Shown here: piece after piece, positions 1-64,000 of the stretch | Position numbering within the stretch: position 1 is the stretch's first letter | Layout of the letters: each line of letters opens with the position of its first letter | Assembly (NCBI GenBank): GCA_003167555.1 | Contig: PMSN01000010.1 | Coordinates: forward strand, 16,935-80,934 | DNA from: Spartobacteria bacterium | Lineage (GTDB): Bacteria > Verrucomicrobiota > Verrucomicrobiia > Chthoniobacterales > UBA10450 | DNA length: 64,000 nt | Direction of reading: 5' to 3' | The notes under the pieces: generated by a model | The model's input: the letters and a program-made list of their open reading frames with translations, nothing else | The model's database searches: none | What the model was told of the DNA's origin: nothing | Position numbers and translations under genes: made by a program

Positions 1-1769
<1,769 letters not shown>

Positions 1770-1776
1770 TTTAGTT

Positions 1777-1869
1777 TGTCATGCTGAGCGCAGTCGAAGC
1801 ATCTCTCGCTGTTTCGCTGGCTCGCATAAACTCAAAGTCAGAGATTCCTCGACTTCGCTCGGAATGACA
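1777..1869. repeat. Family A palindromic element between atpA and atpG
   Basis: Two ~30-bp arms, beginning TGTCATGCTGAGCGCAGTCG on the left and ending CTCGGAATGACA on the right, are imperfect inverted copies of each other (about 24 of 30 matching) around a ~33-bp loop. The same arm sequence in a cleaner form recurs at 8331-8501 and 32165-32317, so this is a dispersed REP/MITE-like element. It lies inside the atp operon and would form a stem in the transcript between atpA and atpG. Confidence 0.8.
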
Positions 1870-1940
1870 GAAAGCTTCTTTGAGGTCACAATCTGTGACC
1901 TCAAACTCTCGACCGACGGTCTCGCTTGCCTTCAGGAAAA

Positions 1941-3473
<1,533 letters not shown>

Positions 3474-3485
3474 AATGTAGTTGGG

Positions 3486-3878
3486 TTAAAGTTGCTGTTG
3501 GAGACGATGCAGGCGATTGCGCACGCTGCTGTCCCACACGTCGCTGCCGACGCGGATGCGCATTCCGCCCAGCAGATCTTTGTTCACAACAAATCGGGTG
3601 GCGAGATCGCTGCCGTATTTGCGTTTCAGGTTCGCGAGCAGGTCCGCCTCCGCTTGCGGCGCCAGTTCCGTCGCGCTCTCGATGGTGGCCGTGCGCTTTT
3701 CCAGTTCGAGCCGGAGCAATCGCTTGTAGCTCTCCAGCACCTTGATGTAATTGCGCGGCTTCTTTTCGATGAGCGATTTCACAAGGGACGCGATCCGGCC
3801 GCTGTCGAGTTGGCCGTCGACAAAGCTCGCGCGCAGCAGTTGCTTCGAAAGCTGTCGCGTCTCTTTGTTGATCTTCAT
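3486..3878 (-). CDS. atpH: ATP synthase subunit delta, short form
   Basis: Peripheral-stalk subunit that ties the F1 head to subunit b. The gene is placed by order (b-delta-alpha) and by the C-terminal pattern VVNKDLLGGMRIRVGSDVWDSSVRNRLHRLQQQL, which matches the delta C-terminal domain (DxxLIGGxxxxxGDxxxDxSvrxxL). It encodes only 130 residues against the usual ~175-180, so the N-terminal six-helix bundle that grips alpha appears shortened. No in-frame upstream extension fits, since atpF ends 14 bp away. Either this lineage has a compact delta or part of the domain has been replaced. Function is inferred from context plus the C-terminal motif. Confidence 0.93.
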   Translation of the reverse strand: MKINKETRQLSKQLLRASFVDGQLDSGRIASLVKSLIEKKPRNYIKVLESYKRLLRLELEKRTATIESATELAPQAEADLLANLKRKYGSDLATRFVVNKDLLGGMRIRVGSDVWDSSVRNRLHRLQQQL

Positions 3879-3892
3879 CGTTTCTTTGTGAT

Positions 3893-4435
3893 TTAGGAGG
3901 CGAGCTGACGGGATGCTTCTTCCTGCAAGCGGCGTTGATCTTCGGAGGTCAGCACCTTGCCGGTGACTTTCGCCGTTGTCTCAACCACGAGGCGGCCCAG
4001 CTCGCGCTTCAATTCCATCATGGTGCGCTCGTGCTCGATGGCGCTCGCTTCGCGCGCCTTCGCCACGATTTGTTCCGCGGCCACGATCGCTTCCTGCTGC
4101 TTGCGATCGGCGAGGTGCGCCGCGCTTTCGCGCGCGTCATCAATCATCTTCTGGGCCTGCGCGTTCGCCTGGGCCAGGATGTCGGCATGGCGCTGCTCCG
4201 CCTCCGCGAGCTGTTGCTTGATTTTTTCCGCGTTGAGCAACCCTTCGGCAATTTTTTGCCGGCGCTCCTCGAGGACCGCCAGAATCGGTTTGTACGCGAA
4301 CTGGCGCAGGACGAGCGCGACGATGACGAAGCTGATGACCTGCGAGAGGAAAATCTTGGTATCAAACCCAAACGTTTCTCCGGTCTCGCGGGCCATGTCG
4401 ACGATGCTGGTCGCAGCAAGAATTGAGATGTTCAT
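3893..4435 (-). CDS. atpF: ATP synthase subunit b
   Basis: Membrane-anchored peripheral stalk subunit, about 180 residues from the ATG at 4435 (MNISILAATS). A hydrophobic segment near residues 30-48 (FLSQVISFVIVALVLRQF) is followed by a long charged helix rich in Glu, Lys, Ala and Gln typical of the b dimer (ILAVLEERRQKIAEGLLNAE onward). The ORF track extends this frame to 5773 across atpE and atpB; that extension is a frame artefact. The N-terminus is somewhat longer before the membrane helix than in E. coli b. It lies between atpE and atpH. Confidence 0.96.
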   Translation of the reverse strand: MNISILAATSIVDMARETGETFGFDTKIFLSQVISFVIVALVLRQFAYKPILAVLEERRQKIAEGLLNAEKIKQQLAEAEQRHADILAQANAQAQKMIDDARESAAHLADRKQQEAIVAAEQIVAKAREASAIEHERTMMELKRELGRLVVETTAKVTGKVLTSEDQRRLQEEASRQLAS

Positions 4436-4473
4436 GTTAATAAGCAGGTCACGGCAAGTTGGCGCCGGTCCGA

Positions 4474-4710
4474 TTAATGGACGAGGAACAAGGCGTAGAA
4501 CACGATCGCTTCCGCGAGCGCGATGGCCAGAATGGCCTGCACCAGAATCGGAGTCGCCGCGCCTGGATTGCGACCGACCGCCGAAGCCGCGCCCATGCCG
4601 ATGAGGCCGACGCCAATGGCCGCGCCGAGCGCCGCCAGTCCTACGTGAATGCTTCCGCTGATTTCCGCGAGTATTGGTAGTATCATATATTTTTCTGCTG
4701 GTTGTTTCAT
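4474..4710 (-). CDS. atpE: ATP synthase subunit c (c-ring)
   Basis: Proteolipid of the rotor ring, 78 residues from the ATG at 4710, which has a clear GGAGG Shine-Dalgarno 6 bp upstream; the track's earlier TTG adds one residue. Two membrane helices flank a polar loop GRNP, and the second helix carries the ion-binding carboxylate in ALAEAIVFYALFLV. The glycine-rich first helix (GAAIGVGLIGMGAA) lacks the Gln and the ES pattern of sodium-type rings, so proton coupling is likely (inference). A start at the internal ATG (MILPIL) would give a more standard 69-residue form. Confidence 0.97.
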   Translation of the reverse strand: MKQPAEKYMILPILAEISGSIHVGLAALGAAIGVGLIGMGAASAVGRNPGAATPILVQAILAIALAEAIVFYALFLVH

Positions 4711-4752
4711 CAACGACCTCCGCGGGAACCACGGTCCGATCGCCGAAATTTT

Positions 4753-5670
4753 TTAATGATGCGCCGCCTCCCCGTGTCCCGGTTCGTGTTGCGCGATGAG
4801 GAGAGTGAAGACTGCCGTCAGCAGCATGAAGACCAGCGCCTGGACGAAGCCGACGAGTAGCTCCAAGAAATAAAATGGAATCGGGATCAGCCACGCCAGC
4901 GATGGCACCACGTGGCTCATCGATTCGAGCATGATTTCGCCCGCGTAAATATTGCCGAACAATCGGAAACTGAGCGAGATGGGCCGGAACAAAATCGAAA
5001 CGATCTCGAGCCATCCGACGATGAAAAAGATGAAGATCATCAGGATCTTGAGGAAGCCTGACGTTTCCCCTTTCGGACCGAAGAGATGCATGATGAGCCC
5101 ACCGATGCCATTGGCCTGAATCGCCCAGACGATCCAGCAAACGAAAAAGACCGACGCCATCGCAAAGGTCAGATTTAAATTCGCGTTCGCGCCGCGAAGC
5201 AGCGGCCGATCGATATGGAATGCGCCGGTGGCATCGTGATGGCCCCAGCCGATCGTCCCGACGCCGGGCAGCAGGCCGAACCAGTTCAGAAAAAGAATGA
5301 AAATGAAGATCGTGGCGAAAAACCAGAACGTCTTCTTCACGAGTTGCCGGCCGATCATGTTCTCGAGGAAATTGTAGAGACTCTCGACGAGCCATTCCCA
5401 AAAATTCTGCGCGCCGCTCGGGACTGACTTGATCTTGCGCGTCGCCAGGCGCGCGAAAACGAGAATGCCGGCGGCGACGAACCAAGTCACGACCATCGAA
5501 TTCGTCACGGCAAATTGGCCGACATGGAAAAGGACGTCGGGCTTGAGCGGGATCGAGTGTTCTTCCTTCGCCGGCTCGTTTGCTGGTTCCGTCGCGGCGA
5601 AAGCTGAGAATCCGCCGAAGGCGAAGAGCGCCAGGGCGATCAGAATCAGCGGTGAAAAATAACGCGGCAT
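4753..5670 (-). CDS. atpB: ATP synthase subunit a
   Basis: Stator channel subunit in the membrane. From the ATG at 5670 it encodes 305 residues beginning MPRYFSPLILIALALFAFGG, an N-terminal hydrophobic stretch that may be a cleaved signal, followed by several membrane helices. The conserved helix with the essential arginine is visible in FRPISLSFRLFGNIYAGEIM, and the last helix has LLVGFVQALVFMLLTAVF. First gene of the operon; no atpI precedes it, since the next gene upstream is a glycosyltransferase 160 bp away. The track start at 5796 is an over-extension. Confidence 0.96.
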   Translation of the reverse strand: MPRYFSPLILIALALFAFGGFSAFAATEPANEPAKEEHSIPLKPDVLFHVGQFAVTNSMVVTWFVAAGILVFARLATRKIKSVPSGAQNFWEWLVESLYNFLENMIGRQLVKKTFWFFATIFIFILFLNWFGLLPGVGTIGWGHHDATGAFHIDRPLLRGANANLNLTFAMASVFFVCWIVWAIQANGIGGLIMHLFGPKGETSGFLKILMIFIFFIVGWLEIVSILFRPISLSFRLFGNIYAGEIMLESMSHVVPSLAWLIPIPFYFLELLVGFVQALVFMLLTAVFTLLIAQHEPGHGEAAHH

Positions 5671-5832
5671 GAAATGGAGTGTGTTGGAAGCAGCGGCCCG
5701 ATGTTTCCCGTAGGTGCGGCGGCCGCGGAAGCGGAGCACACAACATAAGGGGCGCTTGCGCCGCGCATACCAAAGCGCGTTTTGTCGCGATGACAAGAAA
5801 CTTTCCGCTGAAAGTTCAGCGCCGTCGCTGCG

Positions 5833-7062
5833 CTACTTCACCGAGACCTGTTCGGGGTAGCGCTCCTCGATAACAGGGGTCGACTCAGATTGCGGAATTC
5901 TCTCGTCCGCCCCCGCCAGCGCGACCGCTTCGTCGTAATGGCTTTCGAGCTGACGGATTTGCTCCCGCTGCTCGAAATTCGCCGCAACCGACTCGCTCGC
6001 GAGCGCGCCCATCTCCCGGAAAGCCAGAGGCGAACGCGCGATGTTTTTCATGGCAGTGGCCAGCGCTTCAAAATCGCGTTCTTCCACGAGAAACCCGCAC
6101 CGGCCATCTTCGACGGCCTCCGGAATTCCGCCATGGCGCGTGGCCAGCACAGCCAGCCCGGTTGCCATCGCTTCGAGAATGGAGTTGGGAATGCCTTCCT
6201 GGTTTTGATCGGGCGGCGTCTCGCTCGGGTGCAGGAAAAAATGTGAGGTCGCGTAGAGTTCCAGCAGTTCCGCCTGCGAAAGAAATCCGCGGAAATGGAC
6301 TTTGCCGGAAACGCCCAGTTCCTCCGCCAGTTCTTCCAGGTGCGATTGCAACGGGCCTTTGCCGGCGATGATCAGCTCGGCGTTTGGAAATTCCTTTTGG
6401 AAAATGGCGAAGGCGCAAAGCGATGTGGCCACGCCTTTCTTGGGAATCAGGCGGCACGCTTGCATGAACCTCCAACGCCCATTCTGGGGAGGATCGCGGC
6501 GGACAAAGGGAAATTCGTGCAACGGCACCCCGGTCCGGTTGATCCGCAGGCGCTCGGGCGGGCAACCGAGCGTCAGCAGGCGTTCGGCCAGAGATTTCGA
6601 GCGCGCGAGGACCAGCGGGACGGCGTTAAAGAGATCCCGCAGTTTCGGACCGTAATCGCGGATGTCTTTTTTTTGCGCCACGTCCGCGCCATGAAAGGAA
6701 ACGACACACGGTTTGTGCCAGCGCTCGATGAAAGGCAGCAGGTGCACGCCGGTGTGACCGAAATAAATGTGCATCAGGTCCGCGCCGCGCCGCTCGAGCA
6801 GCTTCGAAAGCATCTGGTATTCGCCGCGATAAACAATCGGCGGCCGCCGCTTCACGAACTTGAGCCAGCCATGCCGGAGCGGATTGCTGTGCGGCTTGGG
6901 AATGAGTTCGATATCGCGGAACGGAAACAACTCGCCGTTCTGCAGCGCCTTGGTCATGACGAACGTCTCGTAGTCGTGCAGCGACCGGACCTGACGGTAG
7001 ATGTGCAACATCTCCGGCTTCAGGAAGGTCGTGCAATAACTGGCTACAACTCGTTTACCCAT
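5833..7062 (-). CDS. GT4-type glycosyltransferase
   Basis: Predicted cytoplasmic retaining glycosyltransferase of the GT-B fold, probably acting on exopolysaccharide or lipopolysaccharide (the acceptor cannot be told). Length 409 residues. The N-terminal domain has the SFHGADV loop, and the C-terminal donor domain has the RLIPKKGV segment, the Gly-rich FRGFLSQAELLELYATSHFFL stretch and the EGIPNSILEAMATG signature with the E-x7-E pattern and the following GGIPEAV. It is closest in style to colanic-acid-type transferases (WcaL-like). It stands alone, transcribed towards the atp operon. Confidence 0.88.
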   Translation of the reverse strand: MGKRVVASYCTTFLKPEMLHIYRQVRSLHDYETFVMTKALQNGELFPFRDIELIPKPHSNPLRHGWLKFVKRRPPIVYRGEYQMLSKLLERRGADLMHIYFGHTGVHLLPFIERWHKPCVVSFHGADVAQKKDIRDYGPKLRDLFNAVPLVLARSKSLAERLLTLGCPPERLRINRTGVPLHEFPFVRRDPPQNGRWRFMQACRLIPKKGVATSLCAFAIFQKEFPNAELIIAGKGPLQSHLEELAEELGVSGKVHFRGFLSQAELLELYATSHFFLHPSETPPDQNQEGIPNSILEAMATGLAVLATRHGGIPEAVEDGRCGFLVEERDFEALATAMKNIARSPLAFREMGALASESVAANFEQREQIRQLESHYDEAVALAGADERIPQSESTPVIEERYPEQVSVK

Positions 7063-7109
7063 GCAAAAGAAACGCGATTGTCCGTTAGGTTGCGTAAATT
7101 GTCCATCTG

Positions 7110-8270
7110 TTAATCGCCTGCCAGGAGATCGGCGGTTTCGAGTTGTTGCTCCCGGCCAGCGGACGCTGTTTCAACGAAGAGCCATCGCTGCAATCGTTCC
7201 TTCAATTTCTCGAGGCCATCTCCGTCTGCGGCTGAGATCGCCACCACTTCCACTCCGGGAAATCGTCGCTCCAGCGCATCCAAATTCTCAGCCGCCTCCG
7301 GCAAGTCCATTTTGTTGGCGACCACATACCATGGCCGCTCGGAAAGCCGCGGATCGTAGAGATCGATCTCGCGCCGGAGATTCTGGAGATCTTCGATCGG
7401 GTGGCGCCCCTCGCTTCCGGCGATATCGACGACAAAAAGCAAAATCCGGCAACGCGTGATGTGCCGCAGAAAATCGTGGCCGAGCCCGACATTGCGATGC
7501 GCGCCCTCGATCAACCCAGGTACGTCGGCAATCGAGGCGCGGCGGTAACCGTCGAAATCGACGACGCCGACCACGGGATGCAGCGTGGTGAAAGGATACG
7601 GCGCGACTTTCGGATGCGCGGCGGAAATTTTCCCGAGCAACGTCGACTTGCCCGCGTTTGGATAACCGACGAGCCCCGCGTCCGCGATCGTGCGCAGTTC
7701 GAGGAGGAAATGGCCTTGCTCCCCCTCTTCGCCTTCGGTGTACTGGACCGGCGCGCGGTTCTTCGAGCTCTTGAAATGGACATTGCCTTTCCCGCCGCCG
7801 CCGCCTTTGCACAAAACGAATTCGTCGCCGTCGTGCGTGAGATCGGCGATCTGTAGCGGCGGTCTCTGACCGCCGTCGCCGTTTTCAGATTCAGGCGACG
7901 ACGCCCGGCGGTCAGAGACCGCCGCTACAGGAACTGCGACTGCGTCATAATCATCATTCCGCGGAATTGGCGCCGCAGCCGGATACACGACCGTGCCGAC
8001 CGGGACCTTGACCACTTTCGGCAGCGCGGCGCGCCCGTGCTTCTTCTTGCCTTGTCCGTGCACGCCGCTCTTCGCCTTGATGATCGGCTCGTAAAAAAGA
8101 TTCGAAAGATTGTCCGTGTGGACATCGGCGCGGAGAATCACGTCGCCGCCGCGCCCGCCATCGCCGCCATCAGGGCCGCCGTGTGGGACAAATTTCTCAC
8201 GCCGGAAACTGACGCACCCTCGTCCGCCGTCTCCGGCCTGGGCAAAAACTTTTATTCGATCGACAAACAT
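7110..8270 (-). CDS. obgE: Obg family ribosome-assembly GTPase with an in-frame palindrome insertion
   Basis: Essential GTPase of 50S ribosome maturation. From the ATG at 8270 (MFVDRIKVFAQAGDGGRGCVSF, the standard Obg start) it encodes 386 residues; the track's TTG at 8309 is over-extended. The Obg fold carries the glycine-rich DGGDGGRGGDV and GGGGGKGNVHF stretches. The G domain has G1 GYPNAGKSTL, switch PYPFTTLHP, G3 DVPGLIEGAH and G4 NKMDLP. Between the conserved VGTVVY and IADLTHDGDEFV strands there are about 44 extra residues, largely encoded by an 80-bp perfect-arm palindrome (7851-7930). The frame stays open, so the protein is probably functional. A short, non-OCT C-terminus ends the protein. 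Confidence 0.95.
   Translation of the reverse strand: MFVDRIKVFAQAGDGGRGCVSFRREKFVPHGGPDGGDGGRGGDVILRADVHTDNLSNLFYEPIIKAKSGVHGQGKKKHGRAALPKVVKVPVGTVVYPAAAPIPRNDDYDAVAVPVAAVSDRRASSPESENGDGGQRPPLQIADLTHDGDEFVLCKGGGGGKGNVHFKSSKNRAPVQYTEGEEGEQGHFLLELRTIADAGLVGYPNAGKSTLLGKISAAHPKVAPYPFTTLHPVVGVVDFDGYRRASIADVPGLIEGAHRNVGLGHDFLRHITRCRILLFVVDIAGSEGRHPIEDLQNLRREIDLYDPRLSERPWYVVANKMDLPEAAENLDALERRFPGVEVVAISAADGDGLEKLKERLQRWLFVETASAGREQQLETADLLAGD
7851..7930. repeat. Family C palindromic element inside the obg coding frame
   Basis: An 80-bp element with 25-bp arms that are exact inverted copies (left arm starts CTGTAGCGGCGGTCTCTGAC, right arm ends AGACCGCCGCTACAG), plus a short inner stem TCGCC/GGCGA. 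Related arms occur at 21366-21427 and as a half element at 37278-37301. Here it is translated as part of Obg, giving a polar, Arg/Ser/Pro-rich loop at a surface-exposed position of the Obg fold. Confidence 0.9.
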
Positions 8271-8330
8271 ATTGGGAATGCGGGGAATTTGCGGGGAAGC
8301 GCTCCGCAAGGTGCCATCGTCTCAGCTGCT

Positions 8331-8501
8331 TGTCATCCCGAGCGAAGCGAAGCGGAGTCGAGGGACCCCGTGGCGGTACGGTTGACTCACCGACGCCGAA
8401 AGGCTGGTCGCTCGTACGGACAACCCGGGATTGGACGCAAGCCCATCAACACTGTCGGCTGCGGGATCCCTCGACTCCGCTACGCTTCGCTCGGGATGAC
8501 A
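8331..8501. repeat. Family A palindromic element, near-perfect arms
   Basis: The left arm (TGTCATCCCGAGCGAAGCG...) and right arm (...CGCTCGGGATGACA) are ~39 bp each with about two mismatches when one is reverse-complemented, around a ~93-bp loop. It fills most of the gap between obg and the glgM-like gene. It may also act as a structured leader or terminator between them, but its recurrence elsewhere shows it is a dispersed element. Confidence 0.88.
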
Positions 8502-8506
8502 AACGC

Positions 8507-9733
8507 TTATAGCGCGGGCAGTTGATCACGCGTCGCTAACAGCTGTTCGTACAAAGCCTTCGTTTCTGCCGCGATCTTCGACCAGGCGAACTTCTCCTCG
8601 GCGCGTTTGCGTCCGGCTCGGCCGAACTTTGCGCGGAGCGCCGGATCGGCCATCAACTGATTGATCCGCGCGGCAAGATCACGCGCGAATTTCCCGGGGT
8701 CGCGCGGCTCGAAAGGACTCTCGGTCATCTGATCGATCGGAACGAGAAAGCCGGTCTCGCCGTCGGCCACCACTTCCTTGATTCCACCGACGGCAGTTGC
8801 GACCACGGCCGTCTCGCACGCCATCGCTTCGAGGTTGATGATGCCGAAGGGCTCGTAAATCGATGGGCAGCAAAAGACCGCGGCGTTCGAATACAATTCG
8901 CGCACGGTCGCTTTATCGACCATCTCGTCGATCCAGATAACGCCTGCTCGTTTGGCTTTCATCGTCTCGACCGCCTCTTTCATTTCGGCGCCGATCTCCG
9001 GTGTGTCCGGCGCACCGGCACAGAGCACGATTTGAAATCCAGGGTCCATGTATTCGATGGCGCGGACGAAGTGGACGATGCCTTTTTGCCGCGTGATTCT
9101 TCCCACGAAAAGCACGAATGGCTGGCTCGGATCGATCCCATGTTTGTTGCGCGACGCCGTGGAATCCAGTTTTCGATATTCCTCCAGATCGATCCCGTTG
9201 TGGATGACGTGCAGCCTTTCGGGACGAATCTTGAAAAGGCGTTCCAAGTCTCGCTTCGTTTCACCGGAAACGGCGATGACGGCATCGGCCATTTCGAGCG
9301 CGGTCTTTTCCAGCCAGACCGAGAAATCGTAACCGCCGCCGAGTTGCTCGCGTTTCCATGGCCGGAGCGGCTCGAGCGAATGGACCGTGATCACAAGCGG
9401 AATGCCGTAATTCATTTTGGCGAGGATGCCGCCGAAGTGGCTGTACCAAGTGTGGCAATGCACGAGATCGGCATCGATCTCCGCCGTGTTGAAGGCGGTG
9501 CAACGGTGGATCGCGCCGAAGACGGACCGCAGCGGCTTCGGACAAGTGAACCCCGACGCGTCGAGGTCGAATCCAATGACGCGAAGATTTCCCTTCCCCG
9601 ATTTTTGATCGCCAAAACAGCGCACCTCGATCGGCATCGTCTTCGCCAGCTCCCGCGAGAGATAATCGACATGCACGCCCGCGCCGCCATAAACGTAGGG
9701 CGGATATTCGTTCGTGAGAAAGAGCGCTTTCAC
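8507..9733 (-). CDS. GlgM/GlgA-like GT4 glycogen synthase (actinobacterial type)
   Basis: Predicted cytoplasmic alpha-glucosyltransferase of glycogen or maltose-1-phosphate metabolism. The 408-residue protein starts MKALFLTNEYPPYVYGGAGVHV, the typical N-terminus of the short 'glycogen synthase, Corynebacterium type' family. It continues with HCHTWYS, a VITVHSLEPLRPWK loop, VIHNGIDLEEY, FVGRITRQKGI and the E-x7-E motif EPFGIINLEAMACETAVVATAVGGIKEVV. In actinobacteria such enzymes (GlgM) use ADP-glucose and glucose-1-phosphate to form maltose-1-phosphate; the acceptor here is unknown. It follows usp by 47 bp on the same strand, so it may be read with mntH-usp. Confidence 0.85.
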   Translation of the reverse strand: MKALFLTNEYPPYVYGGAGVHVDYLSRELAKTMPIEVRCFGDQKSGKGNLRVIGFDLDASGFTCPKPLRSVFGAIHRCTAFNTAEIDADLVHCHTWYSHFGGILAKMNYGIPLVITVHSLEPLRPWKREQLGGGYDFSVWLEKTALEMADAVIAVSGETKRDLERLFKIRPERLHVIHNGIDLEEYRKLDSTASRNKHGIDPSQPFVLFVGRITRQKGIVHFVRAIEYMDPGFQIVLCAGAPDTPEIGAEMKEAVETMKAKRAGVIWIDEMVDKATVRELYSNAAVFCCPSIYEPFGIINLEAMACETAVVATAVGGIKEVVADGETGFLVPIDQMTESPFEPRDPGKFARDLAARINQLMADPALRAKFGRAGRKRAEEKFAWSKIAAETKALYEQLLATRDQLPAL

Positions 9734-9780
9734 GCTGCTCTATTAATCGTGTGCGGGACGGATCGCACGCAGATTCACCA

Positions 9781-10206
9781 TCAGCGTTTCACTTTCAAGA
9801 GCAGCACCGGAATGTCCACGTTGTGCCGAACGCGATCGGCCGTGCTGCCGTAAAGCAAATCGCTGATGAAGCGATGCCCGTGCGTGCTCATCGCGATCAG
9901 CTCGACCGGATGCGCGCGCGCCAGCTTGATAATCTCGGTCGACGGCTCGCCCATCGCCAGGACCGAAGTCACCTCGAATCCTTCCGCCTGTAATTCGCGC
10001 TCGAGATTCGCGAGGTAAGCGCGGTCCTGCTTCATCTCCTCGCTCTCCTGCAATTTGAACGTCTCGAAATTGCGCGCCGCCCAGCCGTCTGCCACGTGCA
10101 CCAGCATCAGCTTCGCATTCGACATCTTCGCGAGCGGGCGGATGTGCTTGAGAATGGTTTGGTCGGTCTCACGATTCTCCACCGGAACCAGGATTGTTTT
10201 ATACAT
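9781..10206 (-). CDS. Universal stress protein (UspA family, ATP-binding type)
   Basis: Small cytoplasmic stress protein, 141 residues. It starts MYKTILVPVENRETDQTIL and has the nucleotide-binding pattern G-x2-G-x(8-9)-G-S/T in STHGHRFISDLLYGSTADRV, which predicts ATP binding (UspFG-like) rather than the non-binding UspA type. It starts 6 bp after the mntH stop and is therefore almost certainly co-transcribed with the manganese transporter, suggesting control by MntR and a link to manganese or oxidative stress (inference). Confidence 0.92.
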   Translation of the reverse strand: MYKTILVPVENRETDQTILKHIRPLAKMSNAKLMLVHVADGWAARNFETFKLQESEEMKQDRAYLANLERELQAEGFEVTSVLAMGEPSTEIIKLARAHPVELIAMSTHGHRFISDLLYGSTADRVRHNVDIPVLLLKVKR

Positions 10207-10212
10207 ACGGGT

Positions 10213-11571
10213 TTAGGCGAGCCAACTCTGGAGCATTTGCACGAGGAGCCAGGCGTTGAGCGAAGCGATCACGAATGCGATGAACCATGCGAGACATTTC
10301 AGCGTCAGGCCATTCACAAATTCGCCCATCTTCAGTTTATCGCTCGTAAAAATCACGAGCGGAAAAACGGCGAAGCTCAATTGCAAACTCAAGATCACCT
10401 GGCTCAACACAAGCAAATTCGTGGTCCCCTTTTCACCGGAAATGATTGTGACGATGATGGCGGGAATGATCGCGATCGAGCGCGTAATCAAACGCCGCAG
10501 CCACGGTCGAATCCGGATGTTCAGGAAACCTTCCATCACGATCTGGCCGGCGAGCGTTCCCGTGAGGGTCGAGTTTTGCCCCGAGGCGAGCAGGGCCAGT
10601 GCGAAAAGCGTGCTCGCGCCGGTCACGCCGAGAAGGGGCGAAAGAAGTTTGTAAGCGTCCTGGATTTCCGCGACGTCGTTGCGGCCTCGCGTGTAAAAGG
10701 TCGCAGCCGAGACGATCAGGATGGCGGCGTTGATGAAGAGCGCGAACATCAACGCCAGGGTCGAATCGATCGTGGCGAACTTGATCGCTTCGCGTTTGCC
10801 GGCGGCGTTCAGTTCGTAACGCCGGGTCTGCACGATCGAGGAATGGAGATAAAGATTATGCGGCATCACGGTCGCCCCGAGAATTCCGACGGCGATGTAG
10901 AGCATGCCCGGATCGGTGATGATTTTTGCCGAAGGCACAAAGCCCTTCGCGATCCCGAGCAGATTAGGATGGGATACGACCAGTTCCCAACCGAAACATC
11001 CGCCGATCACAAAGATGAGCGCGATCACCAGCGCCTCGATGTAACGGAAACCTTTGTTCTGAAGAAAAAGGACGATGAGAACATCGAGCCCGGTAATGCA
11101 GACGCCGGCGAGAAGCGGAAGGCCGAAGAGCAGATTCAAGGCGATGGCCGAGCCGATGATCTCCGCCAGATCGCACGCCGCGATGGCCAGCTCGCAAATC
11201 ACCCACAACAGGAAGGAGACCGGCCGGCTGTAATGATCGCGGCAGGCTTGCGCCAGATCGCGGCCCGTCACGATCCCCAGTTTGAGCGAAAGCGCCTGGA
11301 GCAGGATGGCGATGAAGTTGGACAACATGATCACCGACAGGAGGGTGAAATTGTATTTCGAGCCACCCGCCAGATCGGTGGCCCAGTTTCCCGGATCCAT
11401 GTAACCCACCGCGACCAGAAACCCGGGACCGGCGAAGGCGAAAAGTTTGCGCAAGAAACCGGCGGAAGGCGGCACGACCAGGCTGCGATGGACCTCGGAC
11501 AAACTGGGCAGAGCCGGCTCCGAGCGGAAACCCGGTTTGGTATGGAGCAGGCCGGACTCGAAATTAGCCAC
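10213..11571 (-). CDS. mntH: Nramp-family Mn2+/Fe2+ transporter
   Basis: Proton-coupled divalent metal importer of the inner membrane, 452 residues with about 11 membrane helices. The helix-1 metal-binding motif is intact ([11 protein letters not shown]), as is the helix-6 motif [14 protein letters not shown]. The start is GTG at 11571 and lies inside a perfect 20-bp palindrome (11561-11580), a position where a bound repressor would block initiation. The gene is divergent from an MntR-type regulator at 11653 and followed by a universal stress gene. Manganese is the likely substrate given the regulator, though Nramp proteins also carry iron. Confidence 0.95.
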
Positions 11572-11580
11572 GGCTAATTT
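11561..11580. promoter_or_regulatory. Candidate MntR operator at the mntH start
   Basis: AAATTAGCCACGGCTAATTT is a perfect inverted repeat (9-bp arms, 2-bp centre) covering the mntH GTG start. Its TAGC...GGCTA core resembles the E. coli MntR box, which is established knowledge; that this site binds the adjacent MntR is inference. Confidence 0.7.
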
Positions 11581-11620
11581 AGTTGTCCATTACTATTAAT
11601 CTGTCAAACGCAAAGTATTT

Positions 11621-11634
11621 TTTGGTTGACCAAA
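11621..11634. promoter_or_regulatory. Second palindrome in the mntH-mntR intergenic region
   Basis: TTTGGTTGACCAAA has 6-bp perfect arms around a TG centre, about 19 bp before the mntR start codon. It could be an autoregulatory site or simply promoter-proximal sequence; its arms differ from those of the mntH site. Confidence 0.4.
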
Positions 11635-11652
11635 TAACCGGTTGGCGCGTTC

Positions 11653-12081
11653 TTGGGCGTTGTGCCGGCCAAGACCATTCCTTCGCGCAACTCGGCCGCG
11701 GTCGAGGATTACCTCGAACGCATCCTGGAACTGATCAACACCAAGGGCTACGCCCGCGTGGTCGATATCGCCACCAGTCTCGCCATCTCGCAGGCCAGCG
11801 TCACCAACATGGTCCAGCGCCTCGACGGCGAAGGACTCCTCCAATACGAAAAATATCGCGGCCTCGTCCTCACGACCGCGGGTGAAACTCTCGCGCGTAA
11901 CATCGCCCGGCGGCACCAGCTCCTGACGGATTTCCTGAAACTCCTCGGCGTCGACGATCGAGTGATCGAGCACGACGTCGAGGGAATGGAGCATCACATC
12001 AGCCCTCCGACTCTGCGTGCGATCGAGGCGCTCACGAATCAACTCAAGCGGCGGCCATCGCTGCGCGCGCGGTTGAAATAG
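11653..12081 (+). CDS. mntR: MntR/DtxR-type metal-dependent transcriptional regulator
   Basis: Manganese-responsive repressor, 142 residues, the length of MntR forms without an SH3-like domain. The N-terminal winged helix is visible (AAVEDYLERILELINTKGYAR, then DIATSLAISQASVTNMVQRL with the wing LLQYEKYRGLVLT), followed by the dimerisation and metal-binding part with RRHQLLTDFLKLLGVD and EHDVEGMEHHISP, which supplies Glu and His metal ligands. The start is uncertain: TTG at 11653 or GTG at 11662. Divergent to mntH across an 80-bp region with two palindromes, which strongly supports its role. Confidence 0.92.
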   Translation: MGVVPAKTIPSRNSAAVEDYLERILELINTKGYARVVDIATSLAISQASVTNMVQRLDGEGLLQYEKYRGLVLTTAGETLARNIARRHQLLTDFLKLLGVDDRVIEHDVEGMEHHISPPTLRAIEALTNQLKRRPSLRARLK

Positions 12082-12099
12082 GGGCGTGGGATCGAGTTT

Positions 12100-12251
12100 C
12101 TGGGTAGCACACCCGCGTCTCGCGTGTCTGGCGATGGCGTCTCGCCATCGCGAACTTCATTAGCGCCGGAAATGAAACCCCACGCCCTGAGCAACACTAT
12201 GCTCGGAATGGAAGTTCGTTTTGGCGAGACGCCGAGATGCGCGCTACCCAG
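12100..12251. repeat. Family B palindromic element
   Basis: The outer arms CTGGGTAGC / GCTACCCAG bracket ~150 bp containing GTCTCGCG(TG) and GGCGAGACGC segments and an inner perfect hairpin GCGATGGCG-TCT-CGCCATCGC. A second copy with the same arms and an almost identical inner hairpin lies at 18191-18302. It occupies the gap between mntR and the FGGY kinase; the 86-residue ORF called there is a by-product. Confidence 0.8.
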
Positions 12252-12312
12252 ACGCCGGATCAAGCGCCAAAAAGCTTTCCCCTGCCTCTCGAACTTCATC
12301 TAATACCGAGCC

Positions 12313-13782
12313 ATGCCGCGCCGTCCGCCGGAATTCCTTGTTCTCGCGCTGGACATCGGAAGCTCGTCCACGCGTTCGGCCTTATTCGATGAAAAAGGAC
12401 GCGTGGTCGCGTCGACCAGCGCGTGCCGGGAATATTCGGTCCGCTACACCGCGGATGGCGGCGCGGAGCTTTCTCCCCTGCTGCTCCGGGGCGCGACTGC
12501 GACCTGTCTTCGGGAAACACTCAAAGCGCGGCGCGATTCTCGTTCGCTGCGACGGATCCCCGTGGTCGCAACGGGCGCTTCCGCGTTCTGGCACAGCCTT
12601 CTTGGCGTCGACGGCAAGGGCCGTCCGATCACGCCGGTGTTTACCTGGGCCGATTCGAGATGCGCGCGGGACGCGGCCCAGTTGCGGGTTGAACTCGACG
12701 AAAGAATAGTCCATGCGCGAACCGGCTGCATGTTGCGCGCTTCGTTCTGGCCGGCAAAACTGCGCTGGCTCCGTCGCACCCAAAGAAGCGTCACCAAACG
12801 CGCGGTGCGCTGGGTCTCGCCCGCTGAGTGGATTTTCGCAGAATTGTTCGGCGTAAGCGGATGCAGTCACTCGATGGCCAGCGCCACCGGACTTTACCAT
12901 CTCCGCGCGAAGCGATGGGACCCGGTTTTATGTGAAGCTTGCGGAATCGAACTCGATCAACTGGGCGAGCTAACCGACGCCGCGCCCGGCGGACCGGCGC
13001 AACTGCAACTGCGCGACACAAAATTTTTTCCCGCCATCGGTGACGGCGCGGCGGGCAATCTCGGCTGCGGCGCGGACCGTGCGGGACGGATTGCGGTCAA
13101 CATCGGGACGAGCGCGGCGGTGCGCATGATGGAGACGAGCGGGGCGCGGCCGGCGCCGTTTGGGTTGTTCCGCTACGCGATCGACCGCGAACGAACTGTT
13201 CTCGGCGGAGCCGTGAGCAACGCCGGAAATCTGCGGCAGTGGTGTTTGCGCGAGCTGCGCCTCAATGAATCCGCTGCGAGCACGGAGAGAATGCTTTCGC
13301 GCACCGCGGCCGCCACCGACGAACTCACGGTTCTGCCCTTCTGGGTGAACGAGCGCGCGCCGACGTGGCCGGAGAATTTGCGGGGCGCTGTCATCGGTCT
13401 GACCCAGGCCAGCTCTGCCGCCCAACTTCTCCGGTCCGCGACCTCGGCGGTTTATTATCGCTTGGGCGAAATCCTCGACCTGATCGAGAGCGCCGCCGGT
13501 CGCTCGAAAGAGGTGATCGTCTCCGGCGGCATTCTCCATTCGGCCGCATCGCTGCGTCTGCTCGCGGATGCAATGGGCCGCGATCTTCGTGTTTCCTCCG
13601 AACCCGAGGCTTCGTTGCGCGGCGCCGCGGTTTATGTTCTGGAAAAACTGGGCTGCAAAGTGGCTCCGCTGCGAAATGGAAACGTCGTGCGACACGACCG
13701 CGCGCTCGCGAAGAAGCATCGCATCCGACGTGAGCGCCAGGTCGCGCTGGAAAAGTTGCTATCGATTAATCTGAACGGATGA
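12313..13782 (+). CDS. FGGY-family carbohydrate kinase
   Basis: Cytoplasmic sugar or polyol kinase, 489 residues, with both halves of the ASKHA fold. The phosphate-1 loop is LALDIGSSSTRSALFDEKG and the catalytic Asp lies in TPVFTWADSRCARDA. The C-terminal domain has AVNIGTSAAVRMM, the GGAVSNAGNLRQW stretch and the adenosine-binding loop VIVSGGILHSAASLRLLADAMG. The substrate cannot be fixed from sequence; gluconate- and xylulose-kinase-like members look similar. It is a single-gene unit after a palindromic element, with no sugar transporter or isomerase nearby to narrow the substrate. Confidence 0.88.
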   Translation: MPRRPPEFLVLALDIGSSSTRSALFDEKGRVVASTSACREYSVRYTADGGAELSPLLLRGATATCLRETLKARRDSRSLRRIPVVATGASAFWHSLLGVDGKGRPITPVFTWADSRCARDAAQLRVELDERIVHARTGCMLRASFWPAKLRWLRRTQRSVTKRAVRWVSPAEWIFAELFGVSGCSHSMASATGLYHLRAKRWDPVLCEACGIELDQLGELTDAAPGGPAQLQLRDTKFFPAIGDGAAGNLGCGADRAGRIAVNIGTSAAVRMMETSGARPAPFGLFRYAIDRERTVLGGAVSNAGNLRQWCLRELRLNESAASTERMLSRTAAATDELTVLPFWVNERAPTWPENLRGAVIGLTQASSAAQLLRSATSAVYYRLGEILDLIESAAGRSKEVIVSGGILHSAASLRLLADAMGRDLRVSSEPEASLRGAAVYVLEKLGCKVAPLRNGNVVRHDRALAKKHRIRRERQVALEKLLSINLNG

Positions 13783-13799
13783 ACACGCGGCAAGCTTTG

Positions 13800-13985
13800 T
13801 CATCCCGCCCTTTCGCTGACACTTTCAATTTCGCCGGGGCGGCAATGAATGGTCAGCACGATCGGGCGGCAGCAAACGCTGCAATCTTCGATCAAGGTCT
13901 GCTCCCTTTGCGACGTGTCGACTTGAAGCGGAAACGTCTCACCGCAATGCGGACAGACGACTTCCGTTTCGTGAATCAGTTCCAT
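13800..13985 (-). CDS. CPxCG-motif cysteine-rich protein
   Basis: Small 61-residue protein from the ATG at 13985 ([18 protein letters not shown]); the track's TTG start adds 11 residues. It matches the Cys_rich_CPXG family: an N-terminal CPHCG and a later CSVCC, four cysteines that would bind zinc, with the conserved [16 protein letters not shown]. The function of the family is unknown. It converges with the FGGY kinase, ending 18 bp past that gene's stop. Confidence 0.85.
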
Positions 13986-14100
13986 GGCGTTGTTTCCGAC
14001 TCGATTCTTGCACAACAACCGCCGTTGACCAGTGCCCCCAAGAGTCCTCTAGTGACACCATTCTTCATCGACAGGAACAAAGCTCGCCGCCGCTAAACTG

Positions 14101-14598
14101 ATGGAATTCGCCCACAACATCTTCAGCGACGAGAGCCTGTGTCATTGGTCATTCTTCTCGTTCGCTGCACAGGGCCGGGACGAAGCGACCACCGCGGACA
14201 GACCCACTCCCCTGCGCGCCGCATCCCGGACGCGTCCGCTTCGGATTCTCCTGGTGGAAGATCACAAGGACACGCTGCGTTCCCTGAAATTTCTCCTCAC
14301 CCGCCTCGGTCACCAGGTCTTGAGCGCCGAGAACATGACCGAAGCGTTGCGCATCTCCGAGGCGGAACAGTTCGATCTCCTTCTCAGCGACATCGGTCTG
14401 CCCGATGGAAGCGGGCTCGAACTCATCCGGCAAATTCGCCAAAAGCGCGAGGTCAACGCCATCGCAGTGAGCGGCTATGGAATGGACGAAGACATCCAGC
14501 GGAGCCAGGAAGCAGGCTTCTTCGAACACCTGACCAAGCCGATCAGCCTCGATCGCTTGCAGGAAGTGATCGATCGAATCGAGTCGCAGTCGCGCTAG
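14101..14598 (+). CDS. Response regulator, receiver domain only
   Basis: A single CheY-like receiver domain of ~120 residues ([16 protein letters not shown]... to the end) with the acidic pocket ED, the phospho-acceptor Asp in [13 protein letters not shown], the conserved Ser of AVSGYG and Lys in LTKPIS. There is no output domain. The first ~45 residues as called are low-complexity and unconserved, so translation may start later. No histidine kinase is nearby. The 3' end overlaps the convergent CBS-protein gene by 4 bp. Similar stand-alone receivers often follow hybrid kinases; the partner here is unknown. Confidence 0.88.
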
Positions 14599-16007
14599 AG
14601 CGCGGCGTCGGATTTTTTCGCCGCGTCAGAAACCGCGGCTTCGTTCACTTTGCGGAAATGCAATTGGCCGACGCGCCGTCCATCGGTGTGGGAAATGGTG
14701 ACGAGATAATTTTCTATCCGCACCTGCTCGCCCTGTTTCGGCAAATGCCCGAGCAAGTGTGTGACGTAACCGCCAATCGTGCTCACGTCGGCGCTTTCCA
14801 ATTCCAGCCCGGCCAAGTCGCGCAATTCGTAAAGCCCGAGCGCGCCGTCGACGGCAAATTCATTTTCGTTGATGGTGCGAAACTCTTCCTTCTCGGTATC
14901 GAACTCGTCCTGGATGTCGCCCACGATTTCCTCGAGCACGTTTTCGAGCGTGACCATGCCGACCGTCCCGCCGTATTCATCCACGACGATGGCGAGGTGT
15001 GCGTGTTTGGTGAGAAAAAGATTGAGCAACTTCTCCAGCGACATCATTTCCGGCACCGGGGTCAGATCGCGCTTGATCCGCAGAAGATCGGGGTGCGGAT
15101 CGCGCATCATCGGGACCAGCTCCTTGATGTGAACGAGGCCGACGGTGTTATCGAGATGCCCGCGGCAGAGCGGAAAACGCGTGTGCCGCGATTCGAGCGC
15201 CTTCTTGACGTTCTCTTCGAATGTTTCTTCGAGATCGAGGAAGACCACTTCGCCGCGAGGCGTCATGATATCGCGCACGACGCGCCGGCGCAGATCGAGC
15301 GCATTCACGAGCAGGTCGCGGCCGAGCGACGACACTTCATCCGATTTCTCGCTTTCATCCAAAATGAGCCGCAATTCCTCCTCGCTGTGCGCGAGTTCCG
15401 AACCCGCGACTGACTTGATGCGCAGCAATTTCGCCAGGAAAAAGTTTGACGATTTATTAAGCAGCCAGATGGCGGGCTTGAAGATTATGTAGAAGACCCC
15501 GAGCGGTCGGGCGAGCAGGAGGGAGACTGACAAGGGATTGCCGATGGCGAGGTATTTGGGTGCCAGCTCGCCGAAGACGATGTGGAGAAACGTGATCCCG
15601 ACGAAGGCGAGCGCGATCGAGATGGTCGAGACGAGGGCAGGCGAATGGACATTCACCAGCGCGAAAGCCGGCTGAAGCAGGCGCGCGAGAAATTGCTCGC
15701 CGATCCAGCCCAGCGCGAGACTGGCCAGGGTAATCCCGAGTTGCGTGGCGGAAAGATAAGCGTCGAGATGCCCGCGGACGTGCTTCGCGAAAATCGCGCG
15801 GAGATTCCCCTCCTCCACCAGGGCGTCGAGCTGGCTGGACCGCACTTTGACGATGGCGAATTCCGAGGCCACGAAAAAAGCGTTGAGGACTACCAGAGCA
15901 AAGATCACCGCCAGTTTGCCGACGATTATCGCCGGGGAATCCCAATGCTCCGAGATCGCTTCGGCCAGGGGGACGGCGGCGAGAAATGGAAGTAGCAACG
16001 AATTCAT
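14595..16007 (-). CDS. CNNM/HlyC-CorC family membrane protein with CBS pair
   Basis: Inner-membrane protein of 470 residues, of the family linked to Mg2+/Co2+ efflux and formerly annotated hemolysin. Order: N-terminal DUF21/CNNM membrane domain with several helices (residues ~25-200, including [19 protein letters not shown]), two CBS motifs ([18 protein letters not shown] and [16 protein letters not shown] with [28 protein letters not shown]), then the CorC_HlyC domain ([17 protein letters not shown]). Transcribed just after rpsN (46 bp gap) on the same strand. The transported ion is not determinable. Confidence 0.92.
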
Positions 16008-16053
16008 TTAACGGATGCGAGCCCAGCACCCGAAAACCCGCGACCCGGGGTTC

Positions 16054-16323
16054 CTACCAGCTCGATTTGGTCACACCCGGAATGAACCCGGCCGAGGCGA
16101 GCTCTCGGAAAGTCAGGCGCGAAATCTTGAAGCGGCGAATAAACGCACGACGGCGGCCGCTCACTTCGCAACGATTGACCACCCGCGTGGGGCTGGCATC
16201 GCGCGGAAGCTGCGACAGACCCATGTAATCTTTCTTCGCCTTCAGCTCAGCACGCAGGGCCGCGTATTTTTTCACGGTTGCGCGCTTACGGTTGTTGCGA
16301 TTTATCCAGGACGTTTTCGCCAT
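16054..16323 (-). CDS. rpsN: 30S ribosomal protein S14, zinc-free form
   Basis: Small-subunit protein of 89 residues from the ATG at 16323 (MAKTSWINRNNRKRATVKKY). It shows the S14 signature RCEVSGRRRAFIRRFKISRLTFRELA and ends GFIPGVTKSSW. It lacks the CxxC pairs of zinc-binding S14 and has the longer insert of the C-minus form. It is outside any ribosomal protein operon, here before a CBS membrane protein. Whether the genome also has an S14 in its spc operon cannot be seen; if so this would be the alternative paralogue that many bacteria induce under zinc shortage. No Zur-like palindrome was recognised upstream. Confidence 0.95.
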   Translation of the reverse strand: MAKTSWINRNNRKRATVKKYAALRAELKAKKDYMGLSQLPRDASPTRVVNRCEVSGRRRAFIRRFKISRLTFRELASAGFIPGVTKSSW

Positions 16324-16449
16324 AAAGGAACGCGGAAAGTAGCGAAGAACGCCCGGGATGCAACTTCTTTTCTGGGCGCGGGCGATTTCGACGCGTGGCG
16401 AAGGCATCACACTAAGGACACGAAGGCGAACAGGTTTGCTTCTTTCCTA

Positions 16450-16491
16450 GTTGGACGTTGAGCGTTGGGCGTTGGACGTTGGACGTTGGAC
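16450..16491. repeat. Heptamer tandem repeat (GTTGGAC)6
   Basis: Six consecutive 7-bp units, four exact GTTGGAC and two variants (GTTGAGC, GTTGGGC), end 7 bp before the ATG at 16499. They are in frame with an upstream ATG used by the ORF track, giving a spurious WALDVGRW prefix. Confidence 0.9.
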
Positions 16492-16498
16492 GTTTCCG

Positions 16499-17302
16499 AT
16501 GCTTTCGCTCAAGACCGCCACCTTCCCCTCCTCCGCCGCCGAACTCACTCGCCTTCTAAACGAAAGTCTTGGACACCTCTTTCATCTCGACGCCGATCCG
16601 GTCGGAATTCGCGAAGAATCCTATCCGCATCTCGAGGAACTTAGCGTTTCCCTCGACGGTGCCCGGCTCCGCGACAATTCTCCGCGACCCTCTTCTGCCT
16701 CAGGTGCGGCTACGCCTGCTCTCGAAGTCGATCGGCTGACCCTCAACGCCTCCGCGCTCTCGCTTGGTCCCGCAACCGTCGATGTCTCTCTTGCCGCTCA
16801 AGCAGTCCAATTCGTCCAGACGCCGAACGGCGACGACGAAATCATTCTTTCAATCGAGAGCGCCGCCGATGGCAGGATCGAGATCTCGGCCTCGCCGCCC
16901 GAGCTCGAAGCGGTCATCGCCAAAGTGGCGAAAAACGAAGCGGGCAAGCACGGCGTCACGATCGACAGCGTTGAGCTAAAGTTGCGATCGAAAAGCTCGC
17001 GCTCGCTCGCGGCGGAGGTGTGCCTCCGCGCGTGCAAAATATTTCTCAACGCCTCGATCCGAATCACCGGGCAACTCGATCTCGACGAAGAACTCAACGC
17101 CACAATCTCCGGCCTCGATTGCACCGGCGACGGCGCGATTGCCACGCTCGCATGCGGCGTCCTCAAACCGCATCTGCAAAAACTCGACGGCCGCGAGATC
17201 GCACTCATGTCGCTGCCGCTCGGCGAAGTCCGCCTGCGCGACGTGCAGGTCTCCGTCGGGGACAAGCTCTCTGTCACTGCTCAATTCGGTAAAGTAACGT
17301 AA
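16499..17302 (+). CDS. Hypothetical protein, possible DUF2993/LmeA-like fold
   Basis: 267 residues from the ATG at 16499, chosen because the track's start at 16451 reads through the heptamer repeat. It has no membrane segment or signal peptide. Alternating beta-strand patterns with short hydrophobic stretches (LEVDRLTLNASALSLGPATV, ISGLDCTGDGAIATLACGVL) and the closing motif MSLPLGEVRLRDVQVSVG recall lipid-binding beta proteins of the DUF2993 type, but this is weak. It is followed 61 bp later by a transglutaminase-like gene on the same strand. Function unknown. Confidence 0.7.
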   Translation: MLSLKTATFPSSAAELTRLLNESLGHLFHLDADPVGIREESYPHLEELSVSLDGARLRDNSPRPSSASGAATPALEVDRLTLNASALSLGPATVDVSLAAQAVQFVQTPNGDDEIILSIESAADGRIEISASPPELEAVIAKVAKNEAGKHGVTIDSVELKLRSKSSRSLAAEVCLRACKIFLNASIRITGQLDLDEELNATISGLDCTGDGAIATLACGVLKPHLQKLDGREIALMSLPLGEVRLRDVQVSVGDKLSVTAQFGKVT

Positions 17303-17363
17303 GCTTCGAGCTTGCGATTCCACCCGACACAAGCGACGCGCTTGTGCTATTCTTTCCGCCCCA

Positions 17364-18167
17364 ATGATCATCAAAATCGGCTTCGATATCGAGTTCGAGC
17401 TTCCTGGCCCGACGCCGATGATCTTGATGCTTTACGTGCATCCCTCGCGCCAACGCGACCTGCGCACCGAGGAAAAAATTGCTGTCGAGCCCAACATCCC
17501 GCTGACCGATTTCACCGACCTCTACGGCAACCGTTGCGCGCGCGTCCTTGCGCCGGCTGGCAACGTGCGCTTCTCGCTCGAAGCCCTGATCGAAGACAGC
17601 GGCCAGCTTGACGAACAATGTCCCGACGCCATCCAGCATGCGGTTGAGGACCTGCCGAGTGACACGCTTCCTTTCCTTCTCACGAGTCGCTACTGCGAGG
17701 TCGACAAGCTTTCCGACATTGCCTGGCAGCTCTTCGGCGCGACTGCTCCCGGCTGGCCGCGCGTCAAAGCCATCTGCGATTGGGTGCACAACCACATCAC
17801 CTTTGGTTACCACTTCGCCGATGCCTCCAAGTCCGCCTTCGATGTTTACAATGATCCGCGCGGCGTCTGCCGCGACTTCAGCCACCTCGCTCTCGCCTTC
17901 TGCCGTTGTATGAACATTCCCGCGCGCTACGTCGCCGGCTACATGGGCGACATCGGTGTGCCGGTCGTGCTCCCGATGGATTTCAGCGGCTGGTTCGAAG
18001 TCTACCTCGGCGGTCGCTGGTATACCTTCGATTCCCGGCACAACATTCCCCGCATCGGTCGCATCGTCATGGCCGTGGGCCGTGACGCCGCCGATGTAGC
18101 TATCACGACCAATTTCGGCCGAGCTGTCTTGAAGAAATTCTTCATCATCAGCGACGAAGTCTCGTAG
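17364..18167 (+). CDS. Transglutaminase-like cysteine peptidase family protein
   Basis: 267-residue protein. An N-terminal beta domain (MIIKIGFDIEFELPGPTPMI) is typical of the bacterial transglutaminase-like proteins found with alpha-E and circularly permuted ATP-grasp genes. The catalytic core has the Cys in RGVCRDFSHLALAFCR and the Asp region in GGRWYTFDSRHNIP, preceded by GWFEVYL where the His position is not classical. It has no signal peptide, so it is probably cytoplasmic. The usual partner genes of the family (alpha-E, ATP-grasp) are not in this window. Substrate unknown. Confidence 0.85.
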   Translation: MIIKIGFDIEFELPGPTPMILMLYVHPSRQRDLRTEEKIAVEPNIPLTDFTDLYGNRCARVLAPAGNVRFSLEALIEDSGQLDEQCPDAIQHAVEDLPSDTLPFLLTSRYCEVDKLSDIAWQLFGATAPGWPRVKAICDWVHNHITFGYHFADASKSAFDVYNDPRGVCRDFSHLALAFCRCMNIPARYVAGYMGDIGVPVVLPMDFSGWFEVYLGGRWYTFDSRHNIPRIGRIVMAVGRDAADVAITTNFGRAVLKKFFIISDEVS

Positions 18168-18190
18168 CGTGTGGTGAAACAATGCTCTCT

Positions 18191-18302
18191 CCGGGTAGCG
18201 CACGCGTCTCGCGTGTTGGCGATGGCGTCCCGCCATCGCGGACTTTTCCTGCATGCCGGCGCTGGATAAAGATTGTTTCGGCGAGACGCGTGTGCTACCC
18301 GG
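18191..18302. repeat. Family B palindromic element, second copy
   Basis: The outer arms CCGGGTAGC / GCTACCCGG and the inner hairpin GCGATGGCG-TCC-CGCCATCGC match the copy at 12100-12251; the segments CGCGTCTCGCGTG and GGCGAGACGCG form the middle stem. It fills the gap before the 18352 gene. Confidence 0.8.
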
Positions 18303-18351
18303 AATGCCGCGCCGCGAGAATCTGCTATACGTTTAAACGCCAGGAGGAAAT

Positions 18352-18714
18352 ATGCCTACCCAAGATAAGTGCTGTACGCTTGCCCCTTACTTCAAGGTCT
18401 CGAGTGGCAAGCTGGAAGCCTTCAAGAAACTTTGCGAGCAATTCGTCGCGAAGACGAGCGGGGAAACAAGGTGTCTTTGCTATGGGTTCTGCTTTGACGG
18501 CGACCAGGTTCATTGCCGCGAAGGCTATGCAGACGCTGAGGGTCTTCTGGCGCACTTGCAGAACGTCGGAGCGTTGCTCGAGGAGGCACTGAAGATCGCC
18601 GAGCTCACGCGCCTTGAGATTCACGGCCCCGAAGACGAACTGGTTAAGCTCCGCGAACCTCTCGCTCATCTGAAGCCACAATTCTTCGTCCTGGAGTATG
18701 GTTTCCGTCGTTAA
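18352..18714 (+). CDS. Small protein, possible antibiotic-biosynthesis-monooxygenase (ABM) fold
   Basis: 120 residues with a strong Shine-Dalgarno (AGGAGGAA, 4 bp before the ATG). The pattern of a beta-strand start (CCTLAPYFKVSSGKLEAFKKL), a middle REGYADAEGLLAHLQNVGALLEEAL helix, a return LTRLEIHGPEDELVKLRE and a last strand FFVLEYGFR fits the dimeric ferredoxin-like ABM fold seen in putative quinol monooxygenases. No cofactor site is needed in that fold and none is visible. The gene is 12 bp before a DUF6438 gene on the same strand, probably co-transcribed. Confidence 0.7.
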   Translation: MPTQDKCCTLAPYFKVSSGKLEAFKKLCEQFVAKTSGETRCLCYGFCFDGDQVHCREGYADAEGLLAHLQNVGALLEEALKIAELTRLEIHGPEDELVKLREPLAHLKPQFFVLEYGFRR

Positions 18715-18726
18715 GCTGCCTTCGCG

Positions 18727-19179
18727 ATGAAGACAATGAAATCGATCAGATTACTCGTTATCGTAGCCGTCTGCCTTCTGGCCGGAGTTGGAAGAGCCGA
18801 GGCGCAACTAACCAAAATCAGCTTGGAGCGCACTCCGTGTTTCGGAACGTGTCCGGTTTACAAACTGACAGTCCATAGCGATGGGAAGGTGGAGTACGAA
18901 GGGAAGGAGTACGTGAAGGAGAAAGGGTCACGGAGCTCGAAGATCGACCAAAAGCTTTTCCTGAGACTTATGAAGAAGGTCGACGCAATCGGATTCTTCA
19001 AACTCAACGATCGCTATGAAGGCCGCGTGACTGACCTCCCCACTCGAATTACGACGGTAACCAAAGGCGATGTTTCAAAAACGGTGAGGAACTACTACGG
19101 AGGTCCAAAGGGGCTGCGCGACCTTGAGCAGTTGATTGACGAAGTGACCAACTCAGCGCAATGGACCGGCGTTCACTAG
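18727..19179 (+). CDS. Secreted DUF6438-type protein
   Basis: 150 residues with an N-terminal signal peptide (MKTMKSIRLLVIVAVCLLAG, cleavage likely after AEA). The mature part starts ISLERTPCFGTCPVYKLTVH, with the paired cysteines and the DGKVEYEGKEYV strand diagnostic of DUF6438, a family without known function. Probably periplasmic, with one disulfide. It follows the ABM-like gene by 12 bp. Confidence 0.8.
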   Translation: MKTMKSIRLLVIVAVCLLAGVGRAEAQLTKISLERTPCFGTCPVYKLTVHSDGKVEYEGKEYVKEKGSRSSKIDQKLFLRLMKKVDAIGFFKLNDRYEGRVTDLPTRITTVTKGDVSKTVRNYYGGPKGLRDLEQLIDEVTNSAQWTGVH

Positions 19180-19229
19180 GACACCGATGGTCTTATCAAA
19201 AGATGACAGCCTCTTCCGATAAAAGATCT

Positions 19230-20198
19230 TCAGTCGCCGATTAACTCGGAGAATTTCTTCAGATCGATGTTGCCGCCGGAGACGATGGAGACGATCGGGC
19301 CCTGGCCTGCTTTGCCCGTCAATGCGGCCGCGAGCGGCAACGCTCCCGCGCCTTCGGAGATGATTCTTGCCTTTTCCGCCATCAATCGCATCGCCTTCTT
19401 TGTTTCCTCCAGCGTGACGACGATGTAGCCGTCCACGACTGGTTTCATCCGGTCCCACATCCGCGGGAAAACGCTCTGGCCGCCCGCGCCGTCGACGAAG
19501 GATTGTTTCCAGTCCTTAAACACTTGGGGCGATCCTTTCGCGAATGACAGCGCGGCCGGAGCAGCCGTTTCCGGTTCCGCACCGCAGATTTTGATGTCCG
19601 GTCTGAGCGCTTTGATGGCGCTGCCGACACCGGTGATGAGTCCGCCGCCACCTATGCTGGCGATAACCGCGACTGTGTCGGGCGCGTCTTCCAGGATCTC
19701 GAGGCCCATCGTCGCGTGACCGGCGATGAAGTTATGATCGTCGAATGGATGCACGAATGTTCCTTCGACGCCGGGAAAGGAACGTTCGTCGAGAGCTTTC
19801 CAAGCAACCTCATAAGGAACGGGAACGAGCTTCGCGCCGAGTGCTTTCATTCGCTCCACCTTCGAAGCCGGCGCCGTCTCGATCACCACGACGGTGCACG
19901 GAACGCCCGCGCGTCGCGCAGCGTAAGCCACGCCTTGCCCTGCGTTTCCCGCGCTAATCGTCCAGACGCCGCGTTTACGTTCGGAGTCGGATAACATCGC
20001 GACGGCATTCGCCGCGCCGCGCAACTTGTAGGCGTTGATCGGCTGAAGGTTCTCCAGCTTGAGCCGGACGTCGGGATAGCCCGGGCCGAGTTCGAGGCGA
20101 ATGAGCGGCGTGCGGACAATAGTATCTGCTATCCGCGCTCGAGCTTCCCTTATCTCAGACAGTTCTATGGGACGGACAGCTTCAAGAGTCGTTGGCAT
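19230..20198 (-). CDS. PLP-dependent threonine/serine dehydratase
   Basis: Fold-type II PLP enzyme of 322 residues, predicted to deaminate threonine (to 2-oxobutyrate) or serine. The Schiff-base lysine lies in INAYKLRGAANAV, the asparagine-containing loop is SAGNAGQGVAYAAR, and the phosphate-binding glycine loop is SIGGGGLITGVGSA. It has no C-terminal ACT regulatory domain, so it resembles catabolic (TdcB) or serine-racemase-like forms rather than full-length IlvA. It starts 20 bp after the LptF/G permease stop on the same strand and may be co-transcribed with it, although the functions are unrelated. Confidence 0.88.
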   Translation of the reverse strand: MPTTLEAVRPIELSEIREARARIADTIVRTPLIRLELGPGYPDVRLKLENLQPINAYKLRGAANAVAMLSDSERKRGVWTISAGNAGQGVAYAARRAGVPCTVVVIETAPASKVERMKALGAKLVPVPYEVAWKALDERSFPGVEGTFVHPFDDHNFIAGHATMGLEILEDAPDTVAVIASIGGGGLITGVGSAIKALRPDIKICGAEPETAAPAALSFAKGSPQVFKDWKQSFVDGAGGQSVFPRMWDRMKPVVDGYIVVTLEETKKAMRLMAEKARIISEGAGALPLAAALTGKAGQGPIVSIVSGGNIDLKKFSELIGD

Positions 20199-20218
20199 CG
20201 TGGTCTAATTCTAACCAG

Positions 20219-21325
20219 CTATTGTCTACTCAAGCGCCGGAACATCCAGAAGCCCAGCGCTAGAAAGAGCACGTTGGGGACCCAGACCAGCAGTTCGGGA
20301 TGGAGCTTCGGATTCGCGCGCAAGGTATCGGCGATGATGATGAAGAGGAAATAGAAGACGCCCACGACCAGACTCATCGCGAAACCAGAGGAGGTTTCGC
20401 GGCGATGCGCGGTAATGCCCAACGGCACGCCGACCAAGGCGAAAACCATGCAGGCCAGCGGGAAGGAGAAGCGTTTGTTGATCTCGGTGCGGCTCGAGCT
20501 GCGCATCTTGGAATCGCCGGTTTTCAATTGCTCCAGCAGTTGCTCGAGCGAAAGCATCGAACGGCTGGCGCGCCGCTTTTCCTTTTCGTAAAGGTCCTCC
20601 AGGCTGATGGGAAGCGTGCCTTCCGCCACGTTGACTCCATCGCGCATTCGGCGCAGATCGTAAGGCTCGGTTTCATCGCGTTGCTGGTAACGGGCGTTAT
20701 AAATGTGCATGAGGATGCGATGGTTCGGCAGATCGGTTTCGAGCAGGCCGGTGCGCGCGTGCGTCACTTTCATCGGCATCGCCTCGTCGTTGAATTCGAA
20801 AACGAGGATGTTCTCCAGTTTGTTTCCTTCTTTCTTGCCGACATAAATTTTCCGGCCGGGAAACTGATCGATCACCTGGTCGCTGCCGAACAATGCCATC
20901 GGATTGCGCGTGGCCAGGTTGAAGACGGTGGCGCGCATTTCTTCCTGGGCCGCGGGTGCGACCACAACGTTGAGCCAGAGCGATGCGGCCGTGCTGACGA
21001 GCGCGACCGCCAGGAGCGGAATGCAAATGCGCGTGATGCTGACGCCATTGGAACGAAGCGCGGTCAATTCGTTATCAGCCGAGAGCCGGCCGAAGACGAG
21101 CAGGACCGCGGTGAGCAGGCCCCAGGGAATCGTGAAGATGAGCGAGAACGGCAGGACGTAGGCGACGAAGCCGATGAGGTATTCGACCGGGAGATCGTGG
21201 TTGACGAGAAGCGGGAGGAGTTTGCGAAAGATGTTGCCGACGACGAGGACGAAGCTGAGCACGGCGACGGCGAACAAGAGATTCACCACCAACTGGCGCA
21301 GGATGTAGCGATCGATCAATTTCAC
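20219..21325 (-). CDS. LptF/LptG family LPS export permease
   Basis: Inner-membrane component of the Lpt bridge that extracts lipopolysaccharide, 368 residues. It has the family layout: MKLIDRYILRQLVVNLLFAV and further N-terminal helices, the conserved PFSLIFTIPWGLLTAVLLVFGRLSADNELTALRSNG loop, a periplasmic beta-jellyroll middle (residues ~125-265), and C-terminal helices with FSFPLACMVFALVGVPLGI. LptF and LptG cannot be told apart here and the partner permease is not adjacent. Its presence implies an LPS outer membrane. Confidence 0.9.
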   Translation of the reverse strand: MKLIDRYILRQLVVNLLFAVAVLSFVLVVGNIFRKLLPLLVNHDLPVEYLIGFVAYVLPFSLIFTIPWGLLTAVLLVFGRLSADNELTALRSNGVSITRICIPLLAVALVSTAASLWLNVVVAPAAQEEMRATVFNLATRNPMALFGSDQVIDQFPGRKIYVGKKEGNKLENILVFEFNDEAMPMKVTHARTGLLETDLPNHRILMHIYNARYQQRDETEPYDLRRMRDGVNVAEGTLPISLEDLYEKEKRRASRSMLSLEQLLEQLKTGDSKMRSSSRTEINKRFSFPLACMVFALVGVPLGITAHRRETSSGFAMSLVVGVFYFLFIIIADTLRANPKLHPELLVWVPNVLFLALGFWMFRRLSRQ

Positions 21326-21365
21326 GCTGCCGTTTGTTAGTTCGGTTCCGAGAGTGTGGCAAGTG

Positions 21366-21427
21366 CTGTAGCCGCGCCGCTCTGTCGGCGCGCCGAGAGA
21401 ACGCGGGACAGAGCGCCGCGGCTACAG
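21366..21427. repeat. Family C palindromic element downstream of the TIR gene
   Basis: The 21-bp arms (left starts CTGTAGCCGCG, right ends CGCGGCTACAG) match with one mismatch around ~20 bp. It lies between the TIR gene stop and the permease start on the same strand, so it could also act as a transcription terminator, but it shares its arm ends with the element inside obg. Confidence 0.82.
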
Positions 21428-21447
21428 CGATCGCGGATATTGCGGAG

Positions 21448-23043
21448 CTAATGATTCCAACCAGGAATCGATTTGCTCAAAACGCCGTCGCGCGTTTGGG
21501 CCGTGGCGGCGAGCTGCGCGTTGAGTTCCTGCAAAAGCGCGCGGTCGGTTTTCCGCACAGCGAATCCCATTTTTTCCAGTTCGAGGCCCGGGACAATCTC
21601 GGCGGTGATATCGGTCTGGGCCAGCTCCGCCCCGATCGATTGCTTCAGCTCGGCGACTTTTTGGAGCGCGTACGGCTTGTCCATTAACGCGCCATCGATC
21701 CGCTCCGCCAGGAGATCGGCAAGCATGCGGTCGTAGGCGCCGCTTCCCGCGTAGGGCACGAAGCGCTCGGTCGCGGTCTCGCCGAGAAGTTTGCGGGCGA
21801 AGGTTTCGTTCGTCGTCTTCTCCGCGGCGCCCACTCGTGGCAGGATCAGTTTGCCTTGCTCGAACGGTTTCACGCCCGGCTTCGCGATCATCGTCTGTGG
21901 ATATTGGAGCGTCGGCTCGGTGAAAAGGAGTCCGTAAGTTTTCTCTCGCTCCGGCGTGATGGAAATGGCCGATGCGATCAGGTCGACACCACCGTCGCGC
22001 TCGAGCAGCCGAAAAAATTCCTCGCCCCAGATCCGCCGCGTGTAAGTGATTGTGGGTTTGGCCGTGATGCCGTGCGCGGCCAGAATGCGCGTGCCGAGGT
22101 CGCGCAGCAGCTCGATCTCGTAGCCGGTCAATTCCGCGCCTTCCTGGCGAACGAAAAATCCATCCGGCTCCGCGGTCCCGACATGAATGGTGCGCGTGGC
22201 GATGATGCGATTCAGCGCGCTCGGAAAATAAACGAAGCTCTGTTCCTTGTTCCACTCGCCAAATCGCTCGCGCTCGCCGGGCCGCTGCCAGATTGGCCGC
22301 ACCTTCCACATCACCTTTCCCTCGATTCGCTGCGGCACGATTGAGTTGCGCGCGGTGCGTTGCACAATCGGCGCCTTGCCCGCCGGCGTCAGCGAAACCT
22401 CGAACGAAAGATTTTCCTGGCTCAGTTCTTTGCTCGTCCATGAGAGGAGCAGCGGGCCGACGATCGAAGCATTGGGCGCCGGATTTTCCAACTGCACCGT
22501 TTGGCCCGCCGGTTTGTGCCGGAGAAACCATGCGCCACCGCCAATCGCAAGCAACGCCGCCAGCGCGACGGAAGCCCAGAGCGCGACCGGCCGCTTTCGC
22601 GCTTTCTTCTCGACAGTCGCGGCTCCGCTCGGCGACGCGGAACGCCGTTGCAGCGCGAGGATAGCGTCCGCGAGTTCGCCGATATGTTTTTCCAGCGGCG
22701 GGTTCATCGCGTCGAGCCAGTGACAACTGCTGATAAAATATTCGAGGTCCTTCGACGGGACGACATCGGCGACGCGGAACGGAATGATCGAGACACCTTT
22801 GTTCACAGCGCGCTCGATTTCGCGCATCACCTGCGGCGAGCCATTCGAATGCTCGGAGAAAATCACCACCATCACCGCGCTGTCGCCGATCCCTTCGATG
22901 ATGGCGGAGCCCCAGGTGCGTCCCGGCCCGATGTCGCGCGGGGCGATCCAGCACCGGATCTTGTTTGCCTCGAGCGTCCCGCAGACGGCGTCGGCGACCT
23001 TCTTGTCTTCCGAGCAGTAGCTGATGAAAGCGTCGTAGGGCAT
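21448..23043 (-). CDS. TIR domain - membrane helix - periplasmic solute-binding-like chimera
   Basis: 531 residues from the ATG at 23043 (MPYDAFISYCSEDKKVADAV); the track's start adds 40 unconserved residues. Residues 1-135 are a TIR domain: FISYCSEDK box 1, CWIAPRDIGPG box 2, and the putative catalytic Glu in PQVMREIERAVNKG, as in NAD-cleaving bacterial TIRs. A single membrane helix follows (VALWASVALAALLAIGGGAWFL, ~155-176). Then comes an FN3/Ig-like stretch (~180-275). The end (~285-525) is an SBP_bac_3-type ligand-binding domain: GYEIELLRDLG, GVDLIASAISITPEREKTYGLLFTEPTLQYPQTMIA, GSGAYDRMLADLLAERIDGALMDKPYAL. Predicted topology: TIR inside, sensor outside. No obvious effector or immunity partner adjoins it. 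Confidence 0.88.
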   Translation of the reverse strand: MPYDAFISYCSEDKKVADAVCGTLEANKIRCWIAPRDIGPGRTWGSAIIEGIGDSAVMVVIFSEHSNGSPQVMREIERAVNKGVSIIPFRVADVVPSKDLEYFISSCHWLDAMNPPLEKHIGELADAILALQRRSASPSGAATVEKKARKRPVALWASVALAALLAIGGGAWFLRHKPAGQTVQLENPAPNASIVGPLLLSWTSKELSQENLSFEVSLTPAGKAPIVQRTARNSIVPQRIEGKVMWKVRPIWQRPGERERFGEWNKEQSFVYFPSALNRIIATRTIHVGTAEPDGFFVRQEGAELTGYEIELLRDLGTRILAAHGITAKPTITYTRRIWGEEFFRLLERDGGVDLIASAISITPEREKTYGLLFTEPTLQYPQTMIAKPGVKPFEQGKLILPRVGAAEKTTNETFARKLLGETATERFVPYAGSGAYDRMLADLLAERIDGALMDKPYALQKVAELKQSIGAELAQTDITAEIVPGLELEKMGFAVRKTDRALLQELNAQLAATAQTRDGVLSKSIPGWNH

Positions 23044-23148
23044 GCGCCCGCGATCATAACGCGCGAGCCGGCACATTGGCAATGCGACCGTCTCCGATGC
23101 GCTCTCGCGATAATTTCCTTTCACGACGCTCCGGCGCAGTCTTAGTTC

Positions 23149-23907
23149 ATGACAACGATGCATCGATTGTTGTCCGTGCTCTTTTTTGCGATCAGTCTGC
23201 CCGCGGCAATGCGTGCGGGTGGAAAGTCCGAGTTAAACAAAAGTGGGCAGTGCCTGGTTGTCCTGACGGATAACTGGGACGCAACGAACGGTATGGTGCG
23301 AACGTTCGAACGGAATAAGGCAACGGGCACTTGGAAAGATCGCGGTCCCGCGTTCCCCGTCGTCGTGGGCAAGAAAGGTTTGGGTCAGGGCCTCGGGCTG
23401 GTCGCAATTGAATTCAAGGGCGCGCCCATGAAAAAGGAGGGCGACAACAAAGCGCCGGCCGGAATTTTCCGGCTCTCATCCGCCTTTGGTTACGCGCCGC
23501 GGCGCTCGGCCCGCTGGATACGACTGCCGTACGTGGCGCTCTCGAAAGAAACGGAAGGCATCGACGATCCGAAGTCGCGCTACTACACGCAATTGGTCGA
23601 CCGTTCCAAGATCGCGCATCCGGATTGGCGCAGTTCCGAACAGATGTTGCGCAAGGACGTGCTCTACAAATGGGGCGTAGTCGTTGAGCATAACGCCCGG
23701 GCAATTCCCGGCGCCGGTTCGTGCATCTTTCTCCACATCTGGAAAGATTCGTCGTCGGCCACGGCCGGTTGCACCGCGATGCGCGAGAAGGATCTCGTCG
23801 CACTGCTCCGCTGGCTGGACCCCAAACGGCGGCCCGTTTTGATCCAGATGCCGAGAGCGGAGTACGCCAGACTGCGAATAAAATACGAGTTACCGGGAGA
23901 TCGTTGA
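23149..23907 (+). CDS. Secreted L,D-transpeptidase-like (YkuD-related) protein
   Basis: 252 residues with a signal peptide (MHRLLSVLFFAISLPAAMRA). The catalytic-type motif is recognisable: the His of IFLHIWKDSSSATAGCTAM and the Cys of the same stretch, spaced as in the HX(14-17)-S/T-x-G-C-h-R/N signature, though the final Arg is replaced. The preceding KAPAGIFRLSSAFGY segment (P-x-G-x-F) is also family-typical. Predicted to act on peptidoglycan in the periplasm. It starts 105 bp from the divergent TIR gene and heads the plus-strand run that continues to 29.5 kb. Confidence 0.82.
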   Translation: MTTMHRLLSVLFFAISLPAAMRAGGKSELNKSGQCLVVLTDNWDATNGMVRTFERNKATGTWKDRGPAFPVVVGKKGLGQGLGLVAIEFKGAPMKKEGDNKAPAGIFRLSSAFGYAPRRSARWIRLPYVALSKETEGIDDPKSRYYTQLVDRSKIAHPDWRSSEQMLRKDVLYKWGVVVEHNARAIPGAGSCIFLHIWKDSSSATAGCTAMREKDLVALLRWLDPKRRPVLIQMPRAEYARLRIKYELPGDR

Positions 23908-23952
23908 ATGGTGCGTTTGCATCCCCCGGAAGTTTGCTACCTTGATGGCCGC

Positions 23953-25251
23953 ATGAAATACGACGTGGCGATCATTGGCGGCGGACCCGCCGGCAGCATC
24001 GCGGCCGCTTTGCTCGCGCGCGCTGGGCGCCGCGCCGTGGTGTTGGAGCGCGACAAGTTCCCGCGCTTCCACATCGGCGAATCGCTTTTGCCCTTTAGCA
24101 TGCAGGCTTTCACCCGGCTCGGCTTGCATGAGAAATTCGCCCGGGCCGGTTTCATGGAAAAATTTGGCGGCGAGATGTACGGGGCGTGCAGCGAGCAGGG
24201 CGTAAAATTTTATTTCGAAGACGGCTTCCGCTCCCAAACCGACCGCTCCTATCAGGTGACGCGCGCGGAGTTCGACAAAGTCCTGCTCGATCACGCTGCG
24301 GAAAGCGGCGCGGAAGTGCGCGAGGAAACATCGGTTGAAAACGTCGCGTTCCCCGACGGCGAAGTGCTATTGCGGATCACTCCGAAGAATGGCGTCAGCG
24401 AAGGAATCTCCGCGCAGTACGTCATCGACGCGAGCGGACGCAATTCAATTGTGGGTTCGCAGTTCAAGCTCAAGAGAAACTACGACCATCTCCAAAAGAT
24501 TTCGCTCTTCGCGCATTACGACGGCGTGGAGCGCGCCGAAGGCCGTGATGGAACTCTCACCCGCATGGTGCGCGCGATCGATCGCTGGTTCTGGGTTATT
24601 CCCCTGACCGCCACACGCACGAGCATCGGCGTCGTGCTGGATCATCCCGTCTTCAAAAAAGCCGGTTTGAGCCCGGAAGAATTTCTCGAGCAGGCGATCG
24701 AGGAGCAGCCGCTGCTCATGCGGAGAATGAGTGTCGCGGAACGAGTCTCGCCGGTTCGCACCGCCGCCGATTTTTCCTATCGCAACACGCGGCTGACCGG
24801 CGAGCGCTGGCTGCTGGCGGGCGACGCGGCGGGTTTCATCGATCCGGTTTTCAGCAGCGGCGTTTTCCTCGCGGTCCTCGCCGGCGAACAATGCGCCGAC
24901 GTTTTGCACGAAGTGCTCGACCATCCGGGCCACGCGCGCCGCCTGTTCGCGCGTTACGCGCGCAACATTAACAAGGCCATGGATGTTTATCTCCGCTTCG
25001 TCAACGCGTGGTACTCGAAGGAATTTATTGAAGTGTTCCTGCATCCGCAGGATTTCCTGCAAATTCCGCCGGCGGTGAACGCCGTCCTGGGCGGCAATGC
25101 CGGGACGAGCTTCGCCATCAAATGGCGCATGTCGGTTTTCTATATGCTCGTTTGGCTGCAGCGCTATTTGCCGCTCTGCCCGCGCCGCAGTCTCGTCCCG
25201 CAGAAGGAAGAGGTTTCGCCAACGCCTGAGCCCGCGTGCGCCATTTCATGA
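23953..25251 (+). CDS. FAD-dependent halogenase-like / lipid-reductase-like flavoprotein
   Basis: 432 residues from the ATG at 23953. FAD-binding GGGPAGSIAAALLARAG at the N-terminus, the RFHIGESLLPFSMQAFTRLGL motif, WFWVIPL (matching the WxWxIP motif of flavin-dependent halogenases), and the second FAD motif WLLAGDAAGFIDPVFSSG. Members of this group include phenol/pyrrole halogenases and the 'halogenase' subunits of aryl-polyene clusters, some of which may act as reductases. It overlaps the next lipoprotein gene by 4 bp (ATGA) and precedes an MMPL exporter and a LolA-like gene, so a role in making or modifying an exported lipid or pigment is inferred. Confidence 0.85.
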   Translation: MKYDVAIIGGGPAGSIAAALLARAGRRAVVLERDKFPRFHIGESLLPFSMQAFTRLGLHEKFARAGFMEKFGGEMYGACSEQGVKFYFEDGFRSQTDRSYQVTRAEFDKVLLDHAAESGAEVREETSVENVAFPDGEVLLRITPKNGVSEGISAQYVIDASGRNSIVGSQFKLKRNYDHLQKISLFAHYDGVERAEGRDGTLTRMVRAIDRWFWVIPLTATRTSIGVVLDHPVFKKAGLSPEEFLEQAIEEQPLLMRRMSVAERVSPVRTAADFSYRNTRLTGERWLLAGDAAGFIDPVFSSGVFLAVLAGEQCADVLHEVLDHPGHARRLFARYARNINKAMDVYLRFVNAWYSKEFIEVFLHPQDFLQIPPAVNAVLGGNAGTSFAIKWRMSVFYMLVWLQRYLPLCPRRSLVPQKEEVSPTPEPACAIS

Positions 25252-25658
25252 AGATCCTTCTGGTCGCCTTTGCGATTGTCGGCCTAACGAGCTGTGAAAC
25301 AATGCGCCACCAATTCGCGGGCCCGGCGCTCGACTGGCAGGCCCGCAATGGCCAGCTTCTTTACCACGGCCGGAAGACGACCTTGATCGGCGAAGTGCTC
25401 GTGCGGTTTTCGAAAGCGGGCGATCTCGAGCTGACTTTTACGAAGGGTCCCGGCGTGCCGCTTTTGGAAGTGCGGCAGGACGCAAACTTCGCCCGCGTGA
25501 GCGGTCCGCTCGCCCGCGGCTCGTGGTCGGGCCCGACCGGGCAAGCCCCGATGCGGCTGCGCGGATGGCTGGAATTGCGCGAAGTGCTGATGGCCTCGGG
25601 CGAAAAATTATCCGTGCACCACGAGTTCGGCCAGGAGCGTTTCATTTTCCGCTTTTGA
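25248..25658 (+). CDS. Small lipoprotein, unknown function
   Basis: 136 residues from the ATG at 25248, which overlaps the flavoprotein stop (ATGA). The N-terminus MKILLVAFAIVGLTSCETM is a lipoprotein signal with the lipobox LTSC. The rest is predicted beta-rich (NGQLLYHGRKTTLIGEVLVR, LELTFTKGPGVPLLEVRQD). No family is recognised. Its tight coupling to the flavoprotein and its position before the exporter suggest an envelope role in the same pathway. Confidence 0.75.
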   Translation: MKILLVAFAIVGLTSCETMRHQFAGPALDWQARNGQLLYHGRKTTLIGEVLVRFSKAGDLELTFTKGPGVPLLEVRQDANFARVSGPLARGSWSGPTGQAPMRLRGWLELREVLMASGEKLSVHHEFGQERFIFRF

Positions 25659-25706
25659 CCGGCGCGGGTTGAAACGCGAGCGTCGCGCCTCCCGCCGAAC
25701 GTAGTC

Positions 25707-28238
25707 ATGCCTTTTCATTCTTTCATCGCCAAGCTCGTCACTCAGCGCCGCGCCGCGGTCTGGTGGGCGGTCGCGCTGATCAGCGCCGCTTCGATTTACG
25801 TCCTGGTGACGCGGATGAAGCTCGATACCGAGGTGCTCAACCTTCTCCCGACCGGATTCGAATCGGTCGAGGGCCTGAAAGTTTACAACCGCGATTTTTC
25901 GCAAGTGCGCGAGCTGACTTTCGCTCTGGTCTCGCAGCCCGAGGATGTCGACAAGCTGGAGGAATTCGCGCCGCAGTTTGCGCAACGATTGCGCGAACAG
26001 CCATGGTGCACGCGTGTCCTCGCAGGCGCGCCGATCGAAACACCCGAAGGCATTCGCGATTTACAATCGATCGCCGTTCCGCTCCTGCTGAACCTCGAGC
26101 CGGCCGCGTTCAACGAGACGCTCGCGCTCCTCGAACCGCAGAAAATTCGCGAGCGGTTGCAGAGGCTCCATCAGGAATTGGAAGCGGGCTCGCCGCGGCC
26201 GCAGATCGAATTGGGCCTCGATCCGCTCGGTGTCATCGGGCCGGCATTGAAACCTTTCGCCGGCAACGCCGCCATGGAAGAAGACCAGCCTCTCACGTCG
26301 CCCGACCGTACCATGCGCGTCTTCCTCACGGTCACGAACCAGGCGAGCCTCAGCGCGTTCGATTGCCAGAAACTGATGCGGGAAGTGAAAGCATTTCAGC
26401 AATCCGCGCACGAAGGCTGGGACGGCGGCCCGCTTCAAATCCTCGTGACCGGACGCTCCGCCTACGTCGCGGAGATTTCGTTGAGCATGCGGCACGACAT
26501 CGTCATCACGCTGCTCGGCTCGATCGTTTTGGTGGGCGCGGTTTTCTACATCGGGTTTCATCGCTGGCTGCCGCTCCTCGGAATGGGGTTTTCGCTGCTG
26601 CTCTGCTGCCTCGTCGCGCTCGCCGCGGGCCTCCTGATTTTCCACGAGCTCAACATGGTCACGGTCGGATTTTGCGCGATCCTGATCGGCCTCGGAGTCG
26701 ATTTCGCGATTCTGGTTTTTGGCCGTTACCAGCAAGCGCGCGATGAAGGGAGCGATCACACCGCGGCCGTGAGCGAAGCCGTGCTCACGCTCGGGAAAGC
26801 GATTTTTTTCGGCGCGCTCACGACGGCGGTCGGTTTCATGGCGCTGCTTTTGGCGGGCTCGCGCGGATTCACCCAGCTTGGCGTCTTGATCGCGCTCGGC
26901 ATTAGTTTCGCCGGCATCTTTATGCTGACGGTTTTCTTCCTCGTGCTCCCGCGCAAAGCTTCCACGCCGCGGCGCGACTGGATGTTTGACCTCGTGAAAA
27001 AATACGTGCGTTGGACGGTGCGGCGGCCCGGACCAATGCTCTGGATTTCCATTCCCCTCCTTCTCCTTCTCACGGCGATCGCGCTTTCCCCGCGCCCGCC
27101 GATTATCTTCGACGTGAGCACGCACTCGATGGAACCGAAGCGGAGCGACGCCGGTTACGCCCTCAAGACCATCATGGAAAAAATGCCGGCGCGCTGGGAA
27201 CCGGTCATCGGGATGGTGCAGGCGAAAGATCCGCAACAACTGCACGATTACTGGCAGAAGATCGCCGCGCACTGGACCGAAGTGCAGGCGGCCGGAAAAA
27301 TAAAAGGCTTTTCAACTCCGGCGGCGCTGGCCTTATCGCCCGCGCGTTTGCAAACCAACCGGGAAAGGCTCCGAAGCGCAAATCTCTCGGCCGCGCGGGA
27401 CGCGCTCGAAGCCGCGATCGCAGCGGAAGGTTTCAGCCGCGAGACTTTCGATTCCGCTTTCACGTTGCTCGAACAATTGCAGGGCGCGGCTTATCCGTCC
27501 GTGCAATTGCCGGATTGGCGAACGCAATTGCCGCCGGCCTCGAGCTGGTGGTTTCTGGTCGACCGCTATTTCGCGCACGATCCTCTTCTCGCGACGGGAT
27601 TCGTGACGACGAACGAGCCGGTCGCGACCCAGGAGCAAAAGGAAATGCTGCATCGCGAATTGCCCGTCGCGGGAATCCCGATGGTCCTGTCGGGCTGGAG
27701 TTTTACGCTCACGGATTTGGTGCCGTGGTCGCAGCGCCAGCTCATCTTGATCAGCGCGTTGATGGCGATCTTCGACGTCACGCTGCTCGCGGTGCTTTAT
27801 CGCGACTGGCGTCTCTGGCTGATTCAAGTCGCCACCCTCGCCATGGCCGTCTGCGCGATGATCGCATCGATGAAGGTGCTCCAGATCCCGCTCAATCTGC
27901 TCAACGTCCTTGCCTTTCGGCTCGTCCTCGCCATCGGAGTCGATTACGGAATCTATGTGCTTCTGGTCTGGCAAAAAGCGAGGCAGCTCGATCACGATGT
28001 CGCCGGCGTGGTCAAGCCGGTGATTCTGGCCGGCTTGACGGCGATCTGCGGCTTCGGTTCGCTCGGCGCCGCGAACAATCCGACGCTGGCGGGACTGGGT
28101 TACGCGTGCGCGCTTGGTTTGTTCTGGAGCCTGGCCGCGACGATTTTTTTCACTTTGCCCGCGGCGGCTGCGGCTGAACCGAAGTCGTGGCGCGAAGAAT
28201 CTTTGCAGCCACGCGTCAAAGAACCTGAAAATGTTTAA
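25707..28238 (+). CDS. MMPL/RND-superfamily exporter
   Basis: 843-residue inner-membrane transporter with the internal duplication of RND proteins: one helix near the N-terminus, a periplasmic domain (~45-255), five helices (IVITLLGSIVLVGAVFYIGF onwards), a second periplasmic domain (~460-640) and a final helix bundle. The acidic membrane motif IGLGVDFAILVFGRY and its repeat AIGVDYGIYVLLVW are visible. MMPL proteins export lipids and polyketide-like products. It is flanked by a halogenase-like flavoprotein and a LolA-like carrier, the trio often found in aryl-polyene and related clusters. No ketosynthase or acyl carrier gene is in the window. Confidence 0.9.
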   Translation: MPFHSFIAKLVTQRRAAVWWAVALISAASIYVLVTRMKLDTEVLNLLPTGFESVEGLKVYNRDFSQVRELTFALVSQPEDVDKLEEFAPQFAQRLREQPWCTRVLAGAPIETPEGIRDLQSIAVPLLLNLEPAAFNETLALLEPQKIRERLQRLHQELEAGSPRPQIELGLDPLGVIGPALKPFAGNAAMEEDQPLTSPDRTMRVFLTVTNQASLSAFDCQKLMREVKAFQQSAHEGWDGGPLQILVTGRSAYVAEISLSMRHDIVITLLGSIVLVGAVFYIGFHRWLPLLGMGFSLLLCCLVALAAGLLIFHELNMVTVGFCAILIGLGVDFAILVFGRYQQARDEGSDHTAAVSEAVLTLGKAIFFGALTTAVGFMALLLAGSRGFTQLGVLIALGISFAGIFMLTVFFLVLPRKASTPRRDWMFDLVKKYVRWTVRRPGPMLWISIPLLLLLTAIALSPRPPIIFDVSTHSMEPKRSDAGYALKTIMEKMPARWEPVIGMVQAKDPQQLHDYWQKIAAHWTEVQAAGKIKGFSTPAALALSPARLQTNRERLRSANLSAARDALEAAIAAEGFSRETFDSAFTLLEQLQGAAYPSVQLPDWRTQLPPASSWWFLVDRYFAHDPLLATGFVTTNEPVATQEQKEMLHRELPVAGIPMVLSGWSFTLTDLVPWSQRQLILISALMAIFDVTLLAVLYRDWRLWLIQVATLAMAVCAMIASMKVLQIPLNLLNVLAFRLVLAIGVDYGIYVLLVWQKARQLDHDVAGVVKPVILAGLTAICGFGSLGAANNPTLAGLGYACALGLFWSLAATIFFTLPAAAAAEPKSWREESLQPRVKEPENV

Positions 28239-28902
28239 GCATCTATCTACCTCTCTTATCCTTGGTTTTCTCTTCCTCGCTCCGCTCGCATCCGCGGATC
28301 CTCTTTCTCCGGCCGACTTGAAAAGCCTGCTCGCCCGCATCCGGGAGAAACGCGCCGCGGCGCCCCAGGTCCAGGCCGATTTCCAGGAAGAAAAAAATGT
28401 CCGGATGCTGAACAAACCGATCGTGAGCTCCGGCAAAATCTGGTTCCAATCTCCGAACAGATTCCGGCGCGAAGCGAAAGGCAACGCGCCCAGCCTCACG
28501 GTCAGCGATGGCCAGCAGTTATGGATTTATTATCCGAACTTCAAATCGGCCGAGCACTACTCGTTAGGCAAACGCTCGCCGCTCGATGCCGGGATCGCCG
28601 CGATCACGGCCAGTTTGAATCTGGAGAACGTCGAAGCCATTTACCACATCACCGGCGCGAAAGAGTCGGACGGATACCTGCTTCAGCTCGCCCCGCGCAA
28701 TCCCTCGATGAAGCGGCTTCTCCAGACCTTCAGCATCAAGATGAACAATGAATTGCAGGTCGTTCGCACTGAGATGGTGCAACCAAACGGCGACCGGATC
28801 GCTACGACCTACTCGAACGAAACGCGCGCGCCCATACCAGCCTCCACCTTCGAGTTTACACCGCCAGCCGGGACTGACGTGACGACGCCGTTGGGCCGGT
28901 AA
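28231..28902 (+). CDS. LolA-like outer-membrane lipoprotein carrier
   Basis: 223 residues from the ATG at 28231, overlapping the exporter stop by 8 bp. Signal peptide MFKHLSTSLILGFLFLAPLASA, then ADFQEEKNVRMLNKPIVSSGKIWFQSPNRFRRE, the LolA-type opening strand pattern, and VSDGQQLWIYYPNFKSAEHY. Predicted periplasmic, binding acyl chains in an open barrel. Because it is coupled to an MMPL exporter, it more likely carries that exporter's lipid product than bulk lipoproteins (inference). Canonical LolA would be elsewhere in the genome. Confidence 0.85.
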   Translation: MFKHLSTSLILGFLFLAPLASADPLSPADLKSLLARIREKRAAAPQVQADFQEEKNVRMLNKPIVSSGKIWFQSPNRFRREAKGNAPSLTVSDGQQLWIYYPNFKSAEHYSLGKRSPLDAGIAAITASLNLENVEAIYHITGAKESDGYLLQLAPRNPSMKRLLQTFSIKMNNELQVVRTEMVQPNGDRIATTYSNETRAPIPASTFEFTPPAGTDVTTPLGR

Positions 28903-28960
28903 GGCCATTTTTAATCGGTGCTCGACAGATCGTTAGGGGATTGCTAGAACCGGCGGCGCA

Positions 28961-29293
28961 ATGCGGTGGCGTCCCCCTATAACGCTGGTGGCGGTTTCTC
29001 TTCTCCTCGCAGCGGCGGTGCGTGCAGAGCCGGCCAAGCCGCGCGATTCCGCCGGAATCATTTCGCACATCAAACGCGAAGCGGTGGAATCGACGGCAAT
29101 CGCGTCGATCGGCTACAGCAAACGCCTGCACGCTCTCGAAATCGAATTCCGGAATGGCGCGATCTATCGCTATCTCGAAGTCGAACCCCCGGTTCACCGC
29201 GATCTCATGAACGCGAAATCCAAAGCGCGCTTTTACGATGAGAATATCCGGAAGAAATACCGGTCTCTGCACGTGAGGCCGCGAGCAGAGTGA
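28961..29293 (+). CDS. Secreted KTSC-domain protein
   Basis: 110 residues: signal peptide (RWRPPITLVAVSLLLAAAVRA) and a KTSC domain (VESTAIASIGYSKRLHALEI, IEFRNGAIYRYLEVEPPVH, then the KSKARFYDENIRKKYRSLHV end). KTSC domains are often fused to or encoded beside nucleic-acid enzymes, but their role is unsettled; an exported copy is unusual. It overlaps the next small gene by 4 bp (GTGA). Confidence 0.82.
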   Translation: MRWRPPITLVAVSLLLAAAVRAEPAKPRDSAGIISHIKREAVESTAIASIGYSKRLHALEIEFRNGAIYRYLEVEPPVHRDLMNAKSKARFYDENIRKKYRSLHVRPRAE

Positions 29294-29508
29294 AGCGCAC
29301 CACGCCGAAACAAGTCCGCCGCGAGATTTTCGTCCTCACGCCGGAGGAAAGAAGGACGGTTTGGTTTGTTCTGGTGGCGTTCGTTCTTGGATTAATCACG
29401 AAGCACTATCGCGACGAACGTTCGACCATCGCGCCAGGAACAGAAATCAAAGCCAGCGCCAGCGTGTCGCCGCTGCCTGAAACCAAACGTCCGCGCTCGC
29501 CCAGGTAG
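29290..29508 (+). CDS. Small single-pass membrane protein
   Basis: 72 residues from a GTG at 29290 overlapping the KTSC stop. It has one predicted membrane helix (TVWFVLVAFVLGLITKHY) between a basic N-terminus (KRTTPKQVRREIFVLTPEERR) and a polar Ser/Pro tail. This layout occurs in small proteins next to competence or DNA-related genes, but no family is recognised. Translational coupling to the KTSC gene suggests a joint role. Confidence 0.65.
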   Translation: MKRTTPKQVRREIFVLTPEERRTVWFVLVAFVLGLITKHYRDERSTIAPGTEIKASASVSPLPETKRPRSPR

Positions 29509-29606
29509 TCTTCCTCCACAAGTTTTGGAAAGACAATCGCCGCTCCGTCTCATAATATAAGCGAGCCGGTCGCACGCCGATAAATTCCTGAACCCTGCTC
29601 AACCTT

Positions 29607-30995
29607 ATGTCGCTCATCTTTGAACGCGTTCTCACCGATGGCATCGCCGCAATCTCCTATCTGATCGGCGATGACGAAGAGGGCACCGCCGCCGTTATCG
29701 ATCCGCGGCCCGATGTCGAGATCTATTTGGAGCTGGCGCGCAAGAATGGCGTTTCGATTACGCACATTTTCGAGACGCACATCCATGCCGATCTCGTGAG
29801 CGGCGCGCGCGAGCTGGCGGACCGCACCGGCACCGCGAAAATCTATGCGAGCCGCGAGGGCGGCGCCGAGTACGGTTTCGCGTGCGAGCCGGTGAAGAAT
29901 GGCGACGAATTTGTTTTCCGCGCGCTCATTCTCACAGCGCGCCACACGCCCGGCCACACGCCCGAGCACATCAGCTACGTCGCCGCGGACGACGAGCATC
30001 CTGATTTTCCGTGGGGCGTTTTCACGGGCGATTCGCTTTTCGTCAACTCAGCCGGCCGCCCGGATCTGCTCGGGCGCGACGCGGACAAACTCGCTTCTCA
30101 GCTTTACGACACGCTCTGGGATTTCTACGGCAAGCTCGATGACGGCGTGATCATTCACCCGTCGCACGGAAGCGGTTCGCCCTGCGGCGCGGACATCGGC
30201 GATCGGCTCGAGAGCACGATGGGATTCGAGAAGCGCTTCAATCCTTACTATCAACGGAAGGAGCGAAAAGATTTTGTCGATTACGCGCTGGCCACTCCGC
30301 CGCCGGAGCCGACCTACTACAAGCGGATGAAAAAACTGAATGCGGCCGGGCCCGCGGTGCTGGGCCGGTTACCGATCATCCCGGCGCTGCCCCCGAGAAA
30401 ATTCAAGGAAATGGTGGAGGCCAAGAGCGCGCAGCTCGTGGACACGCGCACGATGCTGGCGTTCGGCGGCGGCCACATCGATGGCGCGCTCAATATCGCC
30501 GCGTCGCCGATCCTCTCGATCTGGGCCGGCTGGCTCCTTGATCCCGAGAAGCCGATTCTTCTCGTGCTCGAAAGCGACAGCGACGCGGAGAAAGTTTCAC
30601 AGCTCTTCGTGCGCACCGGGTACACGAAATTCGCCGGCTATCTGGTCGGCGGGATGCGGGCGTGGCAGAACGCCGGTTATCCGTTGCGCGAATTGCCGCA
30701 AATGACGGTTCACGATCTGCAAAGTTCGCGAAACGGTTTGCAGTTGGTCGACGTGCGCGGGCCCGCCGAATGGAAAAACGGCCGCATCCCCGGCGCAGTT
30801 CACATTTTCCTCCCGCATTTGCAGAAGCGTTCCGGCGAACTCGATCGCGAGCGGCCCGTGCTCCTCTACTGCGCCACAGGATATCGCGCGAGTCTGGCCG
30901 CGAGTGTGCTCGAGCGCGAGGGCTTCTCCGATGTGCGCAACCTGCCGGGAAGTTTCCACGCCTGGAAGGCCGCCAAGTTCCCGGTCGAGAAATAA
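29607..30995 (+). CDS. CstB-like persulfide dioxygenase with two rhodanese domains
   Basis: 462 residues. Residues ~1-245 are a metallo-beta-lactamase persulfide dioxygenase: THIHADLVSGARELADRTG, RHTPGHTPEHISYV, FTGDSLFVNSAGRPDLLG and HPSHGSGSPCG provide the iron ligands. Residues ~260-355 are a rhodanese domain with no active-site Cys (VLESDSDAEKV), and ~360-460 a second one with an intact loop LLYCATGYRAS. This MBL-pseudo-rhodanese-rhodanese order is that of staphylococcal CstB, which oxidises persulfide and forms thiosulfate. Cytoplasmic. The next gene, 15 bp away, is a sulfite oxidase, so the pair would carry sulfane sulfur to sulfate or thiosulfate. Confidence 0.9.
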   Translation: MSLIFERVLTDGIAAISYLIGDDEEGTAAVIDPRPDVEIYLELARKNGVSITHIFETHIHADLVSGARELADRTGTAKIYASREGGAEYGFACEPVKNGDEFVFRALILTARHTPGHTPEHISYVAADDEHPDFPWGVFTGDSLFVNSAGRPDLLGRDADKLASQLYDTLWDFYGKLDDGVIIHPSHGSGSPCGADIGDRLESTMGFEKRFNPYYQRKERKDFVDYALATPPPEPTYYKRMKKLNAAGPAVLGRLPIIPALPPRKFKEMVEAKSAQLVDTRTMLAFGGGHIDGALNIAASPILSIWAGWLLDPEKPILLVLESDSDAEKVSQLFVRTGYTKFAGYLVGGMRAWQNAGYPLRELPQMTVHDLQSSRNGLQLVDVRGPAEWKNGRIPGAVHIFLPHLQKRSGELDRERPVLLYCATGYRASLAASVLEREGFSDVRNLPGSFHAWKAAKFPVEK

Positions 30996-31009
30996 ATCCG
31001 CGCTAATCT

Positions 31010-32095
31010 GTGAAGTCCGCGGATAAACAAAACGATCTGCTGAATGGCCTGATCGTTCGCGAACAAGAGCCGCTTAACCTCGAGATGCCGTTCTCGACGC
31101 TCAGCGGCTTCACTACGCCTAACGAATCCTTTTACGTTCGTTGCCACTTTCCCATTCCCGAGATCGCCGCCGCGGACTGGCGTTTGAAGGTTGAAGGCGA
31201 AGTCGAAGCCCCGTTTGAACTCGGCTACGACGATCTGCTTCAGATGGAGGCGCGCACCGTTCCCGCCACGCTCGAGTGCGCGGGCAACAATCGCATTTTC
31301 CTCGAGCAGAAAGTCAAAGGCGTGCAATGGGAGCTGGGCGCAGTCGGGAACGCCAGTTGGACCGGCGTGCCGCTTTCCGCGTTGCTCGCCCGCGCGAAGG
31401 TGAAGCCCGGCGCCATCGAGGTGATCCTCGAGGGCGCTGATGAAGGCGAGATCGCAAATCCGCCGCGGCCCGCCGGCAAGATTCGTTTCGCGCGCAGTAT
31501 TCCATTAAGCAAAGCGCAGGATGATGTGCTCCTCGCTTACGAAATGAACGGCGAAAAACTTTCGGCCACGCACGGATTCCCGGTCCGCGCGATCGTGCCC
31601 GGCTGGTACGCGATGGCGTCGATCAAATGGCTGGGCCGAATCATTGCCACGAGCAAGCCGTTCGCCGGCTACTACCAATCGATCGATTATTCCTATTGGG
31701 AGCGAACCAGCGGCGAACTGCCGACGCTTAGACCACTCGCGGAGCAACAGCTCAAAGCTGAAATCGCGCGGCCCGAAAACGGCGCGGCGGTGCCCGCGAG
31801 CGCGACCGTCAAAGTTCACGGCGCGGCGTGGGGGGGAGCCGCGGAAATCGCGAAAGTCGAGATCAGCGCCGACGATGGGAGAACCTGGAGCGCCGCGCAA
31901 CTCCTGGGCGAGCCGGTCAAGGACGCGTGGCGGCTTTGGGAATATGATTGGCGGACGCCCGCCACGCCCGGCCCGCAAACTCTCATGGCCCGCGCGACGG
32001 ACTCGCGCGGCCACACCCAATCTCCCGCGCGCAACGCGGACCACGGCACTTACATGATCAGTCACGTCCTGCCGATCCGGGTCGAAGTGCGTTGA
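31010..32095 (+). CDS. Sulfite-oxidase family molybdoenzyme
   Basis: 361 residues from a GTG at 31010. The molybdopterin domain has the Mo-ligating Cys in ATLECAGNNRIFL and the substrate/cofactor stretch THGFPVRAIVPGWYAMASIKWLGR; the C-terminal part (~residues 240-360) is the Ig-like dimerisation domain (ISADDGRTWSAAQL). No haem domain and no twin-arginine signal is visible, so it appears cytoplasmic, unlike SorA/SorT. It probably oxidises sulfite released by the preceding persulfide dioxygenase (inference from adjacency); the electron acceptor is unknown. Confidence 0.9.
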   Translation: MKSADKQNDLLNGLIVREQEPLNLEMPFSTLSGFTTPNESFYVRCHFPIPEIAAADWRLKVEGEVEAPFELGYDDLLQMEARTVPATLECAGNNRIFLEQKVKGVQWELGAVGNASWTGVPLSALLARAKVKPGAIEVILEGADEGEIANPPRPAGKIRFARSIPLSKAQDDVLLAYEMNGEKLSATHGFPVRAIVPGWYAMASIKWLGRIIATSKPFAGYYQSIDYSYWERTSGELPTLRPLAEQQLKAEIARPENGAAVPASATVKVHGAAWGGAAEIAKVEISADDGRTWSAAQLLGEPVKDAWRLWEYDWRTPATPGPQTLMARATDSRGHTQSPARNADHGTYMISHVLPIRVEVR

Positions 32096-32164
32096 TGGTC
32101 CGGTTGGTGAAAATCGTCCGACTACGAGAAACCATCGCTCGACAAGGTATCGCGTCTATCTGCC

Positions 32165-32317
32165 TGTCATCCCGAGCCGCGCAGACGGCGAGGGAACTCA
32201 CAAATGCAATTTGCATCATCTTGAAACATCGGGCGGGATTTGACGAGCACGCCGATGTAACGCGAGAGCGGTAGAGCGCTTGTGGGTCCCTCGCCGTCTG
32301 CGCGGTTCGGGATGACA
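32165..32317. repeat. Family A palindromic element, third copy
   Basis: The arms (left starts TGTCATCCCGAGCCGCGCAG, right ends GGTTCGGGATGACA) are ~38 bp and match with about four mismatches; the loop holds a small ATGCAATTTGCAT palindrome. It fills about half of the 322-bp gap between the sulfite oxidase and the amidohydrolase, in which no gene was recognised. Confidence 0.87.
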
Positions 32318-32417
32318 CCGCCTTGGCCGCGGACGATACTCCGGCAGCGTTTTTGTTTGCCGCACCAGAATGCTGGCTTGTGTCGCACCGCCGTCTGGAT
32401 AGCCTGCTGAGCCAGTC

Positions 32418-35400
32418 ATGCAATTGCGTCGTGTTTTTCTCAGGTCAGGGTGGTTAGGCCTCCTCTTCTGTTTCGCAAGCGCGGTGACGGCGCAAGTCAC
32501 GACCGCGCCAAAGCAAGGGATCCGCGAGAACGATCCGCGCCTGCATGCCTTGACGAATGCTCGCATCGTGACGTCGCCTGGAAAAATAATCGAGAAAGGC
32601 ACGATCTTGATTCGCGATGGCGTGATCGTGGCGGCGGGAGCGGATGTGAAAGTCCCGGCCGATGCGCGCGTGTGGGATCTCGCGGGCAAGACAATTTACC
32701 CGGGCTTCATCGACGGATATAGCCGTCTCGGTCTACCGGAAACGCTCCAGCCGGAACCGGCCCGGCCCGACGTCGATTACGACGATCCGAATGCGAAGCC
32801 GAAGGAAGTCCCGCACGAATCGGCCAAGGGAATGCATTCGTGGAATGCGAAAGTCACGCCGGAACGGAGGGCCGCCGATTTCCTGAATCCCGACAAGAAG
32901 TCGATGCGAAAGCTGCGAGATCTTGGTTTTACGAGCGCGCTGGTTGTTCCGGGCCGCGGCATTTTTCGCGGCTCGAGCGCGCTGATCAATCTCCAGGAAG
33001 CGGATGTCACAACGATGGTGGTCGCGCCTTCGGTGGCGCAACACGTCGCGTTCGATTTCTATCGCCGGGACGACGGCGGGTATCCGAATTCGCTCATGGG
33101 TTGCATCGCGCTCATCCGGCAAAATTTTCTCGACGCCTCCTGGTATCAGGCGGCCCAGGATGCGTATCACAAAAATCCGGGAACGACGGAACGGCCGGAG
33201 TCGAACGCGAGTCTGGCGGCGCTGGCGGAGCAAGCGCAACGGAAGCAGCCGACCGTCTTCGAAGCGGACGATGAACTCGAGCTGCTCCGGGCCTTGCGGA
33301 TCGCCGACGAATTCAAACTGAAGCCGCTGCTCTTTGGAAATGGCTACGAATATCGCGTGCGCAAAGCGCTCGCGGAAAAAAAGACGCCGATCATTTTGCC
33401 GCTCGATTTTCCGAAAGCGCCCGAGATCGAGCGGCCGGAGCAAGCATTGGATGTCGAGCTGGATGAACTCCAGCATTGGGACCGCGCACCAAGCAATCCG
33501 GCGCGGCTGGCGGAAAGCGGAATTCCGATCGCTTTCACCGCGGAGAAACTCGAAAAGCCAGAGAAGGAATTTTGGTCGCACGTTCGCCTGGCCGTGCGCC
33601 GCGGACTGAGCGCAGACGCAGCCCTCGCCGCCTTGACCACGACGCCGGCGGAAATGTTCGGGGTGTCCGATCGGCTTGGGACGATCGCGCCGGGCCGCAT
33701 CGCAAACCTGGTGATTGCGAGCGGCGATCTTTTCGGCAGCGAAGCGAAGGTGCTCACGACCTGGATCGACGGATATTATTATGACACCGACCTCGCCGCC
33801 GAACGCGATCCCCGCGGCACCTGGGAAATCGCGACGGAAGGAAAGACGCTGCCGCTGACGATCGAAGGTGAGCTGGAGAAGATGGACGTCAAAGTTGGCG
33901 GCGAAAAAGCAACGCTCTCGACCAAGGAAGACTCCATCCTTCTGGTCGCGCCCGCGAAGCTGTTGGAAAAAGGCGAGGGCTCGATTCGCTTCTCTGGCCG
34001 GATCGCGGGCGAAACAATTACCGGCAGCGGCGAAACTCCGGCGGGCGCTGTGATTCGTTGGAGCGCAAAACGCACGGCTGCTTACACGCCGGCGAAGAAG
34101 CCGGACGAGAAACCTTCGCCGCTGGATAAACCGCTCGATTTTCCTGAGACCTATCCGGCTGGTGCGTTCGGACGCGTCGCGCCGCCGGAGCAGCCGCACT
34201 CCGTGCTCATCCAGGGCGCGACCGTTTGGACTTCCGGCCCGCAAGGCACATTGCAAAATGCGGATCTTCTCGTGACCGATGGAAAGATCGCGGCGGTCGG
34301 CAATGGAGTGAAGGCTCCGTCCGGCGCGACAGTCGTTGACGGCAAGGGCATGCACGTCACGCCGGGCATCGTGGATTGCCATTCGCACACTGCGATCAGC
34401 AAGGGCGTGAACGAAGGCAGTCACGCGGTCACGTGCGAAGTGCGCATCGGCGATGTGATCGATGCGACCGACATTGGGCTTTACCGCGAGCTGGCCGGCG
34501 GCGTCACGTCGGCGAATGTCCTGCACGGCTCGGCGAATCCAATCGGCGGGCAGAATCAGATCATCAAGTTTCGCTGGGGCGCGCTGCCGGAGGAACTGAA
34601 GTTCGCCGATGCGATGCCGGGAGTGAAATTCGCGCTGGGCGAAAACGTAAAGCAGTCGAATTGGGGCGACAAATTCAAAACGCGTTACCCGCAAACGCGG
34701 ATGGGAGTTGAGCAGCTCATTCGCGATCGTTTCCGCGCCGCGCAGGAGTACGACGCGGCGCAGAAAAAGAAGGAGGGCCTGCCGCCGCGCCGCGATCTCC
34801 AGCTCGAAGCGCTTCTCGAGATCGTGAACGGCAAGCGGCTCATCCATTGCCATTCGTATCGCCAGGACGAAGTGCTCATGCTTTTGCGCGTGGCGGAGGA
34901 ATTCAAAATCAAGATCGGCACGTTCCAGCACATTCTGGAGGGCTACAAAGTCGCGGACGAAATCGCGAAGCACGGCGCGGGTGGATCGACGTTTGCCGAT
35001 TGGTGGGCCTACAAATGGGAGGCGTGGGATGCGATCCCGGATAACGCCGCGATGATGCACAGCCGCGGCGTGCTCAGCTCCGTCAATTCCGATAGCGGCG
35101 ACCTCGCGCGCCGGCTCAACACGGAGGCCGGCAAGTCGATGAAATACGGAGGCATGTCGGCGGAGGAAGCGTTGAAGCTCGTGACGATTTATCCGGCCAA
35201 ACAGTTGCACATCGATGGCAAGACCGGCTCGCTCGAAGCGGGCAAGGACGCGGACTTCGTGATCTGGAGCGGCAATCCGCTCTCGAACTACACGAACGTG
35301 AAGCAGACCTGGATCGATGGACGGAAATATTTCGACCGCGCGGAAGACGCCGAAGCGCGCAAGACATTCGCGGCTCAACGCGAAGCGTTAATCCAAAAAG

Positions 35401-35576
35401 CGCTTCCTGAGCGGATGAAGGAATTGGGTTCGGGCGGCAAGGATGGCGATTCGAAGGACAAGAAGGGCGACGAAAAGGAAAAGCCGCCGCGGCACGAGCA
35501 GCATCGCGCGCATGAACTCGAATCGCTCTACGGCGACGGCACGGACAAACACACCTGCACGGAGGAGATCGAGTGA
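32418..35576 (+). CDS. Secreted double amidohydrolase, N-terminal half degenerate
   Basis: 1052 residues: signal peptide (GLLFCFASAVTAQ) then two tandem amidohydrolase-like units. In the first (~45-480) the usual D-x-H-x-H after strand 1 is replaced (IYPGFIDGYSRLGL), so it cannot hold the standard metal site. The second (~595-990) keeps HVTPGIVDCHSHT, KRLIHCHSYRQDE, GTFQHILEG and SSVNSDSGDLARRL, the ligands expected of an imidazolonepropionase/cyclic-amidase type enzyme. A Lys/Glu/Asp-rich tail follows (DGDSKDKKGDEKEKPP). It overlaps the next gene by 4 bp. Periplasmic or surface location is inferred; substrate unknown. Confidence 0.88.
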   Translation: MQLRRVFLRSGWLGLLFCFASAVTAQVTTAPKQGIRENDPRLHALTNARIVTSPGKIIEKGTILIRDGVIVAAGADVKVPADARVWDLAGKTIYPGFIDGYSRLGLPETLQPEPARPDVDYDDPNAKPKEVPHESAKGMHSWNAKVTPERRAADFLNPDKKSMRKLRDLGFTSALVVPGRGIFRGSSALINLQEADVTTMVVAPSVAQHVAFDFYRRDDGGYPNSLMGCIALIRQNFLDASWYQAAQDAYHKNPGTTERPESNASLAALAEQAQRKQPTVFEADDELELLRALRIADEFKLKPLLFGNGYEYRVRKALAEKKTPIILPLDFPKAPEIERPEQALDVELDELQHWDRAPSNPARLAESGIPIAFTAEKLEKPEKEFWSHVRLAVRRGLSADAALAALTTTPAEMFGVSDRLGTIAPGRIANLVIASGDLFGSEAKVLTTWIDGYYYDTDLAAERDPRGTWEIATEGKTLPLTIEGELEKMDVKVGGEKATLSTKEDSILLVAPAKLLEKGEGSIRFSGRIAGETITGSGETPAGAVIRWSAKRTAAYTPAKKPDEKPSPLDKPLDFPETYPAGAFGRVAPPEQPHSVLIQGATVWTSGPQGTLQNADLLVTDGKIAAVGNGVKAPSGATVVDGKGMHVTPGIVDCHSHTAISKGVNEGSHAVTCEVRIGDVIDATDIGLYRELAGGVTSANVLHGSANPIGGQNQIIKFRWGALPEELKFADAMPGVKFALGENVKQSNWGDKFKTRYPQTRMGVEQLIRDRFRAAQEYDAAQKKKEGLPPRRDLQLEALLEIVNGKRLIHCHSYRQDEVLMLLRVAEEFKIKIGTFQHILEGYKVADEIAKHGAGGSTFADWWAYKWEAWDAIPDNAAMMHSRGVLSSVNSDSGDLARRLNTEAGKSMKYGGMSAEEALKLVTIYPAKQLHIDGKTGSLEAGKDADFVIWSGNPLSNYTNVKQTWIDGRKYFDRAEDAEARKTFAAQREALIQKALPERMKELGSGGKDGDSKDKKGDEKEKPPRHEQHRAHELESLYGDGTDKHTCTEEIE

Positions 35577-36874
35577 AGACGCTTGCGGCTGTGATTCTCT
35601 TCGGCCTCGTCGCGAGCAGTTACGCTTCCGACAACATCCCGTCGCCTCCGCAGGCGAAACCGATCGCGTTGAAAGGCGCCACGATTCATCCGGTGAGCGG
35701 CCCGGAGATTCCATCGGGCACGATCGTTTTCGATAAGGGCAAGATCACCGCCATCGGAGCGGACGCAGCCGTTCCCGCGGGAGCGGAAGTGATCGATGTG
35801 ACGGGCAAGCACGTTTATCCCGGGCTCATCAGCGCCAACAGCGTGCTGGGCTTGATTGAGATCGGCGCCGCGCGCGCGACGGTCGATATCGAAGAGACGG
35901 GCGCGATCAATCCGAACGTCCGCGCCGCCGCGAGCATCAATCCCGATAGCGAATTGCTCCCGGTCGCGCGCAGCAACGGCATTCTCACCGTGCACGCGGT
36001 GCCGGAAGGTGGACTCGTTTCCGGCCAATCGGCCGTCATTCGGATGGATGGCTGGACGCCGGAAGAGATGACCGTGCGCTCTCCCGCCGCGATGCATTTG
36101 CGCTGGCCCAACCTGACGATCAATCGCAATCCGCGCGCGCAGAAATCCGTGAAGGACCAGCAAAAGGACATCGACAAAGCGCTGAAACAAATCCGCGGCG
36201 GCTTCCAGACCGCACGCGCTTATTGGCAGGCGAGAAAAAGCGGAACCCCGGGTTTCAAATCCGATCTGAGATGGGAAGCGTTGATGCCGGTCTTCGATGG
36301 CAGTCTGCCGCTGTTTGTCCACGCGGCCACGGCGGCGCAAATCGAAGGGGCGCTCGCGTGGGCCAAAGAGATGCAGTTCAAAATCGTGTTGGTGGGCGGC
36401 AACGATGCGTGGCGGATGGCGCCGCAACTAAAGGAAAGCGGCACGCCCGTTATCATCGCGCTTTCCACGGCGCTTCCACTCCGGCGCGACGACGGCTACG
36501 ACAGCGCGTTCAGTAATGCCGCGAAATTGCATGAGGCCGGCGTCCCTTTCTGCATCGCGATGAACGGGCGCAACTCGGAAGCGCCGCACGAACGAAACCT
36601 TCCCTATGAAGCATCGATGGCGGCGGCCTTCGGGTTGCCGAAAGAAGAAGCGCTGAAAGCGATCACGCTCTATCCGGCCCAGATCCTCGGCGTCGCCGAT
36701 CAGTTGGGATCGTTGGAGACGGGGAAAGCGGCGACGCTCATCGTGACCAACGGCGACCCGCTCGATTTCCCGACGCACATCGAAGCTGCCTACATCGACG
36801 GCCGCAAGATCGATCTCACCAACCGCCAGACTCGCCTCCGCGACAAATATCTCGAAAAGTATCGGCGCAAATAA
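35573..36874 (+). CDS. Amidohydrolase-like secreted protein lacking the metal motif
   Basis: 433 residues from a GTG overlapping the previous stop. Signal peptide MKTLAAVILFGLVASSYA, then the usual beta-domain start (IALKGATIHPVSGPEIPSGTIVF) and end (LGSLETGKAATLIVTNGDPLDFPTHI). As in the first half of its neighbour, the HxH site is missing (VYPGLISANSVLGL), as is the later His/Asp set. It is therefore a likely pseudoenzyme, possibly a structural partner of the 1052-residue protein with which it is translationally coupled. The pair may derive from duplication of one amidohydrolase gene. Confidence 0.85.
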   Translation: MKTLAAVILFGLVASSYASDNIPSPPQAKPIALKGATIHPVSGPEIPSGTIVFDKGKITAIGADAAVPAGAEVIDVTGKHVYPGLISANSVLGLIEIGAARATVDIEETGAINPNVRAAASINPDSELLPVARSNGILTVHAVPEGGLVSGQSAVIRMDGWTPEEMTVRSPAAMHLRWPNLTINRNPRAQKSVKDQQKDIDKALKQIRGGFQTARAYWQARKSGTPGFKSDLRWEALMPVFDGSLPLFVHAATAAQIEGALAWAKEMQFKIVLVGGNDAWRMAPQLKESGTPVIIALSTALPLRRDDGYDSAFSNAAKLHEAGVPFCIAMNGRNSEAPHERNLPYEASMAAAFGLPKEEALKAITLYPAQILGVADQLGSLETGKAATLIVTNGDPLDFPTHIEAAYIDGRKIDLTNRQTRLRDKYLEKYRRK

Positions 36875-36921
36875 TTGCGACGATCGCCGCGCGTGGCACA
36901 AAACATTCTGCAAAAAGCCGC

Positions 36922-37281
36922 GTGCGTGTGCTGATTGCGGACGATCAAAAAGGGGTAGGCACGACGCTCGCGACTCTGGTAACTCAATGCGACCACGAGG
37001 TCGTGGAAGTAGTCGGCTCCGGCTTCGATGCGATTCAGGCCTACCACCGTCATCGGCCCGACGTCGTGCTGATGGATTATTACATGCCACGCCTGAACGG
37101 CGCGACGGCTTGCCGGAACATCTTGTCGAAATATCCGACCGCAAACGTCATCCTGGTTTCCGGCGTCGCCGGGGCTGAAGACCTGACCAATTCCGGCGCG
37201 ATCGCCATGCTGTCGAAACCGATCGACCTCGCCCGACTAAAGATTCTGCTGAACGCGCCCCAGCCGAATCTCCCCATGTAG
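36922..37281 (+). CDS. Stand-alone receiver domain (response regulator)
   Basis: 119 residues from a GTG: MRVLIADDQKGVGTTL, phospho-acceptor Asp in PDVVLMDYYMPRLNG, conserved Ser in NVILVSGVAG and Lys in IAMLSKPIDL. No output domain. It is a CheY-type fold like the one at 14101-14598 but only weakly similar. It lies after the amidohydrolase pair with no kinase nearby, so the signalling partner is unknown. Its 3' end faces the convergent NTF2-like gene across a small hairpin. Confidence 0.88.
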   Translation: MRVLIADDQKGVGTTLATLVTQCDHEVVEVVGSGFDAIQAYHRHRPDVVLMDYYMPRLNGATACRNILSKYPTANVILVSGVAGAEDLTNSGAIAMLSKPIDLARLKILLNAPQPNLPM

Positions 37282-37301
37282 CGGCGGTCTACAACCGCCG
37301 A
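37278..37301. terminator. Hairpin between convergent genes, half of a family C element
   Basis: GTAGCGGCGGTCTACAACCGCCG forms a stem CGGCGGT/ACCGCCG with a 5-base loop exactly at the convergent ends of the receiver and NTF2-like genes. Its left part matches the arm end of the family C palindromes at 7851 and 21366, so it may be a decayed element serving as a terminator. Confidence 0.55.
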
Positions 37302-37795
37302 AGATATTTCTCGGGGAGCGGATCGTCCGGGCTTTCATGTTGCCAGTAGATCGTGATGATCCACCAACGCGTCCCGTCATTGAATAACTGAATGCTGTTG
37401 ATCCCCCGCATGAACGGCTCTGGGTCGTTCTCGCTGTGACGCGACTCATAGGTGCTCCAGACCTGCGCGATTTGGCCGAACTGTTCCGTCCGCCGCGCCA
37501 CTTCCTTCTCGTAGAATCCGTTTTGCTCGAAGTACGGTTCGACGCGCGAGATGTAACCCTCCATATCGAGAAACTGCGGAGCGATTTCGCTTTTGCCGGT
37601 CGTTCCCGGTTTCGGTGCCGTTGGGATCAAACGCGCGCCCGGAAGGAACAGCGATCGCTCGCGAGCCAAATCACGCTTCTGACCTGCCGGCCCGGAAATC
37701 ACATCGTAGGCCGCGGTAATGATCGCGTCGATCGACGTCACGTCGTTAGGATTCGCACATACGCCGACGGTAGATTGAATGATATTCTTTTTCAT
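37289..37795 (-). CDS. NTF2/SnoaL-like protein
   Basis: 168 residues from the ATG at 37795 (MKKNIIQSTVGVCANPNDVT); the track extends it upstream into the neighbour. The pattern of an initial helix (DAIITAAYDVISGPAG), the LFLPGARLIPTAP strand, DMEGYISRVEPYFEQNGFYE, and the closing sheet (AQVWSTYESRH, RGINSIQLFNDGTRWWIITIYWQ) is that of NTF2-like proteins. No signal peptide and no obvious catalytic set. It lies 17 bp downstream of the DUF3857 gene on the same strand. Confidence 0.75.
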   Translation of the reverse strand: MKKNIIQSTVGVCANPNDVTSIDAIITAAYDVISGPAGQKRDLARERSLFLPGARLIPTAPKPGTTGKSEIAPQFLDMEGYISRVEPYFEQNGFYEKEVARRTEQFGQIAQVWSTYESRHSENDPEPFMRGINSIQLFNDGTRWWIITIYWQHESPDDPLPEKYLRRL

Positions 37796-37812
37796 CGGGC
37801 GGTTACTGTTTT

Positions 37813-40416
37813 CTAATAGCGAAACGTGGCTTTGACCCTCCGGGAAACAAAGCAGTAGGGAATCCAAATCGCGGCGGCGACAATCACCTGCACAACGTCT
37901 CTGATGCTGCTGCCGAGCAACTCGGAACCGGCCGCCACTTGCTGCGCCAAGTACGAGTCGAGACTTACGCCGACGAGTAGCAAGAAAAGGAACCAGGCGT
38001 AACAGCGGGGCCAAACGGCGCCTTTCCTGAAGAACAAGACAAGGAGAAGTCCCGAAATCACCAGGCAGATAAGATTGAAAAAAAACTCAAAGAGAAGCAC
38101 CTGCGCCCAATAAGGATGGAAGTGGGCCTGGCCCGGCTGAGTGAAAGACCGCCACGTGTCGAGATTGAAGATAGTCGGGAAAATCGTGACAAGGGAGACC
38201 ATCATGGTGATAGGACGAATCACATGGTGAATACCGACGAGGATGAGCCAGCCTCCGAGTCCTTCCAGCAGACGCGTTGTCGGCGGAGGAGGCGGCAAGG
38301 GTGCAGCTAACTCGCTCTTGTAAACATACAGAGCGCACAACACCATCGTTACGGTCACGACACAACCAGCCAGGAGCGCCACAGGCCAATTAAACTGGCG
38401 AATCCACTTACCAAGTTCGAACGACTGCACTGGCGCCTGATAGGAGAGATTGTAGCCGAGCGTGTCTCTTAGCTTCGACAGCGCTGCGTTGTAAGCCGGA
38501 AGATCGACGGGCGTGACACGATCGGTCAATGCTTCGTAGGCATAGATGAAATGCAAATGGCGGCCCTTCACGCTGGCTTCATCGCTGAAGCGGAAGAACG
38601 CGTTGGTAACGCGGTCATTTTTGATATTAAGCGTCCATTCGTCAAACATCTGCGCGTTAATCTCCTGAATTACGTTAGCCGGATAATTCAAAGCTAGCGG
38701 ATCATCGCGCTGGGACGGGCCGGCTGAACCCATCGCCTCCGCAAGATCGCCCGGATACACGAAAAGTTGATGCTTCTTCGTCTCCTCATTCATTTCCCAA
38801 ATCCCCGGAATGGAATAGAACTCCCTAGTTCGGCAAGCGTTCGCGTCAGGAATTTCTTCGTAAATGAGAGGTTTCTTCACGGTGACGCGGGGAAAACGGC
38901 GCGCGTAATATTGCAAATACTGCTTCTCGATCTTTTCGCGCCCGCTTTCTTGAAATGACGATCGAGTTCTTTCCGCGGAAAGGCCATGCGCTTCAGTGAT
39001 GACTTCGAGTTCCCCGGTTCCCCCTGGCGCTGGCACGCGATAGTTCTCTGTAACTTGTTTTCGGGGGAGAGAATCGCGCGGCGTCGCATATTCCGTCAGC
39101 GTTTTCGTTCCTGCCCGCAGCAGTAATGCCCAACGAAAGTCGCCGACATAGACTTGGGAAAGCGGTCCGCGCTGACTCGACCGCGTAGCATCAAGCCAGT
39201 GAATCTCGTTGCCCTTTCTGACCTGGACAATGGCGTGGTCGAAATCCTCGGGAGCCGGCAGCAAGTCGGCCAGCGTGCCACGGTAATTCGTGCTCACGAG
39301 AGCCGGGATCGCTTCGATGCCGGACTGTTGCAAGAGGGTCACGAGCAGCAAAGCTTTGTCCTTACAATCGCCGAAGCGCCGTCGAAGCACTTCACTGGGC
39401 GCAGTTGGTCGATGTGAACTAACGCCCGATTCGATGCCAAGATAGCGAATGTCTTCCTGCACCAATCGCAGCGCAGCCAGAATCCGTTTCTCGACATCCG
39501 CGATCTGCCGGAGCTTGCCGATTTCGGTTTGTAGATCGGATGAGAGGGGGCCTGTGCTCTGAAAGAGAGGCACCGCCCAATCGACTAACTCCTGCCAGCT
39601 CTCGAATTCGCTGACCTGAAGCCACCCATTGGGATCATAATCTCGCGGAACGTCCGGATCGGTCCGGCGCGCCGGGACATGCGTCTGGTCGCACAACCAT
39701 TCAGTCGTTCCTTTTGCCGTGGTCACGGTGGGCTTGAGCGATCTGTTCTTGTTGAGGAAGTGGAGCTTGCGGTGCGCTGGATAAACGAATCGGGTCACAG
39801 CTCGGTGCACCGGGAAATTCCAATCGGTGTAGTATATTTTCGAATACCGTCCGTTCTTAACCGGGTTAGTTCCTTGGATGGTGTAGGCGAACTCGATGAC
39901 ATCGCCCACTCGTACGTCTTCGATCTCGCACTGAGCCGTGTAAGCGCCGTCGTAAACAAACGATTCCATGTCTTTCTCGCGCTGAAGCAGTTTGATCTGG
40001 CCACGATCGAGCCGGTTCACGCGCACGCCCTTGCGAGTGACGTGAAGAAAATGAAAGATCAGCTCTTGATAGGAAGGGTCGAAGGAGACGGTCACGGCCG
40101 CCCCATTCTGCACACCGTTATCGGAACTAATTTGCCGCGCTTCGTGGTAGTAAAAGGTTTGCAGATCCACATTGTCCTGGCGGTCGACCACCAAGTAGGA
40201 AATGCCGCCGCTCTCTTCATCGTTTCCGCCTGGCATAGGAAGAACCGGCTTCACCCACTCAGGAACGGCAGCAATCCTGAGGGAATTCTCCGGTCCTCCC
40301 GTCTCGGCCGCCAACGCAGGCGAGGCAGCGACACAGGAAAACAACAACGCGACAATGAAACTGGTCGGGCGCGCGATGGCCGCTCTTCTGTTGAATGGGA
40401 AGCGAAGGGAGGTCAC
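37813..40416 (-). CDS. DUF3857/transglutaminase-core membrane protein
   Basis: About 867 residues from the GTG at 40416 (a TTG at 40440 is the track choice). Signal peptide ending SCVAASPALA, then a DUF3857 domain (~60-230), a transglutaminase core with catalytic Cys in RRRFGDCKDKALLLVTLLQQ, His in DFDHAIVQVRKG and Asp in HWLDATRSSQ, then a beta-rich region, and four to five C-terminal membrane helices (PVALLAGCVVTVTMVLCALYVY onward). Catalytic domain in the periplasm, anchored at the C-terminus. Such proteins are common in Bacteroidetes and Verrucomicrobia; substrate unknown. Confidence 0.85.
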   Translation of the reverse strand: MTSLRFPFNRRAAIARPTSFIVALLFSCVAASPALAAETGGPENSLRIAAVPEWVKPVLPMPGGNDEESGGISYLVVDRQDNVDLQTFYYHEARQISSDNGVQNGAAVTVSFDPSYQELIFHFLHVTRKGVRVNRLDRGQIKLLQREKDMESFVYDGAYTAQCEIEDVRVGDVIEFAYTIQGTNPVKNGRYSKIYYTDWNFPVHRAVTRFVYPAHRKLHFLNKNRSLKPTVTTAKGTTEWLCDQTHVPARRTDPDVPRDYDPNGWLQVSEFESWQELVDWAVPLFQSTGPLSSDLQTEIGKLRQIADVEKRILAALRLVQEDIRYLGIESGVSSHRPTAPSEVLRRRFGDCKDKALLLVTLLQQSGIEAIPALVSTNYRGTLADLLPAPEDFDHAIVQVRKGNEIHWLDATRSSQRGPLSQVYVGDFRWALLLRAGTKTLTEYATPRDSLPRKQVTENYRVPAPGGTGELEVITEAHGLSAERTRSSFQESGREKIEKQYLQYYARRFPRVTVKKPLIYEEIPDANACRTREFYSIPGIWEMNEETKKHQLFVYPGDLAEAMGSAGPSQRDDPLALNYPANVIQEINAQMFDEWTLNIKNDRVTNAFFRFSDEASVKGRHLHFIYAYEALTDRVTPVDLPAYNAALSKLRDTLGYNLSYQAPVQSFELGKWIRQFNWPVALLAGCVVTVTMVLCALYVYKSELAAPLPPPPPTTRLLEGLGGWLILVGIHHVIRPITMMVSLVTIFPTIFNLDTWRSFTQPGQAHFHPYWAQVLLFEFFFNLICLVISGLLLVLFFRKGAVWPRCYAWFLFLLLVGVSLDSYLAQQVAAGSELLGSSIRDVVQVIVAAAIWIPYCFVSRRVKATFRY

Positions 40417-40500
40417 TATTAATTGGTCAAACGGCGACAAGCGCGAAGACCGGTAACTCAGCCGTCTGGCGGAATCAACGAAGAACCATCAGGAATCGGA

Positions 40501-42537
40501 CTAGTTTGTTCCAGCAACCGCGGCGGTCTTTAGATACTTGTCGAGAAAATCGAGGATCGCTTTGTTACCGCGAATCTCGTTCGCCCGCTTGCTGAAACCG
40601 TGGCCTTCGTTGTCGAAGACGACGTATTCCACGACGCCGTTCTTTTTCTTGATCGCGTCCACGATCTCGTCGGACTCCGGCTTGATGACGCGCGGATCGT
40701 TGGCGCCCTGCAAGACGATGAGCGGCTTGGTGATCTTGTCGGCGTGGAAGAGCGGCGAAATTTCCCGTAACATCTCCATCTGCGTGTTCGGATCGCCGAT
40801 CTCAGCATAGAGCGATTTCCGTTGCGATTCCCAGTAAGGCGGGATGCTTTGCAAGGTTCGGACCCAGTTCGACACGCCGAAGATATCGACTCCGGCGTTG
40901 AATTCCTCCGGCTTAAAGGCGAGCGCCGCCAGTACCATGTAGCCGCCGTACGAGCCGCCCATGATTCCGATCTTCTTACCGTCCACGTAATCGAGTGACT
41001 GAAGATACTTCTTCGCTTCGACACAATCCCACAGCGGCTCGCGTCCATGCTTCTGATCGTCCGCCTTGTAGAACGTCTTGCCGTAACCGCTCGAGCCGCG
41101 GTTGTTCACGTCGAGCACGGCATAACCGTGGTTCACCAGATACTGCACGCTCGCGATGTAAGGCATCCGCGCCTGGCCTCCCGGGCCGCCATGCACACGC
41201 ACGATGGCCGGCACTTTGTTCTGCGCGCTGGCGCCGTGGGGCTGATAGCGAATGGCGGGAATTTCCGTTCCGTCGAAAGATTTGTAGCGCACCACGCGGG
41301 AGTCGACGAGATCGGCCGCGTTGATTTCCGGGCTCAAGCTTTCCGTGAGCTTGAGCGGTTTCTGCGTCGCGAAATCGTAAACAAACAAATTGCCCGGCGA
41401 GCGCGCGCCGTCGTGATAAAAAGCCATCTTCGTTTCGCTCTCCGAGATATTGACTCCGGTGATATCGCCTTCGGGGAGCGGCGGCAGTGGAACAAGCTTC
41501 CCAGTGGCTTCTTCGGAAATCTTGATCTTCGTCCGCGCGTCTTCATTCGTGGCGACGACGCGATACTTCCCGTTGTGCGAGAACGCCATGTAGGAAACAT
41601 CCCAAGCCGCTTTCTCGGCCACGTCGCGCTTTCCCGTAGTGAGGTCATAACGTGCGATGTATTTGAACTCGCCGCCTTCGTCCGAAAGGAAGTAAAGATT
41701 CTTCGAGTTCACATCGAAAGTCGCGGGGGTGTTGTCCACGTCCCCAGTGTGCGGCGTGATGTTCTTCATCTCTTTCGTAGCGGTGTTGTAGAGATAAACG
41801 TCCGAGTCGGCCGTCGAACTTCCGGGCTTGCCGAAGGCGAGGAACTTCTTGTCGTTCGAGATGTCGCCGAACTGGTAGCCGGTCTCGTCCTGGTAGAGCA
41901 GCACCGGTTTTAGATCGGCGATGCTCATTTCGAAGATGTCGAAAAACTTCGGATCACGCGCGTTGGTCGAGAGGAAGAACGACTTCCGGTCCTGGCTCCA
42001 GCCGAGGAAATTCGCTTTCGTCTTATCGCCGGGAGTCAGGTCGCGCTCCATGCCGTCGAGTTCTTTCAGGTAGAGGTGGTCGTTTTCGTTCCCACCCTTG
42101 TCGTAGCTATAGAGGAACCGCGCGTCGCCGGGGAAATAGGAGACGGCATAAGTGCTCTCCTTCGTGGAATTGGTGAGCTGCTTCGCTTCCCCGCCCGCGA
42201 CCGGCATCGTGTAGACATTGAAGATTCCGGTCTTGTTGCTGTGAAAGAGAATCGATTTCTCGTCGGCGGAGAACGAGCTCCCGCCGATGCGCGTCGTGCT
42301 CATGAATTGCTCGATGGTGTATTGCTTAACGGCGGTGGTGTCGGCTGGCTTCGGCGGCGCTTTCTTTGTGCTCTCCGGTGTCTGTTTCGTGACCAATGCC
42401 TTGTTCGACACGTCGGGTTTCCGTTCGACTGCCGGCTTTTGCGCGCGTGCGTTTGTAACCGCTACTGCTGCACAAAGGGTTACGACCAGCAGAGATTTGT
42501 CGGCCGCACGTTTTAGAAAGAAGTTGTTTGGATTCAT
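40501..42537 (-). CDS. S9-family serine peptidase (acylaminoacyl/dipeptidyl peptidase type)
   Basis: 678 residues with a probable signal sequence (SLLVVTLCAAVAVTNARA) and a Pro/Lys-rich linker. The beta-propeller domain occupies ~75-420 (repeated YxLSxDxK-like blades) and the alpha/beta-hydrolase domain ~430-675. Nucleophile Ser is in IMGGSYGGYMVLAALAF, the Asp in LQGANDPRVIKPESDE, and the His in DNEGHGFSKRANE; the oxyanion-side motif RVHGGPGGQARMPY is also present. Predicted periplasmic oligopeptidase. It stands as a separate unit downstream of the acyltransferase region. Confidence 0.92.
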   Translation of the reverse strand: MNPNNFFLKRAADKSLLVVTLCAAVAVTNARAQKPAVERKPDVSNKALVTKQTPESTKKAPPKPADTTAVKQYTIEQFMSTTRIGGSSFSADEKSILFHSNKTGIFNVYTMPVAGGEAKQLTNSTKESTYAVSYFPGDARFLYSYDKGGNENDHLYLKELDGMERDLTPGDKTKANFLGWSQDRKSFFLSTNARDPKFFDIFEMSIADLKPVLLYQDETGYQFGDISNDKKFLAFGKPGSSTADSDVYLYNTATKEMKNITPHTGDVDNTPATFDVNSKNLYFLSDEGGEFKYIARYDLTTGKRDVAEKAAWDVSYMAFSHNGKYRVVATNEDARTKIKISEEATGKLVPLPPLPEGDITGVNISESETKMAFYHDGARSPGNLFVYDFATQKPLKLTESLSPEINAADLVDSRVVRYKSFDGTEIPAIRYQPHGASAQNKVPAIVRVHGGPGGQARMPYIASVQYLVNHGYAVLDVNNRGSSGYGKTFYKADDQKHGREPLWDCVEAKKYLQSLDYVDGKKIGIMGGSYGGYMVLAALAFKPEEFNAGVDIFGVSNWVRTLQSIPPYWESQRKSLYAEIGDPNTQMEMLREISPLFHADKITKPLIVLQGANDPRVIKPESDEIVDAIKKKNGVVEYVVFDNEGHGFSKRANEIRGNKAILDFLDKYLKTAAVAGTN

Positions 42538-42625
42538 TGGATTTCGTTTTCCGGAATTGGATTAAATCGCACCCTCGCGCTGAAAGCGAAGCGTTTTTAA
42601 TCGCTGGATGGATTGCGCTCGCTGG

Positions 42626-42715
42626 CTATGGGAGGACGAATACCTCCACTATGCCGGCACCGCTCGCGCCGTTCACATCCTGGACAATGGCGGTGTAACC
42701 ACCCGACGGGAGATT
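42626..42715 (-). pseudogene. Remnant of the C-terminal repeat of a secreted BNR-type protein
   Basis: After a stop codon, the minus strand reads LPSGGYTAIVQDVNGASGAGIVEVFVLP and a TAG, 29 codons that match the final strands of the C-terminal repeat found at 58.4, 62.4 and 63.2 kb (consensus LTPGNYTAIVRGxNNTTGVALVEVYD). Nothing upstream extends it in frame. It lies in the 213-bp gap between the S9 peptidase and the acyltransferase and is too short for the ORF track. Best read as the tail of a deleted gene. Confidence 0.75.
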
Positions 42716-42750
42716 CTAGAATCGAAAGCCAATTCTTCTCCGATTCGAAA

Positions 42751-43878
42751 TCACGGCGCCGCCTGAATTCCCGCGTCGGTCGCACGCCGGCCAGCCAGGC
42801 GTTTCCCCATGTTTATGGCCGGCAATTCCACCGCGTAGAAGACCGCGGCGCTGACCGCGATCGTTATTAGAAGCGTGGGGATCACGTAGAACGCCAGCGG
42901 CCATCCACGCCAGGAGGCGTTAGCTTCCGCTGCGATCCACAGCGCCAGAGGCGTCATCACCACGAGGTGAAAGAGGTAGATGGAATAGCTGATCTTTCCC
43001 AGCCAGGCGAACGCTCGATTCCGAATTCGCAGCCACGCGACCCATGCGCAAAAGAGCAAAGGCGCCACTACATAAGCCGAGAACCATGTCCGGCTCGGGT
43101 GAATAAGAAAACGGAATTGGCGCGCGCCGCCGAGCGCCACGATCAGCAGAGTCAGCGCAAGCAGCGTCCAGACTTTCCGGTTCCGCCGGATCGACTCGCG
43201 AAACCCTTTTGTTTCATCGTAAACGATCCGGAAATACGCGCCCCAAAACATGATCCCGAGATGGCGCGGCAAATTCTTCCACGCGGCCGAGACGTCGTCT
43301 CCTATCGCTCCAAATTGTTTTGCGCCTTTTACGGCGAACCAGGCCAACGAAAGCGCCACCACAAGTCCCGCCAGAATGCGCGGATTGTCGAGCCAGTTAA
43401 TCCGCCAGATGAGCCAGCACGAAAGATAGAAGGTCAGTTCGGTTCCCAATGTCCAGTAAAGGCCCATGACCGGCGGTTGTCCGAAAACATCCGGGACCAT
43501 GGTGACGTTCGCCGCGACCAATGGCAACGTGATCGGCCAACCTTGCCACCACCAGATGAAGACCAATCCGGCCAGGACCGAGACCCAGTAAGCCGGGAAC
43601 AAGCGAAAGAAGCGCGAGATGATGAAACGCCGTCCGGTTCCTTCCCGCGGCCCGCGCAACGTCCCGTAGATGACGAATCCGCTGATCGCGAAAAACAGAA
43701 CCACGCCTGTGATTCCAAATTCGAAATACCGGGTCCAGGACTTGGCGTCCGCGCTTTCGCCCTGCCGCGCCAACGGGATGAATCTTTCCCAGACATGCGC
43801 GCACGCCACCATCAAGGCGGCGACCGCCCGCAGTGAATCGATGTGGGCGAGTCGATCAGCGGCAGGACGTGAACTCAC
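42751..43878 (-). CDS. Acyltransferase-3 (OafA/YrhL-like) membrane protein
   Basis: About 375 residues from a GTG at 43878, one base after the alcohol dehydrogenase stop (the track uses a TTG further up). The family signature opens the protein: HIDSLRAVAALMVACAHVW with the catalytic His, then ~10 membrane helices including GVVLFFAISGFVIYGTLRG, FFRLFPAYWVSVLAGL and ISYSIYLFHLVVMTPL. These enzymes O-acylate sugars of LPS or exopolysaccharide at the inner membrane. No SGNH domain is attached. Coupled to the adh gene by position only. Confidence 0.88.
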   Translation of the reverse strand: MSSRPAADRLAHIDSLRAVAALMVACAHVWERFIPLARQGESADAKSWTRYFEFGITGVVLFFAISGFVIYGTLRGPREGTGRRFIISRFFRLFPAYWVSVLAGLVFIWWWQGWPITLPLVAANVTMVPDVFGQPPVMGLYWTLGTELTFYLSCWLIWRINWLDNPRILAGLVVALSLAWFAVKGAKQFGAIGDDVSAAWKNLPRHLGIMFWGAYFRIVYDETKGFRESIRRNRKVWTLLALTLLIVALGGARQFRFLIHPSRTWFSAYVVAPLLFCAWVAWLRIRNRAFAWLGKISYSIYLFHLVVMTPLALWIAAEANASWRGWPLAFYVIPTLLITIAVSAAVFYAVELPAINMGKRLAGRRATDAGIQAAP

Positions 43879-43879
43879 A

Positions 43880-44902
43880 CTAGCTTCCCATATCAAGCAC
43901 CACGCGGAAACGTGCTTTGCCGCTCATCATTCGCTCGTAGGCTTCGGCGGCTCGCTCGAGTGGAAAGATTTCATTCATCGATTCCACGCCGGCAAGCGCG
44001 CTGAACTTCAGCGTGTCCTGCGAATCAATCGCCGTCCCGGAATACCAGCCTTTCACCGACACTCGACTGCTAAGGAGCAACACCGGATTTACGGTCATCG
44101 GACCCGCCGCACCGATCACGACCAGCACGCCATTCGCGGCGAGACCGCCGAGGACTGCGCTCATCGCGTCGGCATTGGTCACGGTGGCGATGACGACTTT
44201 CGCGCCGCCGAGCTTCTGGAGTTCCGCCGCCGGATCCTGCATCTGACTGTCGATGTAATGGAACGCGCCGAGCTTTTTCGCGAGCGGCTCCTTGTCCTTC
44301 CCGCGCGCGATCGCCACCGTCTTGAATCCCATCTTCGCTGCGAACTGCACGCCAAGATGGCCGAGCCCGCCGATCCCGAGCACGCCGACAAGGTCGCCCG
44401 GACCGGCGCCGCTGTTGCGCAGCGCGTTGAAGGTCGTGATGCCGGCGCAAAGCAGCGGCGCGCTCTCGACCGACGACAAATCTTCCGGCACATGCGCCAG
44501 CGCCTGCGCGGGCGCGGTCATGTATTCCGCGTAACCGCCATCGTATGAAATCCCAGTCGTGAGCAAAGCGATTTGGCAGGCAAAGAAATCACCGCGCCGG
44601 CAATTGTCGCAGTAACCGCAATGTCCGCCGTGCCAGCCGACGCCTACCCGCTCGCCAGTTTTCCATCCCGCTACTGCGGGACCGACCGCGTCGATGAGCC
44701 CGATGACCTCATGCCCCGGTATTCTCGGATATTGAATGCCCGGCCACGTCCCCTCTTTGACCAACGAATCACTGTGACAAACGCCACACGCCTGCACCTT
44801 GATTCGCACCCATCCGCTCTGTGGTTCCGGAATTTCTCGCTCGACCAATTCCAGTGGTCCCTTCGCCACCGGCACCTGCACCGCTCGCATTTTTTTCGCC
44901 AT
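43880..44902 (-). CDS. Zinc-dependent alcohol dehydrogenase, AdhP type
   Basis: 340 residues from the ATG at 44902 (MAKKMRAVQVPVAKGPLELV). Catalytic zinc ligands are in ACGVCHSDS and IPGHEVIG; the structural zinc cysteines are in HCGYCDNCRRGDFFAC. The NAD-binding loop is GVLGIGGLGHLGVQFAAKMG. This is the medium-chain ADH pattern of propanol-preferring AdhP-like enzymes, interconverting primary alcohols and aldehydes in the cytoplasm. The 36 extra residues in the track before this Met are not conserved. It is divergent from the TPR gene at 45049. Confidence 0.92.
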   Translation of the reverse strand: MAKKMRAVQVPVAKGPLELVEREIPEPQSGWVRIKVQACGVCHSDSLVKEGTWPGIQYPRIPGHEVIGLIDAVGPAVAGWKTGERVGVGWHGGHCGYCDNCRRGDFFACQIALLTTGISYDGGYAEYMTAPAQALAHVPEDLSSVESAPLLCAGITTFNALRNSGAGPGDLVGVLGIGGLGHLGVQFAAKMGFKTVAIARGKDKEPLAKKLGAFHYIDSQMQDPAAELQKLGGAKVVIATVTNADAMSAVLGGLAANGVLVVIGAAGPMTVNPVLLLSSRVSVKGWYSGTAIDSQDTLKFSALAGVESMNEIFPLERAAEAYERMMSGKARFRVVLDMGS

Positions 44903-45048
44903 GCTTTCCCATCGCCCTGCTCTTCTGAAAAAACAAGAACGTGCGACCAATCTTGAAGCCTGCTCCGCCGCTTTGCTGACGCGGTTCCGCATCCGGACTT
45001 CCCAATCCAAGACGCTTCCGATAAAGCTCGTCGCGGAAAGAGAACCAC

Positions 45049-47115
45049 GTGGGCCCGAAGAACTTCTTCGCCGAGCTGAAGCGGCGCAATGTTTACAAGG
45101 TCGCGGTCGCGTACGCGGTCGTGGCGTGGTTGTTGATTCAAGCAGCTTCGATCCTGTTCCCGACCTACGAAGCGCCGGTCTGGGTGATGAAGGTTTTCGT
45201 GGCGGCCGTTATTCTGGGATTTCCGATCGCGCTTGTGATTGCCTGGGCGTTCGAGATGACGCCGGAAGGGATGAAGCGGACGGAGAACGTTTCGCCCGAT
45301 GAGGTGATCCCGCAGTGGAGCCGCCGGAAGTTCGCGGCCCTGATTATTACCCTGGCTCTGGTCGCAGCGGGTTTGCTGGCGTTCCAATTTTTGCGCCCGA
45401 GATCGACGGAGGTGGTTCGCACGACAACTTCACCTCCGACCACCTCGCCCACCGCGCCGCCGATCCCGGAGAAATCGATCGCAGTCCTTCCATTCGAGAA
45501 TCTGAGCGACGACAAGAGCAACGCTTACTTCGCCGATGGCATTCAGGATGAAATCCTGACGCGCTTGTCCAAGATCGCCGCTCTAAGAGTCATCTCGCGC
45601 ACCTCCACCCAGAAATACAAAAGCGCTCCGGACAATTTGCGGGAGATCGGGAAGCAGCTCGGCGTCGCGAACCTGCTCGAAGGCAGCGTGCAAAAGATTG
45701 GGAACGCCGCGCATATCAACGTCCAGCTCATCCGGGTCGCCACGGACGAACACCTCTGGGCGGAAAGTTACAACCGGAAGCTAGACGATATCTTCGCCGT
45801 CGAAGGGGAAGTCGCGACCGCGATTGCCGATCAGCTGAACGCGAAACTTACTGGCAGCGAAAAGGAATCGTTAACCATCAAGCCTACTTCCAATCCCCAG
45901 GCCTACGATGCCTACTTGCGCGGCCTCGCGTTTCAAGGCCGAATAGACGGAGTTGATTCAAACGTAGCGAAGTCAATCGAAGCCTTTGAAGAGGCGACGC
46001 GACTAGATCCTCAGTTTGCGCTGGCCTGGGCGCAATTGGCTCGGCAAGACAGTATGGCCTATCAAAATTTCGACCGTTCGCCGCAACGGCGAGAGGCGGC
46101 GCGACAGGCAGTCGAAAATGCGGTCAGATTGGCGCCGAACCTGGCTGAGACGCAGTTGGCCGAGGGGCTCTACCAGTCTTCTTTTGAGCGAAACTATGAC
46201 GCCGCCAAAAGCCGCTACGAGGCGGCCCGGCAACGCTTCCCTAACAATGCGTTCGCAACCGCAAGCCTGGGTGGCGTGGCCCGCATCCAAGGTCAGTGGG
46301 ACCAGAGCCACCAGTTTTTCGAGCAGGCCATCGAGCTCGATCCTCAGAACGTTTTCCTACTCGCCGTCGCTTCGCTGACCGATCTGGGAAGGCGCGACGT
46401 TGCTTCCGCGAGAAAGCTTCTCGAGCGCGCCCGCAATCTCAGCCCGCAAAATTCTACGGTTACCGCGATGCTGGCGCTGACCTATCAGATGACCGGCGAC
46501 TTCGCGCAAGCAGAGACGTTGCTCGCCGGTGTCACGCCGGCTGATGGGGACGGCTGGTACTTTGGGGTTATGGCTTACAACGCGATCCTTTTGCGCAAGT
46601 ACGACCCCGCGATCACGATGTTAAAAGCGCAACTGAGCAAGTCACTTCCTGCTAGTAGACTAGGTTCATTTCAGGGTACGTTAGCCGACCTGGAGAGACA
46701 CGCCGGGAACGCCGGCGCGGCGGCGCAAGCCTACGAGCAAGCGCGTCTCAGCTTTGAAACTCTTCTGAGCGAGCAAGCCGACAACGCAACTCTTATTAGC
46801 AGCCTGGCTTGGACTGAAGCGTGTCTGGACCATAAGGACAAAGCACTCGATCTGGCACGAAAAGCCATTGTCGTGGACCCGACGTCGAAGAATGCCTATA
46901 CCGGCCCGGAGCGCGAAGAAATGCTGGCGCGCATCGAGGCGCATTTCGGTGACAAGGACAACGCGATCGCTGCGCTCCAGCACTTACTCAGCATCGCCTA
47001 TGGCCAGCCCCCGGTGACGCCGGCCTTGCTGCGAATCGATCCCGATTGGGACAACCTCCGCGGCGATCCACGCTTCCAGAAATTAGCCGCCGAACCTCTC
47101 AGGCAAACGAAGTGA
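45049..47115 (+). CDS. Membrane-anchored TolB-N/FlgO-like TPR protein, first of a tandem pair
   Basis: 688 residues from a GTG at 45049. It opens with NFFAELKRRNVYKVAVAYAV, a conserved head with two hydrophobic segments, then a charged EMTPEGMKRTE loop and a further membrane helix (ALIITLALVAAGLLAFQFL). A TolB-N/FlgO-like domain follows (SIAVLPFENLSDDKSNAYFA, then DGIQDEILTRLSKIAALRVISRTS, ~145-265), then ~10 TPR-like helical pairs (EAFEEATRLDPQFALAWAQLA and others). Ends with the family tail DPDWDNLRGDPRFQKL. Function is unknown; members often accompany adenylate cyclases or kinases. It overlaps the next paralogue by 4 bp. Confidence 0.85.
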   Translation: MGPKNFFAELKRRNVYKVAVAYAVVAWLLIQAASILFPTYEAPVWVMKVFVAAVILGFPIALVIAWAFEMTPEGMKRTENVSPDEVIPQWSRRKFAALIITLALVAAGLLAFQFLRPRSTEVVRTTTSPPTTSPTAPPIPEKSIAVLPFENLSDDKSNAYFADGIQDEILTRLSKIAALRVISRTSTQKYKSAPDNLREIGKQLGVANLLEGSVQKIGNAAHINVQLIRVATDEHLWAESYNRKLDDIFAVEGEVATAIADQLNAKLTGSEKESLTIKPTSNPQAYDAYLRGLAFQGRIDGVDSNVAKSIEAFEEATRLDPQFALAWAQLARQDSMAYQNFDRSPQRREAARQAVENAVRLAPNLAETQLAEGLYQSSFERNYDAAKSRYEAARQRFPNNAFATASLGGVARIQGQWDQSHQFFEQAIELDPQNVFLLAVASLTDLGRRDVASARKLLERARNLSPQNSTVTAMLALTYQMTGDFAQAETLLAGVTPADGDGWYFGVMAYNAILLRKYDPAITMLKAQLSKSLPASRLGSFQGTLADLERHAGNAGAAAQAYEQARLSFETLLSEQADNATLISSLAWTEACLDHKDKALDLARKAIVVDPTSKNAYTGPEREEMLARIEAHFGDKDNAIAALQHLLSIAYGQPPVTPALLRIDPDWDNLRGDPRFQKLAAEPLRQTK

Positions 47116-49226
47116 ACCCGCGAAACTTCTTCGCCGAGCTGAAGCGGCGCAATGTCTACCGCGCGGCGGTAGCTTATGGAGTCGTCGCGTGGTTCCTCAC
47201 TCAGCTCACGACGCAGGTCTTTCCCTTCTTCGACATTCCAAACGCAGCGATTCGCTTTGTCGTCATTGCGCTCGCGCTTGGTTTTCCCATCGCGATGTGT
47301 CTCGCCTGGCTCTACGAGTTCACGCCTGAGGGTATTGTTCGCTCCGAAGACCTCGATTCGGCTAAGGTACCGTCTGCACGCCGCGCGACGGGCCGAATTC
47401 TCGATTTCATCATCATCGGCGTGCTCTTGCTGATTATTGCGATGCTGATTTACCAGCGCGTTCCGTCTCGTACCGAAACCGGCGAAACCATTCCGCAAAA
47501 GAGCATCGCGGTGTTGCCCTTCGAAAACCTGAGCAGCGACAAGGAGAACGCCTACTTTGCCGACGGGATTCAGGATGAAATTCTCACCAAGCTCGCCAGC
47601 ATCGCCGACCTCAAAGTCATCTCGCGAATCTCGACGGCAAAGTACAAGAGCAAGCCGGAAGATCTAAAGACCGTCTCACAACAGTTAGGTGTCGCCACGG
47701 TGTTGGAAGGGTCCGTGCAACGAGCTAACGACAAAGTGCGCGTCAACGTGCAACTCATCGACGCACGCACGGACACACACCTCTGGGCGAAGAGCTACGA
47801 CCGCGACTTTAAGGATATCTTCGCGGTAGAGAGCGAAGTCTCGCAGGGGATCGCGGATGCGCTCCAGGCAAAGCTATCGCCTAACGAGACCAGCAATTTG
47901 GCCGCAGCGCCGACGCGAGATCCGGAGGCCTACGATTTATTCTTGAGAGGCGAGTACGAGGAGCACGAGGCTGAAACCTCGCGCAAGCCCGACGCATTCG
48001 ATCGGGCGGCAGCCTGGTATGGGCAGGCGATCGCACGTGCTCCCGACTTCGCGCTCGCCATCGCCCGACTGGTCGAAAGCCGCATTGCACGCCATTGGAC
48101 AGTCGATCGTCTAAGCAATGCTGACTTGGACGAAGTCAAGAAGGCTGCGGACCATGCGCTGGCCGTGGCACCTGATCTGGCGGAGGCGCATACCGCACTG
48201 GGGTCATATTATTTCCTCGGCAAGGAAGATTACGGTCCAGCGCTCGGAGAACTTCAGCGCGCCCTTGAACTGCAACCAAACAACGTCAGAGCTTTGAGAA
48301 CTTTCGCAAGCATCCATGCGCGTCAGGGTCATTGGGAGCGCTGTCTGTCTGAATACGCCCAATGCCAACGGCTAGACCCGCGGGACGCTCAGCTAGTGGC
48401 AAACGTTGGATTGACTTACCTTAATCTGCGGATGTGGAACGACGCGAAGCGCGCCGGTTCACATTCGATAGCGCTGGATCCGCACAACGTGTACGGAATG
48501 CGCGCTGTTCTCTTTAGTTATCTTAATGGAACCGGCGACATCGAAGAGGCAACGCGCGTCCTGAGGACGTTTCCTCCTGGCGCTCTCCTCATCACCAGAG
48601 CGTGGGACCTTGAAAACATCATCGGGGACAGAGCTTATGTAGATGTCATTAAGCGGGACTTCGGAGCTGCTCTGAAACAATGGGAGAAGGAGAACAGCGA
48701 TCCCACCGCAAATCGGGAGCGGCTCTCTGCCAGAGTTGCGATTCATGTGCTGGCTGGTGATACCGCGGAGGCGCACGATGAAATTGAGCGAGCGCGCGGC
48801 CTGGTAGAGGCAAGATTGCGCGAGCAGCCGGAAGACAAGAATGCTCTGACGCAGCTAAGCTGGATCGAGTTGGCGCTGAAGCGCGAGACCGAGGCTCTGA
48901 GGCTGGCGCGGCAGGCGGCTGAGTTATTGCCGCCGGAGAAGGATGCCATGGGCGGCCCGATCGCTCTCGCCGGATTTGCGGAAATCGCGGCGCGCACGGG
49001 CGAGACAAACGAAGCTGTCAAAGCACTTCGACGGTTACTCTCCATTCCCGCCGGCTGGACCGTTTCGATCCAGTCTGGGACCCGATCCGCAACGATCCCG
49101 GCTTCCAACAACTGCTCGCCGGCAAGGAGCAGATCGGGCCTAACAAGTAGCGACGGCTCGAAGATGAAGCGAGCCATGGCGATTATCAAGTTGACCGGAA
49201 GCAAAAGGAACGAACGTTCGCTCTGA
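47112..49226 (+). CDS. TolB-N/TPR membrane protein, second paralogue, frameshifted near the 3' end
   Basis: Starts at a GTG overlapping the previous stop (MNPRNFFAELKRRNVYRAAV); the track's start is over-extended. Layout equals its neighbour: two-helix head, third helix (DFIIIGVLLLIIAMLIYQ), TolB-N domain, TPRs. After LLSIPAG the annotated frame reads WTVSIQSGTRSAT..., which is unlike the family, whereas the neighbouring frame reads LDRFDPVWDPIRNDPGFQQLL and stops at 49150, matching the tail of the first paralogue. A one-base indel near 49055 therefore extends the ORF artificially to 49226, whether by mutation or sequencing error. Confidence 0.85.
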   Translation: MNPRNFFAELKRRNVYRAAVAYGVVAWFLTQLTTQVFPFFDIPNAAIRFVVIALALGFPIAMCLAWLYEFTPEGIVRSEDLDSAKVPSARRATGRILDFIIIGVLLLIIAMLIYQRVPSRTETGETIPQKSIAVLPFENLSSDKENAYFADGIQDEILTKLASIADLKVISRISTAKYKSKPEDLKTVSQQLGVATVLEGSVQRANDKVRVNVQLIDARTDTHLWAKSYDRDFKDIFAVESEVSQGIADALQAKLSPNETSNLAAAPTRDPEAYDLFLRGEYEEHEAETSRKPDAFDRAAAWYGQAIARAPDFALAIARLVESRIARHWTVDRLSNADLDEVKKAADHALAVAPDLAEAHTALGSYYFLGKEDYGPALGELQRALELQPNNVRALRTFASIHARQGHWERCLSEYAQCQRLDPRDAQLVANVGLTYLNLRMWNDAKRAGSHSIALDPHNVYGMRAVLFSYLNGTGDIEEATRVLRTFPPGALLITRAWDLENIIGDRAYVDVIKRDFGAALKQWEKENSDPTANRERLSARVAIHVLAGDTAEAHDEIERARGLVEARLREQPEDKNALTQLSWIELALKRETEALRLARQAAELLPPEKDAMGGPIALAGFAEIAARTGETNEAVKALRRLLSIPAGWTVSIQSGTRSATIPASNNCSPARSRSGLTSSDGSKMKRAMAIIKLTGSKRNERSL

Positions 49227-49229
49227 GCC

Positions 49230-50162
49230 ATGCATATCAGCGATATCATCAAAAGCGATTCGCCCACGTTTTCGTTCGAATTTTTTCCACCGAAAACGCC
49301 GGCGGCCGCGGAGAGCCTTTACCAGACGATCCGCGAACTGGAATCGTACGGGCCGCACTTCGTCAGCGTTACCTACGGCGCCGGCGGTTCGACGCGCGAT
49401 CTCACCCACGATCTGGTCGAGCGCATCCAGAACACGACCAAGCTCGATCCGATTCCGCACCTGACGTGCGTTTGCCACAGCGAGGCGGAGATCGAATCGA
49501 TACTCCACCGCTACGCGAAATCGTGCATCGGAAACATTCTCGCCCTGGGTGGCGATCCACCACGCGAATGCGCTTACGACAAATCCGGCGATGCGTTCCA
49601 GCACGCGACTGACCTAGTGAAGTTCATTCGGCGCTTCAACGAAAGCGGAGCGCATCCCGATCCGCGCGGCTTCGGGATCGGTGTGGCCGGTTTCCCGGAA
49701 GGCCATCCCGCCACGCCCAATCGCCTGGTGGAAATGGATCATCTCAAAGCCAAGGTCGATGCCGGGGCGAACTACATCGTCACGCAGCTCTTCTTCGATA
49801 ATCGCGACTTCTACGATTTCCGCGAACGTTGCGACCTGGCCGGAATCCGCATCCCCATCATCGCCGGGATCATGCCGATCACGTCGATGAGCGGCTGCCA
49901 ACGCATCGCCGAGCTGGCCGGCGGCGCACGTTTTCCCGCCAAACTTCTGCGGGCGCTCCAGCGCTGCAAAGAAGATCCTCAAGGAGTCACGCGCGTCGGT
50001 GTCCATTTCGCCCTCGAGCAATGCCACGACCTTCTCGACAACCACGTTGCCGGTATTCATTTCTACACGCTGAATCGCTCCGATGCGACGCGCACGATCT
50101 TCGACAGCCTCGGCATCCCGCAGCGCCGGCCTGCAGAAATTTCTACCTCAACTCCCCACTGA
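49230..50162 (+). CDS. metF: Methylenetetrahydrofolate reductase
   Basis: FAD enzyme reducing 5,10-methylene-THF to 5-methyl-THF for methionine synthesis, 310 residues. Family landmarks: SPTFSFEFFPPKTPAAAESL with the catalytic Glu, FVSVTYGAGGSTRD, HLTCVCHSEAEIESIL, NILALGGDPPRE, ANYIVTQLFFDNRDFYDF and GIMPITSM. Length is normal. ATG at 49230, 80 bp after the corrected end of the TPR gene. No S-adenosylmethionine riboswitch or MetJ-like site was recognised upstream. Followed directly by a heptamer-periodic tract. Confidence 0.96.
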   Translation: MHISDIIKSDSPTFSFEFFPPKTPAAAESLYQTIRELESYGPHFVSVTYGAGGSTRDLTHDLVERIQNTTKLDPIPHLTCVCHSEAEIESILHRYAKSCIGNILALGGDPPRECAYDKSGDAFQHATDLVKFIRRFNESGAHPDPRGFGIGVAGFPEGHPATPNRLVEMDHLKAKVDAGANYIVTQLFFDNRDFYDFRERCDLAGIRIPIIAGIMPITSMSGCQRIAELAGGARFPAKLLRALQRCKEDPQGVTRVGVHFALEQCHDLLDNHVAGIHFYTLNRSDATRTIFDSLGIPQRRPAEISTSTPH

Positions 50163-50211
50163 CCTCTGCCTTCCGTTCTCCGTTTTCTATTCTCTACTTT
50201 CTACTTCCATC
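50163..50211. repeat. Heptad-periodic pyrimidine tract between metF and the hydroxyacid oxidase
   Basis: Seven successive 7-bp units of the form YYYCYRY or close to it (for example cctctgc, tctccgt, tttctac) start right after the metF stop and end at the convergent oxidase stop. The same design occurs at 51333-51388 and 56961-57002. Confidence 0.75.
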
Positions 50212-50213
50212 CG

Positions 50214-51293
50214 CTACGGCGCCAACAGCCACCGGCCGATGTCGCTGAGCTTTGTGCAGCCGCAAAGCAACATCGCTTCGTCCAGCTCTCGTCGAAGGAT
50301 CGCCAGAACGCTCATGGCACCTTGTTCGCCGGCAACGCATAAACCCCAGAGAACCGGCCGGCCCACCAGCACGGCGCGTGCTCCGAGCGCGATCGCCTTC
50401 AGCACATCGCTGCCGCGCCGAATCCCGCCGTCGACATAGATCTCGCAAAGATCGCCCGCGGCATCGACCACGTGCGGCAGCACTTCGCAAGTGGAAGGCG
50501 CGGTGTCGAGCTGTCGTCCACCGTGATTCGAAACCACCAACGCTTTGGCGCCATGCTCGGCCGCGCGACGCGCGTCGTCGCCGCGGCACACGCCTTTCAC
50601 CACCACTGGGAGTCGCGTGGATTCGCATAACCAATCGAGATCATCGAATCCAAGGTCCGCTTTAAAATTTTCCCTGACATAGGCGGCAAGGCCCGAGCCA
50701 GCCACTTCCGGCATTTGCCCTTTGCCTAACGGCGCCAGATTTTCGACCGCGAGACCGTCCCGCAATCGAAAGCGGTTCCGGGTATCGCGCTCACGAGTAC
50801 CCAGGCCCGGCGCATCCACGGTCAGCACAATCGCCTCAGCTCCCGCAGCCTCGGCGCGTCTTACCAACTCCTGTGTGACCTGCCTGTCCTTATATATATA
50901 GAGCTGAAACCATCGCGGACTCGCTGCCTCCGCAAAGACATGCTCCATCGCAGTATTCGAGAGCGAGCTGAGGACAAACAACGTTCCGGCCGCCTTCGCC
51001 GCCCGCGCGGTCGCCACCTCTCCCTCGTCGCACGCCAGTTTGTGAAAAGCCGTCGGTGCCACTGCGATCGGCATCGAGACAGGTTGCCCGAGCACCGTCG
51101 TGCTCAAATCACGAGCACCGACTCCCGCGAGGACCCGGTAGTGAAGCTTGAGCCGTTCCCAGCCCGCAGTGTTCTCGCGCAGTGTGATTTCATCCAGAGC
51201 GCCGCCGTCGAAATAATCGCACACATCGCTCGACAACTTGCCCCGGGCTGCGCGGGCGTAATCGGCGATATTGAGAAGCGGTTCGGATTCCAA
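50214..51293 (-). CDS. FMN-dependent alpha-hydroxyacid oxidase/dehydrogenase
   Basis: 359-residue TIM-barrel flavoprotein oxidising an L-2-hydroxyacid such as lactate or glycolate. Visible: DYFDGGALDEITLREN at the N-terminus with the substrate Tyr, PIAVAPTAFHKLACDEGE, QLYIYKDRQ, LTVDAPGLGTRERD, VVKGVCRGDDA and the catalytic His with SNHGGRQLDTAP, then YVDGGIRRGSDVLKALALGA-like FMN phosphate loop. The start is a TTG at 51293; no ATG is close. Soluble form (no membrane segment), so lactate-oxidase/glycolate-oxidase-like rather than membrane LldD. Divergent from the 51396 gene across a heptamer tract. Confidence 0.92.
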   Translation of the reverse strand: MESEPLLNIADYARAARGKLSSDVCDYFDGGALDEITLRENTAGWERLKLHYRVLAGVGARDLSTTVLGQPVSMPIAVAPTAFHKLACDEGEVATARAAKAAGTLFVLSSLSNTAMEHVFAEAASPRWFQLYIYKDRQVTQELVRRAEAAGAEAIVLTVDAPGLGTRERDTRNRFRLRDGLAVENLAPLGKGQMPEVAGSGLAAYVRENFKADLGFDDLDWLCESTRLPVVVKGVCRGDDARRAAEHGAKALVVSNHGGRQLDTAPSTCEVLPHVVDAAGDLCEIYVDGGIRRGSDVLKAIALGARAVLVGRPVLWGLCVAGEQGAMSVLAILRRELDEAMLLCGCTKLSDIGRWLLAP

Positions 51294-51332
51294 CTTTGTG
51301 ATACTGCTTGGAATTCACTCAGGTGCAACCGA

Positions 51333-51388
51333 CCTCCGTCCTCTGTCCTCCGTTTTCTACTTCCTAATTTTTAATTTCTAATTTGTAA
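51333..51388. repeat. Heptad-periodic pyrimidine-rich tract upstream of the 51396 gene
   Basis: Eight units in strict 7-bp register (cctccgt, cctctgt, tttctac, ttcctaa, tttctaa and variants), drifting from C-rich to A/T-rich towards the GTG start at 51396. The AT-rich end could double as a promoter spacer for either divergent gene. Confidence 0.78.
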
Positions 51389-51395
51389 TTCGCCC

Positions 51396-51869
51396 GTGAA
51401 ACACACTCTTCTCTCTTCCATCCTCCTGCTCTCATTAACCTGCGGACTCCAGGCGGAGACCACTGCGCCCGACGGCGCCGAGCTAACGAAACTTCTGCGC
51501 GATTTCCTGGCCGGCGCCGGCCGGAACGACATCTCGATGCACGAGCGCTTCTGGGCAGACGATTTGATCTACACAGCGTCCGCCGGCCGCCGCATCGGCA
51601 AAGCCGACATCATGCGTGAGGTCCGCGCGGAGCAGACGCCGAAGCCCGAAGACGGCACCACGGTTTATGCCGCGGAAGACATTCGCATTCAGCAATACGG
51701 TGACACCGCCATTGTCGCCTTTCGCCTGGTCGCCACGACCGACAAAGGCGGCGCGAAAGAGGTAAAGAATTATCTCAACAGTGGAACGTTCCTGAAACGA
51801 GGCGGCAAATGGCAGGCGGTCAACTGGCAGGCCACTGCAATGCCGAAGGCGGAAGAGAAAGCACCCTAA
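51396..51869 (+). CDS. Secreted DUF4440/NTF2-like protein
   Basis: 157 residues from a GTG. Signal peptide MKHTLLSSILLLSLTCGLQA, then an NTF2-like alpha+beta fold: LTKLLRDFLAGAGRNDISMHERFWADDLIYTASAGR, GKADIMREVRAE, IQQYGDTAIVAFRLVATTDK and SGTFLKRGGKWQAVNWQATA, the usual DUF4440 end. The role is unknown; many are ligand-binding or ketosteroid-isomerase-like. A decayed copy of its 3' end is present at about 54574-54665. Confidence 0.82.
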   Translation: MKHTLLSSILLLSLTCGLQAETTAPDGAELTKLLRDFLAGAGRNDISMHERFWADDLIYTASAGRRIGKADIMREVRAEQTPKPEDGTTVYAAEDIRIQQYGDTAIVAFRLVATTDKGGAKEVKNYLNSGTFLKRGGKWQAVNWQATAMPKAEEKAP

Positions 51870-51898
51870 ACTACATCGCGCGCCTGGTTTGATTTTTT

Positions 51899-53776
51899 TT
51901 AATGGGCGTCGTGATAGGCGGTGTTGTTCTGGTACAACGCAAGCCTTTCCCGCATTCCGCCTGCGTTTGGATCCGCGGACGGAATCATTTCCAGAGCTTT
52001 TTGCTGCCGACGGATCGCCTCGGCGAAGTTGCCAGCCTCCGCTTGCGCGGCGGCTAGCGTGTCGAGAAAAAGAGGATTGCTCCACTTGGTGAGTTCGCAA
52101 GCCTGCGTCGCCAGACTCACCGCCATTTCAGCATTACGAAAGGGCAACTCAGGGCTTGCCGCGAGGGACCAGGCTAGTGAATTGCAGACCTCAGCGTTCG
52201 TACCGACGAGGCGCAGGACCGTTTCGTAATCTCTCCGCGCCTCCTCAGCTCGGCCCAGAGCCTTGCGTGCATTCGCGCGTTGAAGATAGCAGGAGAAGTT
52301 GTCTGGTTTGCGCTTGATGGCTTCGTCGAAATCGGCCACAGCCTCGAGATAGCGTCCGATAGAGAGGTAGGCGTTCCCACGATTCTGGTATGCCTGTTCG
52401 ACTCGCGGATGACTCAGCCTAATCGCTTCGGTGTAATCGGCAATTGCTTCGTCGTAGTTCCGCTTTAGCTGCTGGATGATGCCACGGTTGACATAGGTCG
52501 CGGCCTCCCTTGGCTCCAGCCGAATGGCTTCATTATACTCAGAGAGTGCTTCGTCCAGTTTACCTTGTTCTTTGTAAACATTACCTCGTCCGAAGTGGGC
52601 CTCGCCATTCGCGGGATCGAGCGTGAGCGCGAAATCGTATTGTTCCAGCGCCTTCACGAATTCTTTTTTGTCGACGTAAGCGTGCGCGCGCTTGACGAGA
52701 TATTCCGTAGATCCGCGCCCCAGTTGGATCGCCTTATTGAAATCTGCCAGGGCGCCATCGGCATCATTTTCTCGGAGACGCAGTATACCGCGGCTAAAAT
52801 AGGCGTTCGCATCGCCGGGATCCAAACGAATGGCCCTATCGAGATCGGCGTTTGCCCGTTTCAGGTCCCAGTGCTTTGAGAGAAGATAGCCGCGCTTCAC
52901 CAGGCTCGAAGGAACGTTTGGAGCCAACTTGACGACGACGTCAAGATCCGCCTTCGCCGCCTCGTCTTGCCCCAGTCGGAAACGCATGCTGCCCCGGTTG
53001 TAGTAGTATTCCGGCTGTTTCGGATCTAGTTCGATGGCCCGCGCAAAATCTGCCAGCGCGGCGTTATAGTCCCCCTTGCGCTCATGGGCGATGGCACGGT
53101 CATTGAGCGCGTGCGCGTTCGCCGGCTCCATCTCGAGCACTTTCGTGTAATCCGCGATTGCGAGATCGTATTCGCCAGCCTCGTAATGGGCATAGGCACG
53201 ATCCGCATACGCCGTGGCATCGCCCGGGTCGCGGCGAATCACTTCATTATAATCTGCAATCGCCTGGTTGAAGCTGCCGAGTGATTCATACGCGCTCGCC
53301 CGGAGCCGGTAGACGCTTGCCGAGCCTGGCTCCAGTTCGATCGCGTGCGTCAAATCCTCAGCGGCGTCCCTCCATCGAGCACTCAGGGACAGAATTGCGC
53401 CTCGCATCACATACCAACGCGCCGTTTCTGGATCTGCTTCAATTGCCTTGGTGCAATCTTGAAGAGCTTTTCCTCTGTCCCCCTTCTTCAGCCAAACGGT
53501 GGCCCGGTTCGCATATGAAATTGCGCCCGTTGGCATCAAAGCGATCGCTTCTCCGAATGCCTCGAGTGCTTCCTTGTAGCGTCCATTGGCGAGGTGTCGC
53601 AGCCCGCGCTTGTTGGCTGCAAGCGCGAGCTTTTCTATTCCGTGCTGCGACGCGCGTGTTCTCGTGACCGGAGCATGCTGCGAAGTGCGCGAGTCGGCCG
53701 TCGGCACGACTGTCGCGAGCAAGACCGCGAGCAAGGCGGCGCGGAATCGTTGTTCAAAACGGTTCCGGCTAATCAT
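51899..53776 (-). CDS. Secreted/periplasmic multi-TPR protein
   Basis: 625 residues: a signal or anchor (FRAALLAVLLATVVPTADS) and then about 15 near-continuous 34-residue TPRs from ~residue 55 to 590. Many show the consensus A-x-A-Y-x-N-R-G and A-I-x-D-Y-x-x-A-I-x-L-x-P, for example FNQAIADYNEVIRRDPGDAT and YDEAIADYTEAIRLSHPRVE. TPR superhelices are protein-binding scaffolds; no partner is visible. Repeats are similar enough to suggest internal duplication. It converges with the DUF4440 gene, 29 bp apart. Confidence 0.85.
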   Translation of the reverse strand: MISRNRFEQRFRAALLAVLLATVVPTADSRTSQHAPVTRTRASQHGIEKLALAANKRGLRHLANGRYKEALEAFGEAIALMPTGAISYANRATVWLKKGDRGKALQDCTKAIEADPETARWYVMRGAILSLSARWRDAAEDLTHAIELEPGSASVYRLRASAYESLGSFNQAIADYNEVIRRDPGDATAYADRAYAHYEAGEYDLAIADYTKVLEMEPANAHALNDRAIAHERKGDYNAALADFARAIELDPKQPEYYYNRGSMRFRLGQDEAAKADLDVVVKLAPNVPSSLVKRGYLLSKHWDLKRANADLDRAIRLDPGDANAYFSRGILRLRENDADGALADFNKAIQLGRGSTEYLVKRAHAYVDKKEFVKALEQYDFALTLDPANGEAHFGRGNVYKEQGKLDEALSEYNEAIRLEPREAATYVNRGIIQQLKRNYDEAIADYTEAIRLSHPRVEQAYQNRGNAYLSIGRYLEAVADFDEAIKRKPDNFSCYLQRANARKALGRAEEARRDYETVLRLVGTNAEVCNSLAWSLAASPELPFRNAEMAVSLATQACELTKWSNPLFLDTLAAAQAEAGNFAEAIRRQQKALEMIPSADPNAGGMRERLALYQNNTAYHDAH

Positions 53777-53955
53777 TTTCGCGTTGCGATTCTAACCGAT
53801 TCAAACACGCGCCGCTCCGAAGGTGCGAAGAAATCCGGTTATGTCAGTCCCCGGTGTAGTCGTCCAAAAGATGTGAGCGGTCGCGGCCTCAGCTCCTGCC
53901 GCCGTCAGGAATAGCGAAAGCAATGCTCCCAGGGGGAATACCAACCGGAACATTC

Positions 53956-54453
53956 CTACCGCCGCCAGCGGGGACCGGTGAAGGTCGTTTCCTGGTGGAG
54001 GAAACCGGCCGTGATGGAGAATTTGTCGTTCCCGATCGTGCCGATGATGTACGACTCAAAATCCTCGCGCCCGTATTTGCCGCTGGATTTGCCGTAAAGA
54101 AATCCGATTTCGCCGCCGTACTGAATCCGATCGGGGTTGCGCAGATACACGACGTCATCGCGCGAGTTCGTGCGGCTGGGCCCATTGGGGAGTGCGTAGC
54201 TTTGCGATTCCCAGGGACTGAACGGCGGAAGAAAATTCACCTCTGGTCGCATCGAACCGAACGCCGTCGAGAAAAAGAAACGGTCTTGGCCTTCGAGCGA
54301 GATCGGCGGAAGGCCGAGATACGGCCGATCCAGCGCGCTATCGAGCTGGAGTGGTTCCGGCCGCTGCGTCTGCTGCGCCGAGACGGAAACGCAAACCCAA
54401 AGCAATCCAGCCACAGCGAACAGCGCGCCCTTCATCATGGCGGGAATTTTCAT
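53956..54453 (-). CDS. Hypothetical secreted protein, possibly beta-rich
   Basis: 165 residues from the ATG at 54453, chosen because it opens a proper signal peptide (MKGALFAVAGLLWVCVSVSAQQ). The track start at 54672 reads through a decayed gene. The mature part alternates short beta-like segments ending in aromatic residues (DRFFFSTAFGSMRPEVNFLP, RIQYGGEIGFLYGKSSGKYG, DKFSITAGFLHQETTF), as in small outer-membrane barrels, but the length suggests at most a few strands. No family recognised. Confidence 0.6.
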   Translation of the reverse strand: MKIPAMMKGALFAVAGLLWVCVSVSAQQTQRPEPLQLDSALDRPYLGLPPISLEGQDRFFFSTAFGSMRPEVNFLPPFSPWESQSYALPNGPSRTNSRDDVVYLRNPDRIQYGGEIGFLYGKSSGKYGREDFESYIIGTIGNDKFSITAGFLHQETTFTGPRWRR

Positions 54454-54573
54454 CCAAACCGCCGCAAACGCCAGCAAAATCTCCAACCTCGCTGCCCGCC
54501 TGGGTGGCGCGTGCGTCTCGCGGTCGGGATCGCGACCGGGCGGAGCGTTCGTCACGCCGAAACGATCTTCCCG

Positions 54574-54665
54574 CCGGCCACCGGCACATTCCTGAAGCGA
54601 GAGGCAAATGGCCGGCCGTGAGTTGGCAGACCACCGCGATACCAAAGGCCAGAGCCAATGAAGAG
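54574..54665 (+). pseudogene. Decayed 3' end of a DUF4440-type gene
   Basis: The plus strand reads GTFLKR, then after a one-base shift GKWPAVSWQTTAIPKARANE, which lines up with SGTFLKRGGKWQAVNWQATAMPKAEEK at the end of the 51396 gene (about three quarters of bases match by eye). Nothing upstream forms an intact frame. It is a fragment of a second copy within the 380-bp gap between 54453 and 54834; the rest of that gap shows no gene. Confidence 0.7.
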
Positions 54666-54808
54666 CGCCCAAGGGGAGGCTGGCTGCGCCGGAGAATGCG
54701 TGCTCTCTGGCTGCGGCCGCACAGTCGCCCTGATCGTAAGCCGTTCAGGATCCTTCCGTCGCCCGACTCGATTCCATCCCTCCCTATTATGGAGTCAATT
54801 TGCCATCT

Positions 54809-54827
54809 ATCGTAAGCCGGTTACGAT
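54809..54827. repeat. 19-bp palindrome before the 54834 gene
   Basis: ATCGTAAGCCGGTTACGAT: 7-bp perfect arms ending 6 bp before the ATG. A cleaner copy is at 55107-55125 and a degenerate one at 54733-54751 (ATCGTAAGCCGTTCAGGAT). Operator or element boundary; not resolvable here. Confidence 0.65.
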
Positions 54828-54833
54828 AAGGGC

Positions 54834-55061
54834 ATGAAGTGCAAGCGAATCATCTTGCCGCGGAAGGTCCGCGAGTATTTCGCCGCGATCGGCAAACGCG
54901 GCGGACAGGCAGGACGCCGCGCCCTCACCCGCCCGCAGGCCAAACTGATGGTGGCCATCCGCGAAGCGAAACGCGCGGCCAGGAAAGCGGGCGAGCCGCC
55001 GCCGAAGATCGATCGCAAGAAGCTCGCGTTGCTGCGCAAGCGTGCAATCGCGCGAGGTTAA
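54834..55061 (+). CDS. Small basic protein with a KRGG-type motif
   Basis: 75 residues, very basic (MKCKRIILPRKVREYFAAIG, then KRGGQAGRRALTRPQAKLMV and a Lys/Arg-rich tail). The GKRGGxxxRRxLTxxQAxxMVxxREAKR pattern resembles short KGG-type proteins of unknown role and would suit nucleic-acid binding. A near-identical 19-bp palindrome lies on each side (54809 and 55107), which could mean autoregulation or that the gene sits in a small mobile unit. It is placed next to truncated toxin genes. Confidence 0.65.
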   Translation: MKCKRIILPRKVREYFAAIGKRGGQAGRRALTRPQAKLMVAIREAKRAARKAGEPPPKIDRKKLALLRKRAIARG

Positions 55062-55106
55062 GGAGTTGGGCGCGGTGTCTCAGATCGCCCCGCCCACTTC
55101 CCCACC

Positions 55107-55125
55107 ATCGTAAGCCGCTTACGAT
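55107..55125. repeat. 19-bp palindrome after the 54834 gene
   Basis: ATCGTAAGCCGCTTACGAT: perfect 9-bp arms around a single C. It lies 7 bp from the stop of the truncated RelE-type toxin (55132), so it marks or adjoins the breakpoint. Confidence 0.7.
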
Positions 55126-55131
55126 GGGATC

Positions 55132-55245
55132 TCAGCCACGCGTTAGCGTCACACGGACCGCCTGTGCAGGGCGCGCACCCTGCCGTGGTTCCGGCGAAAG
55201 CGAGCGGATGAAATCAACCACTTGCTGCTCGAGTTCAACCCTCAT
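55132..55245 (-). pseudogene. Truncated RelE/ParE-type toxin
   Basis: The ATG at 55245 overlaps the end of the Phd-type antitoxin gene by 11 bp, the usual antitoxin-toxin coupling. The first ~21 codons read MRVELEQQVVDFIRSLSPEP, a typical RelE-family opening (VELxxQVxxFxxxLxPEPRR). The frame then turns into unrelated residues and stops after 37 codons, instead of ~85-95. The remainder was not found nearby. The catalytic core is absent, so no toxin activity is expected. Confidence 0.78.
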
Positions 55246-55483
55246 CGAGAGCGCTCAACGGATAGTACTTTCCGCCGCCGGCCATAGCCGTTCGAATTGC
55301 GGTCATTGCTTTTGGGTCTGCCATCAACTCGAGCGTCTCCACGATCGCCTCCATCCGGGCCGCCGAGAGCAGATATGCGACCGTCTTTTCGCGCCGCGTG
55401 ATCATAACCAGGTTAGTCTCCGCGTCCTTGACCAACGCCGGCAGTTTAGCTTGTGCCTCGGTGACAGAATACGTAGAGTCCAT
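55235..55483 (-). CDS. Phd/YefM-type antitoxin, orphaned
   Basis: 82 residues from the ATG at 55483 (MDSTYSVTEAQAKLPALVKD); an ATG at 55495 is possible but lies in remnant PIN sequence. Phd/YefM landmarks: YSVTEAQAKLPALV, VMITRREKTVAYLLSAARMEAI. The C-terminal toxin-binding part (AGGGKYYPLSALDEG) is present. Its toxin directly downstream is truncated, and its own upstream region has been replaced by the start of a PIN toxin gene, so expression may now depend on the AbrB-type gene before it. Confidence 0.85.
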   Translation of the reverse strand: MDSTYSVTEAQAKLPALVKDAETNLVMITRREKTVAYLLSAARMEAIVETLELMADPKAMTAIRTAMAGGGKYYPLSALDEG

Positions 55484-55514
55484 TAATAAGGACATTGCTA
55501 TCGAGCAAAATCAC
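55446..55514 (-). pseudogene. N-terminal stub of a PIN-domain (VapC-like) toxin
   Basis: A GTG at 55514 overlaps the stop of the AbrB-type gene (GTGA), the classic TA coupling. The first codons read VILLDSNVLIN, the PIN opening with the first catalytic Asp (ILLDTNVLI). From there the sequence becomes the start of the Phd gene in another frame, and this frame stops after 22 codons. So only the first beta-strand of the toxin is left. Confidence 0.75.
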
Positions 55515-55738
55515 GATTCGCGCGTCATGGCCCGGAGTTCTTCCCAGCTCATCGCCGGTTTAAATTTCCACCTTCGAATCGCTTTGAGCGCCTGCTCCTT
55601 GGTCAGCTTCTTTCGCGGTGTCTTGCGATACACACGCCGAAGGATCACGGCATTATCGGTTTGCTCGCACGCGAATACATCTCCGGGCGCGGCGCCGGGA
55701 ATGACGATCCGTTTTTTCGTGTCGGCCGTCAATGTCAT
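55511..55738 (-). CDS. AbrB/MazE-type antitoxin, orphaned
   Basis: 75 residues. The N-terminal swapped-hairpin DNA-binding fold is recognisable in LTADTKKRIVIPGAAPGDVFACEQTDNAVILRRV; the tail KKLTKEQALKAIRRWKFKPAMSWEELRAMTRES would bind the toxin. It is followed by the first ~10 codons of a PIN toxin, now cut off. A perfect 17-bp palindrome abuts its ATG (55739-55755), a likely autoregulatory operator. Confidence 0.85.
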   Translation of the reverse strand: MTLTADTKKRIVIPGAAPGDVFACEQTDNAVILRRVYRKTPRKKLTKEQALKAIRRWKFKPAMSWEELRAMTRES

Positions 55739-55755
55739 GGTGGGATTATCCCACC
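55739..55755. promoter_or_regulatory. Candidate operator of the AbrB-type antitoxin
   Basis: GGTGGGATTATCCCACC, perfect 8-bp arms around one base, immediately 5' of the ATG at 55738. Antitoxins of this fold usually repress their own operon, so binding by the adjacent protein is the natural inference. Confidence 0.65.
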
Positions 55756-55840
55756 GGGCTCAAGAACAGTCAAAGCGGGTGAAAAACGGAACAGCAAAAA
55801 CACTTAGACCCTTTGCGTTTCAGCTTTTTCTTGTCGAATC

Positions 55841-55983
55841 GATTTCCTGGCAAGCTGGAACTTCAAGCACCTGGTCAACGTGAGCCGGGAAACAGTCTTC
55901 AACGGTGTGAACCTGTGGCGCGGATACCGTGCCGGTCCGTATTGTTAATCCACTGGAGCTAATCTATGGAAACGAAAGTGAAA
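55841..55983 (+). pseudogene. Frameshifted C-terminal remnant of a second PIN-domain protein
   Basis: The plus strand reads DFLASWNFKHLVNVSRETVF then NGVNLWRGYRAG up to a TAA at 55946; in the next frame it resumes with RIVNPLELIYGNESEN. Together these match the end of PIN proteins of the type DFLVSWNFKHIVN...FNAVNL..GY...IRTPLEV. The N-terminal two thirds are missing and a frameshift splits the rest, so it is dead. It runs into the small antitoxin-like gene at 55966. Confidence 0.72.
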
Positions 55984-56106
55984 ACGTTTGCTGCCGTGAA
56001 GATGTCGCGCTCCTTGCGCGAAGCCGCCAGTCGCAAGCTGGAAACGATGACCCGCGAGGAACAGCTTGCCTATCTGAAGGAAGGTCGGCGAGTGCCATCG
56101 AGCTGA
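55966..56106 (+). CDS. Small antitoxin-like protein next to the PIN remnant
   Basis: 46 residues, below the ORF-track cut-off: METKVKTFAAVKMSRSLREA then ASRKLETMTREEQLAYLKEG and a short tail. A GGAG lies 9 bp before the ATG. The pattern VKTFxxVxMxRxLREExxxxLxxMTxEEQxxYL is what I recognise from small proteins encoded immediately 3' of PIN toxins of the NFKHIVN type, presumably their antitoxins. Here the toxin is broken while this frame is intact. The assignment is inference from pattern and position. Confidence 0.55.
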   Translation: METKVKTFAAVKMSRSLREAASRKLETMTREEQLAYLKEGRRVPSS

Positions 56107-56220
56107 AGCGGGCCCGCGCGCCGCGTTGGCCACGGCTCCAAGATCGTGAACGACAAATTCAACGCCTCGTCGTATATCCTTTCCCCGAAGCGATGGCGAA
56201 TGTCCGAGCATAATTCCAAG

Positions 56221-56967
56221 ATGTTTTTTCCGCGGCGTCTCCACTCTCATCTCATCATCTTCGCCCTGGCGGCCGCCGCTTCTGCCCCGTCTGCCATGGC
56301 GCGTCGGCCGAACCATCTGGTCCTCGCCACTTCCGCGGAGGACCCGGTTCTGCGGGCGCGGATCAGCGGACTCTCCCCAACGGTCAATCCGGAGGAAGCC
56401 CGGCGCGTAGCCTCCATCGCCTACACGACGGGGCGGGAACTGGCGGTGAAGTGGGACATGGTGTCGTCGCCGACCATGCAAAGTTTTCTCATTAACATCG
56501 GAGCGCGGAAAGGAGGGTACTGTTATCAATTTGCAGAACAGTTGCTCTGGCGGTTGGAGGCGCAGAATCTGAAAACGCTCGAGTTCCACTGGGGCGAATC
56601 CGATGCGGGAACCGACACCGAGCATAACGTGATCGTGGTCACCGCCCGAGGGCAGCCGTTTGCGCAGGGGCTAATGCTGGATAACTGGCGGCATTCAGGA
56701 CACCTCCTCTGGGGACCGCTCGAGGGCGACCCTGATCACACCTGGCAGGAAAACAAAGATGCATTCAATAGCCGAGTGAAGCGGAGACCGCCCACGGTGG
56801 ATCGGCATCGGCAGGAGAAAAAGCCCAAACACAAAAGAAAACACCGGCCGCCTAACGACGACTCCTCCAGGAGATCGCCAGTGACGCCGGGCGATTGGGT
56901 CGATCGCCCCTACCTGGTCCAACTTCACGAGGATGCGTCTGACTCTGTGATGATCTCCGGCCTCTGA
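56221..56967 (+). CDS. Secreted protein, possible transglutaminase/papain-like fold
   Basis: 248 residues from the ATG at 56221, which opens a signal peptide ([20 protein letters not shown], then SAPSAMA). A single Cys in [19 protein letters not shown] begins a helix, followed by a His in [14 protein letters not shown] and an Asp in [16 protein letters not shown], the Cys-His-Asp order of transglutaminase-like and papain-like enzymes. A Lys/Arg/Pro-rich C-terminal tail ([17 protein letters not shown]) is unusual for a secreted protein. No family is firmly recognised. Confidence 0.7.
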
Positions 56968-57002
56968 TCTCTACTTTATAATCTCCGCTTTCTCATTACA
57001 GT
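56961..57002. repeat. Heptad-periodic tract before icd
   Basis: Six units in 7-bp register (cctctga, tctctac, tttataa, tctccgc, tttctca, ttacagt) bridge the stop of the preceding gene and the icd start at 57011. Same style as the tracts at 50163 and 51333. Confidence 0.65.
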
Positions 57003-57010
57003 CTGCGCCT

Positions 57011-58324
57011 ATGCCGTACAAAAACATCACTCCGCCCGCGGGCGGCAAAATTTCGACTGCCGAGGGAAAACTCAATGTGCCGGATCAGCCGGTCATCCCC
57101 TTCATCCGAGGCGACGGCACCGGGCCGGATATCTGGGCCGCGAGCGTGCGCGTGCTCGATGCCGCGGTCGAGAAGGCTTACGGCGGCCAGAAAAAAATTT
57201 CGTGGTTCGAAGTGTTCGCGGGCCAGGCGGCCAAGGATAAGTTCGACGAATGGCTCCCGGACGATACGGTCGAGGCGTTTCGCGAATACCTCGTCGGCAT
57301 CAAAGGTCCGCTCACGACGCCGGTCGGTGGCGGCATTAGCTCGCTCAACGTGGCGCTGCGGCAAATGCTCGATCTCTTCGTTTGCCTGCGCCCCGTCCAA
57401 TATTTCAAGGGCGTCCCCTCGCCCGTGAAACGCCCGGAGAAAGTGGACATGATCATCTTCCGCGAGAACACGGAAGACATCTACGCCGGGATCGAGTACG
57501 CGCCGGGCAGCGAAGAGTCCGCGAAGATTCTGGCATTCATCGAGAAGGAATTTCCCAAGGCGTTCCAGAAGATCCGTTTCGGCACGAAGGAGAAAGCGGC
57601 GGAGTTTTGGAAAAAAGTCGGCGCACCGGAAGGCGACGATGTCTGCGTGGGCATCGGCATCAAACCGGTCAGCCGCGCGGGCAGCGTCCGGCTCATTCAC
57701 AGCGCGATCAGTTACGCGATTAAGTTCCAGCGCAAGAGCGTGACGATGGTGCACAAGGGCAACATCATGAAGTTCACCGAGGGCGCGTTTCGCGATTGGG
57801 GCTACGAGATCGCGAAGGCGTATTTCGGCGCGGAGGAAATCGACGGCGGGCCGTGGTGCAAAATCCCCATGGGCAAACCGGGCGCCGGCCTTGTGATCAA
57901 GGACGCGATCGCGGACATCACGCTCCAACAGGTGTTGACGCGGCCGGAGGATTTCGACGTGATAGCGACGTTGAATTTGAATGGCGATTACCTGAGCGAC
58001 GCGCTCGCGGCGCAAGTGGGCGGCATCGGGATCGCGCCGGGTGGCAACATCAACTACATCACGGGCCACGCTATTTTCGAGGCGACGCACGGGACCGCGC
58101 CGAAGTACGCGAACCTGGACAAGGTGAACCCGGGCTCATTGATTCTTTCCGGCGAGATGATGTTCCGTTACATGGGTTGGACGGAAGCAGCCGACCTGAT
58201 CCTGAAGGGATTGAACGGGGCGATCGCGAGCAAACGCGTCACGTATGATTTCGCGCGTCTCATGGAAGGCGCGACGGAGCTCAAATGTTCGGAGTTCGGC
58301 GATAACGTTATCGGGAATATGTGA
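57011..58324 (+). CDS. icd: NADP-dependent isocitrate dehydrogenase
   Basis: TCA-cycle enzyme converting isocitrate to 2-oxoglutarate, 437 residues. E. coli-type (dimeric) signature: [32 protein letters not shown] (substrate loop with the regulatory Ser position), [14 protein letters not shown], the [20 protein letters not shown] stretch, [24 protein letters not shown] and [19 protein letters not shown]. The lysine/tyrosine and NADP-site arrangement fits the NADP form (inference). Single-gene unit after a heptamer tract, ending in a strong hairpin. Confidence 0.95.
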
Positions 58325-58331
58325 ACAGCTT

Positions 58332-58387
58332 GGAGGGACGGGCTCTGTCCCGTCCCCATCCTAGGACGACACGGAGGCGTCCCTCCG
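58332..58387. terminator. Nested hairpin between convergent icd and the BNR-protein gene (family D)
   Basis: Outer arms GGAGGGACG / CGTCCCTCC and an inner hairpin GGGACGGG-CTCTGT-CCCGTCCC sit exactly between the two convergent stops, so a bidirectional terminator is likely. A related, degenerate copy (62371-62447) lies at the matching position behind the neighbouring paralogue. Confidence 0.75.
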
Positions 58388-58388
58388 A

Positions 58389-61300
58389 TCATTTGATATT
58401 GTAGACTTCCACGACGCCAACTCCCGGACCATTCTTGCCGCGAACTATTGCGGTGTAATTAGCCGGCAGCACGGTGCGGAGGATGGCTGATTCGAGATCG
58501 TTAGTCGGCGCAATGCCGCTCGCCTCGATCTCGGCACGCTCCGGAGAGTCCTTCCAATTGTCGTTTGTCTCGATGGTCGTGCCGTTGGAATCGTGCAGCT
58601 CAAGGATGGGATCGTCGAGCGCGTTGGGCACCTTACCATTAAGCGAGGGACCTATGGCCCGGACGAGCACTTTAGTGGCGGCACTGTTGTTTCCTGCAAT
58701 GAAGCCACCAATCATCACGTTATCGCCGGCGTCGACATAGCCGCGCGAGCTGATGTTTGCCAAAATGGAATTAACACCCTTGGCGAGGTCGTATACCTCC
58801 ACGAGCGCGACGCCGGTGGTGTTATTTATCCCGCGCACAATCGCCGTGTAGTTACCGGGAGTAAGTGTTTGGAGAATGGCAGACTCCTTGTCATCGGTGG
58901 GCGCCAGTCCGTCATTTTCTATCTCCGCCATTTGGGGAGAGTCCTTCCAGTTGTCATTCATCGCTACGAGATTGCCATCGCCATCATGCAGCTCGAGAAA
59001 GGGATCGGCCATGCGTCCTGGGACCGGACCTGTCCCACTATTGAGCGAAGGACCCTTGGCAAAGAGAAGCACTCTCTTGCTGTCGCTGCCGGTGATAATA
59101 AAGCCACCGATGAGAATGTTATCGCCGGTCAACACCTGCGCTCGGGTAGAGATATTGAGCAACTGTGCTGGGGTAGGAGTAGGCGTCGGTGTTGGAGTTG
59201 GCGATGCGGTAGGTGTCGGCGTAGCAGTAGGTGTGGGAGTTGCCGTAGGCGTAGCGGTTGGAGTAGCAGTCGGCGTAGGAGTTGCGGTCGGCGTTGCGGT
59301 TGGAGTAGCAGTCGGCGTAGGAGTTGGCGTCGCGCTTGGATCCGAGGGCAACGGCCAGACATAAGCGCCGCGGCCGCGCGTCCAAACTGAGAGCGTGGTG
59401 AAGCCCCGGTCGATCTGCATGTCCCAGATCATCGAGTGCGGAAGTCCGTTCTCGAAACGCGACCAGGTGGGATTCGCCACCGTGATGTCGTTGGTATAGT
59501 ACAAGCCCCAGTCGGTCCCCGCAAAGACCTGGCGCGGAAACCTGGGATTAACAATGATTGAGTCCACCGGGATATCCGGAAGGTTGCCGGTCTTGTTACT
59601 CCAGGTGAAGGAAGCGCAGTCAGTCGCGCAGCTCACCTGAAACACATGGCCGGGCGTCGCCGGGGTGTTGGCGTTGAAGCCGCCCACCGCTGCGTAGCCG
59701 ATAGGGATATTCGCGGCCGCCACCGAAGGGTCGAGCCCGATGCCCAGCACTGGACGGTTCGGCAGAACGGTGTTGCTCCCGGTCACATCTACCCAGTTGG
59801 CTTGATTCGCCGTGCCCGTGCCGAGGTTAAGCCCGATCCACACGTTGGCGTCGTTCGTGCCAACGATCGCGACGCTGTGATACTTTGGGGAATACTTGAC
59901 CTGATTGATGAACGAGCGATTGCCAAGCGTCCCCTTGGTCATGTTCTGGGTCGCCGGGTTGTTCGTCACGTACCAAGTTGATGCAGGCATCGAACTATTA
60001 CCGCCGGAGATCGTCTCCCAGACTCTCGTCGTACCCGCAATGAGATGACCGCAGCCGCCCGGAACTCCGGCCGCCGGACAATCGTCGCCACCCGAAATGC
60101 CGCCGTGAAAGAGATCGTAGGGCAGGATGAACGACTGTGTGTCACCCGTCCAATTGCCGCGCACGCTGGTCCAGTTCGAAGTCTGGCTCGCGGCCGTGCA
60201 ATTGGACACGCAGCGGTGAAGGCCGCCGCTATTGTTACCTTGGAAGAAGCGCAGACTTGATCCCGTGCCCACTGGGTCGATCCGAGCATAAAAGCCATCG
60301 CCACCCTTGCCCATCTGCCACTGCACCGGCCCGGTGGGGCTGCCCGAAAAAGTAACTGACATGGAGCCGTTGTCCTGTGCGCCGCCGTTTGCCTGCGGAG
60401 CGGCCGAGGCCGCGAAGTTACCGCTGATATCGCCCGAGTAGAACTCGATTGTGTTCAAACCCGTGTCCATGTTGAACCAGGTGGGGGCAATTAACGGAGC
60501 GGCGAGGTTCGCGTCGGTGGCCCCGTGCACGCCGCCATCATTGCCCACAAGGAGTGTGCTGGAGGAGCCAGGCACGAACGCCAGGGCATGCTGGTCTACA
60601 TGGACCCCTTTGTTCACCGAGCCGTAGCCGCAGGTCGTGTCGCTCCAGGCGGGCCTTGGGTTCTGCCAAAACCAGATGTCAAAGGTGTCGAAGAAAGCGC
60701 GGTCGGGGTTGTTCGGATCCACGGCGATCCCCTGGTCGTACCAGTTCTGTGGATAGTCCCCGGTCGAGCCCTGGCAGTCTAACAACGAAGCGCCCGTCGA
60801 GCCGGGAATCTGAGTCCAGGTCACGCCGCCGTCTGTAGTGCGGTAGGCGCCGAGCTGGCAGCCATTCGTATTGCCACAGCCAGTATTTGAGTTAGGAGTG
60901 ATGGACTGGACCTGGGCATAAATGTAATTCGAATTGCTCGGCGCCACGGCGATGTCGACGCGGCCAAGCTGATTGCCGTTAGTAGAGTCAACGTAGGCCG
61001 TGCCGCTGCCGGCATTGAGGCCCGTCCAGCCATTGGCCTCGGTGGCAATCGAGCTAAAGTCTGTCGGACAGCCGCTGGCGGGCAACGTCCCTTTGTAGAT
61101 TCCGTTCGCCCCATTCTGATTGAGGTTATACTGCACGGTAGTGGCAAAGCCGCGCACGCCGACTGCGGCGATGATGCGCGTGCTGCCTCCGGTGTCGCTC
61201 AGGGCGAGGCCGGTAATGTCCTGGCGCATCGTACTGAAACTGTTAGTGGTGCAGGGACCGGCCCAGTTAGTCCCTCCATCATACGAGAAGTAAAGGCCCG

Positions 61301-62183
61301 TCTTCGTGCCGGCCACGACGTTACTGCTGTTACGCGGGTCGACGCGCACTTTGCCCACGGCCTGGTATTGCGGGAATTGGCCCGCCGGAAGTGGTAAGCT
61401 AGGACCAAACACATTTGCTCCCTGCAGCGTCCAGGTGGCGCCAGCATCGGTCGACTTAAGAATACCCTGACTGCCCATTGAGAAGGAGCCATAGTTCAGG
61501 TCGCCTGTGCCTGCATAGATCGTGTTGTGATTGTTCGGATCGATGGTGAGCGAGTCGATGCTGATGGTGCTAAGAAGCGGATCGTCCGTGACCACACTCC
61601 ACGAAGTGGAAGCGCTGCAGCAGGTCGTCGTCTTCCAGACGCCCCCGCCCACGCTAGCCAGATAGGCGACATTGGTCGTCACCGGATCAATTACGATGTC
61701 ATTGACCCGGCCCTCAGCCGTCCCGTAGTCAAAGCAGCCTGAGCAGCCGGTGGTGCGCAGAGGTCGCGGGCCAAGCGCGGTAAAACTGTTAGGGTCCAGT
61801 GCCAGCGGCGAATTGCTCAGATTAAGTTTGGTCGCTTGGAGGCCCCAGGGAATGCTCCGCGTGATGCCGGCATCAGCCACGGCGGCGCGACGCACCCACG
61901 CCGGATCGAAAAGGCCAGTAGGATAGGTCAACCGGTTATGCCAGTCGATTTCCATCCGGTCCAGGTCGTCCGCTCCGCCGCCGGGCACCGGCATATAGCG
62001 CTCCAGTCGATCCGCGTCCCTGTGCCCTTCTTGACAGCTCGCACCGGCCGGGCAACCGCCCGCCTTCCACGGCATCCCGGTGAAACTGAGCGTCGCCAGG
62101 AGAACGCCAGCTGAACAAAGAAGGAAAGCGAAAAAGATGCGCGGATTACAGCCGCCAGACTCGGATGAGGTTTTCCTTTGCAC
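58389..62183 (-). CDS. Large secreted BNR/sortilin-like beta-propeller protein with Pro-Thr linker and two C-terminal repeats
   Basis: 1264 residues from a GTG at 62183. Signal segment NPRIFFAFLLCSAGVLLATL, then a propeller region (~130-985) with Asp-box motifs GILKSTDAGATWT and AYRTTDGGVTWTQI and scattered Cys pairs. A low-complexity (TPTPTATPTAT)n linker follows (~985-1045), then two ~120-residue repeats, each with GDNxxIGGFI, GPSLN, DPxLELHD, NDNWKDSP, DxESAIL and YTAIVRG. The repeats may serve as a surface or sorting module, as C-terminal beta-sandwich domains do in related bacteria (inference). Substrate unknown; xyloglucanase-like hydrolases use similar propellers. Confidence 0.85.
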   Translation of the reverse strand: MQRKTSSESGGCNPRIFFAFLLCSAGVLLATLSFTGMPWKAGGCPAGASCQEGHRDADRLERYMPVPGGGADDLDRMEIDWHNRLTYPTGLFDPAWVRRAAVADAGITRSIPWGLQATKLNLSNSPLALDPNSFTALGPRPLRTTGCSGCFDYGTAEGRVNDIVIDPVTTNVAYLASVGGGVWKTTTCCSASTSWSVVTDDPLLSTISIDSLTIDPNNHNTIYAGTGDLNYGSFSMGSQGILKSTDAGATWTLQGANVFGPSLPLPAGQFPQYQAVGKVRVDPRNSSNVVAGTKTGLYFSYDGGTNWAGPCTTNSFSTMRQDITGLALSDTGGSTRIIAAVGVRGFATTVQYNLNQNGANGIYKGTLPASGCPTDFSSIATEANGWTGLNAGSGTAYVDSTNGNQLGRVDIAVAPSNSNYIYAQVQSITPNSNTGCGNTNGCQLGAYRTTDGGVTWTQIPGSTGASLLDCQGSTGDYPQNWYDQGIAVDPNNPDRAFFDTFDIWFWQNPRPAWSDTTCGYGSVNKGVHVDQHALAFVPGSSSTLLVGNDGGVHGATDANLAAPLIAPTWFNMDTGLNTIEFYSGDISGNFAASAAPQANGGAQDNGSMSVTFSGSPTGPVQWQMGKGGDGFYARIDPVGTGSSLRFFQGNNSGGLHRCVSNCTAASQTSNWTSVRGNWTGDTQSFILPYDLFHGGISGGDDCPAAGVPGGCGHLIAGTTRVWETISGGNSSMPASTWYVTNNPATQNMTKGTLGNRSFINQVKYSPKYHSVAIVGTNDANVWIGLNLGTGTANQANWVDVTGSNTVLPNRPVLGIGLDPSVAAANIPIGYAAVGGFNANTPATPGHVFQVSCATDCASFTWSNKTGNLPDIPVDSIIVNPRFPRQVFAGTDWGLYYTNDITVANPTWSRFENGLPHSMIWDMQIDRGFTTLSVWTRGRGAYVWPLPSDPSATPTPTPTATPTATPTATPTPTATPTATPTATPTPTATPTPTASPTPTPTPTPTPAQLLNISTRAQVLTGDNILIGGFIITGSDSKRVLLFAKGPSLNSGTGPVPGRMADPFLELHDGDGNLVAMNDNWKDSPQMAEIENDGLAPTDDKESAILQTLTPGNYTAIVRGINNTTGVALVEVYDLAKGVNSILANISSRGYVDAGDNVMIGGFIAGNNSAATKVLVRAIGPSLNGKVPNALDDPILELHDSNGTTIETNDNWKDSPERAEIEASGIAPTNDLESAILRTVLPANYTAIVRGKNGPGVGVVEVYNIK
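59170..59332 (-). repeat. Low-complexity tandem repeat coding the Thr-Pro linker
   Basis: Degenerate 6/12-bp units (gtaggagttg-like on the plus strand) encode alternating Thr-Pro and Thr-Ala-Thr-Pro in the 58389-62183 gene. A similar linker begins at the right edge (about 63955-64000) in the third paralogue. Such tracts are prone to slippage and recombination. Confidence 0.85.
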
Positions 62184-62370
62184 GAGTTAGTCAGGAGTGA
62201 AGGCAGCGGGACTTAGCGATTCGAGAATTTGAGATGGAAGAGACGTTAATTTTGGCCGATTGCCAGCCGTAACTAGACTGCGCAAAATATATCCGGAACG
62301 TCCAGCCAATTTCCAAACAAATATGAAAATGCGGTCCCGCAGCTCGGTGGCATCGTCACCGCAAGCTGCA

Positions 62371-62447
62371 GGGGATCTGGGGCGGACTCTGGCCCGCACC
62401 CATATTTTGAGCGACGTATTTTGGGACGACACGCAGATCGTCCCTCC
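62371..62447. repeat. Degenerate family D element behind the collapsed paralogue
   Basis: The right part (GGACGACACGCAGATCGTCC then CTCC) closely resembles the 58370-58387 segment (GGACGACACGGAGGCGTCCC), and both sit directly after the stop of a C-terminal repeat gene. It suggests that the duplication included 3' flanking DNA. The rest of the 62184-62449 gap holds nothing recognisable. Confidence 0.6.
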
Positions 62448-62449
62448 AA

Positions 62450-63045
62450 TCATCTAATATTATAGACCTCCACGAGCGCAACACCGGTGGTGTCATTCTT
62501 GCCTCGGACGATCGCTGTGTAGTTGTCCGGCGCCAGAGTCCGGACAAGGGCGGACTCGAGATCGTTGGTCGGCGGAATGCCGGTCTGCTCAATCTCCGCT
62601 CGCTGATTGTCCTTCCAGTTGTCGTTAGTCGCTATGGTGGCGCCGTTGCGATCGTGCAGCTCGAGGAAAGGATCGTCCATGGCATTAGGCACCTTACCCT
62701 TGAGAGAAGGACCGATCGCGCGGATCAATATCCTGGTAGAGGCGGAGTTATTTCCGGCAATAAAGCCGCCTATCATTACATTGTCACCCGTTTCGACAAA
62801 GCCGCGGGTGCTGATGTTCGCCAGAAGTGAGCTAACGTTCTTCTGGATGTCGTACGCCTCCACCAAGGCGATGCCGGTGCTGTTATCCTTGCCCCGCACG
62901 ATGGCGGTGTAGCGACCGGGATCAAGACTCCGCAAGATCGCGGACTCCCTGTCATCGCTCGGCGCCAACTGAGCAAAACGTCAGAGCCAGAAAGACGCGC
63001 GGATTAGAGAAGCCCGATTCAGGATTCGTTCGTATGGGATTTAAT
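62450..63045 (-). pseudogene. Collapsed paralogue: signal peptide joined out of frame to the C-terminal repeats
   Basis: The minus strand from about 63034 reads NPESGFSNPRVFLALTFCSV, which parallels SSESGGCNPRIFFAFLLCSA at the start of the 1264-residue protein, but has no recognisable start codon and stops at 62952. In the overlapping next frame, from about 62968, it continues as LAPSDDRESAILRSLDPGRY, the second half of one C-terminal repeat, then one complete repeat to 62450. The whole propeller and linker (~3 kb in the paralogue) are missing. A deletion has fused the two ends with a frameshift. Confidence 0.8.
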
Positions 63046-63155
63046 GGAGACCGTCGATCGCGAGAAGGCCCGCGCCGATCGTATTGAATTCAACATGGAT
63101 AATTGCCGTGGCAGCTCCAACATCGGAACCACCAGGCAGTCCAAAGAAAACGCAG

Positions 63156-64000
63156 TTAATTGTCGAGCTTATAAGCCTCGGCCAGTCCTATACCCGTCGT
63201 GTTATTCACGCCGCGCACGACTGTCGTGTAATTGCCGGGCGTAAGCGTCATGAGGATCGCCGACTCGCGATCGTCGGGAGGCGCCAGGCCGGTGGATTGG
63301 ATCTCCGCTGAGTTAGCCGCATCCTTCCAGTTGTCGTTACTGAGAAGCAGCGTGCCGTTCCCGTCATGCAGTTCCAGCGTTGGATCCTGCAACGCCCCAG
63401 GAACGGGCGTGCCGTTGATCTTCACCGATGGGCCTAGAGCGCGGAAGAGAACCCGTTTGGGAGTGCCGCCGCTCAGGATCAAACCATCGATAAGAACGTT
63501 GTCGCCGGTTTGGACATCCGCTCGCACGGAGAGGTTGCCCAGCTCATCTGGATTCGTGGCCTGGAGATCGTAAACTTCGATCAAGCCGATGCCAGTGCTG
63601 TTGTCCGAACCCGCAACTACCGCAGTATAGCTTCCCGCCGGCAATGTTACGATAATGGCTGACTCGCGATCATCCGCTGGCGCGAGGCCGCTCTGCTGAA
63701 TTTCTTGTTCCTGCGTATCACGCCAATCGTCATTCGATTGGATTATCTTTCCGTCATTAGAGTGCAGTTCAAGAGTAGGATCTTGCAGTCTGCCGGGAAC
63801 AGGAACGCCGTTCGCTTTCATCGATGGACCCATGGCGCGCACAATAATCCTCTTGGTGGCACTGCCGCTGATGATGAATCCGCCGATGCCGACCTTATCC
63901 CCGGTTTGCACGAGAACGCGTCCGGAAATGTTCACTAGTCGAACGTTTGCGGGAGTGGCACTTGGGGTGGGCGTCGGAGTAGGTGTGACTGTCGGCGTCG
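63156..64000 (-). CDS. Secreted repeat protein paralogue, N-terminal part beyond the window edge
   Basis: The track starts this at an internal GTG (63935), but the frame stays open to the edge, reading TPTVTPTPTPTPSATPAN before VRLVNISGRVLVQTGDKVGI. So it has the same Thr-Pro linker plus two C-terminal repeats as the 58389-62183 protein, here with markers GGFIISGSATKRIIVRAMGP, NDDWRDTQEQEIQQSGLAPA and YTAVVAGSDNSTGIGLIEVYD. About 281 C-terminal residues are visible. It ends EAYKLDN at 63156. The N-terminal domain is unknown; a propeller is a guess from the paralogue. Confidence 0.85.
   Translation of the reverse strand, partial: TPTVTPTPTPTPSATPANVRLVNISGRVLVQTGDKVGIGGFIISGSATKRIIVRAMGPSMKANGVPVPGRLQDPTLELHSNDGKIIQSNDDWRDTQEQEIQQSGLAPADDRESAIIVTLPAGSYTAVVAGSDNSTGIGLIEVYDLQATNPDELGNLSVRADVQTGDNVLIDGLILSGGTPKRVLFRALGPSVKINGTPVPGALQDPTLELHDGNGTLLLSNDNWKDAANSAEIQSTGLAPPDDRESAILMTLTPGNYTTVVRGVNNTTGIGLAEAYKLDN

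Follow-up and report, generated by a model that had tools for sequence, protein, structure and literature searches.

Two overlapping genes of a Spartobacteria bacterium, here called A and B, probably encode an exported hetero-oligomeric metallo-amidohydrolase, in which the second half of A (AC) would be the sole catalyst and the first half of A (AN) and the B protein obligate pseudo-subunits. The genes lie in a window of 64,000 nucleotides, by which the whole stretch of DNA analysed is meant. A live copy and two dead companions recur in hundreds of bacterial genomes from several phyla. Inactive enzyme copies are commonly written off as decay; in this case two of them are kept with a live domain, separate, part-fused or fully fused, and such a set makes the question of pseudoenzyme retention directly testable.

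Domains and metal sites of A and B

The locus contains the following features.

32418..35576, + strand: gene A, 1052 aa, with AN (dead), a beta module and AC (live)
32418..32492, + strand: predicted export signal of A (heuristic), formed by residues 1-25, in which AQ comes after a hydrophobic helix at 4-24
32538..33788, + strand: AN, amidohydrolase-fold domain without metal ligands (alignment and predicted fold)
33816..34082, + strand: inter-domain beta module of A, residues 467-555, about eight strands (AlphaFold2 model)
34185..35342, + strand: AC, the live domain; best PDB match 3ooq (E=3e-52)
34380..34388, + strand: HxH motif of AC, H655/H657, on beta strand 1 (alignment; invariant in 83/83)
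34626..34643, + strand: K737 and E742 of AC on beta strand 4, candidate ligands with a putative role
34638..34697, + strand: AC loop 741-760, strongly conserved; pLDDT 52-53 in isolated A
34851..34853, + strand: H812 of AC, ligand on beta strand 5 (alignment)
34929..34931, + strand: H838 of AC, ligand on beta strand 6 (alignment)
34998..35027, + strand: AC loop 861-870, DWWAYKWEAW, second most conserved block of A; pLDDT 49
35091..35093, + strand: D892 of AC, ligand on beta strand 8 (alignment)
35573..36874, + strand: gene B, 433 aa, GTG start; dead amidohydrolase-fold protein with its own predicted export signal
35861..35902, + strand: B loop 97-110 after strand 1, holding the invariant D105 and E108; low pLDDT in isolated B

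The two genes overlap by 4 bases. Pfam Amidohydro_1/3 matches were obtained in two stretches of A and in B, and the inter-domain beta module gave no match in a Pfam search. The AlphaFold2 models of A alone (pLDDT 87.9, pTM 0.87) and of B alone (pLDDT 93.4, pTM 0.91) both have 3ooq as their best structural match, and in these models AN, AC and B are all predicted to adopt the amidohydrolase fold, a (beta/alpha)8 barrel with a flanking composite beta domain.

Alignment with 3ooq places H655, H657, H812, H838 and D892 of AC at the five principal ligand positions, with K737 and E742 as candidates for the ligand on strand 4. Scored against H655, H657, H812, H838 and D892, AN keeps none of the five positions (Y101, R103, E282, G307, E376) and B keeps one (N89, V91, H250, G275, N331). 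The same scoring was applied to the best 80 of at least 572 relatives from a scan of species genomes, together with three from the window's phylum. All five ligands are present in 83 of 83 AC and in none of the 83 AN or 69 B. In this sample, AN retains no ligand in 65 cases, one in 14 and two in 4, and B none in 30, one in 31 and two in 8; glycine replaces H838 in 70/83 AN and 63/69 B, and glutamate or aspartate occupies the H812 position in 59/83 AN. Since AC is always complete and AN and B never are, the dead sites are not a matter of chance or of a sequencing fault. Additional loci gave the same picture: all 43 AC-scored rows outside the pair system described below read HHKEHHD (42 from these systems and one, L175, a homomeric single), and a full ligand set was found in no AN and no B.

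An earlier note on this DNA had claimed that the first half of A lacks an HxH motif, that the second half has a full ligand set and that the downstream gene is another amidohydrolase without HxH, so that one of three copies appears catalytic. The alignment on the AC ligands, the Pfam match of B and the residues N89 and V91 at its HxH positions agree with this. The dead sites, whose conservation among relatives the note had proposed to survey, are dead throughout the 83 AN and 69 B. Alternative metal ligands, which it had named as the finding that would overturn its reading, did not emerge: no conserved substitute set exists in these AN or B, in which the residues at ligand positions differ between genomes apart from the near-constant glycine for H838. 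Taken at the level of sequence, AN and B thus appear to be metal-less copies and AC the sole intact metal site. K737 is the likelier bridging ligand on strand 4, because the live copies of the sister pair system keep the lysine but have threonine for E742. Cog1228 prolidases use a carboxylated lysine at this ligand position.

Distribution, gene architecture and descent

The best 80 of the relatives belong to Verrucomicrobiota, Planctomycetota, Bacteroidota, Neomarinimicrobiota, Zixibacteria, KSB1, the Idiomarina group and others; no relatives were detected in the viral contigs searched. The system is patchy in the window's own lineage, since B was found at strong E-values in 3 of 195 genomes sampled from the phylum and the system was absent from the two sampled genomes of the family.

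The domain order AN-AC-B is constant and the gene boundaries shift. The arrangement of the window, AN-AC followed by B, is that of most loci. Three separate genes occur at L130-L134, L138-L140 and L142, AN followed by an AC-B fusion at L156-L160, L167 and L171, and single AN-AC-B chains of 1321-1663 aa at L148-L152, L155, L166 and L168. Some Planctomycetota (L176-L180) have AC+B gene pairs with no detectable AN, so AN is not universally needed, and these pairs are possibly a stage on the way from homomeric enzymes to the triple. There are also homomeric relatives of a single domain whose sites are complete. In a sister system, one live and one dead gene stand in tandem (23 loci), and the ligands of the live copy read HHKTHHD in 23/23. 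At L190, L191 and L192 the live and dead genes of this pair are apparently fused into one chain of 833-904 aa.

The dead paralogue accompanies the live one in the samples tested, with the exception of a single genome. All 18 genomes with a known A also have B, and in 11 B was not found adjoining A. A sample of 118 genomes from the Flavobacterium phylum comprised 65 with AC and B, 52 with neither, none with B but without AC and one, G219, with AC but without B; in some of the sample, among them G255 and G271, A and B share a contig at a distance of about 1 Mb or more. These counts, like those of the other two samples, come from related genomes and do not represent independent events. The A of G219 is truncated (L145:5977-13548): it is cut within AC at about residue 855 and runs into an open frame of 2523 aa, the rest of which has no Pfam match. 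Among 119 genomes sampled from the Pirellulaceae phylum, AC was present in 33 of the 33 with B; six apparent AC-only genomes were rejected, as reading of the loci revealed B in each.

These data bear on the suggestion, made earlier, that translational coupling of A and B points to a hetero-complex. The complex itself gains support from co-occurrence, retention of unlinked B and fusions. The coupling is weak evidence, because the junction is not constant, with overlapping ends in some loci and spacers of about 100 bases in others, and because B need not be near A at all.

A tree of 102 domains gives a clade of its own, with support 100, to AN, AC, B and each of the live and dead copies of the pair (pair-LIVE and pair-DEAD); the dead types AN, B and pair-DEAD group together (support 99). 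This topology would fit a single ancient loss of the metal site, with duplication afterwards. The first tree placed pair-LIVE nearer the dead clade than AC. Holding AC and pair-LIVE together is not rejected (p-AU 0.65) and gives a higher likelihood, so that a split into a live and a dead lineage describes the data no less well. The dN/dS values are 0.069 for AN, 0.088 for AC and 0.025 for B, figures that rest on two close single-chain orthologues; in the Idiomarina-group and Robertkochia pairs dS is saturated. Selection on the dead domains is strongly purifying, to the same degree as on the live one.

The gene surroundings give no pathway, because nothing recurs near A except an ABC-type ATPase in 9 loci. 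In the window, a metallo-beta-lactamase/double-rhodanese protein and, immediately after it, a SorA/SoxC-like sulfite dehydrogenase homologue (29607-32095; below the NCBIfam cut-offs) look like a pair for the oxidation of sulfide or persulfide to sulfate. At 25707-28902 a LolA-like periplasmic carrier comes after an HpnN/MMPL-like RND transporter, and the two may be a lipid export pair. On the opposite strand, 37813-40440 encodes a DUF3857 - transglutaminase-like - DUF2569 membrane protein, and 40501-42537, close to the amidohydrolase genes, an S9 prolyl oligopeptidase-family protein that is not conserved as a neighbour at other loci.

Possible roles of the dead copies

In the proposed mechanism, AC, with an HxH / (K) / H / H / D site of the cog1228/3ooq type, would be the only catalytic domain. 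AN and B would be ancient metal-less copies that are kept as obligate pseudo-subunits, assemble with AC outside the cytoplasm and help to fold or complete the live active site. The substrate may be peptide-like or an amide, a guess by analogy with the superfamily. Physical assembly is indirectly suggested by the AN-AC-B and AC-B fusions. The recurrence of one live and two dead copies across phyla, sometimes as a single chain, argues that the dead copies are almost certainly working parts of one exported enzyme. A signal-sequence heuristic was positive for 77 of 83 A, 62 of 69 B and 24 of 24 separately encoded parts, but also for 167 of 362 control ORFs. As all parts appear to carry export signals by this heuristic, a cytoplasmic regulatory role is unlikely.

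When the termini and the variable insertions are set aside, low model confidence is confined to three stretches, all of them well conserved: AC 741-760, AC 861-870 and B 91-110, in which residues 97-108 fall below a pLDDT of 50 in the model of isolated B. The models suggest that the two AC loops and the DxxE loop of B are probably ordered only in the complex, although low pLDDT in loops may equally come from alignment gaps. In the loop after strand 1 of B, D105 is invariant (115/115), and E96 and E108 are nearly so. This loop comprises 25-27 residues in homomeric singles, 25-26 in B and 26-29 in pair-DEAD, as against 17-19 in pair-LIVE and 16-21 in the AC of AN-containing systems; AN-less AC has 26. 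DxxE is found in it in 8/8 singles, 31/33 B and 15/23 pair-DEAD, and in 1/31 AC and 4/23 pair-LIVE; in AN the loop is variable. Dead partners therefore keep a DxxE loop that live partners have lost, which is a hint, not proof, of a shared active site. The presence of a dead partner does not explain the short AC loop by any clean rule: AN-less AC paired with B still has the long loop, so the loss tracks AN and not B. Tentatively, the duplication of a homomeric enzyme might have been followed by complementary loss, of the acidic loop in the live lineage and of the metal site in the dead one, with completion in trans. If this is true, dead paralogues complete an active site in trans and have persisted across phyla as pairs, triples and fusions.

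The dead domains might instead serve as pure scaffolding, replacing the other subunits of an ancestral homo-oligomer and contributing directly neither to catalysis nor to the binding of substrate. This is a reasonable possibility, if not the one we favour: homomeric relatives with complete sites exist, among them 3ooq, crystallised as 10 chains, the pocket residues of AN vary among homologues, and a dead amidohydrolase relative is required to assemble Pseudomonas ATCase (PMC7053772). The B loop with its invariant D105 (115/115) and conserved E108 and the complementary loop pattern nevertheless suggest more than scaffolding. The earlier note had envisaged dead copies that are structural or bind a ligand, perhaps as a substrate-sensing shell; a shell of this kind, sensing or regulatory, could take up substrate or an effector through its dead domains. 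The dead copies do keep their fold, as the confident model of B illustrates, and each type shows its own conserved motifs, GxGxEY in AN and GGxDAW and RN in B. We consider such a shell unlikely, given that the former ligand positions vary among homologues, that the surroundings contain no conserved sensor, receptor or regulator and that all parts appear, by the heuristic, to be exported. The data are better accounted for if the dead copies are structural partners, which might also complete the active site of the live one, than if they form a sensing shell.

Acidic residues are frequent at the AN ligand positions, as at that of H812, and could be read as a sign that the dead domains run a different, metal-independent reaction or hold an unrecognised metal site. 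With no replacement set conserved across AN or across B, and mostly glycine for H838, this is very improbable. That the dead copies are neutral leftovers kept by chance operon linkage would agree with the adjacency or overlap of A and B in most genomes; it is hardly credible and already contradicted by the retention of unlinked B, the fusions, the dN/dS of the dead domains (0.025-0.069) and the spread over many phyla.

Comparison with known systems

The closest relative of solved structure is the uncharacterised, cog1228-like 3ooq of Thermotoga maritima, the best match in sequence and fold of both AC (E 3e-52, 34% identical) and B (E 6.5e-42, 28% identical). It shares the HxH/K/E/H/H/D pattern with AC, but is one gene and one domain with an intact metal site, crystallised as copies of one chain with no dead partner. 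The cog1228 prolidases and carboxypeptidases (Cc2672 3mtw, 3n2c/3feq, 2qs8; NF051886) belong to the same superfamily, have the same ligand pattern and give partial profile matches; they are homomeric, and their foldseek similarity is far below that of 3ooq. The Xaa-Pro dipeptidase model NF051886 scores 102 bits against a cut-off of 500, and the imidazolonepropionase HutI (TIGR01224), a partial match from the same superfamily but without tandem dead copies, 94.5 against 298.15 bits. No NCBIfam model reaches its cut-off for the window proteins, and four homologues had no match at 1e-30. The amidohydrolase-type bile salt hydrolase MetalloBSH, likened to A and B by its description, is secreted and metal-dependent and occurs in tandem gene copies; an inactive partner is not mentioned in the parts of the source consulted (PMC13081902).

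No example in which a live amidohydrolase and one or two dead paralogues form a conserved unit turned up in the families, structures and papers searched, which cover only part of the literature. This affects annotation, as the dead parts match amidohydrolase family models and no curated model or solved structure was found that describes the set. The need of an enzyme for a dead amidohydrolase-fold subunit is known already from the ATCase-pseudo-dihydroorotase of P. aeruginosa, in which a metal-less chain of the superfamily is needed for the assembly and activity of its partner (PMC7053772). There, the active partner (ATCase) has an unrelated fold, whereas the two dead copies described here are paralogues of their live partner.
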